Shown here: positions 1-64,000 of the stretch, piece by piece | How positions within the stretch are numbered: position 1 is the stretch's first letter | Layout of the letters: every line of letters starts with the position of its first letter | Source of the DNA: Lysobacteraceae bacterium | Lineage (GTDB): Bacteria > Pseudomonadota > Gammaproteobacteria > Nevskiales > Nevskiaceae | Direction: 5' to 3' | DNA length: 64,000 nt | Assembly (NCBI GenBank): GCA_013823855.1 | Contig: PNMW01000007.1 | Coordinates: forward strand, 124,001-188,000 | Translations under genes and position numbers: made by a program | The notes under the pieces: generated by a model | What the model saw: only the letters and a program-made list of their open reading frames with translations | What the model was told of the DNA's origin: nothing | The model's database searches: none

Positions 1-366
1 CTCATTCTCGAACACCACTCCTTCCGAACGCAGTCGCCGCTTCTGCTCGCGATGCCCGGCGCTGAACTTCGGCAGCGAGATCTGCCCGGATGCATTGATC
101 ACCCGATGCCACGGTGTGGCGGACCCGGCCTCGAGCAGGCCGCCGAGCACGCGGCCGACGAGGCGGGCGCGGCCGGGGTAGCCGGCGATCCAGGCAATCT
201 GGCCGTAGGTGCAGACGCGGCCCGCGGGGATCCTCCCGACAGTCGCCAGGATGGCGCGACGGGCAAGTTCCGCGGCATCGAGATCGGCTGCCGGTGCCAG
301 TGGTTCCTCGAAATCGCGAGGCGTCCGGCGCCCGTGGCGCGCGGCGTCAATCGGCCGGCGCGCCAT
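1..366 (-). CDS. Alkyltransferase-like protein (ATL), C-terminus cut by window edge
   Basis: The reading frame starts at ATG 364-366 and is still open at base 1, so the C-terminus is missing. The 122 visible residues match the DNA-binding domain of O6-alkylguanine-DNA alkyltransferases: GRIPAGRVCTYGQIA near residues 45-58 and PWHRVINASG at 85-94. The active-site Cys of true alkyltransferases (PCHRV) is replaced by Trp86. This is the signature of ATL proteins, which bind O6-alkylguanine lesions without repairing them and hand them to nucleotide excision repair. An N-terminal extension of about 30 residues precedes the domain. The start overlaps the end of the upstream SnoaL-like gene by 20 bases, so the two are probably co-transcribed. 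Confidence 0.88.
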   Translation of the reverse strand, partial: MARRPIDAARHGRRTPRDFEEPLAPAADLDAAELARRAILATVGRIPAGRVCTYGQIAWIAGYPGRARLVGRVLGGLLEAGSATPWHRVINASGQISLPKFSAGHREQKRRLRSEGVVFENE

Positions 367-742
367 AAAGCGCCGTGCCGCAGCGCACCTGGCCTTCCGG
401 ATTGAAATCGAACACTTCGGCGGCCAGCAGGCGCTGCGCGCCGAGTTCGGCGATGTAGCGGACCAGCAAGGTCCGGCCGGCGTCATCCCAGTGCGCCGAT
501 TCCAGCGTGAAGCGGAGGCTGCCGATGCCGGCAACGGCGCGTGTCCAGTAGTCGCGCAGCGCGGTCTTGCCGAGCACCGTGCCGCGGCCGGTGATGGTGG
601 CGGCCTTCGGGCTGCGGAAGCGGCAGTCGTCGGCAAACAGGGCCAGCACTGTCTCGATATCCAGCGCGTTCCACGTGGCGATCCAGTGCTCGGCCCAGCG
701 GCGGGCGTTGTCGCGGTCGATCGGCTTCGGAGAAAGAGACAT
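347..742 (-). CDS. SnoaL-like / NTF2-fold protein
   Basis: A 131-residue protein with the pattern of the SnoaL-like NTF2 fold: an N-terminal helix pair (RRWAEHWIATWNALDIETVL), then FADDCRFRSPKAATITGRGTV, then LRDYWTRAVAGI and a run of beta strands ending in FDFNPEGQVRCGTALYG. Such proteins are small cone-shaped cytoplasmic barrels. Members include isomerases, hydratases and many with no known substrate, so no reaction can be assigned. It runs into the ATL gene with a 20-base overlap, which suggests translational coupling but does not prove a shared function. No clear Shine-Dalgarno sequence precedes the ATG. Confidence 0.8.
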   Translation of the reverse strand: MSLSPKPIDRDNARRWAEHWIATWNALDIETVLALFADDCRFRSPKAATITGRGTVLGKTALRDYWTRAVAGIGSLRFTLESAHWDDAGRTLLVRYIAELGAQRLLAAEVFDFNPEGQVRCGTALYGAPAD

Positions 743-931
743 CGGTATCGGGCTCGGTTGACGGTGCGCCTCGCGAAAGGCGGGTCAATTGGAGGAAACT
801 GCCGGTCCTGAATCGTCGTTCATGACGGGTTCAGACAACCGCCGGCATTCTGCGCGGGTCGAAACAGGACCAGCAAGCCTTGTCGACATCCTTCTTTTCC
901 CGCTGTCAGTCCTTCGTATGGAGCACCCTCG

Positions 932-1585
932 ATGAACCGCAAACTGATCCCTGCCGCGATCCTCGCCACCTTGTTCGCCGCCGCCGCCGGGCCATCGATG
1001 GCGATTGGTCTTGATGCGGGTGCCGGCGTTGGCGTGGGTGTCAACGCCGGCGCGCTGAACGCCAATGTCGATGCTGCTGCCAAGGCCAGACTCGATGCCG
1101 AAGCCGCTGCTGCCGCGAAGGCCAAGCTGCAGGCGGAAGCCGCGGCCAGCAAGGCGGCTGCCGCCGGTCAGGCCGATGCCGCTGCTGCCGCTCAGGCGGG
1201 TGTCGATGCCAAGGCCGACGCGGCTGCCGGCGTCGAGACGGGCAAGGCAGGGGCCAAGGCCGGCGTCGGTCTGGGCCTGGGGCTCGGCAAGGCGGTCAAG
1301 GGTACGGTCGGAGCCGCTGGCAGCGCGGTGAAAGGCACCGCCGGTGTCGCCGGTGATGCCGTCAAGGGCACGGCGGGTGTGGTCGGCAACACGGCGAAGG
1401 CCGGTGTCGGCGTCGCCAAGGATGCTGCCGTCAGCACCAAGGCGGCGGTCGGTGCGACGGCCCATGCCGCAGGCGGCGCGGCGAATGCCGGCGTCAACGC
1501 GGCAGCCGGTGCCGCCGCGAACGCCGCCAACGCCAAGGTCGATGCGACCGTGAACGTCGAAGCCGGTGCCAAGGGCGGTCAGTAA
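932..1585 (+). CDS. Secreted Ala/Gly/Lys-rich protein with 11-residue repeats
   Basis: A 217-residue low-complexity protein with a good Sec signal peptide (MNRKLIPAAILATLFAAAAG, probable cleavage after Ala at PSMA). After it come an Ala/Lys/Glu segment (about residues 45-85) that should form a continuous helix, a GVGLGLGLGK linker, and a run of 11-residue units from about residue 121: AVKGTVGAAGS, AVKGTAGVAGD, AVKGTAGVVGN, then degenerate copies. There is no Cys or Trp in the mature part. No catalytic motif is visible and I do not recognise the family. The 11-mer repeats recall LEA group 3 and synuclein-type amphipathic helices, which bind membranes or act as desiccation protectants; that comparison is inference. 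The gene stands alone and ends in a strong terminator hairpin. Confidence 0.8.
   Translation: MNRKLIPAAILATLFAAAAGPSMAIGLDAGAGVGVGVNAGALNANVDAAAKARLDAEAAAAAKAKLQAEAAASKAAAAGQADAAAAAQAGVDAKADAAAGVETGKAGAKAGVGLGLGLGKAVKGTVGAAGSAVKGTAGVAGDAVKGTAGVVGNTAKAGVGVAKDAAVSTKAAVGATAHAAGGAANAGVNAAAGAAANAANAKVDATVNVEAGAKGGQ
1292..1423 (+). repeat. 33-bp coding tandem repeats
   Basis: Four successive 33-base units lie inside the Ala-rich protein gene at 1292-1324, 1325-1357, 1358-1390 and 1391-1423. The first three all encode AVKGT(V/A)G plus four residues and are close copies; the fourth is more diverged (TAKAGVGVAKD). The 33-base period keeps the frame and gives the 11-residue protein repeat. Confidence 0.8.
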
Positions 1586-1605
1586 GCAAGGGCGCCGGGG
1601 CCATG

Positions 1606-1645
1606 AAAAAGCGGCCGGTCGTCGACGATGACCGGCCGCTTTTTT
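1606..1645. terminator. Bidirectional intrinsic terminator
   Basis: A perfect 10-bp stem, gcggccggtc at 1611-1620 and gaccggccgc at 1630-1639, with a 9-base loop, is flanked by an A-run (1606-1610) and a T-run (1640-1645). It can therefore terminate in both directions: the secreted Ala-rich gene on the plus strand and the convergent gene that ends at 1662 on the minus strand. Confidence 0.93.
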
Positions 1646-1661
1646 GTCGCTGTCGAAGCGA

Positions 1662-2180
1662 TCAGTTCTGGTGCAGCTGCTCGTAGATCTCGGCGCGCAG
1701 CGGACCTGACGCCCACTTGACCAGCGCCGCCGGGCAGGCGGTGTTCGGCGCGAAGCCGGCGGCGATGCGGAACAGATCCGAGGTGATCCGCTCGATACCC
1801 TGGTGGTACGCCTTGAACAGCTCGTCCTGATTGGCGCGCATGGTCTTCAGCGACGCCAGCAGCACGCTGACCGGCACGTACGGCGCGATGCGGTCGAGGA
1901 TGCGGTCGACCAGCGCCAGATCCTTGTCCTGCGGACCTTCGTCCATCACCACGCTGACCAGCTTCGGGTTGCCGCCGGTGCGGTTCGCCGACTGCTTGCG
2001 CAGCTTCGGGTCACGCGCGTAATAGGCGGCCACCGCGAGGATGATGAACAGCTCGTCGTAGGAATCCTCGGTGAAGTTGATGTCATCCGGGATCAGGCCC
2101 TTCAATGCCGGCTTGAACGCCGCCAGCAGGCCGGGAAATTCCTCGTCCAGCCGGGCAAGGCGGCGGAATGAATCGGTCAT
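1662..2180 (-). CDS. Hypothetical soluble protein
   Basis: A 172-residue protein beginning MTDSFRRLARLDEEFPGLL. I chose the ATG at 2180 because a GGAG sits 9 bases upstream; an ATG at 2189 (MHAMTD) overlaps that GGAG too closely, and the longer frame to 2324 has no support. The sequence is mostly helical and mixed in charge, with no signal peptide or membrane segment. A conspicuous acidic stretch (DDINFTEDSYDELF) is followed by an Ala-rich helix. I do not recognise the family and no catalytic motif stands out. Its 3' end faces the bidirectional terminator. A TATACT-like -10 lies near 2236 on the minus strand without a convincing -35. Confidence 0.65.
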   Translation of the reverse strand: MTDSFRRLARLDEEFPGLLAAFKPALKGLIPDDINFTEDSYDELFIILAVAAYYARDPKLRKQSANRTGGNPKLVSVVMDEGPQDKDLALVDRILDRIAPYVPVSVLLASLKTMRANQDELFKAYHQGIERITSDLFRIAAGFAPNTACPAALVKWASGPLRAEIYEQLHQN

Positions 2181-2277
2181 CGCGTGCATCTCCGTGAGCT
2201 TGGTCCCGATGCCTGATGCACGGGCTTTGCCAAAGTATAGCGGTGGGTTTCGCGCGGCTTGGTGACAGTCGCCCCGC

Positions 2278-3168
2278 TCAGACACGCAGGGTGCCGGACA
2301 GCACCGGCACGCTGTGGCCGCCAACCCGTACCGCAGTCACCGCGCCGGCGGCGCGATCGGCCTCGATATGCAGCACGCTGGGCCGACCCATCTCCAGGCC
2401 CTGGTGGATCACGGCGCTGATCGTGCCGTCGGCCAGCGACGATTCCAGCGCCAGCCGCCCGGCCAGCGCGACCGCCGCCGAGCCGGTCGCCGGGTCTTCG
2501 AAGACGCCGGAGCCAGGAGCGAACATGCGCGCTTTCAGTTCGCCTTCGTAGCCCTGCGCGTAGACGTACAGGTGATGTGCCCAGGCCCGCCCCAGGTGTT
2601 CGCGCCAGGTCGAAATGTCGAAGCTGATCCCCGCCAGCAACTCGGGCGAACGCAGCGGCACCAGCAGGTAGGGATAGCCGCAGCTGACGAATGCGGCCTC
2701 GCCGATGTCCGCCGCTTCCAGGCCGAGCATCGTCGCCAGCGTCGCTTTCATTGGCGCCGCCGGGCCGCGCTCGGGCAGCACGGCGGCGGTCAGCTCGCCA
2801 TACGGGGCGCGTCCGGCTTCGCGGCGCACCCGCACCGGCACCGGGCCGACGTTTTCCTCCAGCACGAAGCTCACATCGGTACCCGCAGGCACCAGCCCCA
2901 GCTCGGCGAGCAGGCAGGCCGTGCCGACCGTGGGATGACCGGCGAACGGCATCTCGACCTGAGGCGTGAAGATGCGGATCTTGAAATCGGTGCCCGGCAG
3001 CGTGGCTTTCAGCACGAACACCGTTTCCGACAGATTGAATTCGCGGGCGATGGTCTGCATCTGCCTTGCATTCAGGCCGTCGGCAGCCAGCACCACGGCC
3101 AGCGGATTGCCGCCGAAGCGGGTTTCGGTGAAGACGTCGAGGCTGTGGAAATCGAATGTGCGGGTCAT
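2278..3168 (-). CDS. PhzF-family isomerase/epimerase
   Basis: A 296-residue protein with both halves of the PhzF (diaminopimelate-epimerase-like) fold. Near the N-terminus are FHSLDVFTETRFGGNPLAVV and FNLSETVF. Glu48 in NLSET corresponds to the catalytic Glu45 of Pseudomonas PhzF. The second half carries the family signature EDPATGSAAVALAG. PhzF itself isomerises dihydro-3-hydroxyanthranilate in phenazine synthesis, but most homologues are stand-alone cytoplasmic proteins of unknown substrate. No other phenazine gene is present, so a phenazine role is unlikely. Length matches the family (about 260-300). It lies downstream of the glycosylase gene across a 160-base gap that holds a REP-like inverted repeat. 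Confidence 0.93.
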   Translation of the reverse strand: MTRTFDFHSLDVFTETRFGGNPLAVVLAADGLNARQMQTIAREFNLSETVFVLKATLPGTDFKIRIFTPQVEMPFAGHPTVGTACLLAELGLVPAGTDVSFVLEENVGPVPVRVRREAGRAPYGELTAAVLPERGPAAPMKATLATMLGLEAADIGEAAFVSCGYPYLLVPLRSPELLAGISFDISTWREHLGRAWAHHLYVYAQGYEGELKARMFAPGSGVFEDPATGSAAVALAGRLALESSLADGTISAVIHQGLEMGRPSVLHIEADRAAGAVTAVRVGGHSVPVLSGTLRV

Positions 3169-3227
3169 GGCGTTGTTGTCGATGCGGCGAGGTCGGGAGG
3201 TATGGCGCCTGATGATGCGAAGTCCTG

Positions 3228-3313
3228 TTTCGCACGAAGTACACGAAGATCACGAAGGAGAAGCGCCGGGACGGTCATCGCTGCTTCTCATCTTTTGTGT
3301 TCTTCGTACGAAA
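3228..3313. repeat. REP-like imperfect inverted repeat A
   Basis: Two arms of 24 bases, 3228-3251 (tttcgcacgaagtacacgaa...) and the reverse complement of 3290-3313 (tttcgtacgaagaacacaaa...), match at about 20 positions and are separated by a 38-base centre. The element lies between the glycosylase and phzF genes and is more AT-rich than its surroundings. It has the size and shape of a degenerate REP or MITE-like unit. No transposase is present. Confidence 0.65.
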
Positions 3314-3328
3314 TGTCCTCGCGGGCCG

Positions 3329-3838
3329 TCAGATATGCCGCAGCAGCAGGGACCACTGCGCCAGCTTGGCATCGACCGATTGCCCGGCATTGGCCGGGCT
3401 CGTCGATGGCAGGGCGATCACCTCGATGCCCTCGAGCCGCGTCCCCAGCATCGGCCGGCCGTGACGCTTGAAGGCATCGCGGGCGGTGCCGCCGTTCAGT
3501 GCGATCGCCCGCAGCTGCGGATGGCGATCGAGAAAGCCGGCGACATCGTTCGGCACTTCGGTGGCCCGGATGATGCTCGCATCGAGGCTGCCCGGGCGCT
3601 CGCAGGCGCGCAGCACATCCCACAGCGCAATCCCTTTCACATTGAGCGCAGCGATGCGCTGTGCATACGGCCACGCGAACGGAATGCCGAACAATGCTTC
3701 CATCGTCGGCCAGAAACGGTTGCGCGGGTGGGCGTAGTACTGCGCGGCGCGCAGCGATGCGATCCCCGGCATCGAGCCGAGGATCAGCAGCCGGGCCGAC
3801 GCGGGTTCCAGCGGCGGAAAGCTTTCGACGGTCGCCAC
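3329..3838 (-). CDS. Family-6 uracil-DNA glycosylase superfamily: hypoxanthine-DNA glycosylase
   Basis: A 169-residue cytoplasmic base-excision repair enzyme. The sequence LILGSMPGIASLRAAQYYAHPRN followed by RFWP (residues 18-44) is the hallmark of the UDG family 6 deoxyinosine glycosylases (HDG), which remove hypoxanthine arising from adenine deamination. In this family the Asn of HPRN (Asn40 here) is the likely catalytic residue. LNGGTA (about 114-119) and LPSTSPAN (about 143-150) are the other conserved loops. Length fits the family. The start lies 5 bases after the end of the DUF885 gene, so the two may be transcribed together. Confidence 0.9.
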   Translation of the reverse strand: MATVESFPPLEPASARLLILGSMPGIASLRAAQYYAHPRNRFWPTMEALFGIPFAWPYAQRIAALNVKGIALWDVLRACERPGSLDASIIRATEVPNDVAGFLDRHPQLRAIALNGGTARDAFKRHGRPMLGTRLEGIEVIALPSTSPANAGQSVDAKLAQWSLLLRHI

Positions 3839-3843
3839 CTGGA

Positions 3844-5463
3844 TCAGCCGAAGCGGCCACCGATGATCCGTCCCGCGGCATCAAGCTCGGCGAAGAAGCG
3901 GCTGCGGTCGTGGCGGAACTCGCGCGTCGCCATCGTGCCGGGCAGCACCACGAACAGCTTCGGATAGCGCAGCTGGAAAGCGCTGACCGTCGGCCGGGTG
4001 GCCAGGTAGCGATCGAAGTCGGCGACATCGTTGACGTCGGCCGGGGCTGCCGGCGCGGTGACCACGGCGAGGGCCGGCGCGTCCGCCTGCCGCTCGGCGG
4101 ACAGCAGCATCGACGGCGTGCGCGGCATCGAGAGCAGCTGGAAGAACTGCTGCCATTGCCCGGGCGAGCCGGCCGTGCTGTTCGCATGGCGCTCGACATG
4201 GCCGCGCACCAGCTCCTCGCCCCAGCTGTAGTTGATGATGTAGGCGCGGTACTTGTCGATGAACTTCAGGCGCTGCGCGGCGCGCTCCGGAGAATAGAGC
4301 AGGAAGCGCTGCATCCAGGCGAGGGTGTCGTCGACGCTGGCCTTGCCGTCGAGATAGCGGCGCGCCGCCTCGATGCCGGCCGGCTTCAGGTCGCCGGCGG
4401 CGCGGACGATCTCCAGATAGCGCGCGGCGTCGGCGGTCTTCAGGCCGGCAGCCTTGAACAGCTGCCGGGTGAAGGCCAGCAGATCCTTACCCGGAAAGGC
4501 CAGGCCGACGCCGAAATCGGCCGTGCCCTCGGCAATCAGCGACTGCGGCGAAAACAGCGCGTAGACGGTGAACTCCTGCCAGTTCTCGCCGGTCACCAGC
4601 CCGTTCTCGAGCAGCGCGTTGTAGACGTGATGCCCCGGATAGCCTTCATGCGAGGCCAGCTCGATGATGCGCGACACCGGGATCGGCAGCTCGGTGTTGA
4701 TCTCGATGCGACTCTGCAGCTTGCCCTGGTACCAGTTGTAGGCGCTCCACGGCTTGCCGCTGACGAAGCTCAGCGCGACGTGCTCGCCGATCGGCATCGG
4801 CATGTGCTGGTAGCTGCGGGTGCGGGCTTCTTCCAGCGCCAGTTCCATGACCTTGCCGAGCTTCGCGGCCGGCGCCGCGTAGCGCTCGAGGTAGCGGTTG
4901 TAGCGCTCGGCAAGGCTGCGCTGGCCATCGCCTTTTTCGACCGGCAGCAGCTTTTCGATGCGCGCCAGCAGCGGCGCGAAATCGGATTCCTGGTAGTGCG
5001 GGGCCGCAGTGTCGTAAAGCGCACGGGCTTCCTCGTCGAAGCTGAACGTCGTGCCCTGCAGCATCTGCGCACGGGCGACCAGCGCGGCAAGCTGCTTGAT
5101 CAGATAGGCGCGCCGCAGGCTGACCCGCTCCGGCCGGGTCTGGAACTGCGGGCTGTCGGCGCCGTCGACGGCCGCCAGCAGCCGCTGCGCCTGCTTCTCG
5201 ATCTGCGCCGGCGTCAGCGCCTGCTGCCGCACCGCGTCGCGGATCGCGGCCGCGCCGTAATAGGCATCGACGTAATCGGGGTCGTGCTCGCCCAGCGCCA
5301 GCACCAGCCGCAGGTACTGCTCGCCGATCTCGTTGAGGGTCATGACGCGGGCATCCGCTCCGGACACGGAAGCGGCGTCGGCGCCGCGAAAGGGGTTCTG
5401 GCTGCAGGCGCTGACGGTCAGCAGGATGCCGAACAGCAGCAGCGATCGGGTTGCGATGCGCAT
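3844..5463 (-). CDS. DUF885 family lipoprotein, putative zinc-dependent peptidase
   Basis: A 539-residue protein. I took the ATG at 5463 because it gives a clean lipoprotein signal, MRIATRSLLLFGILLTVSAC, with the lipobox Cys at residue 20; a longer frame to 5502 would add a non-signal extension. The domain is DUF885, with the HEGYPGHH motif near residues 265-275 that resembles a gluzincin metal site, and a second conserved stretch EGTADFGVGL. DUF885 proteins are thought to be secreted or periplasmic metallopeptidases but few have been tested. The gene is divergent from a secreted M1 aminopeptidase across only 68 bases, suggesting shared control of two envelope peptidases. Confidence 0.85.
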   Translation of the reverse strand: MRIATRSLLLFGILLTVSACSQNPFRGADAASVSGADARVMTLNEIGEQYLRLVLALGEHDPDYVDAYYGAAAIRDAVRQQALTPAQIEKQAQRLLAAVDGADSPQFQTRPERVSLRRAYLIKQLAALVARAQMLQGTTFSFDEEARALYDTAAPHYQESDFAPLLARIEKLLPVEKGDGQRSLAERYNRYLERYAAPAAKLGKVMELALEEARTRSYQHMPMPIGEHVALSFVSGKPWSAYNWYQGKLQSRIEINTELPIPVSRIIELASHEGYPGHHVYNALLENGLVTGENWQEFTVYALFSPQSLIAEGTADFGVGLAFPGKDLLAFTRQLFKAAGLKTADAARYLEIVRAAGDLKPAGIEAARRYLDGKASVDDTLAWMQRFLLYSPERAAQRLKFIDKYRAYIINYSWGEELVRGHVERHANSTAGSPGQWQQFFQLLSMPRTPSMLLSAERQADAPALAVVTAPAAPADVNDVADFDRYLATRPTVSAFQLRYPKLFVVLPGTMATREFRHDRSRFFAELDAAGRIIGGRFG

Positions 5464-5531
5464 CGGGGAAGGGGGTCGGCCAAACGGGGAGTTCCGTATC
5501 ATCGTCCGGTCCCCGAATCCGCGTAAACCTC

Positions 5532-7406
5532 ATGTCCCTTCCGTTCCTTCGCGCCGCCGGTGCGGCCCTGATCCTGAGCCTGTCGACGATGCCGAACCCC
5601 GTGCTGGCTGGTGATGTCGTCGACAGCCACTCCTATGCCAACAGCGCCGAGGTACGGACCACGCATATCGCGCTCGATCTCGACGTCGATTTCGCGACGT
5701 CGCGCCTGAAGGGCCTGGCCGAGATCCGCTTCGAAAAGCGGAAAGCCGATGCCGACCGCATGGTGCTCGATACCCGTGCGCTCGATGTGCGCTCGGCTGA
5801 GGCCAGCGCCGACGGCAAGACCTGGACCGCCACGAGCTTCGTGCTCGGCGACGACGACGCCGTGCTCGGCCGGCCGCTGACGGTGCGCCTGCCGGCCGAT
5901 GCCACGCGGATTCGTGTCGGCTACGCCACCAGGCCGGAAGCCTCCGGCCTGCAATGGCTGAAGGCTGCGCAGACCGCCGGCAAGAAGCAGCCGTTCCTGT
6001 TTTCGCAGTCGCAGGCGATCCACGCGCGCAGCTGGATCCCGCTGCAGGATTCGCCGGCGGTGCGCGCCACCTACGAAGCGCGCGTGAAGACGCCGAAAGG
6101 ACTGCGCGCGGTGATGAGTGCGGAGATGTCGGACGCGCCCGATGCCGCCGGCCGCTGGACGTTCCGGATGCCGCAGCCGATCCCGAGCTACCTGATCGCG
6201 ATCGCCGTTGGCGACCTCGCGTTCCAGAGCACCGGCGCGCGCACCGGCGTCTACGCCGAGCCGGCGACCTTGAAGGCCGCGGCCTGGGAATTCGCCGACA
6301 CCGAAACCACCGTCGCGCTGTGCGAAAAGCTGTTCGGGCCGTACCGCTGGGGCCGCTACGACCTGCTGGTGCTGCCGCCGAGCTTTCCGTACGGCGGCAT
6401 GGAAAATCCGCGCCTGACCTTCGTCACCCCGACGGTGATCACCGGTGATCGCCAGCTGGTGTCGCTGATCGCCCACGAACTGGCGCACAGCTGGTCCGGC
6501 AACCTGGTCACCAACGCGACCTGGGAAGACTTCTGGCTCAACGAGGGCTTCACCGAATACCTGACCTTCCGGCTGACCGAAGCGCAGTTCGGCCAGGCCC
6601 GCGGCGACATGGAGCGGGTGATCGGCGTGGCGGATCTCAAGACCGACATGGGTCTTGCCAAGTCCGACGAGGACCGCAAGCTCAAGCGCGCGTTTCCGTC
6701 GAAAGACCCGGACGAAGTGTTCAGCAGCATTCCCTACCAGCGCGGCGCGCTGTTCCTCGTCTATCTCGAATCGAAGTTCGGCCGCGATGTCTTCGATACC
6801 TTCCTGCGCGGCTGGTTCGACAGCCACGCCTTCCAGAGCGCGACCAGCGAGCAGTTCCTCGCCTATCTCGACGAGCAGCTGATCAAGGCGAAGCCGGGTG
6901 TTGTGACGCAGGCACAGATCGACGCCTGGGTGACGCAGCCTCAGTTGCCGGCGGATGCCGTCTATGCGTCATCGGATGCGCTGACCCAGGTCGATGCGGC
7001 GCGCGCGGCCTGGCTCGGCGGCAAGGCGCCGATCGCCGCGATGGGCGCCACCAGCTGGACGGTGCAGCAGTGGGAGCATTTCTTCGAAGGCTTCCCGAAG
7101 ACCGCGACCGCCGCGCAACTCAAGGAACTGGACCGCACGTTCAAGCTGACCGGCAGCGGCAACGCGATCATCGCCGGCGCCTGGTACAAGCTGGCGGTCG
7201 ACTCGGGCCAGGTGGCCATGGTGCTGCCGGCAATGACCGAGTACCTCGGCCGTGTCGGCCGCATGAAGCTGGTCAGCCCGATCTACCGGGCGCTGGCAGC
7301 CACCGATGCCGGCCGGGCGCAGGCGAAAGCGCTCTACGCGAAGCTCGGTGCGGGCTATCACCCGATCGCGCAGCAGGCCGTGGAGCGGATCATCAACGGC
7401 GGCTGA
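5532..7406 (+). CDS. Secreted M1-family zinc aminopeptidase
   Basis: A 624-residue protein. The ATG at 5532 was chosen over one at 5451 because it starts directly at a signal peptide (MSLPFLRAAGAALILSLSTM). The domain order is that of M1 peptidases related to leukotriene-A4 hydrolase: N-terminal beta domain (about 30-215), the exopeptidase motif GGMENP (about 286-291), the zinc motif HELAH (315-319) and the third ligand Glu338 in NEGFTEYL, which is the canonical HEXXH-X18-E spacing, then a helical C-terminal domain. It should cleave N-terminal residues from peptides in the periplasm. It shares a 68-base intergenic region with the divergent DUF885 lipoprotein gene. Confidence 0.93.
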   Translation: MSLPFLRAAGAALILSLSTMPNPVLAGDVVDSHSYANSAEVRTTHIALDLDVDFATSRLKGLAEIRFEKRKADADRMVLDTRALDVRSAEASADGKTWTATSFVLGDDDAVLGRPLTVRLPADATRIRVGYATRPEASGLQWLKAAQTAGKKQPFLFSQSQAIHARSWIPLQDSPAVRATYEARVKTPKGLRAVMSAEMSDAPDAAGRWTFRMPQPIPSYLIAIAVGDLAFQSTGARTGVYAEPATLKAAAWEFADTETTVALCEKLFGPYRWGRYDLLVLPPSFPYGGMENPRLTFVTPTVITGDRQLVSLIAHELAHSWSGNLVTNATWEDFWLNEGFTEYLTFRLTEAQFGQARGDMERVIGVADLKTDMGLAKSDEDRKLKRAFPSKDPDEVFSSIPYQRGALFLVYLESKFGRDVFDTFLRGWFDSHAFQSATSEQFLAYLDEQLIKAKPGVVTQAQIDAWVTQPQLPADAVYASSDALTQVDAARAAWLGGKAPIAAMGATSWTVQQWEHFFEGFPKTATAAQLKELDRTFKLTGSGNAIIAGAWYKLAVDSGQVAMVLPAMTEYLGRVGRMKLVSPIYRALAATDAGRAQAKALYAKLGAGYHPIAQQAVERIINGG

Positions 7407-7478
7407 GGCTGCAAAGCCGACGCCTGTTCCGGACGGCGGATGCCTGAGGAATGCTTGCCTGGGTGCCGCCGACGCCCG

Positions 7479-7652
7479 TCAATGCACCTTGCGCGACATC
7501 CCCTTCAGCCGCTCGGCGTCCTTGTTGCCCTTGCCGGTGTCCATCACCGGACGCAGCTTGCCGCCGCCATTCGGGCCGGCCGCCTTCTTGGCCGCCAGCG
7601 CTTGTTTCAGCACGTCGGCGGCGGACTTCTTTTTCGGGGGTTCGGTACTCAT
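7479..7652 (-). CDS. Small basic hypothetical protein (57 aa)
   Basis: An ATG at 7650-7652 opens a 57-residue frame ending with TGA at 7479-7481. The protein starts MSTEPPKKKSAADVLKQ and has a Lys/Ala helix, a GPNGGGKLRP turn and a basic C-terminus (KGMSRKVH). It is strongly cationic, with no Cys and no membrane segment, which suggests nucleic-acid or ribosome contact; that is inference. It lies 51 bases downstream of aceF on the same strand, with a perfect hairpin in between that includes its start codon. I do not recognise the family. No competing gene occupies this stretch. Confidence 0.6.
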   Translation of the reverse strand: MSTEPPKKKSAADVLKQALAAKKAAGPNGGGKLRPVMDTGKGNKDAERLKGMSRKVH

Positions 7653-7678
7653 GGCGCGCAGTTTAGCGCTGCGCGCCA
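7652..7678 (-). promoter_or_regulatory. Perfect hairpin over the start of the 57-aa gene
   Basis: Arms tggcgcgcag (7652-7661) and ctgcgcgcca (7669-7678) pair perfectly over 10 bp with a 7-base loop. The hairpin lies between aceF and the small gene and takes in the first base of the latter's start codon. There is no T-run after it on the minus strand, so it is not a standard intrinsic terminator. It could attenuate, stabilise the aceF message or block translation of the small gene. Confidence 0.6.
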
Positions 7679-7703
7679 GCCCGGGACGTCGGGGCCCGAG
7701 ACC

Positions 7704-9380
7704 TCAGAGCGCCAGCCGGCGGATATCGCCGAGCAGCTTGACCAGCAGCACGATGGTCCGCGCCGCATAGGCGCCGTCGATCACCCGGTGGTCGTAGCTG
7801 AGCGACAGCGGCACCATCAGCCGCGGCTGGAAGGCCTTGCCATCCCAGACCGGCTTCACCACCGCCTTGGAGACGCCGAGGATGCCGACCTCCGGCGCGT
7901 TGACGATCGGCGTGAAGTGGCTGCCGCCGATGCCGCCGAGGCTGGAGATCGAGAACACGCCGCCCTTCATGTCGGCGCCGGACAGCTTGCCGTCGCGCGC
8001 CTTCTTGGCCAGTTCGCCGGTCTCGATCGCCAGCTGGGTGATGGTCTTCTTGTCGACATCGCGCACCACCGGCACCACCAGGCCATTCGGCGTGTCGGCC
8101 GCGAAGCCGATGTGCGTGTAGTGCTTGTGGATCAGGCTTTCGCCGTCCGGCGACAGCGAGGCGCGGAACTCCGGATAGGCGTCCAGTGCCTTGGCCACCG
8201 CCTTCATCATGAACGGCAGCAGAGTCAGCTTCGGGCCGCCGGCCTTGGCGCTCTCGTCGGAGGCTTCCTTGCGGAAGGCTTCCAGCTCGGTGATGTCGGC
8301 CTCGTCGGTCTGGGTGACGTGCGGGATGTTCAGCCACGAGCGGTGCAGGTGCGCGGCGGAAAGCTTGCGGATGCGCGCCAGCGGCTTGGTCTCGATGGCG
8401 CCGAACTGCGAGAAGTCGACCGCCGGAATCGGTGGAATGCCGCTGCCGCCGCCGGCGGCCGTGGTCGCCGCTGCCGGCGGCGGGCTGCTCAGCGCCTTCT
8501 TGACGAAGCCCTGCACGTCTTCCTGGGTGATACGGCCTTTCGGCCCGCTGCCGCTGACCCGGGCCAGGTCGACGCCCAGCTCGCGGGCGAACTTGCGGAT
8601 CGACGGGCTGGCATAGGGAACGACATCGCTGCTGGCGGTGGCGGGTGGCGCCGGCGGTGCCTCGGCCGGCGCAGCTTTCGGTGCCGCCTGTGGTGCTGCA
8701 TCGACCTTGCCCGAAGCCGCCGGGGCTTCCGCCTTCGCTGCGGATGGTGCCGCCACTGCCGCCGGGGCAGCTGCGCCGGCGCCGGTGATGGTGCAGACCG
8801 CGCTGCCCATTGCCACCTTGTCGCCGACCTTGATCACCAGGCCGCTGACCACGCCGGCGGCCGGGGCCGGCACGTCGAGCGTGGCCTTGTCCGACTCCAG
8901 CACCACCAGCGTCTGGTCCTTCTCGACGGTGTCGCCGTCGGCGACCAGCACTTCGATGACCGGCACGTCCTGGTAGTCGCCGATGTCGGGGATGGTGACG
9001 GCGATCGGCGCGGCCGCCGTCGTCGCGGCCGGTGCTGCAGGCGCTGGTGCTTCGACGGCCGCCGCCGGTGCCGCGGCCTTGGCCGGCGCTGCCGGTGCGG
9101 CGGGTGCCGCAGCGGGGACCGGGGCAGTCGCCGCTGCGGCACCGGTTTCCAGCACCAGCACGGCGTCACCCATCGACACCTTGTCGCCGACCTTGATCGC
9201 GATCGACTTGACCACGCCTGCCTCCGGCGCCGGCACGTCGAGCGTGGCCTTGTCCGATTCGAGCGTGGCGATCGCCTGGTCCTTGTCGACCGTGTCGCCG
9301 ACGGCGACCAGCAGCTCGATGACCGGCACGTCCTTGTAATCCCCGATATCGGGGACCGTGACTTTCAGTTCGCTTGCCAT
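7704..9380 (-). CDS. aceF: Dihydrolipoamide acetyltransferase, pyruvate dehydrogenase E2
   Basis: A 558-residue core subunit of the pyruvate dehydrogenase complex that moves acetyl groups from E1 to CoA. Two lipoyl domains are visible, each with the ESDKATLDVPAP motif; Lys44 and Lys165 are the lipoylation sites. Both are followed by Ala/Pro-rich flexible linkers. Next come the peripheral subunit-binding domain (ASPSIRKFARELGVDL through GRITQEDV) and the catalytic domain ending in SYDHRVIDG, which holds the active-site His and Asp. The ATG at 9380 follows the aceE stop by 4 bases, so the two genes form an operon. The lpd (E3) gene is not next to them in this window. Confidence 0.97.
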   Translation of the reverse strand: MASELKVTVPDIGDYKDVPVIELLVAVGDTVDKDQAIATLESDKATLDVPAPEAGVVKSIAIKVGDKVSMGDAVLVLETGAAAATAPVPAAAPAAPAAPAKAAAPAAAVEAPAPAAPAATTAAAPIAVTIPDIGDYQDVPVIEVLVADGDTVEKDQTLVVLESDKATLDVPAPAAGVVSGLVIKVGDKVAMGSAVCTITGAGAAAPAAVAAPSAAKAEAPAASGKVDAAPQAAPKAAPAEAPPAPPATASSDVVPYASPSIRKFARELGVDLARVSGSGPKGRITQEDVQGFVKKALSSPPPAAATTAAGGGSGIPPIPAVDFSQFGAIETKPLARIRKLSAAHLHRSWLNIPHVTQTDEADITELEAFRKEASDESAKAGGPKLTLLPFMMKAVAKALDAYPEFRASLSPDGESLIHKHYTHIGFAADTPNGLVVPVVRDVDKKTITQLAIETGELAKKARDGKLSGADMKGGVFSISSLGGIGGSHFTPIVNAPEVGILGVSKAVVKPVWDGKAFQPRLMVPLSLSYDHRVIDGAYAARTIVLLVKLLGDIRRLAL

Positions 9381-9384
9381 GGCT

Positions 9385-12090
9385 TCAGACGGTGACAGGG
9401 TTGGGCTTGTGGGTGTCGAGGCCGTACTTGGCGATCGCTTCCGCGACCTTGGCGCGCGGCAGCGCATTCAGGTCGGCGAGGGCGCTCAGTGCCTTGATGG
9501 TGATCCAGCGGCGATCGACCTCGAAGAAGTTGCGCAGCGCTTCGCGGGAGTCGCTGCGGCCGTAGCCGTCGGTGCCGAGCACGTGGTACGGCATCGGCAC
9601 GAACGGGCGGATCTGCTCCGGGTAGGCCTTCATGTAGTCGGTGGCGACGATCGCCGGGCCGCTCATGCCAGTCAGCACCTCGGTGACGTACGGCACCCGC
9701 GCATCCTCGTTCGGGTGCAGCAGGTTCCAGCGCTCGGCATCGCGGCCGTCGCGGGCCAGTTCGTTGAAGCTCGGCGCGCTCCAGATGTCGCTGGTCACGC
9801 CCCAGTCGGCCTTCAGCAGCTCGGCGGCGGCGATCACCTCGCGCAGGATCGAACCGGAGCCGAGCAGCTGCACGTGCTTTTTCGCCGGCTTTTCGCAGGC
9901 GCTGAGCAGGTACAGGCCCTTCATGATCCCGGCCTCCACACCGGCCGGCATCGCCGGGTGCGCGTAGTTCTCGTTGTGCAGGGTCAGGTAGTAGTACTCG
10001 TCCTTCTGCGGGCTGCCGTCGGACGGGTACATGCGGCGCATGCCTTCCGACAGGATCACCGCCACCTCGTAGGCGTAGGCCGGATCGTAGGCGCGGCAGT
10101 TCGGGATCGTGGCCGCGGCCAGGTGGCTGTGGCCGTCCTCGTGCTGCAGGCCTTCGCCGTTCAGGGTCGTGCGGCCGGCGGTGCCGCCGAGCAGGAAGCC
10201 GCGCGCGCGCATGTCGCCGGCGGCGTAGCAGAGATCGGCCACCCGCTGGAAGCCGAACATCGAATAGAAGATGTAGAACGGCAGCAGGCTGACGCCGTGA
10301 TTCGAGTAGCTGGTCGCCGCGGCGATCCAGGAACTCATGGCGCCGGATTCGGTGATGCCCTCCTCCAGCACTTGGCCCTTGACGTCTTCCTTGTAGAAGG
10401 CCAGCTGCTCGGCGTCTTCCGGCTTGTACTTCTGGCCGACCACCGAGTAGATGCCGAGCTGGCGGAACATGCCTTCCATGCCGAAGGTGCGGGCTTCGTC
10501 GGGCACGATCGGCACGATGCGCGGGCCGATCTTCTTGTCGCGCAGCAGCATCTGCAGCGCCTGCACGAAGGCCATCGTCGTCGAGATCTCGCGCTCGCCG
10601 GTCGCGCCCAGCAGGCGGTCGAAGATCGCCAGACCGGGGATTTCCAGCGCTTCGCCGACCGGCTTGCGGCTCGGCAGATAGCCGCCCAGCTCGGCGCGGC
10701 GCGCCTTCAGGTACCGGATCTCCGGTGAATCGTCGGCCGGCCGGTAGAACGGCGTGTCCTTGATCTGGTCGTCGGAAATCGGAATCTGGAAGCGGTCGCG
10801 GAAGGCGCGGAGCGCGTCCTCGCCCATCTTCTTCTGCTGGTGGGTGATGTTCTGGCCTTCACCGGCCTCGCCCATGCCGTAGCCCTTGACGGTCTTGGCC
10901 AGGATCACCGTCGGCGTGCCGCTGTGCCTGGAGGCGGCGGCGTAGGCGGCGTAGATCTTGTGCGGATCGTGACCGCCGCGGTTCAGCCGGCCGATGTCCT
11001 CGTCGGACATCGTCGACACCAGCTTCAGCGTTTCCGGGTGCTTGGCGAAGAAGTTGTCGCGCGTGTACTTGCCGCCCTTGGCCTTGTAGTTCTGGTACTC
11101 GCCGTCGACTGTCTCGTTGAAGATCTTCAGCAGCTGGCCGCTGCGATCGGCGGCGATCAGGCCGTCCCACAGACCGCCCCAGATCACCTTGATGACGTTC
11201 CAGCCGCCGCCCCTGAACACGCCTTCGAGTTCCTGGATGATCTTGCCGTTGCCTCTGACCGGGCCGTCGAGACGCTGCAGGTTGCAGTTGACGACAAACA
11301 CCAGGTTGTCGAGTTTCTCGCGCGCCGCGATGTCGATCGCGCCGAGCGATTCCGGCTCGTCCATCTCGCCGTCGCCGCAGAAGCACCAGACCTTGCGGCC
11401 GGTCGCCTTCATCAGGCCGCGGTTTTCCAGGTACTTCATCAGGCGCGCCTGATAGATCGCCTGGATCGGCCCGAGGCCCATCGACACGGTGGCGAACTGC
11501 CACAGCTCCGGCGCCAGCCAGGGGTGCGGATAGGACGGCAGGCCGGCGCCGCCGGTCTCCATGCGGAAGTGGCGGACCTGGTCTTCGCTGAGGCGGCCTT
11601 CGAGGAAGGCGCGGGCGTAGATGCCCGGCGTGCAGTGGCCCTGGAAGTAGATGAGGTCGGCACCGTCGGCGTGTTCCGGACCTTTCCAGAAATGGTTGAA
11701 GCCGACGTCGTAGAGCGTCGCGGCGCTGGCGAAGCTGGCGATATGGCCGCCGATGCCGGAATGCTCGCGGTTGGCGTTGATGACCATCGCCATCGCGTTC
11801 CAGCGGATGATCGAGCGGATCTTCCACTCCAGCGCGTGGTCGCCCGGCGAGCGTTCCTCCAGATGCGGCGGAATGGTGTTGACGTAGGCGGTGTTCGGCG
11901 AGAACGGGATGTAGGCGCCGCTCAGGCGCGCCTTCTCCTGCAGCGCCTCGAGCAGGAAGTGCGCGCGCTCCGGTCCTTCGCGCTCCAGCACCGCAGCGAG
12001 CGCCTCCAGCCATTCACGGGTTTCCTGCGGGTCGCGATCGGTATCCGGATCGGCGACGACGGGGGGTATCGGGGCAATGGGTCCGGTCAT
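9385..12090 (-). CDS. aceE: Pyruvate dehydrogenase E1 component, homodimeric type
   Basis: A 901-residue thiamine-diphosphate enzyme that decarboxylates pyruvate and acetylates the E2 lipoyl groups. The start is at ATG 12090 (MTGPIAPIPPVV), after which the sequence tracks the homodimeric AceE family to its end. Examples are PHLEERSPGDHALEWKIRS, GHIASFASAATLYDVGFNHF, the ThDP-binding GDGEMDEPES, and GGTAGRTTLNGEGLQHEDGH. The length fits the family (about 890 residues). It heads the aceEF operon. A LysR gene reads away from it across a 176-base region that contains repeats likely to bind that regulator. Confidence 0.97.
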   Translation of the reverse strand: MTGPIAPIPPVVADPDTDRDPQETREWLEALAAVLEREGPERAHFLLEALQEKARLSGAYIPFSPNTAYVNTIPPHLEERSPGDHALEWKIRSIIRWNAMAMVINANREHSGIGGHIASFASAATLYDVGFNHFWKGPEHADGADLIYFQGHCTPGIYARAFLEGRLSEDQVRHFRMETGGAGLPSYPHPWLAPELWQFATVSMGLGPIQAIYQARLMKYLENRGLMKATGRKVWCFCGDGEMDEPESLGAIDIAAREKLDNLVFVVNCNLQRLDGPVRGNGKIIQELEGVFRGGGWNVIKVIWGGLWDGLIAADRSGQLLKIFNETVDGEYQNYKAKGGKYTRDNFFAKHPETLKLVSTMSDEDIGRLNRGGHDPHKIYAAYAAASRHSGTPTVILAKTVKGYGMGEAGEGQNITHQQKKMGEDALRAFRDRFQIPISDDQIKDTPFYRPADDSPEIRYLKARRAELGGYLPSRKPVGEALEIPGLAIFDRLLGATGEREISTTMAFVQALQMLLRDKKIGPRIVPIVPDEARTFGMEGMFRQLGIYSVVGQKYKPEDAEQLAFYKEDVKGQVLEEGITESGAMSSWIAAATSYSNHGVSLLPFYIFYSMFGFQRVADLCYAAGDMRARGFLLGGTAGRTTLNGEGLQHEDGHSHLAAATIPNCRAYDPAYAYEVAVILSEGMRRMYPSDGSPQKDEYYYLTLHNENYAHPAMPAGVEAGIMKGLYLLSACEKPAKKHVQLLGSGSILREVIAAAELLKADWGVTSDIWSAPSFNELARDGRDAERWNLLHPNEDARVPYVTEVLTGMSGPAIVATDYMKAYPEQIRPFVPMPYHVLGTDGYGRSDSREALRNFFEVDRRWITIKALSALADLNALPRAKVAEAIAKYGLDTHKPNPVTV

Positions 12091-12211
12091 GACGGCGTTC
12101 CTGGGTGGCGAGCCGGTCGGCAATGGCGGGCATTCCGATGATGCGCCCGCCGCGGCCATCCGGCGATGTCGGCAGCACGCCGACGCGAAGCGGCGACATT
12201 AGACGGGGTCA

Positions 12212-12265
12212 TTCGATACGTCCAATATATGTAACAAGCACTTTCGATATGTTTTGAGTACTTGT
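12212..12265. promoter_or_regulatory. Operator-like repeats between aceE and lysR
   Basis: Two kinds of repeat are interleaved in this AT-rich stretch. A direct repeat ttcgatacgt (12212-12221) and ttcgatatgt (12243-12252) recurs at a 31-base spacing, about three helical turns. An inverted repeat acaagcact (12234-12242) and agtacttgt (12257-12265), 8 of 9 pairs with a 14-base centre, ends one base before the LysR start codon. This fits LysR-type autoregulation and divergent control of aceEF, which is inference from position and symmetry. Confidence 0.55.
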
Positions 12266-12266
12266 C

Positions 12267-13187
12267 ATGGAACTGCGCCACCTCCGCTACTTCGTCACTG
12301 TTGCCGACGAGCTGCACTTCACGCGGGCCGCCAAGCGGCTCGGCATCGAGCAGCCGCCACTGTCGCAGCAAATCCGCGCACTCGAAACCGAACTCGGCAC
12401 GCCGCTGTTCCGCCGGCAGGCGCGTGCGGTGTCGCTGACCGATGCCGGCCAGGCTTTCTTCGCCGACGCCCAGCAGATCCTCGCCTCGGTGCAGCGCGCG
12501 GCCGACCACGCTCGACGCGTGGCGCGCGGCGATCTGGGACGCATCCGGGTCGGCATGATCAACTCTGCGCCGTTCCACCCTTACGTGCCGCGCGTGCTGC
12601 GCGAGTTCGGCAGCCGCTATCCGGACGTACTGCTGTCGCTGGACGAGAACTCCACGCCGCAGCTGGCGCGTGGTGTCGCCGAGGAGACGGTCGACGTCGC
12701 CTTTGTGCGGCCGCTGCTCGGCGACGAACCCGGCGTGATCACCGAGCCGCTGTTCGACGAGGAAGTGCTGGTGGCGCTGCCGCAGGGCCATGCCTTGGCG
12801 GCGAAGAAGAAGCTGGCGCTGGCCCAGCTGCGCGCCGAGCCCTTCGTGCTGTTCTCGCGCCCGTTCGGCTCCGGGCTCTACGACGAGATCATCAGCGCCT
12901 GCCAGCGCGCCGGCTTCAGCCCGCGCGTGGGGCAGGAGGCATCGCAGATCACCTCGATCATCAATCTCGTCGCCGCCGGCCTCGGGGTCTCGCTGGTGCC
13001 CGAATCGATGCAGCAGGTGCACTCACCCGGCGTGGTCTATCGCCCGCTCAGCGGTGATGCGCCGAAGGCGCGGCTGAGCCTGGCCTATCGCGCCGAGGAC
13101 AACTCGACGACCGCGCGCAACATGATCGAGCTGGCCCGCGCGCTGGTCACAGCGATGCGGTTGGGCGATACGCGTACGGAGGGCTGA
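12267..13187 (+). CDS. LysR-type transcriptional regulator divergent from aceEF
   Basis: A 306-residue regulator with the N-terminal winged helix (MELRHLRYFVTVADELHFTR, then PPLSQQIRALE, residues 1-60) and a periplasmic-binding-like effector domain from about residue 90. The effector domain resembles the BenM/CatM and HcaR type (GMINSAPFHPYVPRVLREF, and later IINLVAAGLGVSLVPES). The inducer cannot be read from the sequence. Its divergent position next to aceE suggests it senses a metabolite around pyruvate or acetyl-CoA, but it could equally control genes elsewhere. An inverted repeat lies just before its ATG, consistent with autoregulation. Confidence 0.92.
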   Translation: MELRHLRYFVTVADELHFTRAAKRLGIEQPPLSQQIRALETELGTPLFRRQARAVSLTDAGQAFFADAQQILASVQRAADHARRVARGDLGRIRVGMINSAPFHPYVPRVLREFGSRYPDVLLSLDENSTPQLARGVAEETVDVAFVRPLLGDEPGVITEPLFDEEVLVALPQGHALAAKKKLALAQLRAEPFVLFSRPFGSGLYDEIISACQRAGFSPRVGQEASQITSIINLVAAGLGVSLVPESMQQVHSPGVVYRPLSGDAPKARLSLAYRAEDNSTTARNMIELARALVTAMRLGDTRTEG

Positions 13188-13206
13188 GGCCCCGAGCCGT
13201 CGCCGG

Positions 13207-13884
13207 TCAGGCCCGTGCGCGCGGTGAGCTTTTCGGCTCTGCGCCGCCCGCTTGAACGGCGCGGCTCAAGGTGCCGGATATCCGAACGACCTCGTTGATC
13301 GTGCGCCGCGTGAGCGCCGCGTCCGCACCAAAGCACGGCAACGCTGCCGATAGCACGCCCCGGATGCGCTCCTCCGCCGTCAGGCGATCGAGGTGCACAC
13401 GTTCCTCGACCATGCTGGCGACTGCCCCGGTCAGCACTAGTGTGGCGGCGAGGAACTGGTTGTCGGTCCAGTCGGGCAGCTCGTGCTTCAGCCAAGCGCT
13501 GTGTCGAGCCGCCGCCACCCCGGTCAGAACCTGCGTGATCTTCCAGGAACGGTATGCCAGCGAGAGCAGCTCGGCGATCCGTCGGTCATCCGAGGCCGCA
13601 CGGATCAGACCGGCCCACTTCAGTGCCAGACGCAGATAGGCCCCGGCCGACCCTTCGAGATGCTGATCGGCCATCTCCTGGGTCTTCTCGAAGCCTTCCA
13701 GCACCAGTTCCAGGAACACGCCTTCCTTGTCGGCGAAGTGGTGATAAATGCTTCCGTAGGACACGCCTGCACCAGCGGAAATCTCACGCAGCGTGGTCTG
13801 GGCATAGCCCTTCTCGAGAAACAGGCGCTGCGCGCTCGCCACGACCCTTTGGCGAACCTCCTCGGTCTGAGCACGGCGTTTCAT
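13207..13884 (-). CDS. TetR-family repressor
   Basis: A 225-residue regulator. The ATG at 13884 (MKRRAQTEEVRQRVV) is preceded by a G-rich stretch; a GTG at 13899 would add five residues. The helix-turn-helix is clear: RLFLEKGYAQTTLREISAGA, then GSIYHHFADKEGVFLELVLEGF (about residues 20-60). The C-terminal ligand-binding domain is helical and not assignable to a ligand. The gene is divergent from a Tat-type lipoprotein gene, and the 102 bases between them hold three palindromes, so it most likely represses itself and that lipoprotein. The LysR gene on the other side converges on it across 19 bases. Confidence 0.9.
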   Translation of the reverse strand: MKRRAQTEEVRQRVVASAQRLFLEKGYAQTTLREISAGAGVSYGSIYHHFADKEGVFLELVLEGFEKTQEMADQHLEGSAGAYLRLALKWAGLIRAASDDRRIAELLSLAYRSWKITQVLTGVAAARHSAWLKHELPDWTDNQFLAATLVLTGAVASMVEERVHLDRLTAEERIRGVLSAALPCFGADAALTRRTINEVVRISGTLSRAVQAGGAEPKSSPRARA

Positions 13885-13913
13885 CGGCGACCCCGCCACT
13901 TGTTTGACTTTGT

Positions 13914-13926
13914 GATTGATTCAATC
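13914..13926. promoter_or_regulatory. Palindrome upstream of the TetR gene
   Basis: gattga-t-tcaatc is a perfect 13-base palindrome 30 bases upstream of the TetR gene start, in an AT-rich stretch. Its size and position suit an operator. Confidence 0.5.
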
Positions 13927-13930
13927 TTAA

Positions 13931-13960
13931 TCTAGATCAGGATCTAATTTTTGATCTAGA
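13931..13960. promoter_or_regulatory. Nested palindromic operator between TetR and lipoprotein genes
   Basis: A perfect 9-bp inverted repeat, tctagatca (13931-13939) and tgatctaga (13952-13960), has a 12-base centre. Nested within it is a second one, tagatc (13933-13938) and gatcta (13941-13946). The three gatc-centred half-sites in 30 bases look like a multi-dimer TetR operator controlling both divergent genes. Confidence 0.6.
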
Positions 13961-13986
13961 AACGCTGCACTCCCAAGGACGCTCCC

Positions 13987-14895
13987 GTGCTCAAGCTGAA
14001 TCGCCGGTCATTCCTGACGCGCTCCGCGCTTGCCGGCGTGTCCTCCGTCGCTTCAATGGGGCTGCTGGGGTGCGGCGCTGGGCAAGGTCACGGCCGCTCA
14101 TCCGGTGGAGGCGATTCGCCACTGGTTCTGACGGCCGATCTGGCCGGGCAGACCATCACCCGCGAAGAAGTTCTGGTGTGGGAAGCGCGGCGCCTGCAAG
14201 TCGTTGCGGATCGCATGAACGGCCAGCTGCCGGCCGCCCTGGTCAGGGATCTGGCCGCCCTGCTGCTTCGTCGCGCCGAGGACATCTCCAACATCGCGCA
14301 AGAGCGCAACCTTCTGGCCGACGCCAAGCTGCGCGCTGGCGATGCGGCGATGCGTCAGTTGGTGGCGGGCGACCTGCTGCTGACCAATCTGCTGTCCACC
14401 GCTGCCGCCGCCATCCCCCATTGGTCGACAAGTGAAATCGATCTCTTCAGCAGCCGCGGCACCGCTGAAGGCTTCGCCGCCTGGTTCACTCGGCGGGCGA
14501 TCACGCTGGATGACCAGCGTTCGATGCTGATCGCTTGCCCTGACCACTACCTGCTGCACGGAACCGAACCCAGTCGACAGGAGTTGATCGAGGTCACCGG
14601 TGGTGCCGTCCTTGCGAGCCAGTTCGTCATCGACTACAGCGCCACTGCTGACCTACCCATCGTCATCGACCCCGACTTTCCCGTGCGTTTCTCCGGAGCG
14701 GCCATCAATCCCTCCGGGGTGGTTATTGGCGGTACGAATCACAGGATGCGCACACTGGCAAAAGGGTTTCAGCTGCACGCCTCCATCTTCTTCCCGTCAA
14801 CGCTTCCGTTCTGGTTCGCGACCGAACACCGCTGGCATCTGGCCTGCGAGTTCTCGAACTGGATCGAGGCGTACATTGCAGAAACCGGCGACTGA
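13987..14895 (+). CDS. Putative Tat-exported lipoprotein of unknown function
   Basis: A 302-residue protein starting at GTG 13987, with AAGGA 7 bases upstream. The N-terminus has a twin-arginine motif (NRRSFLT, residues 5-11), a hydrophobic stretch and a lipobox MGLLGC with Cys29, so it is probably Tat-exported and lipidated. A Gly/Ser linker (SSGGGDSP) follows, then a long helical part (about 50-150) and a mixed part with NHRMRTLAKGFQ and an aromatic C-terminus (HRWHLACEFSNWIEAYIAETGD). I see no known domain. Export by Tat suggests that it folds, possibly with a cofactor, in the cytoplasm. Control by the divergent TetR is likely. Together they form a compact cassette inserted between conserved clusters. 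Confidence 0.75.
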   Translation: MLKLNRRSFLTRSALAGVSSVASMGLLGCGAGQGHGRSSGGGDSPLVLTADLAGQTITREEVLVWEARRLQVVADRMNGQLPAALVRDLAALLLRRAEDISNIAQERNLLADAKLRAGDAAMRQLVAGDLLLTNLLSTAAAAIPHWSTSEIDLFSSRGTAEGFAAWFTRRAITLDDQRSMLIACPDHYLLHGTEPSRQELIEVTGGAVLASQFVIDYSATADLPIVIDPDFPVRFSGAAINPSGVVIGGTNHRMRTLAKGFQLHASIFFPSTLPFWFATEHRWHLACEFSNWIEAYIAETGD

Positions 14896-15013
14896 AGCCC
14901 GCCGTGCACGCGCTTCGATCCCGCCTGCCGGTGCGCTGGGTTCAGATCCTCTCCGACACCGCGACCAGCCTGCGGATCGTCGGAGGTGCACCAAAAGCGC
15001 GCATGCGCCGTGT

Positions 15014-15751
15014 CTACCAGTTCGGCGACAGCAGCGCGCCGGGCCGCTCGGCCCGCAGCTGTCGCAGCTCGCGGAGCGCGAAATGGATGAAGCCAAGGCC
15101 GGAGTAGACCGGCGAGATCAGGTTGACGATCGGGATCAGCTGGATCAGCGCGGCGACCACGCCGAGCCCGAACAGCGGCGAGCCGTGGCGGCGCAGGATC
15201 TCCTGGTATTCCTCGGCGGTGGCGTGCTCGGCCAGCGCGTCGTAGCGGAACACGCGGTCGTTCAGGTAGCCGGCCAGCGCGATCGGGATCAGGAACGCGA
15301 ACGGCACGATCAGCCACAGCGGCAGCGCGATCAGCCACAGCACCAGATAAGCGAGCAGCGCGCTCAGGCTGTTGGCGACGCTGCCCCAGGTGCTGCCGAA
15401 GCGGCCCGTCGCCAGTTCCGGGTAATCGGTGCGGGCGACGTGCTCGACCATGATCGGCATCGCGAACACCGAGGTGATGAAGATCGCGGTGGCGGCGACC
15501 AGGGTCGGCATGAACAGGAAGATCACCACCAGGCTCAGGCCGCTGACCAGCCAGGAAATCCCCCATTTGTTCAGGAAGGCATCGACCGGCTGGTATTCCG
15601 CCAGCGCCCGCAAAGCCGCCATGCCCTGCGACCAGAACAGGATCAGCAGCACCGTCCACAAGAGCAGCGAGCCGACCAGCGGCCACAGCACCAGGCCTAG
15701 CATGCGGCCCTGGAACTGGCTGCGGGTGGCGTCGATCAGGGCCTGGATCAT
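15014..15751 (-). CDS. EI24 domain membrane protein (CysZ-like)
   Basis: A 245-residue integral membrane protein of the EI24 family. Hydrophobic segments are visible at about residues 18-42, 68-95, 128-160 (two) and 200-220. The conserved loops LATGRFGSTWGSVANSLSA and YNDRVFRYDALAEHATAEEY-like YLNDRVFRYDALAEHA match the family. E. coli CysZ is a sulfate permease of this family, but many members are unassigned, so sulfate transport is only a possibility. It follows oxyR after 13 bases and is probably co-transcribed with it. It is the last gene of the long minus-strand run. The 118 bases beyond its stop show nothing recognisable. Confidence 0.8.
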   Translation of the reverse strand: MIQALIDATRSQFQGRMLGLVLWPLVGSLLLWTVLLILFWSQGMAALRALAEYQPVDAFLNKWGISWLVSGLSLVVIFLFMPTLVAATAIFITSVFAMPIMVEHVARTDYPELATGRFGSTWGSVANSLSALLAYLVLWLIALPLWLIVPFAFLIPIALAGYLNDRVFRYDALAEHATAEEYQEILRRHGSPLFGLGVVAALIQLIPIVNLISPVYSGLGFIHFALRELRQLRAERPGALLSPNW

Positions 15752-15764
15752 CGGGTGTCTCCGT

Positions 15765-16703
15765 TCACGGATGCTGCGACTCGGCGTCGGGCAACAGCTT
15801 CACGCCCTTGACCTCGCAGGCCAGGATGCCTTCGCGCAGCGCCCGGATCGCCGCCAGCCGCGGAAAGCTGCGCCGCCAGACCATCCCGATGGTCCGGCTC
15901 GGCGCCGGCGCGGCGAACGGCACGATCGGCAGCGGATTCGGCTCCGGCGGCCGGTTGGCGACCGAACCGTTCGGCATCACCGTGATGCCGAGGCCGGAGC
16001 CGACCATGTAGCGGATCGTCTCGATCGAGCTGCCGGTCACCGGTCGCGGACCGTCGCCTTCGGCGGTCACGCACTTCGGACAGGCGGCGATCACCTGCTC
16101 GCGGAAGCAGTGGCCGGGGCCGAGCAGCAGCAGGTGTTCCTCGGCGAGCTTCCTGGCCGGCAGGTTCGGCAGGTTCGCCCAGCGATGGCCGGGCGGCAGC
16201 ATCACCACGAAGTCCTCGTCGTAGACCGGCCAGGCAGAGAGCCCCTGCAGGTCGATCGGCAAGGCCAGCAGAGCGACATCCAGCTCGTTGTCGCGAAGCT
16301 GCTCCAGCAGCACGCCGGTGAAGTTTTCCTCGATCATCAGCGGCATCAAGGGTGCTGCGTCGCGCATCAGCGGCACCAGGCTCGGCAGCACGTACGGGCC
16401 GACCGTGTAGATCGCGCCGAGGCGCAAGGAGCCGACCAGCTCGTCCTTCCCTTCGCGGGCAATGTCCTCGACCCGCTTGGCTTCGGCGAGCACCCTGCGC
16501 GCCTGCTCGATGATCCGCGCGCCGACCGGCGTCGGCTTGGCTTCGCCACGGATGCGCTCGAACAGGGTCACGCCGAGTTCGTCTTCGAGTTTCTTGAGGG
16601 CGACCGACAGCGTCGGCTGGGAGACGAAGGAACGCTCGGCGGCGCGCGAGAAATGGCGCTCCTTGTCGAGGTTCACGAGATAGCGGAGTTCGGTCAGCGT
16701 CAT
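15765..16703 (-). CDS. oxyR: Hydrogen peroxide-sensing LysR regulator OxyR
   Basis: A 312-residue LysR-type regulator. The N-terminus LRYLVNLDKERHFSRAAERS followed by VSQPTLSVALKKLE is typical of OxyR. The decisive feature is GPGHCFREQVIAAC: the two cysteines fall at residues 199 and 208, the same numbers as the peroxide-sensing pair of E. coli OxyR that forms a disulfide on oxidation. It should activate catalase and peroxiredoxin genes in response to H2O2. None of those is adjacent. It sits between hemF and an EI24 membrane protein. A further Cys (residue 211) follows the redox pair. Confidence 0.93.
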   Translation of the reverse strand: MTLTELRYLVNLDKERHFSRAAERSFVSQPTLSVALKKLEDELGVTLFERIRGEAKPTPVGARIIEQARRVLAEAKRVEDIAREGKDELVGSLRLGAIYTVGPYVLPSLVPLMRDAAPLMPLMIEENFTGVLLEQLRDNELDVALLALPIDLQGLSAWPVYDEDFVVMLPPGHRWANLPNLPARKLAEEHLLLLGPGHCFREQVIAACPKCVTAEGDGPRPVTGSSIETIRYMVGSGLGITVMPNGSVANRPPEPNPLPIVPFAAPAPSRTIGMVWRRSFPRLAAIRALREGILACEVKGVKLLPDAESQHP

Positions 16704-16794
16704 GGGCGAACCTTTCGTTGATGGCTTCCGGACGCCGCCTCGGGCGCCCGTTCGACTGCCCGATTCTAGACCTTCGCTATCGCCAGCCGTTCAA

Positions 16795-17730
16795 CTATAG
16801 ATTCAGCCAATCGCGCGGCCGCAGGAAGTCGGCAAGGAACGCCGCTTCCGGGCTGTCCGGTTCGGGCTGATGGTTGTAATGCCAGGCGACCAGCGGCGGC
16901 ATCGACATCAGGATCGATTCGATCCGGCCCTTCGATTGCAGCCCGAACAGCGTGCCGCGATCCCAGACCAGGTTGAACTCGACGTAGCGGCCGCGCCGGT
17001 ACAGCTGCCAGTCGCGTTCGCGCTGCGTGTACGGCATGCCGATGCGGCGCTCGATGATCGGCACATAGGCCGGCAGGAAGTGATCGCCGACGCTCTGCAT
17101 CAGCGCGAAACTGGCTTCGAAGCCGCCGACCGTCCAGTCGTCGTAGAACAGGCCGCCGATGCCGCGCGGCTCGTTGCGGTGCTTGAGGAAGAAATAGTCG
17201 TCGCACTGCGCCTTGAGCTTGCCGAACACCTCCGGGCCGAACGGCGCGCAGGCATCGCGGGCGGTGGAATGCCAGTGCACCGCGTCTTCGGTGAAGCCGT
17301 AGTACGGGGTCAGATCGAAGCCGCCGCCGAACCACCAGACCGGCTCCTCGCCTTCCTTCTCCGCGATCAGGAAGCGGACGTTGGCATGGACGGTCGGCGC
17401 GTACGGATTGCGCGGATGGAAGACCAGCGACACGCCCATCGCCCGGAAGCCGCGGCCGACCAGTTCCGGCCGTGCGGCGGTCGCCGCCGGTGGCAGTTTC
17501 GTGCCGCGAATGTCGGAGAAATTGACCCCGGCGCGCTCGAACACCGCGCCATCGGCCAGCACCCGGGATTCGCCGCCGCCCCCGCCTTCATTGACGTCGC
17601 GCTGCCAGGCATCGCGCAAGAACCTGGCCTGTCCGTCGATCCGCTCGACTTCGGCGCAGATGCGGTCCTGTAGGCCACGAAGATAGGTTTCGACGTCCTT
17701 GGGACGGGGCGTTTCGGTCGAGTTGCTCAT
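16795..17730 (-). CDS. hemF: Oxygen-dependent coproporphyrinogen III oxidase
   Basis: A 311-residue cytoplasmic enzyme that oxidatively decarboxylates coproporphyrinogen III to protoporphyrinogen IX using O2. Family signatures are [22 protein letters not shown] split across about residues 47-70, [33 protein letters not shown], and [19 protein letters not shown], ending in FLRPRDWLN. Length is typical (about 300). The ATG at 17730 is preceded in frame by a TTG, which is less likely. It belongs to the topA-tsaC-hemF block, 38 bases after tsaC, as in other gammaproteobacteria. Its presence indicates aerobic growth. Confidence 0.97.
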
Positions 17731-17768
17731 CAACGAAGTCTAAAGGGCTTCGCTATCGGGGCGAACCT

Positions 17769-18326
17769 TCAGCGTCGCAGGATGTTGCCGTTCGAGGCAT
17801 CGCGAATGATCGTCGGCCGGTCGAGCCCGCCGAGGCTGCCAGGGACCAGCAGGTCGAAGCGGTTGCGCAGGTAGATGCGCGCAGCACCCGCACTCATCGC
17901 CGGCGGATCGCCTGCGCGGTTGGCGCTGGTCGACACGATCGCCCCGCCAAACGAGTCGCAGAGCCGAGCTGCGACCGGATGCGCGGTGACCCGGACCGCC
18001 ACCGTGTCGCGGTCGCCGCTGATCCACATCGGGCAGTGGTCGCTGGCCGGGAACACCCAGGTCGAGGCGCCCGGCCAGGTCGCCGTGGCGCGTCGCCAGG
18101 CCATCCGCGACGGCACCTCGATGTAGGGTTCGATCATCTCCAGCGTCGAGCCGATCAGGATCAGGCCCTTCTGCCACTCGCGGTTCTTCATCGCCAGCAG
18201 CCGCTCGACCGCCGTGCGGTTCTGCGGATCGCAGCCGATGCCCCAGACCGCTTCGGTCGGATAGACGACCACGGCGCCGGTGCGCATCAGTTCGCCGGCC
18301 AGCGCCATCTTTTTCGCGTTCAGCAT
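17769..18326 (-). CDS. tsaC: Threonylcarbamoyl-AMP synthase
   Basis: A 185-residue protein of the Sua5/YciO/YrdC family. It makes threonylcarbamoyl-AMP from threonine, bicarbonate and ATP, the first step of t6A modification at position 37 of ANN-decoding tRNAs. Visible motifs are VVYPTEAVWGIGCDP (residues 19-33), KNREWQKGLILIGS (47-60), TWVFPASDHCP, VAVRVTAHPV and GAIVSTSANRAGDPP. It is the short TsaC form without the Sua5 C-terminal domain. It starts 11 bases after topA ends, in the conserved topA-tsaC-hemF order. Confidence 0.95.
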   Translation of the reverse strand: MLNAKKMALAGELMRTGAVVVYPTEAVWGIGCDPQNRTAVERLLAMKNREWQKGLILIGSTLEMIEPYIEVPSRMAWRRATATWPGASTWVFPASDHCPMWISGDRDTVAVRVTAHPVAARLCDSFGGAIVSTSANRAGDPPAMSAGAARIYLRNRFDLLVPGSLGGLDRPTIIRDASNGNILRR

Positions 18327-18337
18327 GGTGACGCCCT

Positions 18338-20857
<2,520 letters not shown>

Positions 20858-20979
20858 TGACGCCGCGTGTCCCACACCTGTCCCGCGTCCCGGTGACGCG
20901 TGGAGCGGCAGCTTATACGGCAAAGAGCTTGCCAGTGGCTAGTACGGACCGCTGCCGGGCCGATCGGCCCGGCGGCGTG

Positions 20980-21447
20980 TCAGTGCAGGAATTCGCCGTG
21001 GTAATAGACCATGTCTTCGAGGTGGACGGCCGCTTCCTCGGAGCCCGGCTGGTTGATCAGCACCAGCAGGCAGACCCATTTCACGCGCTCGATGTCGACC
21101 TCGTCTTCGAAGGCCAGCAGGCGTTCGATGACCAGTTCGCGGCTCTCGCTGTTGAGGATGCCGAGCTGCTCCAGATAAAGGAGAAAGCCGCGACATTCGG
21201 CGGACAGCCGCTCCTGTTCCTGCGGCGCGTACAGCCGCAGGGTGTCGGTGCGGCCTCGGAGGGTCGGCGCATTGCGCTGGTTCGCGAGGCCGTCGAGCCA
21301 GGCGAAAGCGTGCGCCACTTCTTCATCGGGGAAGCCGGCGGCGGACAGCTCCACCCGCAGGTTTTCCTGGTTGTCGGAGTCGGAGAACTCGCCGTCCTGG
21401 TAGTTCTCGAAGAGGTACATCAATACATCGAGGAGGGTCTCTTTCAT
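20980..21447 (-). CDS. smg: Smg protein (DUF494)
   Basis: A 155-residue protein starting MKETLLDVLMYLFENYQDGE at ATG 21447; a longer frame to 21492 lacks family support. It matches the DUF494/Smg family of gammaproteobacteria throughout (FPDEEVAHAFAWLDGL, LRLYAPQEQERLSAECRGFL, WVCLLVLINQP). Its function is not established; it is nearly always found between dprA and topA, as here. It is cytoplasmic and mostly helical. It starts 70 bases after the dprA stop. Confidence 0.95.
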   Translation of the reverse strand: MKETLLDVLMYLFENYQDGEFSDSDNQENLRVELSAAGFPDEEVAHAFAWLDGLANQRNAPTLRGRTDTLRLYAPQEQERLSAECRGFLLYLEQLGILNSESRELVIERLLAFEDEVDIERVKWVCLLVLINQPGSEEAAVHLEDMVYYHGEFLH

Positions 21448-21517
21448 GTCTCTCACATTCGCCAGGCCCAGGCGCGTGCAGTCAGGTTTCAAACTGCCTC
21501 GGCGTCAGTGTAGCGCC

Positions 21518-22639
21518 TCAAACGCGACGATGCAGGCGGCAGAAACGATCGCCGGGCAGCGCCTCGATCCGCCCCGCCAGCTCCAGTCCGAGCAGTGCAG
21601 CCCCCAGTTCGGCCGCCCCCAGTGACAGCTGCGACGCCAGCTGGTCGAGGCTGACCGGGTCATCGCCGAGCGCCTGCAGTACCCGCTGTTCGAGCGGGTC
21701 GCCCGGCGCTGCGACGACGGCAGCAGGCGCCGCCGGAGCCGGCAGCAGCGGGCGCAGTTGCGGCGCCAGTTCGGCGACGATGTCGTCGATGGTCTCGACC
21801 AGGGTCGCGCCGTCGCGGATCAGCGCGTGGCAGCCGCGTGCCAGCGGGTTGTGGATCGAGCCCGGCAGCGCGAACACCTCGCGGCCCTGCTCGGCGGCCA
21901 GCTTCGCGGTGATCAGCGAGCCGGAGCCGAGCTGCGCCTCGACCACTAGCACGCCGAGGCTCAGGCCCGAGATGATCCGGTTGCGCTGCGGGAAATGCTG
22001 CGGCCTGGGCACCGTGCCCGGCGGGTATTCGGACACCAGAAGGCCGCGCGCGGCGATGGCCTCGCCGAGCGCCTGGTTGCGTGGCGGGTAGATGCGGTCG
22101 AGGCCGTTGCCGCAGACGGCGACGGTCGCGGCACCGCTGTCGAGCGCGCCGGCATGGGCGGCGGCATCGATGCCGAGCGCCAGCCCGGAGGTGACCAGCA
22201 GGCCGAGCCCGCTGGCCGCTTCGGCGAACGCGCGGGCATTCTCGCGGCCCTGGCTGGAGGCGCCGCGGGCGCCGACGATCGCCAGCTGCGGTTCGCCGAG
22301 CAGACGGTCGTCGCCGACCGCGAACAGGGCGACCGGAGCGGCGGCGATCGCTTTCAGCCGCGGCGGGTAACGGTCATCGTCGTCGGCGATGTAGTGATGG
22401 CTCGGCGAAGCCGCGAGCCAGCGCAGGTCGTCGGCGGCCGCGGCGCGATCCGGTGCCGACATGCCGGCGACCACGGCGTCGCTGCAGCCGGCATCGATCC
22501 AGGCTTTCGGGCCGGCGGCGTACACCGCTTCGGCGCTGCCGAAGCGGCGCAGCAGCGATCGCAGGCGGGACGGCCCGACCCCCGGTGTCCGCAGCAGGCA
22601 GAGGCGGGCGAGCGACGGTGCTGCGCGAGCGGTGGGCAT
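21518..22639 (-). CDS. dprA: DNA-processing protein DprA
   Basis: A 373-residue protein that protects incoming single-stranded DNA during natural transformation and loads RecA on it. A helical SAM-like N-terminal domain (about 1-75) is followed by the Rossmann-like DprA domain with AIVGARGASSQG (about 118-129), TSGLALGIDAAAHAGAL, GNGLDRIYPPRNQ, SEYPPGTVPRPQHFPQRNRI and ALPGSIHNPLARGCHALIRDGA. A C-terminal winged helix (DPVSLDQLASQLSLGAAEL) is the DML1-type domain. All family signatures are intact, so the gene looks functional. It follows the LysM lipoprotein gene by 36 bases. Confidence 0.96.
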   Translation of the reverse strand: MPTARAAPSLARLCLLRTPGVGPSRLRSLLRRFGSAEAVYAAGPKAWIDAGCSDAVVAGMSAPDRAAAADDLRWLAASPSHHYIADDDDRYPPRLKAIAAAPVALFAVGDDRLLGEPQLAIVGARGASSQGRENARAFAEAASGLGLLVTSGLALGIDAAAHAGALDSGAATVAVCGNGLDRIYPPRNQALGEAIAARGLLVSEYPPGTVPRPQHFPQRNRIISGLSLGVLVVEAQLGSGSLITAKLAAEQGREVFALPGSIHNPLARGCHALIRDGATLVETIDDIVAELAPQLRPLLPAPAAPAAVVAAPGDPLEQRVLQALGDDPVSLDQLASQLSLGAAELGAALLGLELAGRIEALPGDRFCRLHRRV

Positions 22640-22675
22640 GGGCGGCGTCCTTGCCGCGCGGTGTCGGGTGGCGGC

Positions 22676-23860
22676 TCAGCGCAGCGATGACGGCGAGGGC
22701 CGGGCGACCTTGTCGAGCACGTGCAGCGGCCGGATCGCGTTCATCACCAGCGCATAGCTGAGCTGCGGCGTGACCTTGAACACCATCAGCACGCCGGCGT
22801 ACTGGTCCGGCAGGGCGACCGCCTTGCGGGTGTACGGATCGGGCACCACCCGCCCGGACTGCAGGATGTCGAGCACGGTGCCGGCGTCGACGCCATGCTC
22901 GGAACCGCGATTGAGCGCGACGATCTGGTACTGCGAGATCTGCGACAGGCCGTCGAACACCGAGATGATCCGGCCGTCGACCGGTGACAGCGGAGCATGC
23001 GGATGGAAATTGGCCTCGAAGCTTTCGGCCTCGATCGGCAGCAGGCGATCGGCGATCAGCACTTCGCGGCTGGACTTGGTCACCCGCATCACCGCCGTGC
23101 TGCCGACCGGCGCGTCCGGCGTGCGCAGCTCGGCCTCGCCGGCCGGAATCGCTTCGTAGCCCAGCAGCTTGCGGGTTTCCGGATCGCGATACGGCTCGCC
23201 GACGCGGATCACCGCGTAGTTGTAGGCGATCGGCTGCGCGAGATTTTTCACGTAGACGTCGTTGTTGGCGCCCACCGCCAGCCGCTCGTCGACGAAGGCG
23301 ACGATGTACGGCGCGCGCTGGGTTTCCTCCAGCGTGACCAGCCGCGGGCCGCGCAGGAAGTTGCGGATCGCCTCGATCGGGATCGCCGGCAGCGAGGCAT
23401 CGAGCGCTTCCTCGCGGATGCGCGGTGACAGCCGTTCCAGCGGGCCGTCGCTGACCAGCCGGGTGCGGCCGTCGACACTGACCAGGGTCAGCACATCGCC
23501 CGGATAGATCTGGTGCGGGTTGCGGACCTGCGAATTGCCGTACCACAGCTCCGGCCACTGCCAGGGATCGCGCAGGAAATGCTGCGCGATGTCCCACAGC
23601 GTGTCGCCCTTCCTGACCACGTAGCGCAGCGGCGCGTCTTCGCGCAGCACGACGGTGCCGGCCGAAGCCGCAGCTGCCCGGGTGTCGGTCAGCGGTTCGA
23701 TGACGGCAGGCGCGGTCGCGGCGACGGTGACCGAGGTTGCTTCCGGTGTCGGCGCGCGGCTGGCGCAGCCAGCGAGGCAGGCGAGGCTGATGGCGATGAC
23801 AGCCCGCAGGGCGAAACGGCTGCACGGGAGCTGAAACGGCGAGGCGTTATACTTCCTCAT
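22676..23860 (-). CDS. LysM-domain lipoprotein
   Basis: A 394-residue protein. The ATG at 23860 gives a lipoprotein signal (MRKYNASPFQLPCSRFALRA followed by a hydrophobic stretch and the lipobox LAGC, Cys at about 32). A LysM domain follows (YVVRKGDTLWDIAQHFLRDP through NPHQIYPGDVLTLV), which binds peptidoglycan. The rest, about 250 residues, has a conserved but unassigned region (LRGPRLVTLEETQRAPYIV, FDGLSQISQYQIVALNRGSE). In gammaproteobacteria this gene commonly sits between divergent def and dprA, exactly as here. It probably acts at the cell wall; the mechanism is unknown. Confidence 0.9.
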   Translation of the reverse strand: MRKYNASPFQLPCSRFALRAVIAISLACLAGCASRAPTPEATSVTVAATAPAVIEPLTDTRAAAASAGTVVLREDAPLRYVVRKGDTLWDIAQHFLRDPWQWPELWYGNSQVRNPHQIYPGDVLTLVSVDGRTRLVSDGPLERLSPRIREEALDASLPAIPIEAIRNFLRGPRLVTLEETQRAPYIVAFVDERLAVGANNDVYVKNLAQPIAYNYAVIRVGEPYRDPETRKLLGYEAIPAGEAELRTPDAPVGSTAVMRVTKSSREVLIADRLLPIEAESFEANFHPHAPLSPVDGRIISVFDGLSQISQYQIVALNRGSEHGVDAGTVLDILQSGRVVPDPYTRKAVALPDQYAGVLMVFKVTPQLSYALVMNAIRPLHVLDKVARPSPSSLR

Positions 23861-23999
23861 GGCTGCGAATACCCTCGTGCGGCCCCTTCGACGGCCGCCC
23901 GGATTCTGGCATGAATGCCGGAGCGAGTGCCGGTACCAACGCTTGGCGGTCCGCATGGTGGTCGTCGATATCCCAAGTCAGTGCTGCAGGTCGTAAAAC

Positions 24000-24506
24000 A
24001 TGGCCGTTCTCCCCATCCTCACGCATCCCGATCCGCGCCTTCGCCAGAAGACCAAGCCGGTCACGGTGTTCGACGACAAGCTGCAGAAGCTGATCGACGA
24101 CCTGTTCGAAACGATGTACGACGCGCCGGGTGTCGGCTTGGCGGCCAACCAGTGCGGCGTGCTGCTGCGCCTGTCGGTGATGGACTGCTCGGATACGAAA
24201 ACCGAGCCTATGGTGCTGATCAATCCGGAAATCCTGTCGACCGATGAGCGGCAGGAAATGGAGGAGGGTTGCCTGTCGGTGCCCGACATCCGCGACACCA
24301 TCGAACGCTTCAACCGGCTGCGCGTGCGGGCCCTGGATCGCCACGGCGTGCCGTTCGAGCTGGACTGCGAAGGCCTCGCCGCGCAGTGCGTGCAGCACGA
24401 GATCGATCACCTCGACGGCAAGCTCTACATCGATTACCTGTCGTCGCTGAAGCGCGAGCGGATCAAGAAGAAGATGCTCAAGCTGAAGGTCGCGACCGGC
24501 GGCTGA
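24000..24506 (+). CDS. def: Peptide deformylase
   Basis: A 168-residue metalloenzyme that removes the formyl group from the N-terminal Met of new proteins. All three motifs are present: GVGLAANQ (44-51), EGCLSVP (89-95) with metal ligand Cys91, and QHEIDHLDG (132-140) with metal ligands His133 and His137 and catalytic Glu134. It is divergent from the LysM lipoprotein gene across 139 bases. In many gammaproteobacteria fmt follows def directly; here the next gene is a convergent GST 7 bases beyond the stop, so fmt must be elsewhere. Confidence 0.97.
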   Translation: MAVLPILTHPDPRLRQKTKPVTVFDDKLQKLIDDLFETMYDAPGVGLAANQCGVLLRLSVMDCSDTKTEPMVLINPEILSTDERQEMEEGCLSVPDIRDTIERFNRLRVRALDRHGVPFELDCEGLAAQCVQHEIDHLDGKLYIDYLSSLKRERIKKKMLKLKVATGG

Positions 24507-24513
24507 CGCCGGT

Positions 24514-25128
24514 TCAGCGCGCCGCCGCCTCGGCCATCGTCACGTGGCCCGGCTGGGCTGCGACCCGCGCCAGCCAGCCCCGTAGCGCCGGATAGCCGGC
24601 CAGATCGAAGCCGCCTTCGTCGGCCACATGCGTGTAGGCGTACAGCGCGATGTCGGCGATCGTGTAGCGGTCGCCGGCCAGGAAAGCTGACGTCGCCAGC
24701 CGGGCTTCCATCACGCCGAGTGCGGCGTAACCTTTCGGCCGCATCTCCGCGATCTTCGCGGCCTGGGCTTCCGCCGATTTCTGGATCGCCACCCAGAAAC
24801 GGATCGTGGCGATGAACGGTTCATGGCTGTACTGCTCGAAGAACAGCCATTCGAACACCTTGGCGCGTGCCCAGCGGTCGACCGGCAACAAGGCCGAGCC
24901 TTCGGCGAGGTAGCACAGCATGGCGTTCGATTCGGCGAGATAGCGGCCCGGCTCGACTTCCAGCAGCGGAATCCGGCCGTTGGCGTTCTTGGCCAGGAAC
25001 GCTGCGGTCCGGGATTCGCCTTTCAGGATGTCGACCTCCCGCCATTGATAATCGACGCCGAGCTGGCGCATCGCCAGCGCGGGCTTGTAGCAGTTGCCGG
25101 AACCGGTGTAGCCGTGCAGGACGATCAT
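24514..25128 (-). CDS. Glutathione S-transferase family protein
   Basis: A 204-residue protein with an N-terminal thioredoxin-like domain (MIVLHGYTGSGNCYKPALAM, then KNANGRIPLLEVEPGRYLAESNAML) and an all-helical C-terminal domain (FLAGDRYTIADIALYAYTHVADEGGFDL). The SGNCYK segment and the cis-Pro in GRIPLLE are the expected glutathione-site features, with Ser or Cys rather than Tyr as the activating residue. The substrate is unknown. The ATG at 25128 was chosen because it begins the first beta strand; the frame extends to 25206 without family support. It converges on def with a 7-base gap. Confidence 0.9.
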   Translation of the reverse strand: MIVLHGYTGSGNCYKPALAMRQLGVDYQWREVDILKGESRTAAFLAKNANGRIPLLEVEPGRYLAESNAMLCYLAEGSALLPVDRWARAKVFEWLFFEQYSHEPFIATIRFWVAIQKSAEAQAAKIAEMRPKGYAALGVMEARLATSAFLAGDRYTIADIALYAYTHVADEGGFDLAGYPALRGWLARVAAQPGHVTMAEAAAR

Positions 25129-25346
25129 GGCGGGCGCGTGTCGTGGGGGCGGCCAGTATCGCCGCCGCTGCAGGTCCGCGACAGCGGGCGCCGCTCGGCG
25201 CTGCAAATCCGCCGTCCATCCGCCGCCGCCTCAAGGGATCGATGGCGCGCCTTTCACGACCGGGGTGAGTAGGCTTTAATCTTCATGGCCAGCGGTTCCC
25301 ACCGGCTCCGCCGACCCGCTCACCGAAATCCTGGAGTCCCGATCCC

Positions 25347-27368
25347 GTGCAGACCTCGTCCGACCGCGCCCAGCGCCGAGTGTCCCCGCGATCGCGGCAG
25401 CGCGGCGCCGCCGGCATCTTCCTGGTCCTTTCGCTGCTGCTGCTGGTGCCGATCCTGGCGCTGGCACTGAACATCGGCCAGCTCTACTACGCGCAGCGCG
25501 ATCTCGAGAAGCAGGCGACGCTGGCGGCGCTGTCGGCCACGCAGGTCGCCAGCGGTTGCGCCAACGATGGCAGGCCCGGCCTGCTCGCCGCCGTGACCGC
25601 GGAAGTCACCCGGATCATCGCTGCCAACAATGGTGGTGATTCCACCGGCGCTGCGGCGCTGCTGACCTCCGGCATCAACGGTTCACCCGGTGTCGAGGTC
25701 GGACGCATCGATGTCGTCGGCGGCCTGCGTCGCTTCGTGCCGCTGACCGATGGCGATCCGGCGATCAACGCGGTCCGCATCAACCTGACCCGTCCGCAGC
25801 CGACACCGTTCCTGACGCCGCTCGGCGCGATCTTCGGCGGCGGCAACCTGTTTGCCTCGGCGACGGCCCAGCAGGCGGCAATCGGTACTTTCAATGTCAG
25901 TTCCGGCCTGCTTTCGCTGAATGGCGGCATTGTCAATGGCCTGCTCGGCGGCCTGCTCTGCGCCCCTGGCGACGCCGCCTGCCAGGCCTCGATCGTGTCG
26001 CTGAACGTGGTCAACGGCCTTCAGGGGCTGGTCAACACCCAGGTATCGCTCGGCCAGCTGGCGACGGCGCTGGGAGTGTCGGTCGAGGATCTGTCCGATC
26101 CGCTGACCCTGTCGGCGCAGACCCTGATCCTGTCGGAGCTGCTCGGGGGGCTGGTCGGCGCCTTGGGCGATACCGCCAGCGGCACGGTGGTCGGCTTGCT
26201 GCAGGGGCTGGCCAATGCCGCCTCGAATCCGCGTGAAGTACCCTTGGGCCAGTTGCTCGGTGTCATCGACGGCCTCGGCGGCGACACCCCGATCGTCAAC
26301 CTGTTCGATCTGCTGATCGCCGCCGGCCAGGCCACGGTGGCCGATCCCACCGGCGTCACGCCGATCAACCTGCCGATCAATCTCAGCGTGCCGGGTGTCG
26401 CCAACATCTCCACGTTCATCAACGTGCTGGAGCCGCCGCAGTTCGGCATCGGCCGCCCCGGTCAGGCCGAAGCGAAAACGGCGCAGATTCGCCTGCTGAT
26501 CCGCATCGAGGCCGGCGGCATCCTCAATGGCCTGCTGGGAGCCATCAACAGTCTGCTGAACGGCATCCTGAGCCTGCTTGGCAGTCTGGTCGGACTCAAG
26601 ACCACGGTAAGCGTGGTCCCGCCGCCGCTGAATCTGGGGATTGATGTGCAGGTGGCAGGCGGTGCGGCGACGCTCGAGCGTTTGCAATGCCCGACATCCG
26701 GACGGTCGGACCCGATCGCACATCTGAACGCGCGCACCGCGACTGCCACCGTCGCCGTCGGCACCTTCGCCGGTGCGGCGTCCTCGGCGCCAGCGCTGAA
26801 CACGGCCACCAACAGCTTCCCGATCGCCACCGTTGGAATCGATGCGAGCTGTGTCGGTGTCAAGCTCGGCTCGCTGTGCCTCGGCGTCAACTTGGGTACC
26901 ACGACGGTCGGTGTCGGTCTTGGTCTGACCGGTGTCGGCGTCGGTGCCACGGCTCCTGCGGCGCTGGATCCGGTGAGCGCGTTCACGCCGGTGACACTGA
27001 GCAGTTCCCGACTGCAACCGGTATTCGCCGCCGATGGCGTGCCGCCACAGGCGCCGGTGGCCGCCAATCCGCAGACCATTGCCGCGCCGACGACCGTCGA
27101 CATCAGCCTTGATCTGACCAATACCCAGACCGGGACCGGACTGGTCGGCATCCTGACCGGCGTGGTATCGAACCTGCTGACGGGTATCGTGAACTTGCTC
27201 AATCCCTTGCTGAACCTGGTCAACGGCCTGACCACCGCCCTGGTCGATCCGCTGCTGTCGCTGCTGGGCATCCAGCTTGGCACCGCCACGGTGACCATGA
27301 ATGCCGTGCAGACCGGCCAGCCGCAGCTGGTCTCGACCTGCCTGCCCGGCACCGCCGCCTGCCCGTGA
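25347..27368 (+). CDS. Tad-domain (TadG-like N-terminus) surface or pilus-associated protein
   Basis: A 673-residue protein starting at GTG 25347, with GGAG 10 bases upstream. The N-terminus RQRGAAGIFLVLSLLLLVPI leading to NIGQLYYAQRDLEKQATLAALSATQ is the putative Flp pilus-assembly TadE/G-like (Tad) domain, a single membrane anchor with the rest outside. The remaining 600 residues are rich in Gly, Leu, Val and Ala, with repeated hydrophobic runs (NGLLGGLLCAPGDAACQAS, LNGILSLLGSLVGL, GVGLGLTGVGVGATAP) and a few Cys pairs. No catalytic motif is visible. No other tad/cpa pilus gene lies nearby. A thioesterase gene overlaps its stop by 4 bases. Confidence 0.78.
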   Translation: MQTSSDRAQRRVSPRSRQRGAAGIFLVLSLLLLVPILALALNIGQLYYAQRDLEKQATLAALSATQVASGCANDGRPGLLAAVTAEVTRIIAANNGGDSTGAAALLTSGINGSPGVEVGRIDVVGGLRRFVPLTDGDPAINAVRINLTRPQPTPFLTPLGAIFGGGNLFASATAQQAAIGTFNVSSGLLSLNGGIVNGLLGGLLCAPGDAACQASIVSLNVVNGLQGLVNTQVSLGQLATALGVSVEDLSDPLTLSAQTLILSELLGGLVGALGDTASGTVVGLLQGLANAASNPREVPLGQLLGVIDGLGGDTPIVNLFDLLIAAGQATVADPTGVTPINLPINLSVPGVANISTFINVLEPPQFGIGRPGQAEAKTAQIRLLIRIEAGGILNGLLGAINSLLNGILSLLGSLVGLKTTVSVVPPPLNLGIDVQVAGGAATLERLQCPTSGRSDPIAHLNARTATATVAVGTFAGAASSAPALNTATNSFPIATVGIDASCVGVKLGSLCLGVNLGTTTVGVGLGLTGVGVGATAPAALDPVSAFTPVTLSSSRLQPVFAADGVPPQAPVAANPQTIAAPTTVDISLDLTNTQTGTGLVGILTGVVSNLLTGIVNLLNPLLNLVNGLTTALVDPLLSLLGIQLGTATVTMNAVQTGQPQLVSTCLPGTAACP

Positions 27369-27811
27369 GCGCGGCTCAATCCGCCGCCCGGCCGCTGCTG
27401 CCGGTGCTCGACGCTGCTGCAGTCGAGAAGATCATCTACGACGCGCTGCCGATGGCGACGTTCTCCCGCTTCAGTGTCGAGGACATCTCGCCCGGATCGG
27501 CGACGGTGCGCCTGCCGTACCAGGACTGGATGGTCCGCCCGGGGGGCACGGTGGCCGGGCCGGTGCTGATGCTGGCCGCCGATACCGCGATGTATGCGGT
27601 GGTGCTGGCCCACGTCGGCGCGCAGCTGATGGCGGTCACCGCCAATCTCAACATCAACTTCCTGAATCGTCCGAAGCCGGTGGCGGTGATCGCCGAGGGT
27701 CGCATCCTCAAGCTGGGGCGACGGCTGGCGATCGTCGAAGTGCTGATGCGCAGCGAAGGCGATGACCGCCTGATCGCCCAGGCCTCCGGCAGCTACGCGC
27801 TTCCGGCATAA
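27365..27811 (+). CDS. PaaI-type hotdog-fold thioesterase
   Basis: A 148-residue protein with the PaaI/YigI-type hotdog pattern: a leading helix, FSVEDISPGSATVRLPYQDW, then the VRPGGTVAGPVLMLAADTAMY helix where the catalytic acidic residue normally lies (Asp in AADTA), and NINFLNRPKPVAVIAEGRI. It probably hydrolyses an acyl-CoA; the chain type cannot be read. The GTG start overlaps the stop of the Tad-domain gene by 4 bases (GTGA), which implies coupled translation although no functional link is evident. Confidence 0.85.
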   Translation: MSAAQSAARPLLPVLDAAAVEKIIYDALPMATFSRFSVEDISPGSATVRLPYQDWMVRPGGTVAGPVLMLAADTAMYAVVLAHVGAQLMAVTANLNINFLNRPKPVAVIAEGRILKLGRRLAIVEVLMRSEGDDRLIAQASGSYALPA

Positions 27812-27921
27812 GGCCATTGCGGCGGGCGGCCTTGACCGCGCCGCAGGCACCGCAGAATCTTGCGGACCAGCGGCGCCGATCCGGGCGCTGCCCCGATCCC
27901 GCAAGCCCTGACCCGAATCCG

Positions 27922-29991
27922 ATGAACACCTTGCTGAGCCGCGCCCTGTGGCTGTCGCTGTCGATGTTCGGCGCCGCCTGTCTGGCCACCGTCGCGCTGC
28001 GCCGCGGCGAAACGATCAACGCGATGTGGCTGATCGCCGCAGCCGGTTCGGTGTTCGTGATCGGCTACCGGTTCTACAGCCGCTACATCGCCGAGGTCGC
28101 GCTGCAGGTCGATCCGCGCCGCGCCACGCCGGCGGTGCTGCGCAATGACGGTCTCGACCATGTACCGACCGACCGCACCGTGCTGTTCGGGCATCACTTC
28201 GCCGCCATTGCCGGTGCCGGCCCGCTGGTCGGCCCGGTGCTGGCGGCCCAGATGGGCTATCTGCCGGGCACCTTGTGGATCCTGGTCGGCGTGGTGTTCG
28301 CCGGTGCGGTGCAGGACTACGTGGTGCTGTTCCTGTCGACCCGCCGCGATGCCCGCGGCATGGGCGAGATGATCAAGAGCGAACTCGGGCCGGTCGCTGG
28401 CACGGTCGCCGCCGGCGGGATACTCGCGATCACCATCATGCTGATTGCCGTGCTGGCGCTGATCGTCATCAAGGCGCTGGCGGAAAGTCCCTGGGGCCTG
28501 TTCACCGTGGCGGCGACCATTCCGATCGCCCTGTTCATGGGCGTCTATGCCCGCTACCTCCGGCCGGGACGGGTCGGCGAGGTGTCGGCGATCGGTGTCG
28601 TGCTGCTGATCGTCTCGGTGGTCCTCGGCGGCCATGTCGCCGCCGATCCGGCCTGGGCCGCGGCGTTCACCTACGACGGCGTGACCCTCACCTGGATGCT
28701 CATCGCCTACGGCTTCGCGGCCTCGGTGCTGCCGGTCTGGCTGCTGCTGGCGCCGCGCGACTACCTGTCGACGTTCATGAAGATCGGCACCATCGCGGTG
28801 CTGGCGATCGCGATCCTGATCGCAGCGCCCGAACTCAAGATGCCGGCGATGACGCCGTTCATCGACGGCACCGGGCCGGTCTGGGCCGGGCCGCTGTTCC
28901 CGTTCCTGTTCATCACCATCGCCTGCGGCGCGGTCAGCGGCTTCCACGCGATGGTGTCGAGCGGCACCACGCCGAAGATGCTCGCCAACGAAGCCCACGC
29001 CCGGCCGATCGGCTACGGCTCGATGCTGATGGAAGCGAGTGTCGCGATCATGGCGCTGACCGCCGCCTGCATCCTCGAACCCGGCATCTATTTCGCGATG
29101 AACTCGCCGGCCGCGGTGCTCGGCACCACGGCGGAATCCGCTACTGCCGCGATCGCCCGGTGGGGCTTCGTGGTGACGCCGGAACTGCTGACCCAGACCG
29201 CGAAGGACATCGGCGAAACCACCATCCTGAGCCGCGCTGGCGGCGCGCCGACCCTGGCGGTCGGCATGGCGATGATCCTGCACCAGGTGGTGCCGAGCGT
29301 GGCCTCGATGGCGTTCTGGTACCACTACGCGATCCTGTTCGAAGCGCTGTTCATCCTGACCACGATCGACGCCGGCACCCGCATCGGCCGGTTCATGATC
29401 CAGGACTTCGTCGGCAGCCTGTACGCGCCGATGAAGAACACGCGCAGCTGGGTGGCGAACGCGGTGGCGACCACCCTGTGCGTCGCCGGCTGGGGCTGGT
29501 TTCTCATGCAGGGCGTGACCGACCCTCTCGGCGGCATCAACACGCTGTGGCCGCTGTTCGGCATCGCCAACCAGATGCTGGCCGGCATCGCGCTGATCTT
29601 CGCCACCGTGGTGCTGATCAAGATGAAGCGCGTGCGCTACGCCTGGATCACGGCCGTGCCGATGGTCTGGCTGCTGACCTGCACGCTCTACGCCGGCATG
29701 CTCAAGGTGTTTTCGGCCAATCCGCGGATCGGCTTCCTGGCCCACGCCGACAAGTTCGGCACCGCACTGGCCAACGGCGAGGTGCTGGCGCCGGCCAGGT
29801 CGCTGGCGCAGATGAGCCGCATCGTGCTGAACGATCGCATCGATGCGGCGCTGGCGCTGCTGTTCATCAGCGTCGTGGTGATCGTCTTCGGGCTCGCCGT
29901 GCGCACGGCGGTCACCAGCCTGCGCAGCCGTGAAGTCACCGCCCGCGAAGCGCCGTACGTGGCGTTGGACGATGCGCCGGCCACGGCCTGA
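27922..29991 (+). CDS. cstA: Carbon starvation protein A, peptide/pyruvate transporter
   Basis: A 689-residue inner-membrane protein with about 16 hydrophobic segments. The start ATG 27922 (MNTLLSRALWLSLSMFGAAC) opens the first of them. Family signatures include the cytoplasmic stretch DGLDHVPTDRTVLFGHHFAAIAGAGPLVGP, then LSTRRDARGMGEMI, GFHAMVSSGTTPKML and LTTIDAGTRIGRFM-like ILTTIDAGTRIGRFM. E. coli CstA takes up peptides under starvation, and BtsT, a close relative, imports pyruvate. The adjacent small YbdD-type gene, overlapping by 20 bases, is the usual partner. The family length is about 690-720. Confidence 0.96.
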   Translation: MNTLLSRALWLSLSMFGAACLATVALRRGETINAMWLIAAAGSVFVIGYRFYSRYIAEVALQVDPRRATPAVLRNDGLDHVPTDRTVLFGHHFAAIAGAGPLVGPVLAAQMGYLPGTLWILVGVVFAGAVQDYVVLFLSTRRDARGMGEMIKSELGPVAGTVAAGGILAITIMLIAVLALIVIKALAESPWGLFTVAATIPIALFMGVYARYLRPGRVGEVSAIGVVLLIVSVVLGGHVAADPAWAAAFTYDGVTLTWMLIAYGFAASVLPVWLLLAPRDYLSTFMKIGTIAVLAIAILIAAPELKMPAMTPFIDGTGPVWAGPLFPFLFITIACGAVSGFHAMVSSGTTPKMLANEAHARPIGYGSMLMEASVAIMALTAACILEPGIYFAMNSPAAVLGTTAESATAAIARWGFVVTPELLTQTAKDIGETTILSRAGGAPTLAVGMAMILHQVVPSVASMAFWYHYAILFEALFILTTIDAGTRIGRFMIQDFVGSLYAPMKNTRSWVANAVATTLCVAGWGWFLMQGVTDPLGGINTLWPLFGIANQMLAGIALIFATVVLIKMKRVRYAWITAVPMVWLLTCTLYAGMLKVFSANPRIGFLAHADKFGTALANGEVLAPARSLAQMSRIVLNDRIDAALALLFISVVVIVFGLAVRTAVTSLRSREVTAREAPYVALDDAPATA

Positions 29992-30208
29992 GGCGCCGCC
30001 CGACGCCGGCGTCATCGCGCGGCTGCACGCCGCGTGGAAGAAGGCGGCGCAGACCGCGCACCTGGCGGTCGGCATGCCGGACTACGAAACCTACGTGCGC
30101 CACCGGCGTGCCGCGCACCCGGACCAAGCGGTGATGAGCTATGCCGAGTTCTTCCGCGAGCGGCAGGACGCGCGTTACGGCTCGGCGGCGAATCCGCGCT
30201 GCTGCTGA
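29972..30208 (+). CDS. ybdD: YbdD/YjiX small protein, CstA partner
   Basis: A 78-residue protein of the DUF466 (YbdD/YjiX) family. The core VGMPDYETYVRHRRAAHPDQ followed by VMSYAEFFRERQDARYG and the C-terminal RCC are diagnostic. The ATG at 29972 lies inside the end of cstA (20-base overlap); a GTG at 29930 would give an unlikely Arg-rich extension. Known relatives are needed for full CstA/BtsT transport activity. The stop is 11 bases from the convergent thrB stop. Confidence 0.92.
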   Translation: MRRPRPEAPPDAGVIARLHAAWKKAAQTAHLAVGMPDYETYVRHRRAAHPDQAVMSYAEFFRERQDARYGSAANPRCC

Positions 30209-30219
30209 ACGCGGCCGGG

Positions 30220-31158
30220 CTACAGCGCCGGCGCCGCCTGCGTCCGGTGATGGACCAGGATCCGCCGGTAGGGCTCCGGATCCTTGATGTGGACCAGATC
30301 GCCTGCGCGCGGGAAGGTCCAGTCGTAGAGCCGTGACAGGTAGAAGCGGAACGCCGCGGCGCGCAGCACCAGCGGCCAGGCCGCCTTCTCCGCCGCGTTC
30401 GGCGGCCGGCCGGCGCGATAGGCGGACAAGAGTGCTGCCGCATGCGCCTTGTTCAGGCTGCCGTCGGCTTCCGCGCACCAGTCGTTCAGCGTCACCGCGA
30501 GGTCGTACAGCAGGGCGTCGTTGCAGGCGTAGTAGAAGTCGATGACGCCGGTCAGGCGCTCGTCGACGAACAGCACGTTGTCCTTGAACAGGTCGGCGTG
30601 GATCACGCCCTGCGGCAGGCTGGCCAGATCGAGCGTCGCCTGCGCTGCCAGTTCGTCCGCGATCAGCTGGCGGGCGTCGTCCGGCACTTTCTGCAGCAGC
30701 GTTTCGCCGGTGGTACGCCGCCATTCGACGCCGCGGGCATTGAAGCAGGTACCGGTGTAGCTGGCGGTCAGCTTGTGCAGTTCGCCGAGGGCGTGACCGA
30801 CCGCCGCGCACTGCGCCAGCGACGGGAACAGCACGCTCTGGCCGGTCAGCCGGGCGACCAGGGCCGCCGGCTTGCCGTTCAGGCTCGACAGCGTGCGGCC
30901 GTCGTTGTCGGCCACCGGCAGCGCGCTGGCGTAGCCGTGGCGTGCCAGATGCTCCATCAGGCCGAGGAAGAACGGCAGGTCGTCGTAGTTCAGGCGCTCG
31001 AACAGGGTCAGCACCCAGCGGCCGCGGCTGGTGTCGACGAAATAGTTGGTGTTCTCGATGCCTTCGCCGATGCCGGTGTAGCCGATCAGGGTGCCGAGGT
31101 CGTAATGCCGCAGGAAGGCTTCGAGTTCGGCGTGACTGACTTTGGTGAAGACGGACAT
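30220..31158 (-). CDS. thrB: Homoserine kinase, type II (ThrB2)
   Basis: A 312-residue homoserine kinase of the aminoglycoside-phosphotransferase fold, the form used by Pseudomonas and relatives rather than the GHMP-type enzyme of E. coli. It makes O-phosphohomoserine for threonine synthesis. Family signatures: MSVFTKVSHAELEAFLRHYD at the N-terminus, GIGEGIENTNYFVDTSRGRW, the catalytic loop GVIHADLFKDNVLF (about residues 184-197) and the metal-binding VIDFYYACNDALLYDLA. No other threonine-pathway gene is adjacent. It is divergent from trkH across 118 bases. Confidence 0.95.
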   Translation of the reverse strand: MSVFTKVSHAELEAFLRHYDLGTLIGYTGIGEGIENTNYFVDTSRGRWVLTLFERLNYDDLPFFLGLMEHLARHGYASALPVADNDGRTLSSLNGKPAALVARLTGQSVLFPSLAQCAAVGHALGELHKLTASYTGTCFNARGVEWRRTTGETLLQKVPDDARQLIADELAAQATLDLASLPQGVIHADLFKDNVLFVDERLTGVIDFYYACNDALLYDLAVTLNDWCAEADGSLNKAHAAALLSAYRAGRPPNAAEKAAWPLVLRAAAFRFYLSRLYDWTFPRAGDLVHIKDPEPYRRILVHHRTQAAPAL

Positions 31159-31276
31159 GAGCGGCGGCGGGTGTCGATCGGACGATCGACGCGAAGTTTA
31201 CGGAATGCCGTGCCTGGCCGGATGGAGGCGGGGCGCGTTGTAAACTGCGCGCACCCCGTTCGCTGGCCGAATTCCT

Positions 31277-32734
31277 TTGCTTCAGGACCTGCTCCACGTC
31301 ATCCGGCCGCTCGGCATCCTGCTGATGGCGTTCTCGGCGGCGTTCATGCCGCCGATCGGCGTGTCGCTGTATTTCGACGAGGGCGCGCTGCCGGCATTCG
31401 TGGCCGGCGCGGCGGTCAACTTCGCGGTGGGCTTCCTGATGTGGGGCATCGGTCGCCGCCATCGTCGCGAGCTGAAATCGCGCGACGGCTTTCTGCTGGT
31501 GGCGCTGATCTGGGTGATGGTCGCCGCCACGGCGACGGTGCCGCTGGTGCTCGGCCTCGGCATGTCGTTCACCGACGCCTATTTCGAGACCGTCTCCGGC
31601 GTCACCACCACCGGTGCCACGGTGATCACCGGGCTCGATCACATTCCCCACGCCCACAACCTGTGGCGGCACGAACTGACCTGGCTCGGCGGCCTCGGCA
31701 TCATCGGCCTGGCGATGGCGGTGCTGCCGCTGCTCGGCGTCGGCGGCATGCAGGTGTACCGCGCCGAGGCGACGGGGCCGATCAAGGACTCCAAGCTGAC
31801 GCCGCGCTTCGTGCAGACCGCGCGCTCGATCTGGCTGATCTACTTCGGCCTGACCCTGGCCTGCATCGTCGCCTTCCATCTCGGCGGCATGCGCTGGTTC
31901 GATGCCGTCTGCCACGCGTTCTCGGTGCTGTCGCTCGGCGGCTTCTCGACCCACGACGCCAGCATCAGCTTCTTCGATTCGCCGCTGATCGAAGGTATCG
32001 CCGTGCTGTTCATGCTGCTGGCCGGCGTCAACTTCGCGACCCACTTCGTCTGCTGGCGCGCCGGCAGCATCCGTCCGTACCTGCAGGACGCCGAGATCCG
32101 CACCATGCTGCTGCTGATCCTGGCCAGTTGCATCGGCATCGCGCTGTACATCTGGGCGCTGGGGGTCTATCCGGGCTTCTGGACCGCGCTGCGCCATGCG
32201 ACGTTCAACATCGTCTCGGTCGGCCTGACCTGCGGTCTGGCCAGTACCGATTACGGGCAGTGGCCGATCTTCGCCAGCCTGTGGATGCTGAGCCTGTCCT
32301 GCGTGCTCAGCGCGGCCGGTTCGACCGGCGGCGGCATCAAGATGATCCGCCTGCTGATCCTGTTCAAGCAGAGCGCCCGCGAGCTGATGAGCCTGGTGCA
32401 TCCGAGCGCGGTGTCGACCCTGAAGGTCGGCGGCCAGGTGATTTCCGACCGCACCGTGCTGTCGGTGTTCGGCTTCATCCACCTGTACACGATCAGCATC
32501 GTCACCCTGAGCTTCATGCTGATCATCTCCGGTGTCGAGCTGAGCACCGCGTTCAGCGCGGTGATCGCGTCGATCAACAACACCGGGCCGGGCATCGGCA
32601 TCATCGGTCCCGCCGGCACTTTCCAGCCGTTCAGCGATTTCCAGACCTGGGTCTGCACCATCGCGATGCTGGCCGGTCGCCTCGAAGTGTTCGTGCTGAT
32701 CGTGCTGCTGACGCCGGCGTTCTGGCGCGAGTAG
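31277..32734 (+). CDS. trkH: Trk potassium uptake system membrane subunit TrkH
   Basis: A 485-residue K+ channel-like subunit. The start is TTG 31277 (MLQDLLHVIRPLGILLMAFS); no better start exists upstream. The four pore repeats are visible: FETVSGVTTTGATVITGLD, HAFSVLSLGGFSTHDASI, FNIVSVGLTCGLASTDYGQW and a last one near SINNTGPGIGIIGPAGTF. Each carries the central Gly that forms the K+ filter. GSTGGGIKMIRLLILFKQ is the conserved intramembrane loop. The gating partner trkA lies next door on the opposite strand, converging across 122 bases. Confidence 0.96.
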   Translation: MLQDLLHVIRPLGILLMAFSAAFMPPIGVSLYFDEGALPAFVAGAAVNFAVGFLMWGIGRRHRRELKSRDGFLLVALIWVMVAATATVPLVLGLGMSFTDAYFETVSGVTTTGATVITGLDHIPHAHNLWRHELTWLGGLGIIGLAMAVLPLLGVGGMQVYRAEATGPIKDSKLTPRFVQTARSIWLIYFGLTLACIVAFHLGGMRWFDAVCHAFSVLSLGGFSTHDASISFFDSPLIEGIAVLFMLLAGVNFATHFVCWRAGSIRPYLQDAEIRTMLLLILASCIGIALYIWALGVYPGFWTALRHATFNIVSVGLTCGLASTDYGQWPIFASLWMLSLSCVLSAAGSTGGGIKMIRLLILFKQSARELMSLVHPSAVSTLKVGGQVISDRTVLSVFGFIHLYTISIVTLSFMLIISGVELSTAFSAVIASINNTGPGIGIIGPAGTFQPFSDFQTWVCTIAMLAGRLEVFVLIVLLTPAFWRE

Positions 32735-32761
32735 CGCTGGTTCAACGGGCGGCAGCCCGGG

Positions 32762-32852
32762 GTGAGGTGGCAGGCGTGAGGCGAAAAAGCGGGGCGGCTC
32801 GGACCTTTGCAGCGACCGCCCGTCCACGCACCTCTCCTGCCTGCCGCCTCAC
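32762..32852. repeat. REP-like inverted repeat C between trkH and trkA
   Basis: Arms gtgaggtggcaggc (32762-32775) and gcctgccgcctcac (32839-32852) pair at 13 of 14 positions. The first arm is followed by a second gtgagg unit (cgtgaggcg, 32775-32783). The centre is 63 bases long. The element fills most of the convergent trkH-trkA gap and may also serve as a bidirectional barrier to transcription. Its sequence is unrelated to the element at 3228. Confidence 0.55.
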
Positions 32853-32856
32853 GGCG

Positions 32857-34236
32857 TCAGATGAACGTCAGCCCGACCTGGAACAGCTTCTCGACATCCT
32901 TGGTGCGGCGCTTGTCGACGATGAACAGGATCACGTGATCCTCGGCTTCGATCAGCACGTCGTGGTGGGCGATGATCACGTCGTCGCCGCGGACGATGGC
33001 GCCGATCGTGGTGCCCGGCGGCAGCTTGATCTCCTCGAGCCGGCGGCCGACCACCTTGGAGTTGTGGCGGTCGCCATGGGCCACCGCCTCGATCGCTTCG
33101 GCCGCGCCACGGCGCAGCGAATGCACCTTGGCGACGTCGCCGCGCCGGACATGCGCCAGCAGCGCGGAAACCGTGGCCTGCTGCGGTGACACCGCGATGT
33201 CGATCGCCCCACCTTCGACCAGATCGACATAAGCGAGGCGGTTGATCAGCGACAGCACGCGCCGCGCGCCGAGCCGCTTGGCCAGCATCGCCGACAGGAT
33301 GTTGGCCTCGTCGTCGTTGGTGACGGCGCAGAAGACATCGGTGTCCTCGATGTTCTCCTCTTCCAGCAGCGCCTCGTTGGCGGCATCGCCGGACAGCACC
33401 ACGACGTGGTTCAGCTGCTCCGACAGGTAACGCGCCCGCTCGCCGCTGCGCTCGATCATCTTCACCTGGCACTTCCTTTCCAGTGCCCGGGCCAGGCGCA
33501 TGCCGATGTTGCCGCCGCCGGCCAGCATCACCCGCTTGACCGGCCGGTCGACCTTGCGCAGCTCGGCCATGATCTTCGGAATGTGCTCGCGGGCGCCGAG
33601 GAAGAACACCTCGTCGTCGGCCTCGATCACCGTCGAGCCTTCCGGAATGATCGGCTTGCCGCGCCGGTAGATCGCCGCGACGCGGGCATCGACGCCGGTC
33701 GGCAGGTGGTTCGGCAGCTCCTTGAGTTCATTGCCGACCAGCGGGCCGCCGTAATAGGCGCGCACACCGACCAGCTGCACCTTGCCATCGGCGAAATCGA
33801 CGACCTGCAGCGCCCCCGGATACTCGATCAGCCGCAGGATCGCCTCGGTGACCAGCTGCTCGGGGCTGATCCGCATGTCGACGCTCAGCGCGTCGGGCAG
33901 GAACAGCCGGTCTTCCTCGTTCAGGTATTCGGCGGCGCGAACCCGGGCGATCTTGGTTGGCGTGTGGAACAGCGTCTGGCTGATCCGGCAGGCGAGCATG
34001 TTGGTCTCGTCGCTGTCGGTGACCGCGATGATCATGTCGGCGTCGTTGACGCCGGCGCGGCGCAGCGTGTCCGGATGCGAGGCATGGCCGAGCACGGTGC
34101 GGATGTCGAGCCGCTCCTGCAGATGATTGAGCGCGGCACGGCTGGCGTCGACCACCGTGATGTCGTTGGCCTCGCGGGCCAGGTTCTCGGCCAGGGTCGA
34201 ACCGACCTGACCTGCGCCGAGGATGACGATCTTCAT
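32857..34236 (-). CDS. trkA: Trk potassium uptake regulatory subunit TrkA
   Basis: A 459-residue peripheral membrane protein that gates TrkH in response to NAD(H) and ATP. It is a tandem of two RCK units. The first TrkA-N opens MKIVILGAGQVGSTLAENLA with the GxGxxG fold, followed by TrkA-C with VGVRAYYGGPLVGNELKELP. The second TrkA-N has VMLAGGGNIGMRLARALE and ends with the second TrkA-C (VVGRRLEEIKLPPGTTIGAI). Length and order match the family. It converges with trkH, so the two subunits are adjacent but transcribed separately. In Pseudomonas and E. coli trkA often follows rsmB instead. Confidence 0.96.
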   Translation of the reverse strand: MKIVILGAGQVGSTLAENLAREANDITVVDASRAALNHLQERLDIRTVLGHASHPDTLRRAGVNDADMIIAVTDSDETNMLACRISQTLFHTPTKIARVRAAEYLNEEDRLFLPDALSVDMRISPEQLVTEAILRLIEYPGALQVVDFADGKVQLVGVRAYYGGPLVGNELKELPNHLPTGVDARVAAIYRRGKPIIPEGSTVIEADDEVFFLGAREHIPKIMAELRKVDRPVKRVMLAGGGNIGMRLARALERKCQVKMIERSGERARYLSEQLNHVVVLSGDAANEALLEEENIEDTDVFCAVTNDDEANILSAMLAKRLGARRVLSLINRLAYVDLVEGGAIDIAVSPQQATVSALLAHVRRGDVAKVHSLRRGAAEAIEAVAHGDRHNSKVVGRRLEEIKLPPGTTIGAIVRGDDVIIAHHDVLIEAEDHVILFIVDKRRTKDVEKLFQVGLTFI

Positions 34237-34337
34237 GTCGGAGGAGAGTGGGCCAGGCTGTTCAAGGCCGCGAAGTTACGCCCGGATGTTGCACTGCGCA
34301 ACTCGTGGTTCCACCCTGATTGCAAAGGCTTTTCGTC

Positions 34338-35834
34338 TCAGGCGCAGCGGGTGCGCGCCACCGCTTCGACCCAGCCGGCGTACAGGGCATCGGCGCGCGC
34401 CGCGTCCATCTGCGGCTCGAAGCGCGCTTCGGCGCGCCAAAGGCTGGCGATCTCGTCCAGCGAGGCATAGACGCCGGCGGTCAGGCCGGCCAGCAGGGCC
34501 GCGCCGAGCGCGGTGGTTTCCACCGTCTGCGGCCGCACCACGGTGACCCGGACGATGTCGGCCAGGAACTGCATCAGCCAGTCGTTGACCGCCATGCCGC
34601 CGTCGACCCGCAGTTCGGTCGGCGCGACGGCGTCCTTGGCCATCGCGTCCAGAAGATCCCGGGTCTGGTAGCAGACCGATTCCAGCGCCGCGCGGACGAT
34701 GTGGGCAATGCCGGAATCGCGGGTCAGGCCGAGGATCGCGCCACGGGCGCGCGGGTCCCAGTACGGCGCGCCGAGGCCGGTGAACGCCGGCACCAGATAG
34801 ACGCCCTGAGTGTCGGGGATGGTTCGCGCCAGCGCCTCGGTCTCGGCCGCCGAGCCGATCAGGTGCACGGCATCGCGCAGCCACTGCACGGCAGCGCCGG
34901 CGACGAAGATCGAGCCTTCCAGCGCGTGCGTGGTTTCACCATTCAGCCGGTAGCCGACGGTGCCGAGCAGCCGGTGCTGCGATTGCACCGCCTGATGGCC
35001 GGTGTTCAGCACCACGAAGCAGCCGGTGCCGTAGGTGCTCTTGATCATGCCCGGCCTGAAGCAGGCCTGGCCGACCGTGGCGGCCTGCTGGTCGCCGACC
35101 AGCGCGCCGATCGTCACCGCGCTGCCCAGCAGTTCGGGAACGGTCCGGCCGTAGTCGACGGCCGAGTCGAGCACCGTCGGCAGCAGCGCGCGCGGCAGCT
35201 TGAAGAAGTCGAGCAGCGCCTCGTCCCAGTCGGCCGTGTGCAGGTTGTAGAGCAGGGTCCGCGAGGCGTTGCTGGCGTCGGTGGCGTGGATGCGGCCGCC
35301 GGTCAGCTTCCACAGCAGCCAGCTGTCGATGGTGCCGAAGGCCAGCTCGCCGGCTTCGGCGCGCGCCCGGGCGCCGGCCACGTGATCCAGAATCCAGGCG
35401 ATCTTGGTCGCCGAGAAATACGGATCGAGCAGCAGGCCGGTGCGGACGTTCAGCTGCTGGCCGAGGAAGGCTTCGCTGCGCCCGGCGCAGAAATCGGCGG
35501 TGCGGCGGTCCTGCCAGACGATCGCCGGGTGGATCGGCTCGCCGCTGGCGCGATCCCAGACCACGGTGGTTTCCCGCTGGTTGGTGATGCCGAGTCCGGC
35601 CAGTTCGGCGGCGGTCAGGCCGGCGTCGGCCAGCGCGCCGCGCGCACAGGCCAGGGTATCGGTCCAGATCCGGTTGGCATCGTGTTCGACCCAGCCGGGT
35701 TCCGGGAACGACTGCGGCAACTCCCGCTGGCTGACGCCGAGCTTGTTGCCGAGCCGGTCGAAGACGATGGCGCGGGTGCTGGTGGTGCCCTGGTCGATCG
35801 CCAGCAGGGCGGATTTCGGCGCAGCTGCGGTCAT
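34338..35834 (-). CDS. glpK: Glycerol kinase
   Basis: A 498-residue FGGY-family kinase that phosphorylates glycerol to sn-glycerol 3-phosphate. Signatures: [20 protein letters not shown] (about 10-29), [43 protein letters not shown] with the catalytic Asp, [11 protein letters not shown] and [20 protein letters not shown]. Length fits exactly. No glpF transporter or glpD dehydrogenase is adjacent. Downstream is the divergent-promoter side of trkA; upstream lies the terminator of the sigma/anti-sigma operon, so glpK has its own promoter in roughly 35835-35920. Confidence 0.96.
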
Positions 35835-35920
35835 TGCGGGCTTCCTTGGTCGACGTGGCGGGAATGAACGGCGGACCGCACGGTACCGTCGCGCCAGTCC
35901 CGAATCCAGTTGCCGGGCTC

Positions 35921-35957
35921 CGAAAACACGAAACCGGCGAACGGGTCGCCGGTTTCG
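35921..35957 (-). terminator. Intrinsic terminator of the sigma/anti-sigma operon
   Basis: A perfect 12-bp stem, cgaaaccggcga (35929-35940) and tcgccggtttcg (35946-35957), with a 5-base loop. Read on the minus strand it is followed by TGTTTTCG (35928-35921), a short T-tract. It lies 40 bases past the anti-sigma stop and separates that operon from glpK. Confidence 0.85.
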
Positions 35958-35997
35958 GGGGATGTGCGGGTCGCCGGTCGCGCCGCTTCAGATCGCG

Positions 35998-36783
35998 TCA
36001 GACGGCTTTGATCGCCGGTCCCGAAGTCAGCACCGGGCCGGTCGGCTGGCCGGTCGGCGAGCCGCCGACCGGTTCCAGCGACACCGCCAGGGTCAGCTGG
36101 GCGCCGGCGACATTCGCCGGCAGCTTCAGCCTGCCTTCGCCGGCGGTCGGCAGCAGGCCGAGCGACACCGGGCCGGCGTCGGTGATCAGCCACAGCTCCA
36201 GGCTGTGCGCGCCGAGCTTCGGATAGGCGCCGCTGGCCACCGCGGTGATCTCGTCGGCGGCCGGGCGCAGCGCCAGCGTCCACTGCATGTCGGAATCCGG
36301 CAGCTTCAGCAGCGACACGTAGATCGGCGGCAACGCGAGCGCCGGTGCCGGCGTCGGTGCGGTGGCCACCGCCGGCGCCGGGCCGTGCTCGCCTGGCAGC
36401 GGCACGCGGGTGCCGATCAGCACCGCCAGCACCACGCCGGCAGCGGTCGCCAGGCCGGCGAGGATCCGCCACGCCGAAGCCGGCGGCGGCTCGGCCTTGG
36501 TCACGACCGGAGGCGGTGCGACCGGGCGGCGGATCGGCGTCACCATCGGCCGGCTCGCCTCGATCGCATGCTGCAGCGAGAACCACACCGACGGCGGCGG
36601 CGACTGCGGTTCGAGGCCGACCGCGAAGCCGGCAAGGCGCGATTCCCAGAAACGGATCTCGCTGCGCACGGCGGTTTCGCCGCGCGCCAGGCGCTCGAAT
36701 CGGCGACGGGCGCGACCGCGCAGCGTCCCGAGCGCGTACTCGGCGGCCAGCATCTGGCGCAGCTTGGGGTTTTCGTACTTCAT
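35998..36783 (-). CDS. RskA-type anti-sigma factor
   Basis: A 261-residue single-pass membrane protein. The cytoplasmic N-terminal part has the RskA/anti-sigma-K pattern LAAEYALGTLRGRARRRFER, and a membrane segment ILAGLATAAGVVLAVLIGTR lies near residues 107-126. The periplasmic part has the RskA fold, with LKLPDSDMQWTLALRP, LELWLITDAG and SLGLLPTAGEG. It should hold the neighbouring ECF sigma factor inactive until a signal triggers its release, often by proteolysis. It starts 19 bases after the sigma gene stop. Signal unknown. Confidence 0.92.
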   Translation of the reverse strand: MKYENPKLRQMLAAEYALGTLRGRARRRFERLARGETAVRSEIRFWESRLAGFAVGLEPQSPPPSVWFSLQHAIEASRPMVTPIRRPVAPPPVVTKAEPPPASAWRILAGLATAAGVVLAVLIGTRVPLPGEHGPAPAVATAPTPAPALALPPIYVSLLKLPDSDMQWTLALRPAADEITAVASGAYPKLGAHSLELWLITDAGPVSLGLLPTAGEGRLKLPANVAGAQLTLAVSLEPVGGSPTGQPTGPVLTSGPAIKAV

Positions 36784-36802
36784 CGATGTGCTCGCGCCGC
36801 GT

Positions 36803-37369
36803 TCACCGTTCCAGACATTCGCGCAATCGGGCCAAGCCGCGTCGGACCCAACTCTTCACCGTGCCCAGCGGCGCCTTCATCACCGTCGCCAGCTCCTGAT
36901 GCGTGTAGCCCTCGTAGTAGGCGAGCAGCACGCTGCGCTTCTGCTCGTCCTGCAGGTCCTTCATGCAATCGCGCAGCATGCCGAGGCCTTCGCGCTCCAC
37001 GGCCCGATCCTCCGGGCTTTCGCTGACATCGGCAAAGGTCATCGGCGCTTCCTCGCCTTCTTCCGGCAATTCCACTTCCGGCCGCTTCATGCGCAGCAGG
37101 TCGAGCGCACGATAGCGCGCCACGGTCAGCAGCCAGGTCAGCGGCGTGCCCTTTTCCGGCGCGTAGGTGTCCGCTTTCTGCCAGACCCGCAAGAAGCAGT
37201 CCTGCAGCGCTTCATCGGCCCAGTCGCGTCGCTTCAGCATACGCAGCAGCAGCGCGTACAGATGCGAGCTGCAGGCTTCGTACAACTGCGCAAACGCCCG
37301 CTGGTCGCCCAGGCCGGTATCGGCCAGCAGGCGAACGAGACGCTCGTTATCGGCGGTGCTGTAACTCAT
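36803..37369 (-). CDS. ECF (group IV) sigma factor
   Basis: A 188-residue sigma factor with only region 2 (FAQLYEACSSHLYALLLRML, then EALQDCFLRVWQKADTY, residues about 22-65) and region 4 (LQDEQKRSVLLAYYEGYTHQ, then MKAPLGTVKSWVRRGLARLR, about 132-182). The ATG at 37369 was chosen because it begins the family-like N-terminus; the frame to 37411 extends into the promoter region. Paired with an RskA-type anti-sigma, it resembles the SigK group, and its target genes are probably scattered. hemB is divergent on the other side. Confidence 0.93.
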   Translation of the reverse strand: MSYSTADNERLVRLLADTGLGDQRAFAQLYEACSSHLYALLLRMLKRRDWADEALQDCFLRVWQKADTYAPEKGTPLTWLLTVARYRALDLLRMKRPEVELPEEGEEAPMTFADVSESPEDRAVEREGLGMLRDCMKDLQDEQKRSVLLAYYEGYTHQELATVMKAPLGTVKSWVRRGLARLRECLER

Positions 37370-37411
37370 CAGACGGTCGGACCTGCGGATGTCGTGCGCG
37401 CAGCATACCAA

Positions 37412-37429
37412 GGCGATCCGTCAACTTCC
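37412..37429 (-). promoter_or_regulatory. Candidate ECF-type promoter of the sigma operon
   Basis: On the minus strand GGAAGTT (37429-37423) resembles the GGAACTT -35 of ECF promoters. TATGCT follows 11 bases after a TTGACG that overlaps it, so the spacing to a -10 is not canonical. Position (about 55 bases before the sigma gene) suits an autoregulated ECF promoter, but the match is weak. Confidence 0.25.
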
Positions 37430-37513
37430 GGTGACACCGAGAACGCCGGTGCAGGCGGCGCGGCGTCCTATAATCCGCGTCCCGGAAACGCTTCCTGCAA
37501 CGTCGAGCCCGTC

Positions 37514-38509
37514 GTGGTCCCTACCGCCTATCCCGCCACCCGTCCGCGCCGCCTGCGCTCGGCCCCCTTTTCCCGCGAACTGAGCCGCGAAACGCGCCTG
37601 GTCGCCGGCCAGCTGATCCAGCCGCTGTTCGTCGCCGAGGGCGCGCTCTGCGGCCCGGTGGCCTCGATGCCCGGCCAGTCCCGTCTCGACCTCGACCAGC
37701 TGGCCGCCGAATGCCGCGAGCTGGCCGCGCTCGGCGTGTCGGCGGTGGCGATGTTCCCGGTGATCCCGCCGGAGCTGAAGAACGAGACCGGCAGCGAAGC
37801 GCTGAATCCGGACGGCCTGATTCCGCGCGCCATCAAGCGGGTCAAGGACGCCGTGCCCGGACTTGGCGTGATCGTCGACATCGCGCTCGATCCGTACACC
37901 AGCCACGGCCATGACGGCATCCTCGACGACGCCGGCTACGTCGCCAACGACATCACCGTCGAAGCACTGCGCAAGCAGGCCGTGGTGCTGGCCCGCGCCG
38001 GTGCCGACGTGCTGGCGCCGAGCGACATGATGGACGGCCGGGTCGGCCAGATCCGCTCGGTGCTGGAGCGCGACAACCGCCACAACACGATGATCCTGAG
38101 CTACGCCGCCAAGTACGCCAGCGGCTTCTACGGCCCGTTCCGCGACGCCGTCGGCTCGGCCGCAGCGCTGAAGGGCGACAAGCGCACCTACCAGATGGAC
38201 CCGGCCAACACCGATGAAGCGCTGCGCGAAGTCGGCATGGACATCGCCGAGGGCGCGGACATCGTCATGGTCAAGCCGGGCATGCCGTATCTCGACATCA
38301 TCCGCCGCGTGAAGGATGAATTCGGCGTGCCGGTCGCTGCCTATCAGGTGTCCGGCGAGTACGCGATGCTCAAGGCCGCCGCCCAGAACGGCTGGCTCGA
38401 CGAGAAGAAGGTGGTGATGGAATCGCTGCTCTGCTTCCGTCGCGCCGGCGCCGACATGGTGCTCAGCTACTTCTCGAAGCAGGCGGCGCGCTGGCTCAAG
38501 GACGCCTGA
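37514..38509 (+). CDS. hemB: Delta-aminolevulinic acid dehydratase (porphobilinogen synthase)
   Basis: A 331-residue enzyme that condenses two 5-aminolevulinates to porphobilinogen. The start is GTG 37514 (MVPTAYPATRPRRLRSAPFS); the frame is open far upstream but only this start fits the family. Schiff-base lysines are Lys200 (SYAAKYAS) and Lys254 (MVKPGMPY). The metal loop reads LDPYTSHGHDG with Asp in place of the Cys triad. This marks the Pseudomonas-like Mg/K-type enzyme rather than the Zn-dependent one. aroE follows after 5 bases, apparently in an operon. Confidence 0.96.
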   Translation: MVPTAYPATRPRRLRSAPFSRELSRETRLVAGQLIQPLFVAEGALCGPVASMPGQSRLDLDQLAAECRELAALGVSAVAMFPVIPPELKNETGSEALNPDGLIPRAIKRVKDAVPGLGVIVDIALDPYTSHGHDGILDDAGYVANDITVEALRKQAVVLARAGADVLAPSDMMDGRVGQIRSVLERDNRHNTMILSYAAKYASGFYGPFRDAVGSAAALKGDKRTYQMDPANTDEALREVGMDIAEGADIVMVKPGMPYLDIIRRVKDEFGVPVAAYQVSGEYAMLKAAAQNGWLDEKKVVMESLLCFRRAGADMVLSYFSKQAARWLKDA

Positions 38510-38514
38510 ACCGC

Positions 38515-39324
38515 ATGGATCGTTATGCCGTCCTCGGGCAGCCGGTTGCCCACTCGAAGTCCCCGCGCATCCACGCCGCGTTTGCCGAAAGCCTTGGCCA
38601 GAAGCTGCTGTACGAGGCCTGCGAGATCGCGCCGGACGAACTCGGCCCGTCACTGAGCCGCTTCCATGCCGAAGGCTGGGCGGGCTTCAACCTGACCGTG
38701 CCGCACAAGCAGGCCGGCGCGGCGCTGTGCGAATCGCGCTCGGAAGCGGCTGAAGCCGCCGGTGCCGTCAACACGCTGATCCGCACCGCGACCGGCTGGC
38801 ACGGCGACAACACCGACGGCGCCGGGCTGGTCCGCGATCTGCTCGCCAATCTGGGTGTCGCGATCAAGGGCAAGCGGGTGCTGGTGCTCGGAGCCGGCGG
38901 TGCGGCGCGCGGCATCGTCGCGCCGCTGCTCGCCGAAGGCCCGGCCGAGCTGGCGATTTCCAATCGCAACCCGTGGAAGCCGGAAGAGATCGCCGCAGCG
39001 CTGAAGCCGCTCGGCAACATCGTGCCGCGTACCCATCTGTCGCTGAAGGGCGACCGCTACGACCTGATCCTCAACGCCACCAGCGCCGGCCACAGCGGTG
39101 CGATTCCGCGCCTGCCGCCGAAGCTCATCGCCGAAGGCGGCATCGCCTACGACCTGAACTACGGCCAGGCCGCCGTGCCGTTCCTGGTCTGGGCGAAGTC
39201 CGAGGGTGCCGCCCGGGTGTCGGATGGCCTCGGCATGCTGGTCGAACAGGCCGCCGAAGCCTTCCAGCGCTGGCGCGGCCTGCGACCGGAGACGGCGGCG
39301 GTACTGGCCAGCCTGCGCGGCTGA
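38515..39324 (+). CDS. aroE: Shikimate dehydrogenase
   Basis: A 269-residue NADPH-dependent enzyme reducing 3-dehydroshikimate to shikimate. Motifs: MDRYAVLGQPVAHSKSPRIH with the substrate-binding Ser-Lys-Ser, NLTVPHK with catalytic Lys65, DNTDGAGL with Asp101, and the nucleotide-binding VLVLGAGGAARGIVAPLL. The C-terminal DGLGMLVEQAAEAFQRW is also diagnostic. It is placed 5 bases after hemB. In many relatives aroE follows hemF in the topA block, so here it has moved next to another haem gene. Confidence 0.97.
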   Translation: MDRYAVLGQPVAHSKSPRIHAAFAESLGQKLLYEACEIAPDELGPSLSRFHAEGWAGFNLTVPHKQAGAALCESRSEAAEAAGAVNTLIRTATGWHGDNTDGAGLVRDLLANLGVAIKGKRVLVLGAGGAARGIVAPLLAEGPAELAISNRNPWKPEEIAAALKPLGNIVPRTHLSLKGDRYDLILNATSAGHSGAIPRLPPKLIAEGGIAYDLNYGQAAVPFLVWAKSEGAARVSDGLGMLVEQAAEAFQRWRGLRPETAAVLASLRG

Positions 39325-39334
39325 CGCCGGACGC

Positions 39335-39502
39335 TCAGTCCGGAAACGCCGCCAGCGGATCATCCGGCGGCGGCGCCTCCGCTGCCGTGTCGGGAAGCTC
39401 GCTGGAGGTGGTGCCGGCCAGCGCGATCTCGGCGAACGCCAGCCGCTCCTCGATGCTGTCGAACTCGGGCTCGTGGTCCTGCGGTGTTTCGGGGCCGGTC
39501 AC
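39335..39502 (-). CDS. Small acidic protein (55 aa), possible
   Basis: A GTG at 39500-39502, 6 bases after the stop of the SPOR gene and with AGGA about 10 bases upstream, opens a 55-residue frame. The product is acidic: a negatively charged start (ETPQDHEPEFDSIEERLAFA), one predicted helix and an APPPDDPLAAFPD tail. There is no ATG alternative. It fills the gap between the SPOR gene and the convergent aroE stop, which favours reality. The family is not recognised; the IEERLAF segment loosely recalls SlyX but is not enough to assign it. Confidence 0.42.
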   Translation of the reverse strand: MTGPETPQDHEPEFDSIEERLAFAEIALAGTTSSELPDTAAEAPPPDDPLAAFPD

Positions 39503-39508
39503 CGGCGT

Positions 39509-40258
39509 TCAGTCCTTGATCTTGACCAGGAAGCCGCTGACCGAATTGCTTTCCAGCCGCGCCAGCACGTCCTGCGCGGCGGACAGGTTCGGCTGCGGGC
39601 CGACGCGCACCCGGAAGCGCACATCGCGTTCGCCGAGCGTCACCTGCTCGATCCGCGATTCGTAGCCGATCAGTGCCAGCTTGGCGCGCTGGCGGTCGGC
39701 TTCCTCGCGCGACTTGTAGGCGCCGACCTGCACCAGATAGGCGCCGCCCGGATCAGCCAGTGCCTGTTTGACCTCGGCTGGCGGCGGCTTGGCCGGGGCG
39801 GGTGCCGGTTTGCCCGGTGCCGGTGCCGGCGCCGGACGCGAGTACTCGCGGGGAATCGCGACCTCGATCTTCGGCAGCTCGTTGTAGAAGGTGTAGCGCG
39901 GCGGCACCTTGTCCGGTGACGGCACCGGCACGCTGTCCGGCTTGGCGGTCTTGCCGCCGATGTCGCCGGCCGCCGGCTTGGCGGGCTTGTCGGTGCTGCC
40001 CTTTATCGGCGGCTTGGCGCCGTCGTCGGCCTGCGCCGCTTCGCCGAGCCGGGTCTTGTGCTGCGGCCGGTCGATGTAGACGAAGGCGGCGACCACCAGA
40101 CCGATCGCCAGGCCGACGATCAGCCAGACCCAGCCGGGCAACGCACCGCCACTGCCGCCACTGTTGTCGCCACGGCGCGGCCCGCCCGGGCCATTGCCGG
40201 CGCGACCGTGGTTCCGGCCGGCGTTCGGGTTGCGTGGCTTGGCATAGTCGCGGGCCAT
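39509..40258 (-). CDS. SPOR-domain cell-division protein (FtsN-like)
   Basis: A 249-residue bitopic membrane protein. A Gly/Asn/Arg-rich cytoplasmic start (MARDYAKPRNPNAGRNHGRA) is followed by one membrane segment (WVWLIVGLAIGLVVAAFVYI, about 43-62) and a long Pro/Ala/Lys-rich periplasmic linker. A C-terminal SPOR domain (AYLVQVGAYKSREEADRQRA, then RFRVRVGPQPNLSAAQDVLA) binds denuded septal peptidoglycan. FtsN was chosen as the nearest analogue because in Pseudomonas the ftsN-like gene also follows argS directly. Here it starts 3 bases after argS ends. DedD would be the alternative name. Confidence 0.88.
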   Translation of the reverse strand: MARDYAKPRNPNAGRNHGRAGNGPGGPRRGDNSGGSGGALPGWVWLIVGLAIGLVVAAFVYIDRPQHKTRLGEAAQADDGAKPPIKGSTDKPAKPAAGDIGGKTAKPDSVPVPSPDKVPPRYTFYNELPKIEVAIPREYSRPAPAPAPGKPAPAPAKPPPAEVKQALADPGGAYLVQVGAYKSREEADRQRAKLALIGYESRIEQVTLGERDVRFRVRVGPQPNLSAAQDVLARLESNSVSGFLVKIKD

Positions 40259-40261
40259 GGC

Positions 40262-41941
40262 CTACATCTTCTCCGGCGCCGACACGCCGAGCAGCGCCAG
40301 CCCGTTGCGCAGCACCTGGCCGGTCGCCAGCGCCAGCGCCAGACGGGCGTTGCGCAAGCTCGCGTCGTCGATCAGGAACGGCAGCGCGTGGTAGTAGCCG
40401 TGGAACGCGGCGGCCAGATCGCGCAGGTACTGGGCGACGACATGCGGCTCCAGATTCGCAGCCGATCCCTGCACGGTTTCCGGGAAGCGGCCGAGCAGCG
40501 CCACCAGCGCCACCGCTTCCGGCTCGGCCAGCTGCGCAAGTGCGGCGAAGCCTTGCGCCTGGTCGTACTGCAGGCCGCGTTCGGCCAGCTGGCGCAGCAC
40601 CGCGCAGACGCGGGCGTGGGCGTACTGGATGTAATAGACCGGGTTGTCGTTGGTCTGGGCGCGGGCCAGGTCGATGTCGAAGGTCAGCTGCGAATCGCTC
40701 TTGCGGGCGACCAGGAAGTAGCGCGTCGCGTCGCGTCCGGCTTCGTCGATCAGATCGCGCAGGGTCACGTAGGAACCGGCACGCTTGGAGAGCTTCACTT
40801 CCTCGCCGCCGCGCATCACGGTGACCATCTGGTGCAGCACGTATTCCGGCCAGCCTTTCGGGATGCCGATGTCCAGTGCCTGCAAGCCGGCGCGGACGCG
40901 GGCGATGGTGCCGTGGTGGTCGGCACCCTGTTCGTTGATCACCCGCACGAAGCCGCGATTCCACTTGGTGACGTGGTAGGCGACATCCGGCACGAAGTAG
41001 GTGTAGCCGCCTTCGCGCTTGCGCATCACGCGGTCCTTGTCGTCACCGAAGGCGGTGGTGCGCAGCCACAGCGCATCGTCCTGCTCGTAGGTGTGGCCGC
41101 TGGCCTGCAGCGCGGCGACTGTCGAGTCGACCTTGCCTTCGGTGTACAGCGAGCTTTCCAGGTAATAGACGTCGAACTGCACGCCAAAGGCCTTCAGATC
41201 CAGATCCTGCTCGCGGCGCAGATAGGCGACCGCGAAATCCCGGATCGCGTCGATGTCCTCGACATCGCCCCTGGCGGTCACGGCGCGATCGTCGGCGGTG
41301 ACCGTGTCGCCGGCCAGATAGGACTTCGCGACGTCGTCGATGTAGTCACCGCGGTAGCCGTCTTCCGGCCAGCCGGCATCGCCGGGCCTGATGCCGCGTG
41401 CGCGCGCCTGCACCGACACGCCGAGATTGGCGATCTGGTTGCCGGCGTCGTTGTAGTAGAACTCCTTCGTCACCTGCCAGCCGGCGGCCGCCAGCACCCG
41501 CGCCATGCAGTCGCCGACCGCTGCACCACGGCCATGGCCGACGTGCAGCGGGCCGGTCGGATTGGCGGAGACGAACTCGACCATCGCCTTGCCCTTCGAT
41601 CCCGAGCGGTCGATGCCGAAACCATCACCGGCGTTCAGGATCTCGACCACCACCTGCTGCAGCGCGCCGGCGGCAAGGAAAAAGTTGATGAAGCCGGGGC
41701 CGGCGATCTCGACCTTGTCGATGATGCCGCCAGCCGGCAACGCGGCGACGATCGCTTCGGCGACCGCGCGCGGCGGCTTGCCCAGCGGCTTGGCCAGCAT
41801 CATCGCGACATTGCTCGCGAAGTCGCCGTTCTTCTTGTCCTTGGCCGGCTCGACGAGGATGTCGCGCGGCGCCGAGACGGCGCTGCCCTCGATGACGGTG
41901 GCGACGGCGGCGCGCAGCAGGTCCTGCAGTTGGGATTTCAT
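40262..41941 (-). CDS. argS: Arginyl-tRNA synthetase
   Basis: A 559-residue class Ia synthetase charging tRNA-Arg. An N-terminal Arg-tRNA-synthetase additional domain (about 1-85) precedes the catalytic core with [20 protein letters not shown], where HVGH (133-136) is the HIGH motif. [18 protein letters not shown] and [19 protein letters not shown] lie further along, the latter carrying the KMSKS-equivalent. The C-terminal DALR anticodon-binding domain ends with [16 protein letters not shown]. It is followed by the SPOR protein gene, as in Pseudomonas. Confidence 0.97.
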
Positions 41942-42015
41942 CGGAACGCGTTCAGGCGGCCATGCGGCCGGGCATCAGGGATAAGCCGCGCATTGTACGG
42001 CGCGGGCGACGCAGC

Positions 42016-42327
42016 TCAGGCCGGATCGGCTTCGTGGATCCACGGCCGGCCGCGCGAGTTGGCGCGCCAGCCTTCGGCCATCGCCGCTTCGATGCAGCCC
42101 TGCAGGCGCCTGGCGAACTGGATTTCCGACTTGGGCCGGCCCTGGCCGAACTCGACGTAGGGGAATTCGACGATCAGCTCGCGGCGCTTGCCGGGGTCGG
42201 TCGACACGGTCACCGACAGGCCGCCGCAGCCGCCGCCCTTGACCGGTCCGCCGACCCAGTGGCGCACCTGCCAGTGGAATTCGTCGTCGCCGATGACGAT
42301 GACGCCGTGATCCTTGAACGCGGCCAT
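42016..42327 (-). CDS. Hypothetical protein (103 aa) coupled to ydfG
   Basis: The ATG at 42325-42327 overlaps the ydfG stop by one base (TGATG), which both fixes the start and implies translational coupling. The 103-residue protein begins MAAFKDHGVIVIGDDEFHWQ, has a Gly/Cys turn (GPVKGGGCGGLSVTV), then VEFPYVEFGQGRPKSEIQFA and a helical C-terminus ending in GRPWIHEADPA. No signal peptide or membrane segment is present. I do not recognise a named family. The mixed beta-alpha pattern suggests a compact cytoplasmic domain. It is followed after 74 bases by argS. Confidence 0.75.
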   Translation of the reverse strand: MAAFKDHGVIVIGDDEFHWQVRHWVGGPVKGGGCGGLSVTVSTDPGKRRELIVEFPYVEFGQGRPKSEIQFARRLQGCIEAAMAEGWRANSRGRPWIHEADPA

Positions 42328-43094
42328 CAGTTCGCGGGCTCGCGGCGCTTCACCGCCAGCGGCCCGATCGCCTGGCATTCCGGCATCAATTGCAGGTGGT
42401 TGATGTTGACGTGGGCCGGACGCGATGCCACCCAGTAGACGGCGTCGGCGACATCCTCGGCCGACAGCGGCGTGGTGCCGGCGTAGACCGCATCGGCCTT
42501 GGCCTGATCGCCGTGGAAACGCACGGCGGAAAACTCGGTGCCGCCGCACAGGCCCGGCTCGATGTCGGTGGCGCGGACGCCGGTGCCGACCAGATCGGTC
42601 CTGAGGTTCAGGGTGAACTGGCGGACGAAGGCCTTGGTCGCGCCATAGGTGTTGCCGCCCGGATACGGCCATTCGCCGGCGGTGGAGCCGATGTTGATCA
42701 CGTGGCCGCGACCGCGCGCCACCATGCCCGGCAGCACGGTGCGGGTCATGGTCATCAGGCCCTTGATGTTGGTGTCGACCATCCGCTCCCAGTCCTCGAG
42801 GCTGGCGCGCTGCGCCGGTTCGAGGCCGAGTGCCAGGCCGGCGTTGTTGACCAGCACGTCGAGCGCGGCCCATTCGGCCGGAAGCTGCCCGATCACTGCC
42901 TCGATGGCGGCACGGTCGGTGACGTCGAGCGCCACCGGCAGCACGGCGGCGCCCAGTTCGGCGTGCAGCGCGGCGAGGCGGTCGACGCGGCGGGCGGCGG
43001 CGATCACGCGGTGGCCTTCGGCGACGAAGCGGCGGGTGATGGCGGCACCAAAGCCGGCGCTGGCGCCGGTGACGAAGACGATTTTCGAATCCAT
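42327..43094 (-). CDS. ydfG: NADP-dependent 3-hydroxy acid dehydrogenase (YdfG-type SDR)
   Basis: A 255-residue short-chain dehydrogenase. The cofactor motif is FVTGASAGFGAAITRRF (about 7-23), and NNAGLALGLEPAQRASLEDW, INIGSTAGEWPYPGGNTYGA (with the Ser) and YGATKAFVRQFTLNLRTDL (with Tyr and Lys of the catalytic triad) follow. IEPGLCGGTEFSAVRF and RPAHVNINHLQLMPECQ near the end are specific for the YdfG subfamily. E. coli YdfG oxidises L-serine, L-allo-threonine and 3-hydroxypropionate and reduces malonic semialdehyde. The next gene overlaps its stop by one base. Confidence 0.93.
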   Translation of the reverse strand: MDSKIVFVTGASAGFGAAITRRFVAEGHRVIAAARRVDRLAALHAELGAAVLPVALDVTDRAAIEAVIGQLPAEWAALDVLVNNAGLALGLEPAQRASLEDWERMVDTNIKGLMTMTRTVLPGMVARGRGHVINIGSTAGEWPYPGGNTYGATKAFVRQFTLNLRTDLVGTGVRATDIEPGLCGGTEFSAVRFHGDQAKADAVYAGTTPLSAEDVADAVYWVASRPAHVNINHLQLMPECQAIGPLAVKRREPAN

Positions 43095-43165
43095 GGGGAA
43101 CGGGTGACAGCGGGAACGGAATGAATTGTGCCCGTTCCGGCACCGGGCAATGGCGGCCGGCGGGG

Positions 43166-44599
43166 TCAGGGACGGTCGCGGTCCGGCAGCGGCGCGTCCG
43201 GATCGAGCTGCCGCTGCAGGCTGTGCAGCGCCTCGTCGTAGGCGAGGCTGATGTCGTAGCGCAGCCGCAGCGGCGCCGAGCGGCGACCATCCGGGGTGAT
43301 CGCGATGGCGGTCAGCTGCACCGGCGCCGGCAGATGGATCGGCCCGCGATACAGCGCGCTGCCGCTGTCCGGTTCGCCGCTGGTGGTCGAGTAGACGATC
43401 AGCGCGTCCGGCACGCTGGCACGCAGGCGCAGGTTGACCGGCTGGGCGTACGGGCCGGGTTCGGGGCTGGCGGTCAGTTGCGGCGGCGCCGGGTCCGGCG
43501 GCGATCCGGAGGCGGCGAGGCGGGCCATCGGGCTCGACAGGCCGCTGACCGCGCTGTGGGCATAGCAGGTCAGCCAGGCGCCGGCCGGAAGCGTCACCGT
43601 GACCCGCGGCGTTGACGCGGCATCCGGGTAGCGGCCCTGGCCGGTGCAGTGCAGGCGGGCATCGGCCGGCACGGCGCGCAGGATATTGCCGTCACGGACG
43701 AGGGTCGGCGCCGTGGCGTTCGGCAGCGGTTCGTGGCCGGCGCGCAGGAAATCGGCGATCACCGCCAGCGTCGCCGGCTGGCGCGGCAGTTCCAGATGGT
43801 TGTAGCCGCCGTCCCAGCCGCGCGCCTCGCGGTTGAAGGCGACATTGACCGCGCCGGCCAGCGCTGGGCTGTCCTCGTAGCCGCTCGGGAACAGGGCGTC
43901 GTAGCGGCCGGTGCCGTCGTAGAGCGTCATGGTCCGCATCGCGCCGGCCACTTCGCCGCCGGCATTGAGCTGGGCCAGCCACGGGCTGCCGCGGTGCAGC
44001 TCGAAGCTGCTGGCGCGGCTCGGGCCGCGGGCGTCCGGCCGGGCGGTCCAGACGCCGTGGTTGGCGCCAGCCACGGCGACGAAGCTGCGCACCTGGTGCC
44101 AGCGGTTGCTCTGGGTCAGCCACTGGCGCACGGCGGTGACGCCGAGCGAGTGGGCGACGATGTCGAACTGGCGGATCGGCCGGCCGCTTTTCCGGCTCAG
44201 GTAGCGCTGCACTTCGTCGACGAAGGCGTCCAGCGTCGGTGCCGCGAGATCGTTGACGTCGAAGCGATCGGTGGACGCCCAGCCGTAGCTCGGCGCCCAG
44301 AGTTCATCGTCGTTCCAGCCGGCATCGAGAAACCAGCGGCGGGCGTCCTCCCAGTAGGTCGCGTCCTCGGTGTTGCCGTGAATGAACAGGATCGGCGTGC
44401 GGCTGGGGCTGTCCTTGTCCGCCGACGCCGGCGGCTGCCAGCGACCGCCCCAGCCATACACCGGCTGGCCTGTGGCCTTGCTGAGCGGCGGCTGGAAGCC
44501 GTCCGGAAACGCGCGCTCGTGCGGCCTGGGCGCGCGGTCGCCGACCGTCGCGCAGGCGGCGAGGCCGAGCAGCAGCGCCAGCCCTGCCGCGCATTTCAC
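43166..44599 (-). CDS. Lipase/esterase-like lipoprotein with C-terminal CHB_HEX-type domain
   Basis: A 477-residue protein starting at GTG 44599, which overlaps the stop of the upstream gene by 4 bases. MKCAAGLALLLGLAAC is a lipoprotein signal (Cys16). The alpha/beta-hydrolase domain has the oxyanion segment LFIHGNTEDATYW (71-83), the nucleophile motif AHSLG with Ser151, VAGANHGVW and a candidate catalytic His in GGYNHLELP. After about residue 390 a separate module (LRASVPDALIVYSTTSGEPD, then LYRGPIHLPAPVQLTAIAIT) resembles the chitobiase/beta-hexosaminidase C-terminal fold often appended to secreted enzymes. It is the last gene of an acyl-CoA ligase/barrel operon, so it may release an acyl or aryl acid outside the cell. 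Confidence 0.82.
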   Translation of the reverse strand: MKCAAGLALLLGLAACATVGDRAPRPHERAFPDGFQPPLSKATGQPVYGWGGRWQPPASADKDSPSRTPILFIHGNTEDATYWEDARRWFLDAGWNDDELWAPSYGWASTDRFDVNDLAAPTLDAFVDEVQRYLSRKSGRPIRQFDIVAHSLGVTAVRQWLTQSNRWHQVRSFVAVAGANHGVWTARPDARGPSRASSFELHRGSPWLAQLNAGGEVAGAMRTMTLYDGTGRYDALFPSGYEDSPALAGAVNVAFNREARGWDGGYNHLELPRQPATLAVIADFLRAGHEPLPNATAPTLVRDGNILRAVPADARLHCTGQGRYPDAASTPRVTVTLPAGAWLTCYAHSAVSGLSSPMARLAASGSPPDPAPPQLTASPEPGPYAQPVNLRLRASVPDALIVYSTTSGEPDSGSALYRGPIHLPAPVQLTAIAITPDGRRSAPLRLRYDISLAYDEALHSLQRQLDPDAPLPDRDRP

Positions 44600-45783
44600 G
44601 GCGCGAACAGCAGGAACACGAGGCGCAGCTCGAAATACGGCGAGGCGCTGATCGCCGCCGCTTCCTGGACGCCGCTGAGACGGGCCGTCTGCCGGGCGGC
44701 GGGCAGCTCGCTGTCGGCATTGCAGGGCGTGCTGGCGCAGACGTGGTACGGCACCATGAACTGCGAGCCGCGACCGGCGACCGGCAGCGCGGCGCGCAGG
44801 CTGGCGACTGCCGAGCTGCGGTAGACGTAGCTGAAACCGGCCGTGACGATGTTGTTGCGGATGCCGCGATCCCGGTAGCTGCCGGGCACCGGCGCGAGAT
44901 AGAAGACGTCGAGCAGGCCGCACTGGTCGGCCGGCACCAGCAGGGTGGTGCAGGCGGCCGTCGGTGGCACCGGCTGGTCGGCACGGTTCAGGCTGACCTC
45001 GTCGTAGCGGTTGCTGCCGAGGCTGCGGTAATGGCTGATGCCGGTTTCCGCGTACCAGCGCGCGCTGAACTTCCAGGCGAAGTTGGCTTCGAGATTGAAC
45101 ACGCTGGCCGGCTTCGACGGGGTCAGGCCGCCGTAGGCGGTTCGCGACGCCGCGCTGTTGATCTGCAGCGCGGCGGTGGCCTCGATCGACAGCCTGCCGA
45201 ACCAGTCCTGATGATGGGACAGCTGCGGCATCACGCTCCAGTAGCGGGTGCCGGGATTGAGCAGGGAATCGCGCCGGAAGCTGCCGACCGGGGCTTTCAC
45301 GGTCAGCGTGTACAGGCCGTTGCCGTGCAGCGGGCCGTGGTGGTACTGCTGGCCGTAGACGCCGGCGAGCAGGAAGACATCGCCGAGCCCGGTGCCGCGC
45401 GAGGTCTGGCCGAAATCGCGCGACAGGTCGTTGATCGCGCCGCTGGCCGACTGCCGGCCGGCGGTGCCGATCACCCTCAGGACCTGGTCATGATCGGCGA
45501 GGAACGGCAGGCCGCTGTCCTCGAACAGGTTGCCGATCCACAGGTAGCGGCCGAGCAGCAAGGTCGCGTCGATCGCCTCGCCTGGCGGAATCGCGGTGTT
45601 GCCGAGCGCCACCTTGCGGCCGTCGGCATCCCAGATGCGGTCGATCGAGGCATGGGCGACCGTGGTGTCGAGATAGGTGCCCCGCGGCAGCACGGCGTAT
45701 TCGGAGACATGCGGTGTGAACACGATGGCCGCCTGCGCCGGGCCGGCCAGCGCGATGCAGGCGAGCGCCGGCCATCGCTTCAT
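44596..45783 (-). CDS. Outer-membrane beta-barrel, MetA-pathway/SphA-like channel
   Basis: A 395-residue protein with a signal peptide (MKRWPALACIALAGPAQA) and then a pattern of alternating strands and aromatic girdle residues. The start LPRGTYLDTTVAHASIDRIW followed by DADGRKVALGNTAIPPGEAI strongly resembles the putative MetA-pathway of phenol degradation family, outer-membrane channels for hydrophobic or aromatic compounds. The C-terminus ends ASPYFELRLVFLLFAP, without the classic terminal Phe, but with strand-like hydrophobic alternation. It contains two Cys pairs (ACTTLLVPADQC and VCASTPC). The ATG overlaps the stop of the preceding barrel gene by 4 bases, and its own stop overlaps the lipase start. 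Confidence 0.75.
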   Translation of the reverse strand: MKRWPALACIALAGPAQAAIVFTPHVSEYAVLPRGTYLDTTVAHASIDRIWDADGRKVALGNTAIPPGEAIDATLLLGRYLWIGNLFEDSGLPFLADHDQVLRVIGTAGRQSASGAINDLSRDFGQTSRGTGLGDVFLLAGVYGQQYHHGPLHGNGLYTLTVKAPVGSFRRDSLLNPGTRYWSVMPQLSHHQDWFGRLSIEATAALQINSAASRTAYGGLTPSKPASVFNLEANFAWKFSARWYAETGISHYRSLGSNRYDEVSLNRADQPVPPTAACTTLLVPADQCGLLDVFYLAPVPGSYRDRGIRNNIVTAGFSYVYRSSAVASLRAALPVAGRGSQFMVPYHVCASTPCNADSELPAARQTARLSGVQEAAAISASPYFELRLVFLLFAP

Positions 45784-46961
45784 GGCGCGCTCCGGCTCTG
45801 GCTGGGCTGCCAGCGCAGGCTCAGCAGGACGCTGTCGGACGCGTAGCTGCGGGCGCGGCCGAGGCCGTCGACGACATCGCTGCCGTTCGGCTGCGGCTGG
45901 CAGCTGCCGAGCGCCTGGCAGTCGGCCGGCTGCTGCAGGTAGGGCACGGTGACGCTGCCGCTGCGGCCGGACAGCGGATGGGTATAGGCGAGGGCCAGCC
46001 ACAGGCGCGGGGTGACGAAGGCGCCGAGGCCGAACTGCAGGCGCTGCTCGCGGCTGCCCCGGTCGCGCAGCGGTGCCGGATCCGGAAAGCGGTCCTGCAG
46101 CGGCGCGGCGTCCGGCGGATTCGCGGTGCTGCGGATCCGCCGGTACTCGCTGGCCTGGCCATCGCGGTAGTAGTACGAGACCTGCGCGTGCACGTCGCGC
46201 CACAGCCGTCGCGCCAAGGTGGCGTCGAATTCCAGGTCGCGACCGGCCTGGGTCGGCGCCTGGGCATTGAAGGCCGGTTCCTGGTTGGCTTCGTACCAGC
46301 GCAGCCGCACGCCGGCATCGAGGCGGATGCCGCGCAGCCAGGCGGTCTGCGGCTGCCAGTGGCCGCCGAGCCGCCCGCCCCAGGCGAACGCGCCGTCGCC
46401 GGCATTGTTCGGCGCGTCCGGGTCCTGGGCGCCGATCGGTACCCGCAGCTCGCCGAGCAGGATCAGCGACAGCGGCGTGGCGGTGCGGCTGCGCCAGTCG
46501 CGCGAACCGAACAGCACCGGGCCGAAGGCGAGATCGAGATCGTTGATGCCCGATTTCGACGACGGCCCGCCGGCCGCGACGGCGGCTGTCGCGATCGGGC
46601 CCTTGCTCGAGGTGTCGCTGTAGCCGAGCGCGGCGCGGGCGTTCCACAGCCGCGACGAGACGAACGGCAGCGCCTCGGCCTCGAACATCGGGAAATGCCA
46701 GTCGAAATCGATGCGAGCCTGGGTCAGCGGGAATTCGCTGCCGGCACCGTAGCGGGGTGCGACACCCGGCTGGCGACGGCCATCGGCCCCGAAGCTTCGA
46801 TCGCGCGGGTCGTGCAGCAGGCTCAGGCCGACGGTCAGGCCGGGATGCCGGGACAGGAAGCGGCCGCTGTCGAGCAGCAGGTCGGGGTTGGCAAGCGCGG
46901 CGGGCGCGATCGCCACGCCCAGTCCGGTCAGCAGGGCGCGCGCGAACCCTGCGCTCGGCAT
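45780..46961 (-). CDS. Second outer-membrane beta-barrel protein of the operon
   Basis: A 393-residue protein with an N-terminal signal (MPSAGFARALLTGLGVAIAP, cleavage after LAN). The remainder has many short amphipathic strands ending in aromatic residues (ARIDFDWHFPMF, VSSRLWNARAALGYS, LRLRWYEANQ, AQVSYYYRDG, LALAYTHPLSGRSG, SVLLSLRWQPS), as expected of a beta barrel. GINDLDLAFGPVLFG resembles the GINDLSRDFG segment of the next protein, suggesting that the two barrels are distantly related. The start ATG overlaps the acyl-CoA ligase stop by one base. The function is inferred to be substrate uptake. I do not recognise a named family for it with certainty. Confidence 0.7.
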   Translation of the reverse strand: MPSAGFARALLTGLGVAIAPAALANPDLLLDSGRFLSRHPGLTVGLSLLHDPRDRSFGADGRRQPGVAPRYGAGSEFPLTQARIDFDWHFPMFEAEALPFVSSRLWNARAALGYSDTSSKGPIATAAVAAGGPSSKSGINDLDLAFGPVLFGSRDWRSRTATPLSLILLGELRVPIGAQDPDAPNNAGDGAFAWGGRLGGHWQPQTAWLRGIRLDAGVRLRWYEANQEPAFNAQAPTQAGRDLEFDATLARRLWRDVHAQVSYYYRDGQASEYRRIRSTANPPDAAPLQDRFPDPAPLRDRGSREQRLQFGLGAFVTPRLWLALAYTHPLSGRSGSVTVPYLQQPADCQALGSCQPQPNGSDVVDGLGRARSYASDSVLLSLRWQPSQSRSAP

Positions 46962-48475
46962 CAGGCCACGTGTCCGAGCCGGTCGCTGCCGAGGTCGCTG
47001 AGCATGGCGCGGTACTGCTCGCGGGTCTCGGTCTTCAGCACCTTGCCGACAGCGCTGCGCGGCAATGCCGGAACCACGACGAACGCCGCCGGGATCTTGT
47101 AGCCGGCGAGGCGCTGGCGCAGCGCCGTGCGCAGCTGCGCCTCGTCGTACGGCAGGCCCGGGTGGCGCACCACGAAGGCGATGCCGACCTCGCCCCAGCG
47201 GGCATCGGGCCAGCCGAACACGCAGGCCTCGGCGATCTCCGGGGATTCCAGCACCGCCGCCTCGATCTCCGATGGGTAGATGTTCTCGCCACCGGAGATG
47301 TACAGATCCTTGAGCCGGCCGCAGATGGTGATGCGCCCGGCCGCGTCGCGGCGGGCGAGGTCGCCGGTGTGCAGCCAGCCGCCGCGAAATGCCGCTTCGG
47401 CATCGTGCGGACCCCAGTAACCGGCGCAGACCTGCGGTCCGCCGAGGCACAGCTCGCCGACTTCGCCGGCATCGGTCGGCTGGCCGTCGGCACGGCGGAC
47501 ATCGACGAGCACGCGCGGCATCGGCAGGCCGACCGCCTGCGGGTTGTCGACCGCGGGATCACCGCCGAGGAAGCAGTTGACGCCGGCCTCGGTCATGCCG
47601 AAGCCGCAGCGGAAGCGGATGCCGCGGCGCAGGTAGCGGTCGCACAGCGTCTGCGGGCACGGCGCCCCGCCGGACAGTGCCATCCGCACGGCGGACAGAT
47701 CGGCCGTCGCGAAACCCGGTTCGTCGGCGAGGGCGACGAACATGGTCGGCACCATGAACAGGATGGTGGCGCGGTGGGCCACGGCCTGCCGCAGGTATTC
47801 GGCCGGCTCGAAGCGCGGCATCAGCACCACGGTGCCGCCGACCCTGAGCAGCGGCAGGCTCAGCACGTTGGCGGCGGCGTGGAAGCACGGGGTGGCCTGG
47901 ATCACGACATCGCCGGGCCGCAGCGCCCAGGCCTCGGCACTGTCGTCGGCATTGCCCAGCGTCTGCCGGTATGGCAGGCAGGCGCCCTTGGCGGCACCGG
48001 TCGAACCGCCGGTGAACAGGATCATGTGGATGTCGTCCATGCCCGGTGCCGGCTCCGGCACCGGTGCTGCCGCCGCCGGCGTTTCCGCGAGCCAGTGCTC
48101 GTAGTCGGCCAGATGGATCACGGGCACGCCGAGCGCGGCGCCGGCCGCCGCGGACGCGGCGTCGACCAGCAGCAGTGCGGGCGTCACCTGCGCCATCTGG
48201 GCTGCCAGTTCGGGCGCGCCGAGGCGGATGTTCAGCGGCACCGCGATGATGCCGGCGATCGGTGCGGCAATCAGCAGATCGAAGTGGGCGACGTCGTTCT
48301 GGCCGAGGATCGCCACCCGATCGCCGCGCCGGACCCCGTGCTCGCGCAGGCGCTGGGCCAGGCGGCGGGAGCGGATCGCCAGGTCGCGATAGGTCCAGGC
48401 CCGGTCACCGGCGCGCAGCGCCACCCGCCCGGGCAGGGCGAGGCGTGCGAAACCGATGACGTCCGGTCTTGACAT
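46961..48475 (-). CDS. AMP-dependent acyl/aryl-CoA ligase
   Basis: A 504-residue member of the ANL adenylating superfamily that activates a carboxylic acid with ATP and CoA. Motifs: the P-loop ILFTGGSTGAAKG (about 155-167; FTGGS in place of the usual YTSGT), GFGMTEAGVN, HTGDLARRDAAGRITICGR followed by LKDLYISGGENIYPSEIE, and the C-terminal PRSAVGKVLKTE with the catalytic Lys. Substrate cannot be read; relatives act on long-chain fatty, cyclohexane or aromatic acids. It is the first gene of the operon with two outer-membrane barrels and the lipase-like lipoprotein. An inverted repeat covers its start codon. Confidence 0.92.
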   Translation of the reverse strand: MSRPDVIGFARLALPGRVALRAGDRAWTYRDLAIRSRRLAQRLREHGVRRGDRVAILGQNDVAHFDLLIAAPIAGIIAVPLNIRLGAPELAAQMAQVTPALLLVDAASAAAGAALGVPVIHLADYEHWLAETPAAAAPVPEPAPGMDDIHMILFTGGSTGAAKGACLPYRQTLGNADDSAEAWALRPGDVVIQATPCFHAAANVLSLPLLRVGGTVVLMPRFEPAEYLRQAVAHRATILFMVPTMFVALADEPGFATADLSAVRMALSGGAPCPQTLCDRYLRRGIRFRCGFGMTEAGVNCFLGGDPAVDNPQAVGLPMPRVLVDVRRADGQPTDAGEVGELCLGGPQVCAGYWGPHDAEAAFRGGWLHTGDLARRDAAGRITICGRLKDLYISGGENIYPSEIEAAVLESPEIAEACVFGWPDARWGEVGIAFVVRHPGLPYDEAQLRTALRQRLAGYKIPAAFVVVPALPRSAVGKVLKTETREQYRAMLSDLGSDRLGHVA

Positions 48476-48510
48476 GAGGGCCGCAAGACAGCATGGAGAG
48501 AACCCTCATG
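48473..48510. promoter_or_regulatory. Inverted repeat over the acyl-CoA ligase start
   Basis: catgaggg (48473-48480) and ccctcatg (48503-48510) form a perfect 8-bp inverted repeat with a 22-base centre. The left arm contains the complement of the ligase ATG. It may be an operator for the upstream TetR protein or an RNA hairpin that hides the start codon. Confidence 0.4.
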
Positions 48511-48572
48511 ATACGGACGCACCCGCAGGCGAGCGACTTGAACGCAGCGTCGGCTCGCGTGCCGGTTCGGCG

Positions 48573-49172
48573 TCAGCGCGGCGCGATGCCGTTGGCGATC
48601 AGGTCCATCACCGCGTCGACCAGTTCCGGCGTTGGCACCTGCTGCTGCCAGAGACACCAGCGCATGCCGATGAAATGGCCGATGCCCATGATCGTCCAGG
48701 CGCGGGCGACGGCATCACCCGGTGCCAGTTCACCGTTGGCGGTCGCTTCCGCGAGGTCCTCGGCGTAGCTTTCGGCGAGGCGCTCGTAGTACTCGCGGAA
48801 CACCGATTCATCGACGAACTGCGATTCCTGGACGATCCGGTACAGGCCCGGGTGGGCGTGCGCGAATTCGAAGAAGGCCTCCAGGCCACGCCGCTCGGCG
48901 ACGATCCGGTTGGCCGAGCCATTGACCGCCAGCGCCATGTGCTTGCGCAGCCGGGAGCCGATATCCCGGACCAGGGTCAGGAAGATCTCGTCCTTGGAAT
49001 GGAAGTACAGATAGAAGGTGCCTTGGCCAACATCGGCGCGGGTGGTGATCGAGCTGACCGAGGCGACGTGAAAGCCCTTTTCGCCGATTTCGACTTCAGC
49101 AGCCGCCAGCAATTTGCGGCGCGTGGCTTCGCCGCGGGCAGTGACGGGGGTGAGTTCCTTGTTGATGGTCAC
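48573..49172 (-). CDS. TetR-family regulator upstream of the acyl-CoA ligase operon
   Basis: A 199-residue regulator starting at GTG 49172, since no ATG is available before the helix-turn-helix. The DNA-binding part is GEATRRKLLAAAEVEIGEKG, then VSSITTRADVGQGTFYLYFHSKDEIF (about 13-62). The C-terminal domain (LEAFFEFAHAHPGLYRIVQE, then REYYERLAESYAEDL) resembles TetR proteins that sense acyl-CoA or aromatic compounds. It points in the same direction as the ligase operon and lies 97 bases upstream of it, so it may be co-transcribed with and control the operon. The 174 bases upstream of its start are AT-richer and hold no gene. Confidence 0.9.
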   Translation of the reverse strand: MTINKELTPVTARGEATRRKLLAAAEVEIGEKGFHVASVSSITTRADVGQGTFYLYFHSKDEIFLTLVRDIGSRLRKHMALAVNGSANRIVAERRGLEAFFEFAHAHPGLYRIVQESQFVDESVFREYYERLAESYAEDLAEATANGELAPGDAVARAWTIMGIGHFIGMRWCLWQQQVPTPELVDAVMDLIANGIAPR

Positions 49173-49346
49173 GGGAGATGCACTCGTTATCGGAGCGGTA
49201 GTGGTCAGAATACGCTACGAAGAGCGTGATCGCCGTGGATGGATGATTTAAACGTGCGGTCGTTCCCGTCTTTTCAGACCGATTCGTCATGGCGCTATCG
49301 CGATTGGCACGAGTTGCGACACGAAGCATCCGTCAGCTTGGTCCGT

Positions 49347-50867
49347 TCAGCCGTTTTCTCCGGTCCGCCGGCCGTCGACGGCTGCCAGCTTCAGCCGTTC
49401 GCCACCATTGCGCGGCGCCGGTCCGCGCCGGGCTTCGCCGTGGCGGCGCAGGCCCTGTTCCTTGAGCCAGAACAGGCAATCCTCGAATGCGCGGGAAATC
49501 CGGGTCTGCAGGCGGATGCGCTCCAGCTTCGGCCAGGTCGCCCGCTCGCCGTCGCGGATGAAACCGGCGATTGCCGCCTGCGAGGGGTTCGAGAACATCC
49601 GCATCAGCTGGGTCGGCGACTGCCGGGGGAACACGCTGATGTCGCCGCTGTAGCGTTGCTGGAGCACGTCGTTGAGCATGTCGACGATGCGCCCCGGCAC
49701 GGCCGCGCCGACGTAGTTGCGGGTCAGCTTGAGGACATCGCGGGTCGCGGTGGTGGCGACATGCTGGACCACGTCGGTCACCGAGCGGCGGCGCGGGTTG
49801 TGCTCGCGCATGAACGGCACCACGTGCGGATTGGTCTGGCTGACGATGTAGTGGTTGACGTTGTGCAGCCGCGCCAAGCGCAGCATCGGCAGATCGTTGG
49901 CGATCGAGCCGTCGACCCAGCGCTTGGAACGCATGTACGGATGCTTGACGCCGTCGAAATCGAGCGAATCGAGCATCACCGGCGGGAACACGCCGGGCAC
50001 CGCGCAGGACGCCAGCACCGCCGACTGCACGGTGACGTTCGGCGCGGTCAGGTAGTTCAGCAGGCGCGCCGACTGGTGGGCTTCCGCCGGCGACACGGTG
50101 ACGCCGAGGATGCGCCGGGTCCGCTCGAACGCCTGGATGAAGCTGCCCGGCATGATGTTGCGTTCCAGGCAGTTCAGCAGCTGGCGCGGGTCCATCAGCG
50201 CGTTGCCGGCCAGCACCTGGCGCAGGCTGACGGTCTGGAATGCCTGCAGGCTCAAGGATTCCGGATCGAACATCGCCGGCAGTTCCTCGTCGGTGCGGGT
50301 GCCGACCATGCTGGCGATGATCGCGCCGGCCGAGGAGCCGGAGATCACCCGTGGCAGCACGTTGGCTTCCGACAGCGCCTTGATCACGCCGAGGTGGAAC
50401 ATGCCGAGTGTGGCGCCACCGGACAGCAGTAGTGCGCTGCGGCCGAAGCTGGTGCCGGTACGCTTGAAGAACAGGATCTTCTCCTCGTTGGAGAAGTCCG
50501 GGAAATCGCCGACGCAGACATAGTCCAGACAGCGCGCCGATTCCTCGATGTAGTCCTCGACCAGCTTCTTGGTGCCGACCCGGGCATACGAATACAGCAC
50601 CGGATCGGCGACGTTGCCGAGGTTGCCGTGCAGCCCTTCGGCCAGCTGGAACACCAGCTGCCGGACTTCCCCGGACTTGCGCAGCTCGCGCAGCGTATTC
50701 AGCCGCTCCTTGATCAGCAGGTAGTCGTAGTCATCGCTCATCTCGTCCTGTTTCCAGGCGTCCGAGCCTTCGAGACGGTCGAGCCCGGTCGCGATCTCGC
50801 GCCATTCGGCGTAGGACGTGGCCTGCTCGAGGTCCCGCTGGTAAGCGGCAATCAGCTTTTTCGACAT
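49347..50867 (-). CDS. DUF3336-patatin phospholipase/triacylglycerol lipase
   Basis: A 506-residue protein; the ATG at 50867 (MSKKLIAAYQRDLEQATSYA) starts the DUF3336 domain (about 1-135). The patatin domain follows with LLLSGGATLGMFHLGVIKAL (oxyanion Gly loop), the nucleophile elbow GSSAG (Ser179) and the dyad Asp in RWVDGSIANDLP. This DUF3336-patatin architecture is that of the eukaryotic TGL3/4/5 and SDP1 lipid-body triacylglycerol lipases, and is also scattered through proteobacteria. A role in neutral lipid or phospholipid turnover is likely. No membrane segment is visible. It is divergent from mprF across 181 bases. Confidence 0.92.
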   Translation of the reverse strand: MSKKLIAAYQRDLEQATSYAEWREIATGLDRLEGSDAWKQDEMSDDYDYLLIKERLNTLRELRKSGEVRQLVFQLAEGLHGNLGNVADPVLYSYARVGTKKLVEDYIEESARCLDYVCVGDFPDFSNEEKILFFKRTGTSFGRSALLLSGGATLGMFHLGVIKALSEANVLPRVISGSSAGAIIASMVGTRTDEELPAMFDPESLSLQAFQTVSLRQVLAGNALMDPRQLLNCLERNIMPGSFIQAFERTRRILGVTVSPAEAHQSARLLNYLTAPNVTVQSAVLASCAVPGVFPPVMLDSLDFDGVKHPYMRSKRWVDGSIANDLPMLRLARLHNVNHYIVSQTNPHVVPFMREHNPRRRSVTDVVQHVATTATRDVLKLTRNYVGAAVPGRIVDMLNDVLQQRYSGDISVFPRQSPTQLMRMFSNPSQAAIAGFIRDGERATWPKLERIRLQTRISRAFEDCLFWLKEQGLRRHGEARRGPAPRNGGERLKLAAVDGRRTGENG

Positions 50868-51048
50868 GCGGGGGGCGCAGTTCGGCGAGGGCCCCGAGTA
50901 TGCCATTGCGCAGTGCAGCAATCGGAATCGGGCGGACCCGCGCGATCCGACGTGCTGGCCGTCCGTCGGACGTCAAGAAATTGTTGCCCCAACTGCCTGT
51001 CGACTTCAGCGGCAGGATTACAATTCGCCGCGCCGCCGCCGGAACTCC

Positions 51049-52929
51049 ATGTCGCTTCGCGTCACCGCTCTGCTTGCCCCGCTGTTTGCCGACCGCCGAC
51101 GCCTCGCCGTCGCCGCGCCTGCCCTTTGCGTGCTCGCGCTGGCCGGCTGGGCAATCGGCAAGAATCTGGTCGCCTTCTTCAAGGCGCTGGCGGCACAGTC
51201 TCCGGCAGTCATCGCCGCGACCGTGATCGGCAGTCTGGCCGCCGCAGTGCTGGTCTGGCGTGCCCGCGGCCACCTCGATCTGCACCGCGAGCGCCTGCTG
51301 CTGCTTGGCGGCCGGGTCCAGGACGCGATCGAGGTGCTGGCGCCGACGGTGCTGGCGACCACCGTGTTCCTGGCCGGCGCCGTGCTGCTGATCTCCGGCG
51401 CCACGCCGGCCGTCGACAGCCGACTGGCCGGGCTCGCCGAGTGGATTCCGCTGAGCCTGCTGGAGTTCTCGCACATGGTCGGCAGCGCGGTCGGCCTGGG
51501 TCTGCTGATCCTCGCTCGTGGCCTGTACCGGCGGCTCGATGGCGCCTGGTGGATGACCCTGGTGCTGCTGGCCGCCGGCGCGGTCGCTTCGATGCTCAAG
51601 GGCCTCGACTACGAGGAAGCGCTGCTGCTGTCGGCGATCCTGCTGGTGCTGCTCAGCTCCCACGAACGCTTCTACCGGCGCGCCTCGCTGCTCGAAGTGC
51701 GCGATTCGCGGCTGTGGCTGTCCGCCACGCTGGCGGTGGTGGCGCTGGCGGTCTGGCTGTCGATGCTGTCGTACCACGACCTCAGCTTCAGCGAGGAAGT
51801 GTGGTGGCGCTTCGCCTTCGACGAACAGACGCCGCGGCTGATGCGCGCCGGCCTGCTGACCGCGCTGATGATGGCCGGCTTCATGCTCTGGCGGCTGTTG
51901 AGTCCGACCCGTACCGAGCCGGTCCCGCCCGATGCCGCCGCGCTGCAGCGGGCGGCCGAAATCATCGCCCGGCACGGCGGCGGCACGCTTGCCAATCTGG
52001 CGCTGCTCGGCGACAAGCAGCTGCTGTTCCATGCCGACGGCGACGCTTTCATCATGTACCAGCGCTCCGGCCGCAGCCTGATCGCGCTGGGCGATCCGGC
52101 CGGCAATCCGGCCAAGTTCGAAGCGCTGGCCTGGTCGTACCGGGAGCTGTGCGACCGCAATGCCTGCTGGCCGGTGTTCTACCAGGTATCGCCGGACCAG
52201 CTGCCGCTGTATCTGGACCTCGGCCTGTCGCTGGCCAAGCTCGGCGAGGAAGCGCGGGTGTTCCTGCCCAGGTTCAGTCTCGACGGCACCCGCAACGCCA
52301 AGCAGCGCAACAAGCACCACCGGGCCACCCGCGAAGGCGCCAGCTTCGTGATGCTGCGGCCGGACGAGGTCGAGGCGCGGCTGTCCGAACTGCAGGCGAT
52401 CTCCGATGACTGGCTGACCGGCAAGTCGGTCGCCGAGAAGGGTTTTTCTGTCGGCCGCTTCGATCCCGACTACCTGAGCCGCTTCCACTGCGCCTGCGTG
52501 CTGCGCGAGGGCCGGATCGTCGCCTTCGCCAACCTGTGGCTGGGCGGCGCGGCGAAGGAAGAATTCGCGATCGACCTGATGCGCTACGGCGCCGAGGCGC
52601 CGAAGGGCGTCATGGACTTCCTGTTCATCGAGCTGATGTTCTGGGGCCGCGACCAGGGCTATCGCTGGTTCAACCTTGGCATGGCGCCGCTGGCCGGGCT
52701 GGAACGTCATCCGCTGGCGCCGTTCTGGCACAAGGTGGGACGAATCGTGCATCGCTATGGCGAGCCGTTCTACAACTTCGACGGCCTGCGCCAGTACAAG
52801 GACAAGTTCTCGCCCGAGTGGCGGCCGCGTTACCTCGCTTCACCCGGCGGCCTGGTGCTGCCTCGCGTCATGGTCGATACCGCGGCACTGATTGCCGGCG
52901 GCATCAAGGAAGTCATCTGGAAGTCATGA
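51049..52929 (+). CDS. mprF: MprF-like aminoacyl-phosphatidylglycerol synthase
   Basis: A 626-residue membrane protein; the ATG at 51049 follows a GGA 5 bases upstream. The C-terminal half (from about residue 300) is the DUF2156 catalytic domain that transfers an amino acid from aminoacyl-tRNA to phosphatidylglycerol: FIMYQRSGRSLIALGDPAGN, FYQVSPDQLPLYLDLGLSLA, FSLDGTRNAKQRNKHHRATR and GVMDFLFIELMFWGRDQGYR. The N-terminal membrane part has about 8-9 hydrophobic segments and is shorter than in full MprF (about 840 residues), so the flippase module looks reduced. Lys versus Ala specificity cannot be read. The next gene, acvB-like, overlaps by 4 bases. Confidence 0.88.
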   Translation: MSLRVTALLAPLFADRRRLAVAAPALCVLALAGWAIGKNLVAFFKALAAQSPAVIAATVIGSLAAAVLVWRARGHLDLHRERLLLLGGRVQDAIEVLAPTVLATTVFLAGAVLLISGATPAVDSRLAGLAEWIPLSLLEFSHMVGSAVGLGLLILARGLYRRLDGAWWMTLVLLAAGAVASMLKGLDYEEALLLSAILLVLLSSHERFYRRASLLEVRDSRLWLSATLAVVALAVWLSMLSYHDLSFSEEVWWRFAFDEQTPRLMRAGLLTALMMAGFMLWRLLSPTRTEPVPPDAAALQRAAEIIARHGGGTLANLALLGDKQLLFHADGDAFIMYQRSGRSLIALGDPAGNPAKFEALAWSYRELCDRNACWPVFYQVSPDQLPLYLDLGLSLAKLGEEARVFLPRFSLDGTRNAKQRNKHHRATREGASFVMLRPDEVEARLSELQAISDDWLTGKSVAEKGFSVGRFDPDYLSRFHCACVLREGRIVAFANLWLGGAAKEEFAIDLMRYGAEAPKGVMDFLFIELMFWGRDQGYRWFNLGMAPLAGLERHPLAPFWHKVGRIVHRYGEPFYNFDGLRQYKDKFSPEWRPRYLASPGGLVLPRVMVDTAALIAGGIKEVIWKS

Positions 52930-54437
52930 AACAACTCGTCCTCGCCGCGGCCCTCGCTGTGCATTCCCTGTCGTCGCTGGCCGCCGCCCCGGCGACAGTC
53001 CCCGTGCCGCCACCGCCGTCGGCGCCGGCCGCCGTGCCGGCCGTCGAGACGCTCAGCCACGGCAAGTTCGAGAACGTCCGCGTGCACCGGCCGCTCGGCA
53101 CGCCGAAGGCCTTCGTGCTGTTCCTGTCCGGCGATGGTGGCTGGACCTCGCGCGATCGCGGCGGCGCCCAGGCGATGGTCGACGCCCTGGTCGCCGACGG
53201 CGCGATGGTCGTCGCAATCGACACGCCGCACCTGCTGAGCAGCTTCGAGGCCGATGGCGGCGACTGCGTCTACGCGGTCGGCGATTTCGAGAACCTCAGC
53301 CACTTCGTGCAGGCCTGGGCGCATCTGCCGACCTACCTCCCGCCGATCCTCGCCGGCCACGCCGCCGGCGCCACACTCGCCTACGGGGTGCTGGCACAGG
53401 CAGAAAAGGGCAGCTTCGCCGGCGCGATGACCACCGCGTTCTGCCCGGACCTGAACCTGGCCAAGCCGTTCTGCGCCGGCAATGGTGCCGACCAGGCGCC
53501 CTTCGACAAGGACAGCGGCGGCATCCAGTTCCTGCCGACCCGCACGCTGGCCGCGCCCTGGGTGAGCCTGCATGGCGAGATCGACCAGGTCTGCCCGTTG
53601 TCCACCGTCAGCCGTTTCATGAAGGACATGCCGAATGCCCGGCTGATCACGGTGCCCAAGGTCGGCCACGCGTTCTCGACCGTCGCCGACTGGCGCGGGC
53701 CGTATCGCGACGCCGTCGGCGCCCTGGAGACCACCCAGAGTCACGACAGCCTGCCGCCGCCGCCGGGTGCCCTGAACGACCTGCCGGTGATCGAGGTCGA
53801 GGCCGAAACCGGAACTGGAACCGCCCCCGGCGCGCTGGCCGATACCTTCGCCGTGCTGGTTTCCGGCGACGGCGGCTGGGCCGGCATCGACAAGGAACTG
53901 GCGGTCCATCTGGCCGCCGCCGGCATGCCGGTGGTCGGCATCGATTCGCTGCGCTACTTCTGGGCCGAGCGGACGCCGGAAGGCTTTGCCAGCGATCTCG
54001 AACGCATCGTCCGGCACTATCGCCAGAAGCTCGAACGGCCGCGCGTGCTGCTGATCGGCTACTCGCAGGGGGCGGACGTGCTGCCGTTCGCGCTGAACCG
54101 CCTGCCGGCGGCGACCCGCAACGAACTCGCGCTGGTGGTGCTGCTCGGGCTCGCCGAACGGGCCCAGTTCGAATTTCACCTGACCAGCTGGGTCGGCGCC
54201 ACCGACGGTGGCCTGCCGACGCGGCCGGAAGTCGCGAAGCTGCAGGCGGTGACGACCAATCCGCCGCTGCTCTGCGTCTGGGGCGAGGAGGACGAGGACG
54301 CGATCTGCGGCAGCCTGAGCGGGCCCCGGCTGACCACGCTGAAGCTGCCCGGCGGTCACCATTTCGATGGCGATTACGAAGCGCTGGCGAAGAAGCTGCT
54401 GGCGGCGATCCCGTCCGCCCGCGTGGTCAAGCGCTAG
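52926..54437 (+). CDS. acvB: AcvB/VirJ-type periplasmic hydrolase, tandem domains
   Basis: A 503-residue protein with a signal peptide (MKQLVLAAALAVHSLSSLAA) and two VirJ domains. Each begins with FVLFLSGDGGWTSRD- or FAVLVSGDGGWAGID-like strands. The second has a canonical nucleophile elbow GYSQG (Ser380) and a final His in GGHHFDGDY. The first has GHAAG (144-148), so its nucleophile Ser is replaced by Ala. In Agrobacterium and Rhizobium AcvB hydrolyses lysyl-phosphatidylglycerol made by LpiA/MprF. The ATGA overlap with mprF supports the same synthesis-hydrolysis pairing here. Confidence 0.88.
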   Translation: MKQLVLAAALAVHSLSSLAAAPATVPVPPPPSAPAAVPAVETLSHGKFENVRVHRPLGTPKAFVLFLSGDGGWTSRDRGGAQAMVDALVADGAMVVAIDTPHLLSSFEADGGDCVYAVGDFENLSHFVQAWAHLPTYLPPILAGHAAGATLAYGVLAQAEKGSFAGAMTTAFCPDLNLAKPFCAGNGADQAPFDKDSGGIQFLPTRTLAAPWVSLHGEIDQVCPLSTVSRFMKDMPNARLITVPKVGHAFSTVADWRGPYRDAVGALETTQSHDSLPPPPGALNDLPVIEVEAETGTGTAPGALADTFAVLVSGDGGWAGIDKELAVHLAAAGMPVVGIDSLRYFWAERTPEGFASDLERIVRHYRQKLERPRVLLIGYSQGADVLPFALNRLPAATRNELALVVLLGLAERAQFEFHLTSWVGATDGGLPTRPEVAKLQAVTTNPPLLCVWGEEDEDAICGSLSGPRLTTLKLPGGHHFDGDYEALAKKLLAAIPSARVVKR

Positions 54438-54449
54438 GCAGCGACCCCA

Positions 54450-54466
54450 GCCCGGGTTGCCCGGGC
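54450..54466. other. Short hairpin between convergent acvB and mltD
   Basis: gcccggg (54450-54456), ttg, cccgggc (54460-54466): a perfect 7-bp stem in the 39-base convergent gap. No T-run follows on either strand, so termination is only possible, not clear. Confidence 0.35.
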
Positions 54467-54476
54467 CGATTGGCGA

Positions 54477-56147
54477 TCAGCTGCGCGGCACCTTGATCGT
54501 CGCGCCGGCGCGCAGCACGTCGGATTCGCCCAGTCCGTTGAGTTCGCGGATCTTTTTGATCGAGGTGCTGTAGCGCATCGCGATCGCGCCCAGGGTCTGG
54601 CCGGAGCGCACGCGGTGGGTGCGATGGTCGGCGAGGCTGGTCGCCGCCGAGGCGATGCGTACCGGCTTGGCGGCGGCTGTGGTCCGCGCCGAGGCCAGCA
54701 GCACGTCGTCGGCTGGCGCGCCACCGTCGCGGATCGGCACCTGCAGCTTCGAGCCGGCCTTCAGCTTGGCGCTGCTGGCCAGGTCGTTGGCCGCCAGCAG
54801 TTCCCGGGTCGACACGCCGTAGCGCTTGGCGATGCGCCCCAGCGACTCGCCGCGCTTGACCACATGGAACGCGGTGGTCACCGCCTGGGTGTCGTGGCGC
54901 TGGTTCGGCGCGAGCGTCGCATAGGCCTGTTCGAAGCGCTGGCGCGTGCCGGCCGGCACCCGGATCCAGTCGCCCGCCGGCACCCGCAGCTTGCCGTCGA
55001 CCACCGATGGCCGATATGCCGGATTGAGGCGGCGGAATTCGTCGTCGTCGGCGCCGGCGAGCTTGCGCAGCGTGTCGTACGGCACGTAGTCGCGGATCTG
55101 CACGGTGTCGAAATGCAGCTGCGGCTCGCGCTGCAGTTCGCCGTAGTGCTTGCGGTAATCGCGTTCGATCTCGCTGGCGGCAATGAACTCGGCATAGAAG
55201 TTCGACGAGGCGAAGCCGAACGACTTGGCGCCGTAACGCTCGATCAGGTCGGTCAGCGTGCTGCCGCCCACCGTCTTCAACCCCTTGGCGATGCCGGCGC
55301 GGCCGTGGTTGTAGGCGGTCAGCGCCAGCGGCCAGCTACCCAGCGCGTTGTAGTCGTCGCGCAGGTGGCGGGCGGCGGCGTCGGTGGAGGTCCAGGGATC
55401 GCGGCGATCGTCGACGACATTGTTCAGGCGCATGTAGATGCGCGCCGACGACGGGATGAACTGCCACAGGCCGGCGGCGGCGGCCTTCGAATAGGCCTCG
55501 ACGTTGAAGCTGGACTCGACCAGCGGCAGCCGGGTCAGCCGGGTCGGCAGGCCGTAGCTGGCAAAGATCCGTTCCATTTCCGGCAGGTAGCGCCCGGACA
55601 CCGCCAGTGCCGTGCCGGTGCGTTCGCGGAGTCCGCGCTGGTAGCGCAGATCGTCGGCGGCCTTCTCGTAGCGCTTCGGGTCGGAACTGCCGCTGTACAT
55701 CGCGTGAATCTTCGCCTCGGTCAGCGGCAGCTGATCCGGGTTGATGCGCTCGCCGCTGTCGAGCCGTGCCTGCAGCGTGCGCAGCGCGGTCTCCACCTCG
55801 GTGCGGGCTTCGATTTCTTCCCGCTTCTTCTTGGCGGCCAGCGCGTTCGGCGCCAGCACTGCGGCATCGGCCCGGAAATCGAGGACCCGGAACACCTTCG
55901 ACAGATCGTCCTTCGGGTGCAGCACGCTGTTGTGTTCGGACCAGTCGGCGAACACCTGCTTCCAGAACGCCACTCGCGGCTTGAGGAGGTCCGGGGTCGG
56001 GAACAGCGGATCTTCCGGCGTGACTTTGGCGGCCGGCGCGACGACGGCCGCCGCTGCGGCCCCCGGCAGGTCCCTGGGCAGCTCATCGGCCGACGGCGCT
56101 CCCGAAAACGCGGCCAGCAGGACGAGGATCAGGGACTTCTTGGTCAT
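54477..56147 (-). CDS. mltD: Membrane-bound lytic transglycosylase D with LysM domains
   Basis: A 556-residue periplasmic enzyme that cleaves peptidoglycan to 1,6-anhydromuropeptides. The ATG at 56147 begins a signal peptide (MTKKSLILVLLAAFSGAPSA); no lipobox Cys is present, unlike E. coli MltD. The SLT domain has catalytic Glu211 in LPLVESSFNVEAYSKAAAAG, then LWQFIPSSARIYMRL and ALTAYNHGRAGI. Three LysM-like units follow: a degenerate one near PYDTLRKLAGADDDEFRRLN and two clear ones (FHVVKRGESLGRIAKRYGVS and HRVRSGQTLGAIAMRYSTSI). A 90-residue segment between signal and SLT is charged and helical. It converges with acvB. Confidence 0.94.
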   Translation of the reverse strand: MTKKSLILVLLAAFSGAPSADELPRDLPGAAAAAVVAPAAKVTPEDPLFPTPDLLKPRVAFWKQVFADWSEHNSVLHPKDDLSKVFRVLDFRADAAVLAPNALAAKKKREEIEARTEVETALRTLQARLDSGERINPDQLPLTEAKIHAMYSGSSDPKRYEKAADDLRYQRGLRERTGTALAVSGRYLPEMERIFASYGLPTRLTRLPLVESSFNVEAYSKAAAAGLWQFIPSSARIYMRLNNVVDDRRDPWTSTDAAARHLRDDYNALGSWPLALTAYNHGRAGIAKGLKTVGGSTLTDLIERYGAKSFGFASSNFYAEFIAASEIERDYRKHYGELQREPQLHFDTVQIRDYVPYDTLRKLAGADDDEFRRLNPAYRPSVVDGKLRVPAGDWIRVPAGTRQRFEQAYATLAPNQRHDTQAVTTAFHVVKRGESLGRIAKRYGVSTRELLAANDLASSAKLKAGSKLQVPIRDGGAPADDVLLASARTTAAAKPVRIASAATSLADHRTHRVRSGQTLGAIAMRYSTSIKKIRELNGLGESDVLRAGATIKVPRS

Positions 56148-56300
56148 TCTTGCTGTGCTCGGATCATGCAGCGGGGTGCCGCCTCGAACGGATGCTAGCG
56201 CAGCGTTCGCGCGGGCGACAATGAACGACAATCGTCGCGCGCAACGATCGTTCCAGCGTCACCGTTCCCGTCCCACTTCACTGCCGTTCGGACCCTTCAG

Positions 56301-56741
56301 ATGACCGCCGAAACCCTGTGCCTGCTGGCCGCCGGCCTGTTCTTCATGACCGCCCTGCTGACCGGCTGGTGGAAGTACCGCTGCATCGCCACCAGCGCCA
56401 CGGCGACCGCGCCGGTCTATGTCGACATCGCCCACCGCACCGCGCTGATGTACTCGTTCTCGGCGCTGCTGCTGCGCGAGTTCGTGCCGTTCTCGCCGCT
56501 GGATACCGCCGGTACCCGCTGGGCGGTGGGCGTGCCGCTGCTGTTCTTCGCGCTGGCGATTGCCAGCTACGTGCTGCACGGCATGCTGCGCGATACCGAC
56601 AACCAGCTGCGCAGTCCGCACCGGCTCGGCAACCGCACGCTGCCGGGGATCGCCATCCACGGCTTCATGTGGGCGCTGGCGATCGGCGAGATCGGCGGCT
56701 TCGCGATCCTGCTCTGGGGTTTCCTGAAGTCGATCGCCTGA
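56301..56741 (+). CDS. Four-helix inner-membrane protein, unknown
   Basis: A 146-residue protein with four hydrophobic segments at about 5-22, 46-60, 74-95 and 118-142. Conserved-looking polar residues lie between them: WWKYRCIATS after the first, YVDIAHRTALMYSF in the second, and HGMLRDTDNQLRSPHR before the fourth. The His/Arg-containing membrane segments could bind a cofactor or lipid, but no family is recognised. It is divergent from mltD across 153 bases and is followed by pip after 79 bases. Confidence 0.75.
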   Translation: MTAETLCLLAAGLFFMTALLTGWWKYRCIATSATATAPVYVDIAHRTALMYSFSALLLREFVPFSPLDTAGTRWAVGVPLLFFALAIASYVLHGMLRDTDNQLRSPHRLGNRTLPGIAIHGFMWALAIGEIGGFAILLWGFLKSIA

Positions 56742-56820
56742 GCGCCCGCCCTTTCCCCGGCCCGGCGGAACCACTCGGTTAAGCTAAATGCAATTCACTC
56801 GAACCCAACCGCAAGACCCC

Positions 56821-57765
56821 ATGGCCCAGCCTTATCCGCCGATCGAGCCGTACCGCACGCATCGTTTGAAGGTGTCCGGGCTGCACGAGATCTATGTCGA
56901 GGAAAGCGGCAATCCCCAGGGCAAGGCGGTGATCTTCGTGCACGGTGGCCCCGGCGGCGGCTGCGAGCCCTGGCACCGGCAGTTCTTCGATCCGAAGCGC
57001 TACCGGATCGTGCTGTTCGACCAGCGCGGCTGCGGTCGCTCCACACCGTATGCCGAGCTGCGCGAGAACAGCACCTGGGATCTGGTCGCCGACATGGAAC
57101 GGATCCGCGCAACCCTCGGCATCGAGGCCTGGGTGGTGTTCGGTGGCTCCTGGGGCTCGACCTTGGCGCTGGCCTATGCGGAAACCCACCCGCAGCGGAC
57201 CCTGGGCCTGATCCTGCGCGGCATCTTCCTGGTCCGCGACGAGGAGATCCGCTGGTTCTACCAGGAGGGCTGCAACTGGATCTATCCGGACGCCTGGGAA
57301 CACTACATCGCGCCGATTCCGCTCGCCGAGCGTGGCGATCTGGTGTCCGCCTACCACCGCCGCCTGACCAGCGACAGCGCCGAGGTGCGCCGCGATGCCG
57401 CCAAGAGCTGGAGCATCTGGGAAGGCGCGACCTCGAAGCTGATTCCGTCGACCGACATGATCGCCCGCTACGGCGGTGACGATTTCGCCGAAGCCTTCGC
57501 GCGGATCGAGTGCCACTATTTCGTCAACAAGGGCTTCCTGCGGCCGAACCAGCTGCTGGAGGACGCGGTGAAGCTGAAGCACATCCCCGGCATGATCGTC
57601 CAGGGCCGCTACGACGTGGTCTGTCCGATGAAATCGGCCTGGGACCTGCACCGTGCCTGGCCGGAAGCCGACCTGCAGGTGGTGTCCGACGCCGGCCATG
57701 CCGCCAGCGAGAACGGCACGCTGAGCCGGCTGATCGATGCCGCGGACCGGTTTGCGCGGATGTAG
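56821..57765 (+). CDS. pip: Proline iminopeptidase
   Basis: A 314-residue S33 alpha/beta-hydrolase that removes N-terminal proline from peptides. Motifs: HGGPGGG (41-47, oxyanion hole), FDQRGCGRSTPY, nucleophile GGSWGS with Ser110, GRYDVVCP with the acidic residue and DAGHAASE with the catalytic His. IPSTDMIARYGGDDFAEAFA and the cap region also fit the Pip family. The ATG at 56821 was preferred because it gives the family-like N-terminus; an ATG at 56788 would add eleven residues. Cytoplasmic, no signal peptide. The 116 bases after it contain a REP-like element. Confidence 0.95.
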   Translation: MAQPYPPIEPYRTHRLKVSGLHEIYVEESGNPQGKAVIFVHGGPGGGCEPWHRQFFDPKRYRIVLFDQRGCGRSTPYAELRENSTWDLVADMERIRATLGIEAWVVFGGSWGSTLALAYAETHPQRTLGLILRGIFLVRDEEIRWFYQEGCNWIYPDAWEHYIAPIPLAERGDLVSAYHRRLTSDSAEVRRDAAKSWSIWEGATSKLIPSTDMIARYGGDDFAEAFARIECHYFVNKGFLRPNQLLEDAVKLKHIPGMIVQGRYDVVCPMKSAWDLHRAWPEADLQVVSDAGHAASENGTLSRLIDAADRFARM

Positions 57766-57782
57766 CGGACGCCGGCGGCAGC

Positions 57783-57873
57783 CTCGCGCAAAGACGCAAA
57801 GTCGCCAAAGGACAGACGAGGTAAGGACGTTTCCCGCTGTCGGGCATTCGACGTCTTTTCACCTCCGCGCGAG
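57783..57873. repeat. REP-like imperfect inverted repeat B
   Basis: ctcgcgc (57783-57789) followed by aaagacg (57790-57796) is mirrored by cgtcttt (57852-57858) and gcgcgag (57867-57873), with an 8-base bulge in the right arm. The left side carries cgcaaagacgcaaagtcgcc, a repetitive aaag-type sequence unlike the surroundings. The element fills the gap between pip and the convergent Lrp-family gene. Confidence 0.5.
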
Positions 57874-57881
57874 CATCGCTT

Positions 57882-58352
57882 TCAGCCCACTATCGACAGC
57901 CCTTCGTCGCGCTTGATCGCTTCCAGCACCAGTGAAGAGCGCACGTCCCTGACCCCCGGCAGGCCGATCAGCACCCGCATCGAAAACTCGGCGAACGCGG
58001 CGAGATCGGCGACCTGCACGTGCAGCAGGAAGTCCTGGTCGCCGGTCATCACGTAGCAGGCGCGCACTTCGGGGCGGGCGCGGATCGCCGCTTCGAAGGC
58101 TTGCGTGGCGTCCTTCGACTGCCGCTCGATCGCCACTCGCACGAAGGCCTCGATGCCCAGGCCGAAAGCCGCTGGATCAAGAATGGCGGCGTAGCGGGCA
58201 ATCACGCCGGCATCCTCCAGCTTCTTCAGCCGGCGCTGGCAGGCGGTGGCCGACAACGCCACCTTGTCGGCCAGCTCGACGACCGGGATCCGGCCGTTCG
58301 CCTGCAGCTCGGCGAGCATCCTGAGATCGGTGCGGTCCAGGGTTTCGCGCAT
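57882..58352 (-). CDS. Lrp/AsnC-family regulator adjacent to tyrosine catabolism genes
   Basis: A 156-residue regulator: an N-terminal winged helix-turn-helix (LDRTDLRMLAELQANGRIPV, then ATACQRRLKKLEDAGVIARY, residues 5-55) and a C-terminal RAM ligand-binding domain (VRVAIERQSKDATQAFEAAI, CYVMTGDQDFLLHVQVADL). It is divergent from phhA. The region between them holds two inverted repeats, one covering this gene's own ATG. Control of phhA-hppD-hmgA in response to phenylalanine or tyrosine is therefore likely, and autoregulation probable. Pseudomonas uses the sigma-54 activator PhhR for phhA, which is not seen here. Confidence 0.93.
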   Translation of the reverse strand: MRETLDRTDLRMLAELQANGRIPVVELADKVALSATACQRRLKKLEDAGVIARYAAILDPAAFGLGIEAFVRVAIERQSKDATQAFEAAIRARPEVRACYVMTGDQDFLLHVQVADLAAFAEFSMRVLIGLPGVRDVRSSLVLEAIKRDEGLSIVG

Positions 58353-58390
58353 TATTTCGCCTTCATTGGTCTGATAATTGGCGAAATGAT
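58351..58390. promoter_or_regulatory. Inverted repeat 1, Lrp-phhA intergenic region
   Basis: attatttcgcc (58351-58361) and ggcgaaatgat (58380-58390) pair at 10 of 11 positions across an 18-base centre. The left arm overlaps the ATG of the Lrp-family gene. It is the best operator candidate for that regulator. Confidence 0.6.
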
Positions 58391-58416
58391 GCGAGATCGC
58401 GAGCTTTCACGCATCA
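58387..58416. promoter_or_regulatory. Inverted repeat 2, Lrp-phhA intergenic region
   Basis: tgatgcg (58387-58393) and cgcatca (58410-58416) form a perfect 7-bp inverted repeat with a 16-base centre, abutting repeat 1 on the phhA side. Adjacent multiple sites are typical of octameric Lrp-family proteins. Confidence 0.45.
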
Positions 58417-58485
58417 GATTGCAGCAAAACGCGGCGGCTGCCGCGCTACGCTGATGGTCTCGCGGAATCGCGACCGGAGGCCGCC

Positions 58486-59283
58486 GTGATCAAGCCCGTT
58501 CCGTACCTGTCGCACTGCCCCGATGCAGACGGTGTCGTCCGCTATTCGGAGGCCGAACACGCGATCTGGGCCGAACTGCAGGCGCGTCAGAGCGCCGCGA
58601 TCGCCGCCCATGCCTGCGACGAATTCCGCCACGGGCTGGACCGGTTGCAGCTGCCGGCCGACCGGATTCCGCAGCTGGCCGAGGTGTCAGCGCGGCTCCG
58701 GCGGGAAACCGGCTGGGAAGTCGCCGCAGTGCCGGCGCTGATTCCGTTTTCCGAATTCTTCGCGCTGCTCGCTGCACGGCGCTTCCCGGCCGCCACCTTC
58801 ATTCGCCGTCGCGAGCACCTGGACTACCTGCAGGAGCCGGACATCTTCCACGAGCTGTACGGCCACGCGCCGCTGCTGACCGACCCGGACTTCGCCGCGT
58901 TCACCGAAGGCTATGGCCGGATGGGCCTGGCGGCCTCGAAGGAGGACCGGGTGTTTCTGGCGCGCTTGTACTGGTTCACCGTGGAGTTCGGCCTGCTTCG
59001 GCGACCGGGTGGCGGACTCGCGATCTACGGCGGCGGCATCCTGTCCTCGCCCGGTGAAACCGCCTGGGCGATGAGTCCGGCACCGCTGCTGAAGCCGTTC
59101 GAGCTGATCGAGGTGCTGCGCACGCCGTACCGCATCGACCTCCTGCAGCCGCAGTACTTCGTGCTCGACCGCCTGCGCGACCTGCAGGCGCTGACCCGGG
59201 TCGACCTGCTGGCGGCGATCGCCGAGGCACGCCGGCTCGGCCTGCATCCGCCGCTGTTTCCGCCGAAGCCGCTGGCGGCCTGA
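58486..59283 (+). CDS. phhA: Phenylalanine 4-monooxygenase
   Basis: A 265-residue pterin-dependent, iron enzyme that hydroxylates phenylalanine to tyrosine. GTG start with GGAGG 5 bases upstream. The iron ligands are His122 and His127 in FHELYGH and Glu167 in WFTVEFGL, in the expected order. VPALIPFSEFFALLAARRFP and YGGGILSSPGETAWAMS are family signatures. It lacks the eukaryotic regulatory and tetramerisation domains, as usual in bacteria. No pterin-4a-carbinolamine dehydratase gene (phhB) follows. hppD is next after 19 bases. Confidence 0.96.
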   Translation: MIKPVPYLSHCPDADGVVRYSEAEHAIWAELQARQSAAIAAHACDEFRHGLDRLQLPADRIPQLAEVSARLRRETGWEVAAVPALIPFSEFFALLAARRFPAATFIRRREHLDYLQEPDIFHELYGHAPLLTDPDFAAFTEGYGRMGLAASKEDRVFLARLYWFTVEFGLLRRPGGGLAIYGGGILSSPGETAWAMSPAPLLKPFELIEVLRTPYRIDLLQPQYFVLDRLRDLQALTRVDLLAAIAEARRLGLHPPLFPPKPLAA

Positions 59284-59302
59284 ATCATTCCGAACCTGAG
59301 CC

Positions 59303-60457
59303 ATGACCAGCACCAATCCACTGCAGACCGACGGCTTCGAGTTCGTCGAGTTCACCGCGCCGACGCCGGCCGGGGTCGCCCAGCTGCACGCGCTGTTCGC
59401 GCTGCTCGGCTTCACCGCCGTCGCTCGGCATCGTTCGAAGGACGTCACCCTGTTCAAGCAGGGGGATATCCACTTCCTGGTCAACGGTACGCCGTACACC
59501 CATTTCGCGCAGTTCGCGATCGCCCACGGACCGAGCGCCTGCGCGATGGGCTGGCGGGTCAAGGATGCCCCGGCCGCGTTCCGTCATGCCGTGGCGCAGG
59601 GCGCGGTACCGTTCGATACCCGGCCCGGCTTCATGGAGCTGAACCTGCCGGCGGTCTACGGCATCGGCAACTCGGTGCTGTACTTCATCGACCGCTACGA
59701 CAAGCGTGGCGGCGGCATCGACCGCTACGACAAGCGCGGCGGCGGCATCGACCGCTGCGGTGAACGATCGATCTACGACGTCGACTTCGTGCCGATTCCA
59801 GGAGCCGAGCGGCAGCCGGTCGGCGTCGGCCTGACGGCGCTCGACCACCTGACCCACAACGTCGCCCACGGCAACATGGACACCTGGGCCGGCTTTTACA
59901 CGCGGATCGCCAACTTCCGCGAGATCCGCTACTTCGACATCGAAGGCAGGCTGACCGGGCTGGTGTCCCGGGCGATGACCAGCCCCTGCGGCAAGATCCG
60001 CATTCCGATCAACGAGAGTGCGGACGACCGCAGCCAGATCGCCGAATTCATTCGCGACTATCGCGGCGAGGGCATCCAGCACATCGCGCTGGCCACCGAC
60101 GACATCTACGCGACCGTCGAAGCGCTGCGCGCCCGTGGCGTCGTGTTCATGGACACGCCGGACAGCTATTACGACCGGACGGACGCCCGGGTGCCGAACC
60201 ATGGCGAGGATCTGGCGCGGCTGCGCGCGCTGCGCATCCTGATCGACGGCGCGCCGGCCGACGGCATCCTGCTGCAGATCTTCACCAGCACGGTGATCGG
60301 CCCGATCTTCTTCGAGATCATCCAGCGCAAGGGCAACCAGGGCTTTGGCGAAGGCAATTTCAAGGCGCTGTTCGAGTCGATCGAAGACGACCAGATCCGC
60401 CGTGGCGTGCTGACAGCCGGCGCGGCATCGTCGCCCGGCACCGACCAGAGGTCCTGA
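59303..60457 (+). CDS. hppD: 4-Hydroxyphenylpyruvate dioxygenase with internal duplication
   Basis: A 384-residue non-haem iron enzyme converting 4-hydroxyphenylpyruvate to homogentisate. Two VOC domains are present. Iron ligands are the His in DHLTHNVAHGNMDTWAGFY, the His in GEGIQHIALATDDI, and the Glu in FFEIIQRKGNQGFGEGNFKA. Residues 129-148 are two copies of IDRYDKRGGG followed by IDRCGERSIY, a 20-residue insertion not expected in the family. Without it the length would be the usual 364. The insertion sits at the end of the N-terminal domain, away from the ligands, so activity is plausible. hmgA follows 5 bases later. Confidence 0.96.
   Translation: MTSTNPLQTDGFEFVEFTAPTPAGVAQLHALFALLGFTAVARHRSKDVTLFKQGDIHFLVNGTPYTHFAQFAIAHGPSACAMGWRVKDAPAAFRHAVAQGAVPFDTRPGFMELNLPAVYGIGNSVLYFIDRYDKRGGGIDRYDKRGGGIDRCGERSIYDVDFVPIPGAERQPVGVGLTALDHLTHNVAHGNMDTWAGFYTRIANFREIRYFDIEGRLTGLVSRAMTSPCGKIRIPINESADDRSQIAEFIRDYRGEGIQHIALATDDIYATVEALRARGVVFMDTPDSYYDRTDARVPNHGEDLARLRALRILIDGAPADGILLQIFTSTVIGPIFFEIIQRKGNQGFGEGNFKALFESIEDDQIRRGVLTAGAASSPGTDQRS
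59687..59759 (+). repeat. 30-bp in-frame tandem duplication in hppD
   Basis: Units at 59687-59716 and 59717-59746 are identical except for one base (t at 59707, c at 59737); a partial third copy starts at 59747 (atcgaccgct). Each full unit encodes IDRYDKRGGG. Confidence 0.95.
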
Positions 60458-60462
60458 ACATC

Positions 60463-61599
60463 ATGCCGAAATGGATCCAGATTCCGCAGGTCGAAGGCCA
60501 GGCGTCGCGACAGGCACACGCCGACCTGCCGCCGGGCACCGTCGAGCGGGAACTGGGCAAGGAGGGCTTCTTCGGGCCGTCGACGCAGATGATCCACCCG
60601 CGCCCGCCGACCGGCTGGTCGAGCTGGGAAGGCCCGCTGCGACCGCGCGCCTTCGACTGTGCAAGGCTGCCGGACGCCGGCGACAGCCCCTGGCAGGCCA
60701 GCGAACTGCTGCACAACGCCCACTGCCGAATGCGCTACTGGACGCTCGCGGCGAGCATGGATCATCTGGCCCGCAATGCCGACGGCGACGAGCTGCTGTT
60801 CGTCCACGCCGGGCGCGGCGATCTGTACTGCGACTACGGCCATCTGGCGATCGAGGCCGGCGATTACCTGATGCTGCCGCGCGGCACCATGTGGCGGATC
60901 GAGCCGGCGCTGCCGATGCAGCTGCTGCTGATCGAAGCGACCAATGGCAGCTATCGCTTGCCGGACCGGGGGCTGGTCGGCGAGCACGCGATCTTCGACG
61001 CCGCGATGCTCGATCGGCCGCGCCTCGATGCGGCGTTCACCGCGCAGTCGGCGCAGCCGGGCGGGTGGCGGGTGGTGATCAAGCGGCGCAACCAGCTGTC
61101 GACGGTCAGCTACCCCTACAATCCGCTTGATGCGCTGGGCTGGCACGGCACCCTGCATCCGGTGCGGATCAATGTTCGCGACATCCGGCCGCTGAGTTCG
61201 CACCGCTATCACCTGCCGCCGAGCGCGCACACCACGTTCGTGGCCGACCGCTTTGTCGTCTGCAGCTTCGTGCCGCGGCCGTTCGAGACCGATCCGGGCG
61301 CGATCAAGGTGCCGTTCTTCCACAATAACGACGACTTCGACGAAGTGATTTTCTATCACGCCGGCGACTTCTTCAGCCGCGACGGCATTCACCCGGGCAT
61401 GGTCACCCTGCATCCCTGCGGCTTCACCCATGGCCCGCATCCGAAGGCGCTCGGGCGGATGCTGGTGCAGCCGAAGCAGGCCACCGACGAATACGCGGTG
61501 ATGATCGATGCCCGCGATGCGCTCGAGGTCGGCGATGCCGCGAGCGCCGTGGAGTGGGCGGCGTACCACCGGAGCTGGTCAAGCGAGCCCTCCTCGTGA
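60463..61599 (+). CDS. hmgA: Homogentisate 1,2-dioxygenase
   Basis: A 378-residue cupin dioxygenase opening the ring of homogentisate to maleylacetoacetate. Signatures: IDELLFVHAGRGDLYCDYGH-like DGDELLFVHAGRGDLYCDYG, GDYLMLPRGTMWRI, FVPRPFETDPGAIKVPFFHN, NNDDFDEVIFYHAGDF (Glu ligand region) and MVTLHPCGFTHGPHP (His ligands). It is the short bacterial form (about 380 residues) rather than the 430-residue form of Pseudomonas and animals. It completes Phe to Tyr (phhA), then hppD, then hmgA. The aminotransferase and the maiA/fahA steps are not in this window. Confidence 0.92.
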   Translation: MPKWIQIPQVEGQASRQAHADLPPGTVERELGKEGFFGPSTQMIHPRPPTGWSSWEGPLRPRAFDCARLPDAGDSPWQASELLHNAHCRMRYWTLAASMDHLARNADGDELLFVHAGRGDLYCDYGHLAIEAGDYLMLPRGTMWRIEPALPMQLLLIEATNGSYRLPDRGLVGEHAIFDAAMLDRPRLDAAFTAQSAQPGGWRVVIKRRNQLSTVSYPYNPLDALGWHGTLHPVRINVRDIRPLSSHRYHLPPSAHTTFVADRFVVCSFVPRPFETDPGAIKVPFFHNNDDFDEVIFYHAGDFFSRDGIHPGMVTLHPCGFTHGPHPKALGRMLVQPKQATDEYAVMIDARDALEVGDAASAVEWAAYHRSWSSEPSS

Positions 61600-61604
61600 T
61601 GGCA

Positions 61605-61629
61605 GGACGCCGGCACGGGGCCGGCGTCC
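61605..61629. terminator. Hairpin between convergent hmgA and spy-like genes
   Basis: ggacgccggc (61605-61614) and gccggcgtcc (61620-61629) form a perfect 10-bp stem with a 5-base loop, 5 bases after the hmgA stop. No T-run follows, so it may act as a message-protecting 3' hairpin or a weak terminator. Confidence 0.55.
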
Positions 61630-61651
61630 GGCGTCGACGTGCGGTGCCGGC

Positions 61652-62173
61652 TCAGCGCGGCTTCCCGCCGGTCTTCTCGCTGCGGGCCGGCGGCTCCGGC
61701 AGCTGCTGCAGCCGGGTGATCAGCCGGGCCTTCTGGGCATCGGTCAGCATCGCGTACAGCTCGCCTTTCAGTGCGGCAGCCTTCTGGACCCGGTCGCGGG
61801 CGGCGTTGGCCTCGGCATCGGCCAGCTGGTTGACCAGCGCCGCGTAGCCGGCGCTGTCCGGCGTCGTGTTCAGCAGGCGGCGCTGCAGGCTGCGCAGCGT
61901 CTCGTGCTGGGACCGGCCGGCGTCGAGCGAGGCTTTCACGGCGTTGCGAACGCTGCTGCGCTGCGCCTCGCTCAGATCCAGCGACCGCAGCTCGCGCAGG
62001 AACGGTCCACCGAGGTGACGGCCGTGATGCCCGCCGCCGGGGTGGCGATCGCCGTGCTCGCCAGGGGCTTCCGGCGGCGTGGCGTCGGGTTCGGCCAGCG
62101 CGAAGTTCGGCGCCGCGATCAGGAAGCCGGCGGCCAGCGCAGCGGCGAGGGTGGATTTCGAGTTGAGCATCAT
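61652..62173 (-). CDS. Spy/CpxP-family periplasmic stress protein
   Basis: A 173-residue protein with a signal peptide (cleavage after NFALA, about residue 27) and a His/Gly-rich segment (EHGDRHPGGGHHGRHLGG, about 39-56) that could bind metal. The helical body then has two LTXXQ-type motifs: LDLSEAQRSSV and LTDAQKARLITRL. This is the Spy/CpxP pattern. CpxP of E. coli inhibits the sensor CpxA and acts as a chaperone for misfolded proteins. The ATG at 62173 has GGAG 7 bases upstream; an in-frame ATG follows immediately. Divergent from cpxR, as cpxP is in E. coli. Confidence 0.9.
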   Translation of the reverse strand: MMLNSKSTLAAALAAGFLIAAPNFALAEPDATPPEAPGEHGDRHPGGGHHGRHLGGPFLRELRSLDLSEAQRSSVRNAVKASLDAGRSQHETLRSLQRRLLNTTPDSAGYAALVNQLADAEANAARDRVQKAAALKGELYAMLTDAQKARLITRLQQLPEPPARSEKTGGKPR

Positions 62174-62357
62174 GGTCTGTCTCCAGTGGGGGGTTCACGC
62201 AGCGCGCTTCGGCGGGCATCGGGGGAAGAAGCACGGCGGCGTGTTGCCCGGGCATTGAGCGCTTTCGGCCGGTGTCGATGCGTTGCGCCGCCGTTAAGTT
62301 CGGTAAAGCCGGCGCCGGTTGCTTGCGCGCCCCGGGCACGGGCCAGACAGTAGCGTC

Positions 62358-63056
62358 ATGACCAGCCGCATCCTCATCGCCGACGACGATCGTGATCTCG
62401 CCGGCCTGCTTGCCGACTACCTGCGCCACGAGTCCTACACGGTGGAAACCGTGCATGACGGCGCCAGCGCGCTCGAACGGCTGGCCTCGACGAACCTGCC
62501 GCGTCCGGACCTGCTGATCCTCGACGTGATGATGCCGGGCCTCGACGGTCTGGAAACGCTCAAGGAACTGCGCGGGCGGCACGGCTTGCCGGTGATCATG
62601 CTGTCGGCGCGCGGCGAGCCGGTGGATCGGGTGATCGGCCTCGAACTCGGTGCCGACGACTACCTGGCCAAGCCCTGCCTGCCGCGCGAACTGCTGGCCC
62701 GGGTCCGCGCCCGGCTGCGGGCACCGGCGCCGGCGATCAACCCCGAACCGATCGCCGTCGGCGGCCTGCATCTCGATCTGCTGACCCGGCGCGCCAGGGT
62801 CGATGGCCGCGAACTGGAGCTGACCGGTGCCGAGTTCGCGCTGCTGCAGGCGCTGGCCAGCCGGCGCGGCCAGGTGGTCGACAAGGCGGTGCTGACCCGC
62901 GAGGGCCTGGGTCGCGAAATCGAGCGCTTCGACCGCGCCGTCGATGTCCACATCAGCCGTCTGCGCCGCAAGCTCGCCGAGGCTTCGCCGAAAGCGCCGG
63001 GCATCGACGCGGTGCGCGGTTCCGGCTATCAGCTGATCGTGGTGCCGCCGCCATGA
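62358..63056 (+). CDS. cpxR: OmpR-type response regulator (CpxR-like)
   Basis: A 232-residue regulator with a receiver domain (MTSRILIADDDRDLAGLLAD; phospho-acceptor Asp56 in LLILDVMMPG; Lys105 in DDYLAKPC) and a winged-helix DNA-binding domain (LELTGAEFALLQALASRRGQ, then VDVHISRLRRKL). The start at 62358 begins the first beta strand; an ATG at 62319 would add 13 unlikely residues. Gene order (spy/cpxP-like gene divergent, histidine kinase overlapping by 4 bases) supports the Cpx assignment. Targets probably include envelope-stress genes and the divergent spy-like gene. No clear Cpx box was found. Confidence 0.9.
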   Translation: MTSRILIADDDRDLAGLLADYLRHESYTVETVHDGASALERLASTNLPRPDLLILDVMMPGLDGLETLKELRGRHGLPVIMLSARGEPVDRVIGLELGADDYLAKPCLPRELLARVRARLRAPAPAINPEPIAVGGLHLDLLTRRARVDGRELELTGAEFALLQALASRRGQVVDKAVLTREGLGREIERFDRAVDVHISRLRRKLAEASPKAPGIDAVRGSGYQLIVVPPP

Positions 63057-64000
63057 AACTGCCGGCGCTCGGCTTCTACGGCCGCCTGCTGGTCTGGTTC
63101 GTCGTCGCCAACATCGTCACCCTGGTGGTCAGCGTGTTCGTCACCGAACGCTTCGCGCGCAACGCCTATCGTGGCGAGCCGGACTGGTCGGAGCTGGCCG
63201 GCAGCGCCAGCCGCGCCTATCTCGGCGGCGGCGTCGCGGCACTCGACGACTGGCACCAGCGGCACATCCGCGACGGCATCGACGCGACGCTGTACGAAGG
63301 CCCGCACAACCTGCTGCGGCGCACGCCGCCGCCGTTCGCGCGGCGCATCCTCGAACGACTGCCCGGCGACGATTCGATCGTCCTGCGGCCGCGTCCGGGC
63401 ACCGTCGTCGCCGGCGAAGCGGTGACTGGCGGCGATGGTGTGCAGCGCCACCTGATCGCCTTTCGCGGGCCGCGGCCCCCGTTCCCGCGCATCGAACATC
63501 TGCTGCTGGTGCAGATCGTCCTGTCGGCGCTGGTGATCGGTGCGCTCGGCTGGTGGCTGGCGCGTTCGATCGCCCGGCCGGTGGCGGCGATCGGGGAGGC
63601 GACGCGACGGATGACGGCTGGCGATCTCGCGGCCCGGGTCGGCGCACCGTGGTCGATGCGCGACGACGAACTGGGCCGGCTGTCCGCCGACTTCGATCGC
63701 ATGGCCGCGCGCATCGAGGCGCTGATCGCCCACGAACGCGGCGTGCTGCAGGACGTCTCCCACGAACTGCGCTCGCCGCTGGCGCGGCTGCATCTGCTGC
63801 TCGACCTCGCGCGGCGCACGACCGGCGACGCCGCCGCGCCGCACTTCGAGCGCGCCGAGGCCGAGATCACCCGGCTCGACCGGATCATCGGCGAGGCGCT
63901 GGCGCTGTCGCGGATGGAAGCCGATCTGCCGGGCATGGCGATGGAGCGCATCGAGCTGCTGCCGTTGCTGCAGGCCCGGATCGCCGCGTTCCGCGTCGAA
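63053..64000 (+). CDS. cpxA: Sensor histidine kinase (CpxA-like), cut by window end
   Basis: The frame starts at ATG 63053 (overlapping the cpxR stop by 4 bases) and remains open at base 64000; 316 residues are visible. Two membrane segments (about 11-31 and 150-170) frame a periplasmic sensor of about 118 residues. A HAMP domain (RSIARPVAAIGEATRRMTAG, about 171-215) and the dimerisation/phosphoacceptor domain follow, with DVSHELRSPLARL and His237. The ATPase domain lies beyond the window. The periplasmic region is shorter than in E. coli CpxA (about 135 residues). Confidence 0.9.
   Translation, partial: MKLPALGFYGRLLVWFVVANIVTLVVSVFVTERFARNAYRGEPDWSELAGSASRAYLGGGVAALDDWHQRHIRDGIDATLYEGPHNLLRRTPPPFARRILERLPGDDSIVLRPRPGTVVAGEAVTGGDGVQRHLIAFRGPRPPFPRIEHLLLVQIVLSALVIGALGWWLARSIARPVAAIGEATRRMTAGDLAARVGAPWSMRDDELGRLSADFDRMAARIEALIAHERGVLQDVSHELRSPLARLHLLLDLARRTTGDAAAPHFERAEAEITRLDRIIGEALALSRMEADLPGMAMERIELLPLLQARIAAFRVE

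Follow-up and report, generated by a model that had tools for sequence, protein, structure and literature searches.

The window, i.e., the whole stretch of 64,000 nucleotides that was analysed, comes from a water bacterium and contains four overlapping genes on the minus strand, arranged head to tail. The first is LIG (46961..48475, 504 aa, ATG start), an acyl-CoA ligase with AMP-binding and AMP-binding_C domains. It is followed by BAR2 (45780..46961, 393 aa, ATG start) and BAR1 (44596..45783, 395 aa, ATG start), two outer-membrane barrels of the COG4313 / Phenol_MetA_deg type. The last is LIP (43166..44599, 477 aa, GTG start), a lipoprotein-like ester hydrolase made of a PhaZ7/Lipase_2 catalytic domain and a C-terminal CHB_HEX module. 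The successive overlaps are 1, 4 and 4 bases. A TetR-family gene (48573..49172, minus strand, PF00440), the probable regulator of the four-gene unit, is localized 97 bases upstream of the ligase gene. The single coupled unit behind a TetR gene that an earlier note had described is thus borne out. A consensus scan of positions 42000-49800 gave no terminator-like site (2.8 expected from shuffles) and a single promoter-like match, on the plus strand.

Properties of the four proteins

The catalytic domain of LIP matches Lipase_2 (PF01674) at residues 68-215 (43955..44398; all LIP features are on the minus strand) with 39.8 bits, above the gathering cut-off of 20.3. The following residues are invariant in the 14 aligned sequences: (i) Cys16 (44552..44554), the lipobox cysteine (LAAC); (ii) Ser151 (44147..44149), the presumed nucleophile in HSLG, aligned with the AHSMG serine of PhaZ7; (iii) Asp228 (43916..43918), the presumed triad acid; (iv) His268 (43796..43798), the presumed triad base. 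Ser, Asp and His follow each other in lipase order in 14/14 sequences; the serine alone was aligned to PhaZ7 itself, and the roles of Asp228 and His268 are deduced from order and conservation. The lipoprotein-like hydrolase claimed earlier is supported. The additional module that had been called CHB_HEX-like is also present, more precisely as CHB_HEX_C_1 (PF13290, 35.6 bits, cut-off 22) at residues 379-442 (43274..43465).

LIP looks like a lipoprotein whose catalytic domain is nearest to PhaZ7, a PHB depolymerase, which is its best PDB sequence match (over residues 64-186). With the family profile, PhaZ7 scores 60 bits and Bacillus subtilis lipase A 38 bits; with the single sequence, PhaZ7 (32.5 bits) and a Bacillus lipase (30.9 bits) are about equal. 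PhaZ7 is also first in the Foldseek list for the LIP model (E 4.7e-10), followed by a lipase of Streptomyces and by Bacillus lipase A. Its fold agrees with that of the model to a moderate degree (TM 0.33-0.35 on the query, rmsd 7-10 Å); residues 179-199 and 232-238 are poorly modelled. On the PhaZ7 equivalog NF050060, LIP reaches 46.7 bits, far under the cut-off of 450.

Both barrels pass the cut-off of Phenol_MetA_deg (PF13557, 22 bits), with 28.6 bits for BAR2 and 42.8 bits for BAR1. The two outer-membrane barrels of the earlier note are therefore retained, while its assignment of only one of them to the MetA type is not. Judged by eye, BAR2 starts with a signal-peptide-like stretch. The BAR1 model (pLDDT 80.8) has about 12 long strands plus short extra ones (counted by hand). 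Its best fold match is the COG4313 channel 4rl8 (TM 0.81 on the target, 0.56 on the query), higher by E-value and TM-score than the next matches, i.e., the amyloid secretion channel FapF. The COG4313 family is described as serving the uptake of hydrophobic molecules and having a mature length of 270-320 residues (PMC4493636). Without their likely signal peptides (judged by eye), the two barrels would have about 370-376 residues, which is outside that range.

LIG contains both AMP-binding domains above cut-off (PF00501, 250 bits; PF13193, 69 bits), which supports the CoA ligase proposed earlier. Its nearest PDB chains are 8weu/8wev (named fatty-acyl-CoA synthase / feruloyl-CoA synthetase) with 317 bits, the next group having 223 bits. 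The translation includes a C-terminal AVGKVLK stretch, which we take to hold the usual catalytic lysine of such ligases. No acyl specificity was obtained from NCBIfam, the best 25 of 109 matched models being all under cut-off; the first of them is a long-chain acyl-CoA ligase.

Conservation and neighbourhood of the set

Full-length LIP was found in 14 of the 85 genomes of the order, and full-length BAR1 lies beside it in the same 14 (that of the window included). BAR2 was matched in 13 of the 85, all hydrolase-bearing. Outside the 14, BAR1 gave a weak match to part of its length in one genome (20 bits). Scattered homologues would have spoken against a unit, as the earlier note put it; the set is clustered, with barrel 2, barrel 1 and hydrolase adjoining in 13 of the 14 genomes. 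The ligase and TetR genes are elsewhere in 3/14, thus the tight core consists of the two barrels and the hydrolase. Fisher tests, in which genome kinship is ignored, gave p values of 1.9e-14 or less for barrels vs. hydrolase and of 1.9e-8 for ketosynthase vs. hydrolase. The dN/dS values of the four genes are 0.20-0.37 against locus L032, 0.22-0.37 against L031 and 0.40-0.57 against L033. These values, together with BAR1 beside the hydrolase in 14/14 genomes, indicate that the gene set is more than chance.

Fontimonas thermophila DSM 23609 and Stagnimonas aquatica THS-13 are among the strains that carry the set. Among 369 sampled gammaproteobacterial genomes, full-length BAR1 or LIP was seen in the window's own genome only, with weak or partial matches of BAR1 in five others and of LIP in one other. 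A plasmid search gave no match with BAR1 and, with LIP, partial matches in three records (two Haladaptatus, one Streptomyces); the annotation of the two Haladaptatus regions gave no related neighbours. No description of this gene set was found in the open-licence PMC literature searched by title and start of abstract.

TetR lies beside the ligase gene or a ketosynthase-ligase pair in 14/14 hydrolase-bearing genomes, and at the same place in three of the four fetched loci of genus members without hydrolase (L107-L109); in L110 it is absent between the patatin gene and the SDR gene. Of 24 stretches scanned, six (L034, L036, L041, L042, L043 and L104) have a 9-6-9 inverted repeat immediately upstream of TetR, with 0-5 mismatches to the L043 copy and motif-search scores of 101-108 (best of six shuffles: 95). 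In five of the six it is localized between TetR and a divergent reductase gene (gene starts are approximate), and in L043 it reaches the reductase start as called. With 3 mismatches allowed the repeat was not found in the window, and with 6 allowed neither there nor in L031-L033; hence no operator is put forward for the window.

Flanking genes were also considered. The downstream YdfG-type SDR gene (42327-43094) was rejected as a fifth pathway gene: it is present in 17 of 18 genus genomes, with and without hydrolase; in genome G017 some 109 kb separate it from the set and, in the hydrolase-free loci L107-L110, it is near argS with a small gene between. Membership of the patatin-like gene upstream of TetR and of the neighbouring MprF-like gene is not supported, since in the four fetched loci without hydrolase patatin is in place in 4/4 and MprF in 3/4 (L110 ends inside the patatin gene).

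The window holds a stripped version of a larger system seen in its relatives, to which a ketosynthase-III-like enzyme, an acetoacetyl-CoA reductase as well as an MFS or sodium symporter belong. Over the 14 loci (window included), a reductase homologue is present at nine and a symporter adjoins the set at nine (six MFS, three SSS). The ketosynthase-like gene is beside the ligase gene at seven, and three more genomes have it at a second locus. In the window, L031, L032 and L033, ketosynthase, reductase and symporter are all without a visible homologue at this locus. For L034 and L036, the reductase passes TIGR01829. The ketosynthase-III-like enzyme is above the NF005308 cut-off in 12 of the 85 genomes, ten of which are hydrolase-bearing; its presumed Cys-His-His set is kept in 9/9 aligned members (three of the 12 are outside the alignment). 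The symporters of the relatives weakly resemble PutP/PanF and aromatic-acid transporters, under cut-off, the linked MFS scoring 108 bits (cut-off 418) on aromatic-acid/H+ symporters. A search for this MFS at E 1e-20 gave 0/7 genomes (that of the window included; no known positive among the seven). The symporter beside the set strengthens the import reading. The import-and-trap logic of the earlier note thus stands, its completeness does not, the operon being longer in relatives.

Related arrangements occur elsewhere in the genomes analysed. A second small PhaZ7-like hydrolase adjoins the set in L036, L041 and L042 (L041 copy: 51.7 bits on the PhaZ7 model, cut-off 450). G037 has a sister operon with a TonB receptor, a carboxylesterase, a Lipase_2 protein, a ketosynthase, a ligase, a reductase and a 3-hydroxybutyrate dehydrogenase; a cluster of G061 contains a TonB receptor, an scl-PHA depolymerase model match above cut-off, a ligase, a LIP-like hydrolase and an SSS symporter. 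The ketosynthase-ligase pair occurs without hydrolase in G037 and G074, and as an interrupted copy in G082; in G074 a crotonase-family gene separates the ketosynthase from the ligase (39% identity). A pha-type locus is present in the genome of the window; it comprises a PHA-synthase-like gene and two acetoacetyl-CoA reductases, of which one shares 59% identity with that of L036. The ketosynthase-like family is also found on 10 haloarchaeal plasmids (38-43% identity), directly after Liv-type ABC importer genes in the three plasmids examined; this neighbourhood supports a link of the family to uptake, naming no substrate. At E 1e-70, no ketosynthase was found in 398 genomes of the phylum (no known positive among them).

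Possible role of the unit

The four genes are tentatively read, with a rough probability of 0.45, as a unit for ester foraging at the outer membrane, the most likely substrates being poly- or oligo(3-hydroxyalkanoates) or other esters of 3-hydroxy acids. In favour of it are the overlapping genes, PhaZ7 as first sequence and fold match of LIP, 4rl8 as that of BAR1, the common occurrence of hydrolase and barrels, the genes linked in relatives, the second PhaZ7-like hydrolase of three loci, the G037 and G061 clusters and the pha-type locus in the genome of the window. A 3-hydroxyacyl substrate is suggested by the partners found in relatives, i.e., acetoacetyl-CoA reductase, ketosynthase-III-like enzyme and, in the sister operon, 3-hydroxybutyrate dehydrogenase. 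Gene order, overlaps, protein families, the conserved presumed triad and lipobox and the conserved linkage are seen in the sequences; cell-surface location, direction of transport, substrate and order of steps are what we infer: (i) the lipoprotein-anchored, PhaZ7-like hydrolase would act outside the inner membrane and cleave an ester or polyester; (ii) the product, a partly hydrophobic acid or short oligomer, would cross the outer membrane through the two COG4313-type channels; (iii) an inner-membrane symporter, linked in relatives and not in the window, would take the acid in; (iv) the ligase would trap it as a CoA ester. Hydrophilic cargo for COG4313 channels is argued against in the structure paper (PMC4493636), thus the 3-hydroxybutyrate monomer fits poorly. 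Also unfavourable to the reading are the low score of LIP on the PhaZ7 equivalog, the near-equal single-sequence scores of PhaZ7 and a Bacillus lipase, the moderate fold match with its poorly modelled stretches, the feruloyl-CoA synthetase name of one of the nearest ligase structures, the missing partner genes at the locus of the window and L031-L033, the MFS search in the genome of the window and the ketosynthase-ligase pairs that occur without hydrolase.

Foraging on lipid esters is possible, though unlikely. LIP would be a lipase, the channels would serve medium- or long-chain fatty acids and the ligase would be of FadD type, the ketosynthase and reductase of relatives shunting acyl-CoA into fatty-acid or PHA-monomer synthesis. 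The Lipase_2 score, the two lipases matched after PhaZ7, the preference of COG4313 for hydrophobic cargo, the long-chain model heading the NCBIfam list of the ligase (under cut-off) and the patatin-like gene upstream of TetR agree with it. However, PhaZ7 outranks the lipases once the family profile is used, and neither symporters like PutP/PanF or aromatic-acid transporters (weakly, below cut-off) nor the 3-hydroxybutyrate dehydrogenase of the sister operon are expected for long-chain fatty acids.

The sterol and aromatic esters listed as candidates by the earlier note are, in our view, no longer leading substrates. For aromatic esters, LIP would free a hydroxycinnamic or similar acid, to be imported by MetA-type channels and activated by a feruloyl-CoA-synthetase-like ligase. 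The name of one of the PDB matches of LIG, the Phenol_MetA_deg channels, the weak MFS similarity (108 bits vs. a cut-off of 418) and the crotonase-family gene of the hydrolase-free G074 pair point that way; but no ring-cleavage gene was found among the part of the neighbours scanned, and reductases and ketosynthases of the linked types are not known as members of hydroxycinnamate pathways, and this reading is improbable. An envelope or export role, in which LIP would remodel envelope lipids or transfer acyl groups on them and the barrels would export, is brought to mind by FapF and by the MprF-like and patatin-like genes nearby, but is highly improbable given the better rank of COG4313, the symporter at 9/14 loci and the persistence of patatin (4/4) and MprF (3/4) in hydrolase-free loci, hence not tied to the unit.

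Within 3-hydroxyacyl ester foraging, a more specific and rather doubtful proposal is a so far undescribed CoA-first use of 3-hydroxyacyl polyesters in Nevskiales. The surface-tethered PhaZ7-type depolymerase would hand oligomers or acids to the COG4313-type channel pair; the ligase would form 3-hydroxyacyl-CoA, the acetoacetyl-CoA reductase would work in the oxidative direction and the ketosynthase-III-like enzyme would act as thiolase. A search for 3-hydroxybutyrate dehydrogenase at E 1e-60, in which up to 27 candidates per genome were scored, gave 0/14 hydrolase-bearing genomes; this is compatible with such a route and equally with a different substrate. If true, Gram-negative bacteria would have a way of foraging on polyesters in which outer-membrane channels of its own are used and CoA activation comes first, and a COG4313-type channel pair would be linked to a defined hydrolase. 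It could then be tested in named strains how the products of polyester breakdown outside the cell cross the outer membrane.

Comparison with known systems

PhaZ7 is the extracellular native scl-PHA depolymerase of Paucimonas lemoignei. LIP shares with it the alpha/beta-hydrolase core and the HGN and AHSxG motifs, and has it as best sequence and fold match; LIP differs by its lipobox and CHB_HEX module and by its score far below the equivalog cut-off. To our knowledge, PhaZ7 has neither lipobox nor CHB_HEX module.

The barrels are comparable to the COG4313 / Phenol_MetA_deg channels (Pput2725, SphA, TcpY), given the Pfam cut-off passed and 4rl8 as first match of barrel 1. SphA, the sphingosine channel of Pseudomonas aeruginosa, is linked to a ceramidase. 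It belongs to COG4313 and is connected with a single hydrophobic compound, which upregulates it; the part of the paper available mentions no CoA ligase or paired channel for it (PMC4493636). The barrels of the window differ from the COG4313 channels by their precursors of 393-395 aa (vs. 270-320 aa mature, PMC4493636) and by being two diverged paralogues in tandem.

Classical extracellular PHB use, as given in PMC7830162, involves a depolymerase, 3-hydroxybutyrate dehydrogenase and acetoacetyl-CoA synthetase or transferase. The unit resembles it in the passage from a secreted ester hydrolase to CoA activation; in the unit, with 3-hydroxybutyrate dehydrogenase matched in 0/14 genomes, activation of the acid may precede its oxidation. 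The scl-PHA depolymerase cluster of G061 (same order, locus L044) shares with the window the ligase and the LIP-like hydrolase, and with the relatives the SSS symporter; instead of barrels it has a TonB receptor and a match to a type 1 PHA depolymerase model.

The four-gene operon and its conservation

The ligase (48475-46961, Pfam AMP-binding), barrel 2 (46961-45780) and barrel 1 (45783-44596, both Phenol_MetA_deg) and the hydrolase (44599-43166, Lipase_2 plus CHB_HEX_C_1, with a lipobox at its start) follow each other on the minus strand with overlaps of 1, 4 and 4 bases, and a TetR gene (48573-49172) lies ahead of them. Signal peptides were judged by eye. The operon is flanked by a DUF3336-patatin gene and an MprF-like gene (49347-50921 and 50866-52929), placed head to head, the longest frames of which overlap at their starts; both are also kept in fetched relatives that lack the hydrolase.

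A hydrolase match of some kind is present in 21 of the 85 genomes of the order, and a full-length one in 14, window included. The four-gene unit proposed in the earlier note is real and conserved. Full-length barrel 1 is found in these same 14 genomes. A fifteenth genome (G080) has a partial barrel 1 match of 20 bits. Barrel 2 occurs in 13 of the 14 hydrolase-bearing genomes; in G016, where the contig is short, the ligase reading continues into barrel 1. Ligase and TetR are inside the locus in 11 of the 14; for L035, L037 and L038 they stand instead with a ketosynthase at a second locus (L101-L103) adjoining patatin- and MprF-like genes, i.e., the kind of neighbourhood found around the window's operon. 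At these second loci the ligase is followed by two lipoprotein-like genes, each about 400 aa long, directly in L102 (4702-7115, one of the pair with NHL repeats) and L103 (11611-14042), and after an opposite-strand gene in L101 (3139-5645).

A sample of 369 gammaproteobacterial genomes, which included a few from the order, held neither barrel 1 nor the hydrolase at full length except in the window's own genome. Named genomes, when scanned, yielded 11 loci (Nevskia, Nevskiaceae, Fontimonas thermophila, Stagnimonas, and records titled only Gammaproteobacteria, Bacterium or uncultured Ectothiorhodospiraceae), the same as 11 of the 13 relatives and not additional ones.

Additional genes at the loci of relatives

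In relatives, TetR is followed by a ketosynthase-III-like enzyme, the ligase, the two barrels (2 before 1) and the hydrolase, and the series ends with a reductase, a symporter or both. The ketosynthase adjoins the ligase in 7 of the 14 loci, and at the second locus in 3 further genomes. It passes the family cut-off in 12 of the 85 genomes, 10 of them hydrolase-bearing (the others are G037 and G074), and in one of 14 control genomes. In G082 (L106, 9897-10870) a ketosynthase-like gene, interrupted by internal stops and in two pieces, has TetR on one side and a ligase with 40% identity on the other. Reductase and symporter are each present at 9 of the 14 loci, the former divergent from TetR in L036, L041, L042 and L043, the latter of MFS type in six and SSS type in three; the L039 locus is cut by the contig end. 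The reductases scanned with a model cut-off (L034, L036 and L105) exceed that for acetoacetyl-CoA reductase, the other reductases and all symporters being assigned through BLAST to representatives. Ketosynthase, reductase and symporter have no homologue at this locus in the window and its three closest relatives (L031-L033).

An inverted repeat, a likely TetR operator in these relatives, stands just upstream of TetR in L034 (16249), L036 (15383), L041 (16309), L042 (16122), L043 (16622; 9-base arms, 6-base spacer) and L104 (9792), in five of these six in the gap that separates TetR from the divergent reductase. A search for this repeat in the window did not find it. Upstream of the window's TetR a 27-base block, TAGCGTATTCTGACCACTACCGCTCCG (49191-49217, minus strand), is letter-identical in L031 and L032 and is possibly a promoter or operator.

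On haloarchaeal plasmids (10 records matched), the ketosynthase-III-like gene lies directly behind Liv-type ABC importer genes in all of the three regions inspected (L123, L124 and L125); the Salarchaeum region also has genes for a MaoC dehydratase, an AMP-binding protein and an alpha/beta hydrolase close by.

Hydrolase, barrels and ligase

The lipobox Cys, Ser151, Asp228 and His268 are invariant in all 14 aligned hydrolases, window included (N-termini are approximate, start codons being script-chosen). The best PDB match is PhaZ7, with 32.5 bits vs. 30.9 for a Bacillus lipase from the single sequence, and a clear lead with the family profile (60.4 vs. 37.9 bits). With the predicted structure (mean pLDDT 78.7; residues 179-199 and 232-238 are poorly modelled), Foldseek placed 13 PhaZ7 chains on top and a Streptomyces lipase next. 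The TM-scores of this modelled fold against PhaZ7 are moderate (0.33-0.35 on query, 0.44-0.48 on target, rmsd 7-10 A), which the additional module at the C-terminus may partly explain. A PhaZ7 equivalog is ruled out (46.7 of 450 bits).

The barrel 1 model (pLDDT 80.8) resembles most the COG4313 channel 4rl8, and second the secretion channel FapF. In PMC4493636, COG4313 channels are described as a likely uptake route for hydrophobic molecules. The nearest structures to the ligase are 8weu/8wev, which carry the names fatty-acyl-CoA synthase and feruloyl-CoA synthetase; the ligase passes no cut-off among the best 25 of 109 matched NCBIfam models, thus the acid cannot be named from its sequence.

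Nature of the substrate

The acetoacetyl-CoA reductase model matches noted above and several neighbourhoods point to a 3-hydroxyacyl (poly)ester. G037 (L105, 1-9409) has a seven-gene run on one strand: TonB receptor, carboxylesterase, Lipase_2 protein, ketosynthase, ligase, reductase and 3-hydroxybutyrate dehydrogenase. The latter, cut by the contig end, reaches 279.8 bits on NF009093 (cut-off 258) and is under the TIGR01963 and NF009931 cut-offs. The G061 cluster (L044, 2065-10789) contains a TonB receptor, a match to the type 1 scl-PHA depolymerase model (239 bits against a cut-off of 150), an acyl-CoA ligase, an alpha/beta hydrolase, a PhaZ7-like hydrolase resembling that of the window (32% identity) and an SSS symporter. 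The window's genome itself holds a pha-type locus. Its PHA-synthase-like gene reaches 495 bits on TIGR01838 (cut-off 622) and its PhaR-like gene 98.5 bits (cut-off 109); two acetoacetyl-CoA reductases there exceed the cut-off of TIGR01829, and one of these shares 59% identity with the reductase of L036.

The lack of reductase, ketosynthase and symporter at the window's locus and at the three loci nearest to it counts against this substrate. The linked MFS had no match in the window's genome, in a search run without a known positive. With up to 27 candidates scored in each genome, none of the 14 hydrolase-bearing genomes matches 3-hydroxybutyrate dehydrogenase at E 1e-60; of all 85, 14 have such a match, over the cut-off in 8. 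Ordinary acyl-CoA breakdown would also fit the arrangement in G074, whose ketosynthase and ligase are separated by a crotonase-family gene. Since COG4313 channels are thought to favour hydrophobic cargo, oligomers or longer 3-hydroxy acids fit better than 3-hydroxybutyrate.

In the literature searched, nothing was found on assays, cellular location or growth for any of these proteins. As a general scheme, the import route of the earlier note, i.e., an ester cleaved outside, its acid passed through the channels and trapped as CoA ester, is well supported and probable. A 3-hydroxyacyl (poly)ester is the best single guess for the substrate, and the statement as a whole has a probability of about 0.45. 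The component families are already known; for their assembly, the literature searches turned up no description.
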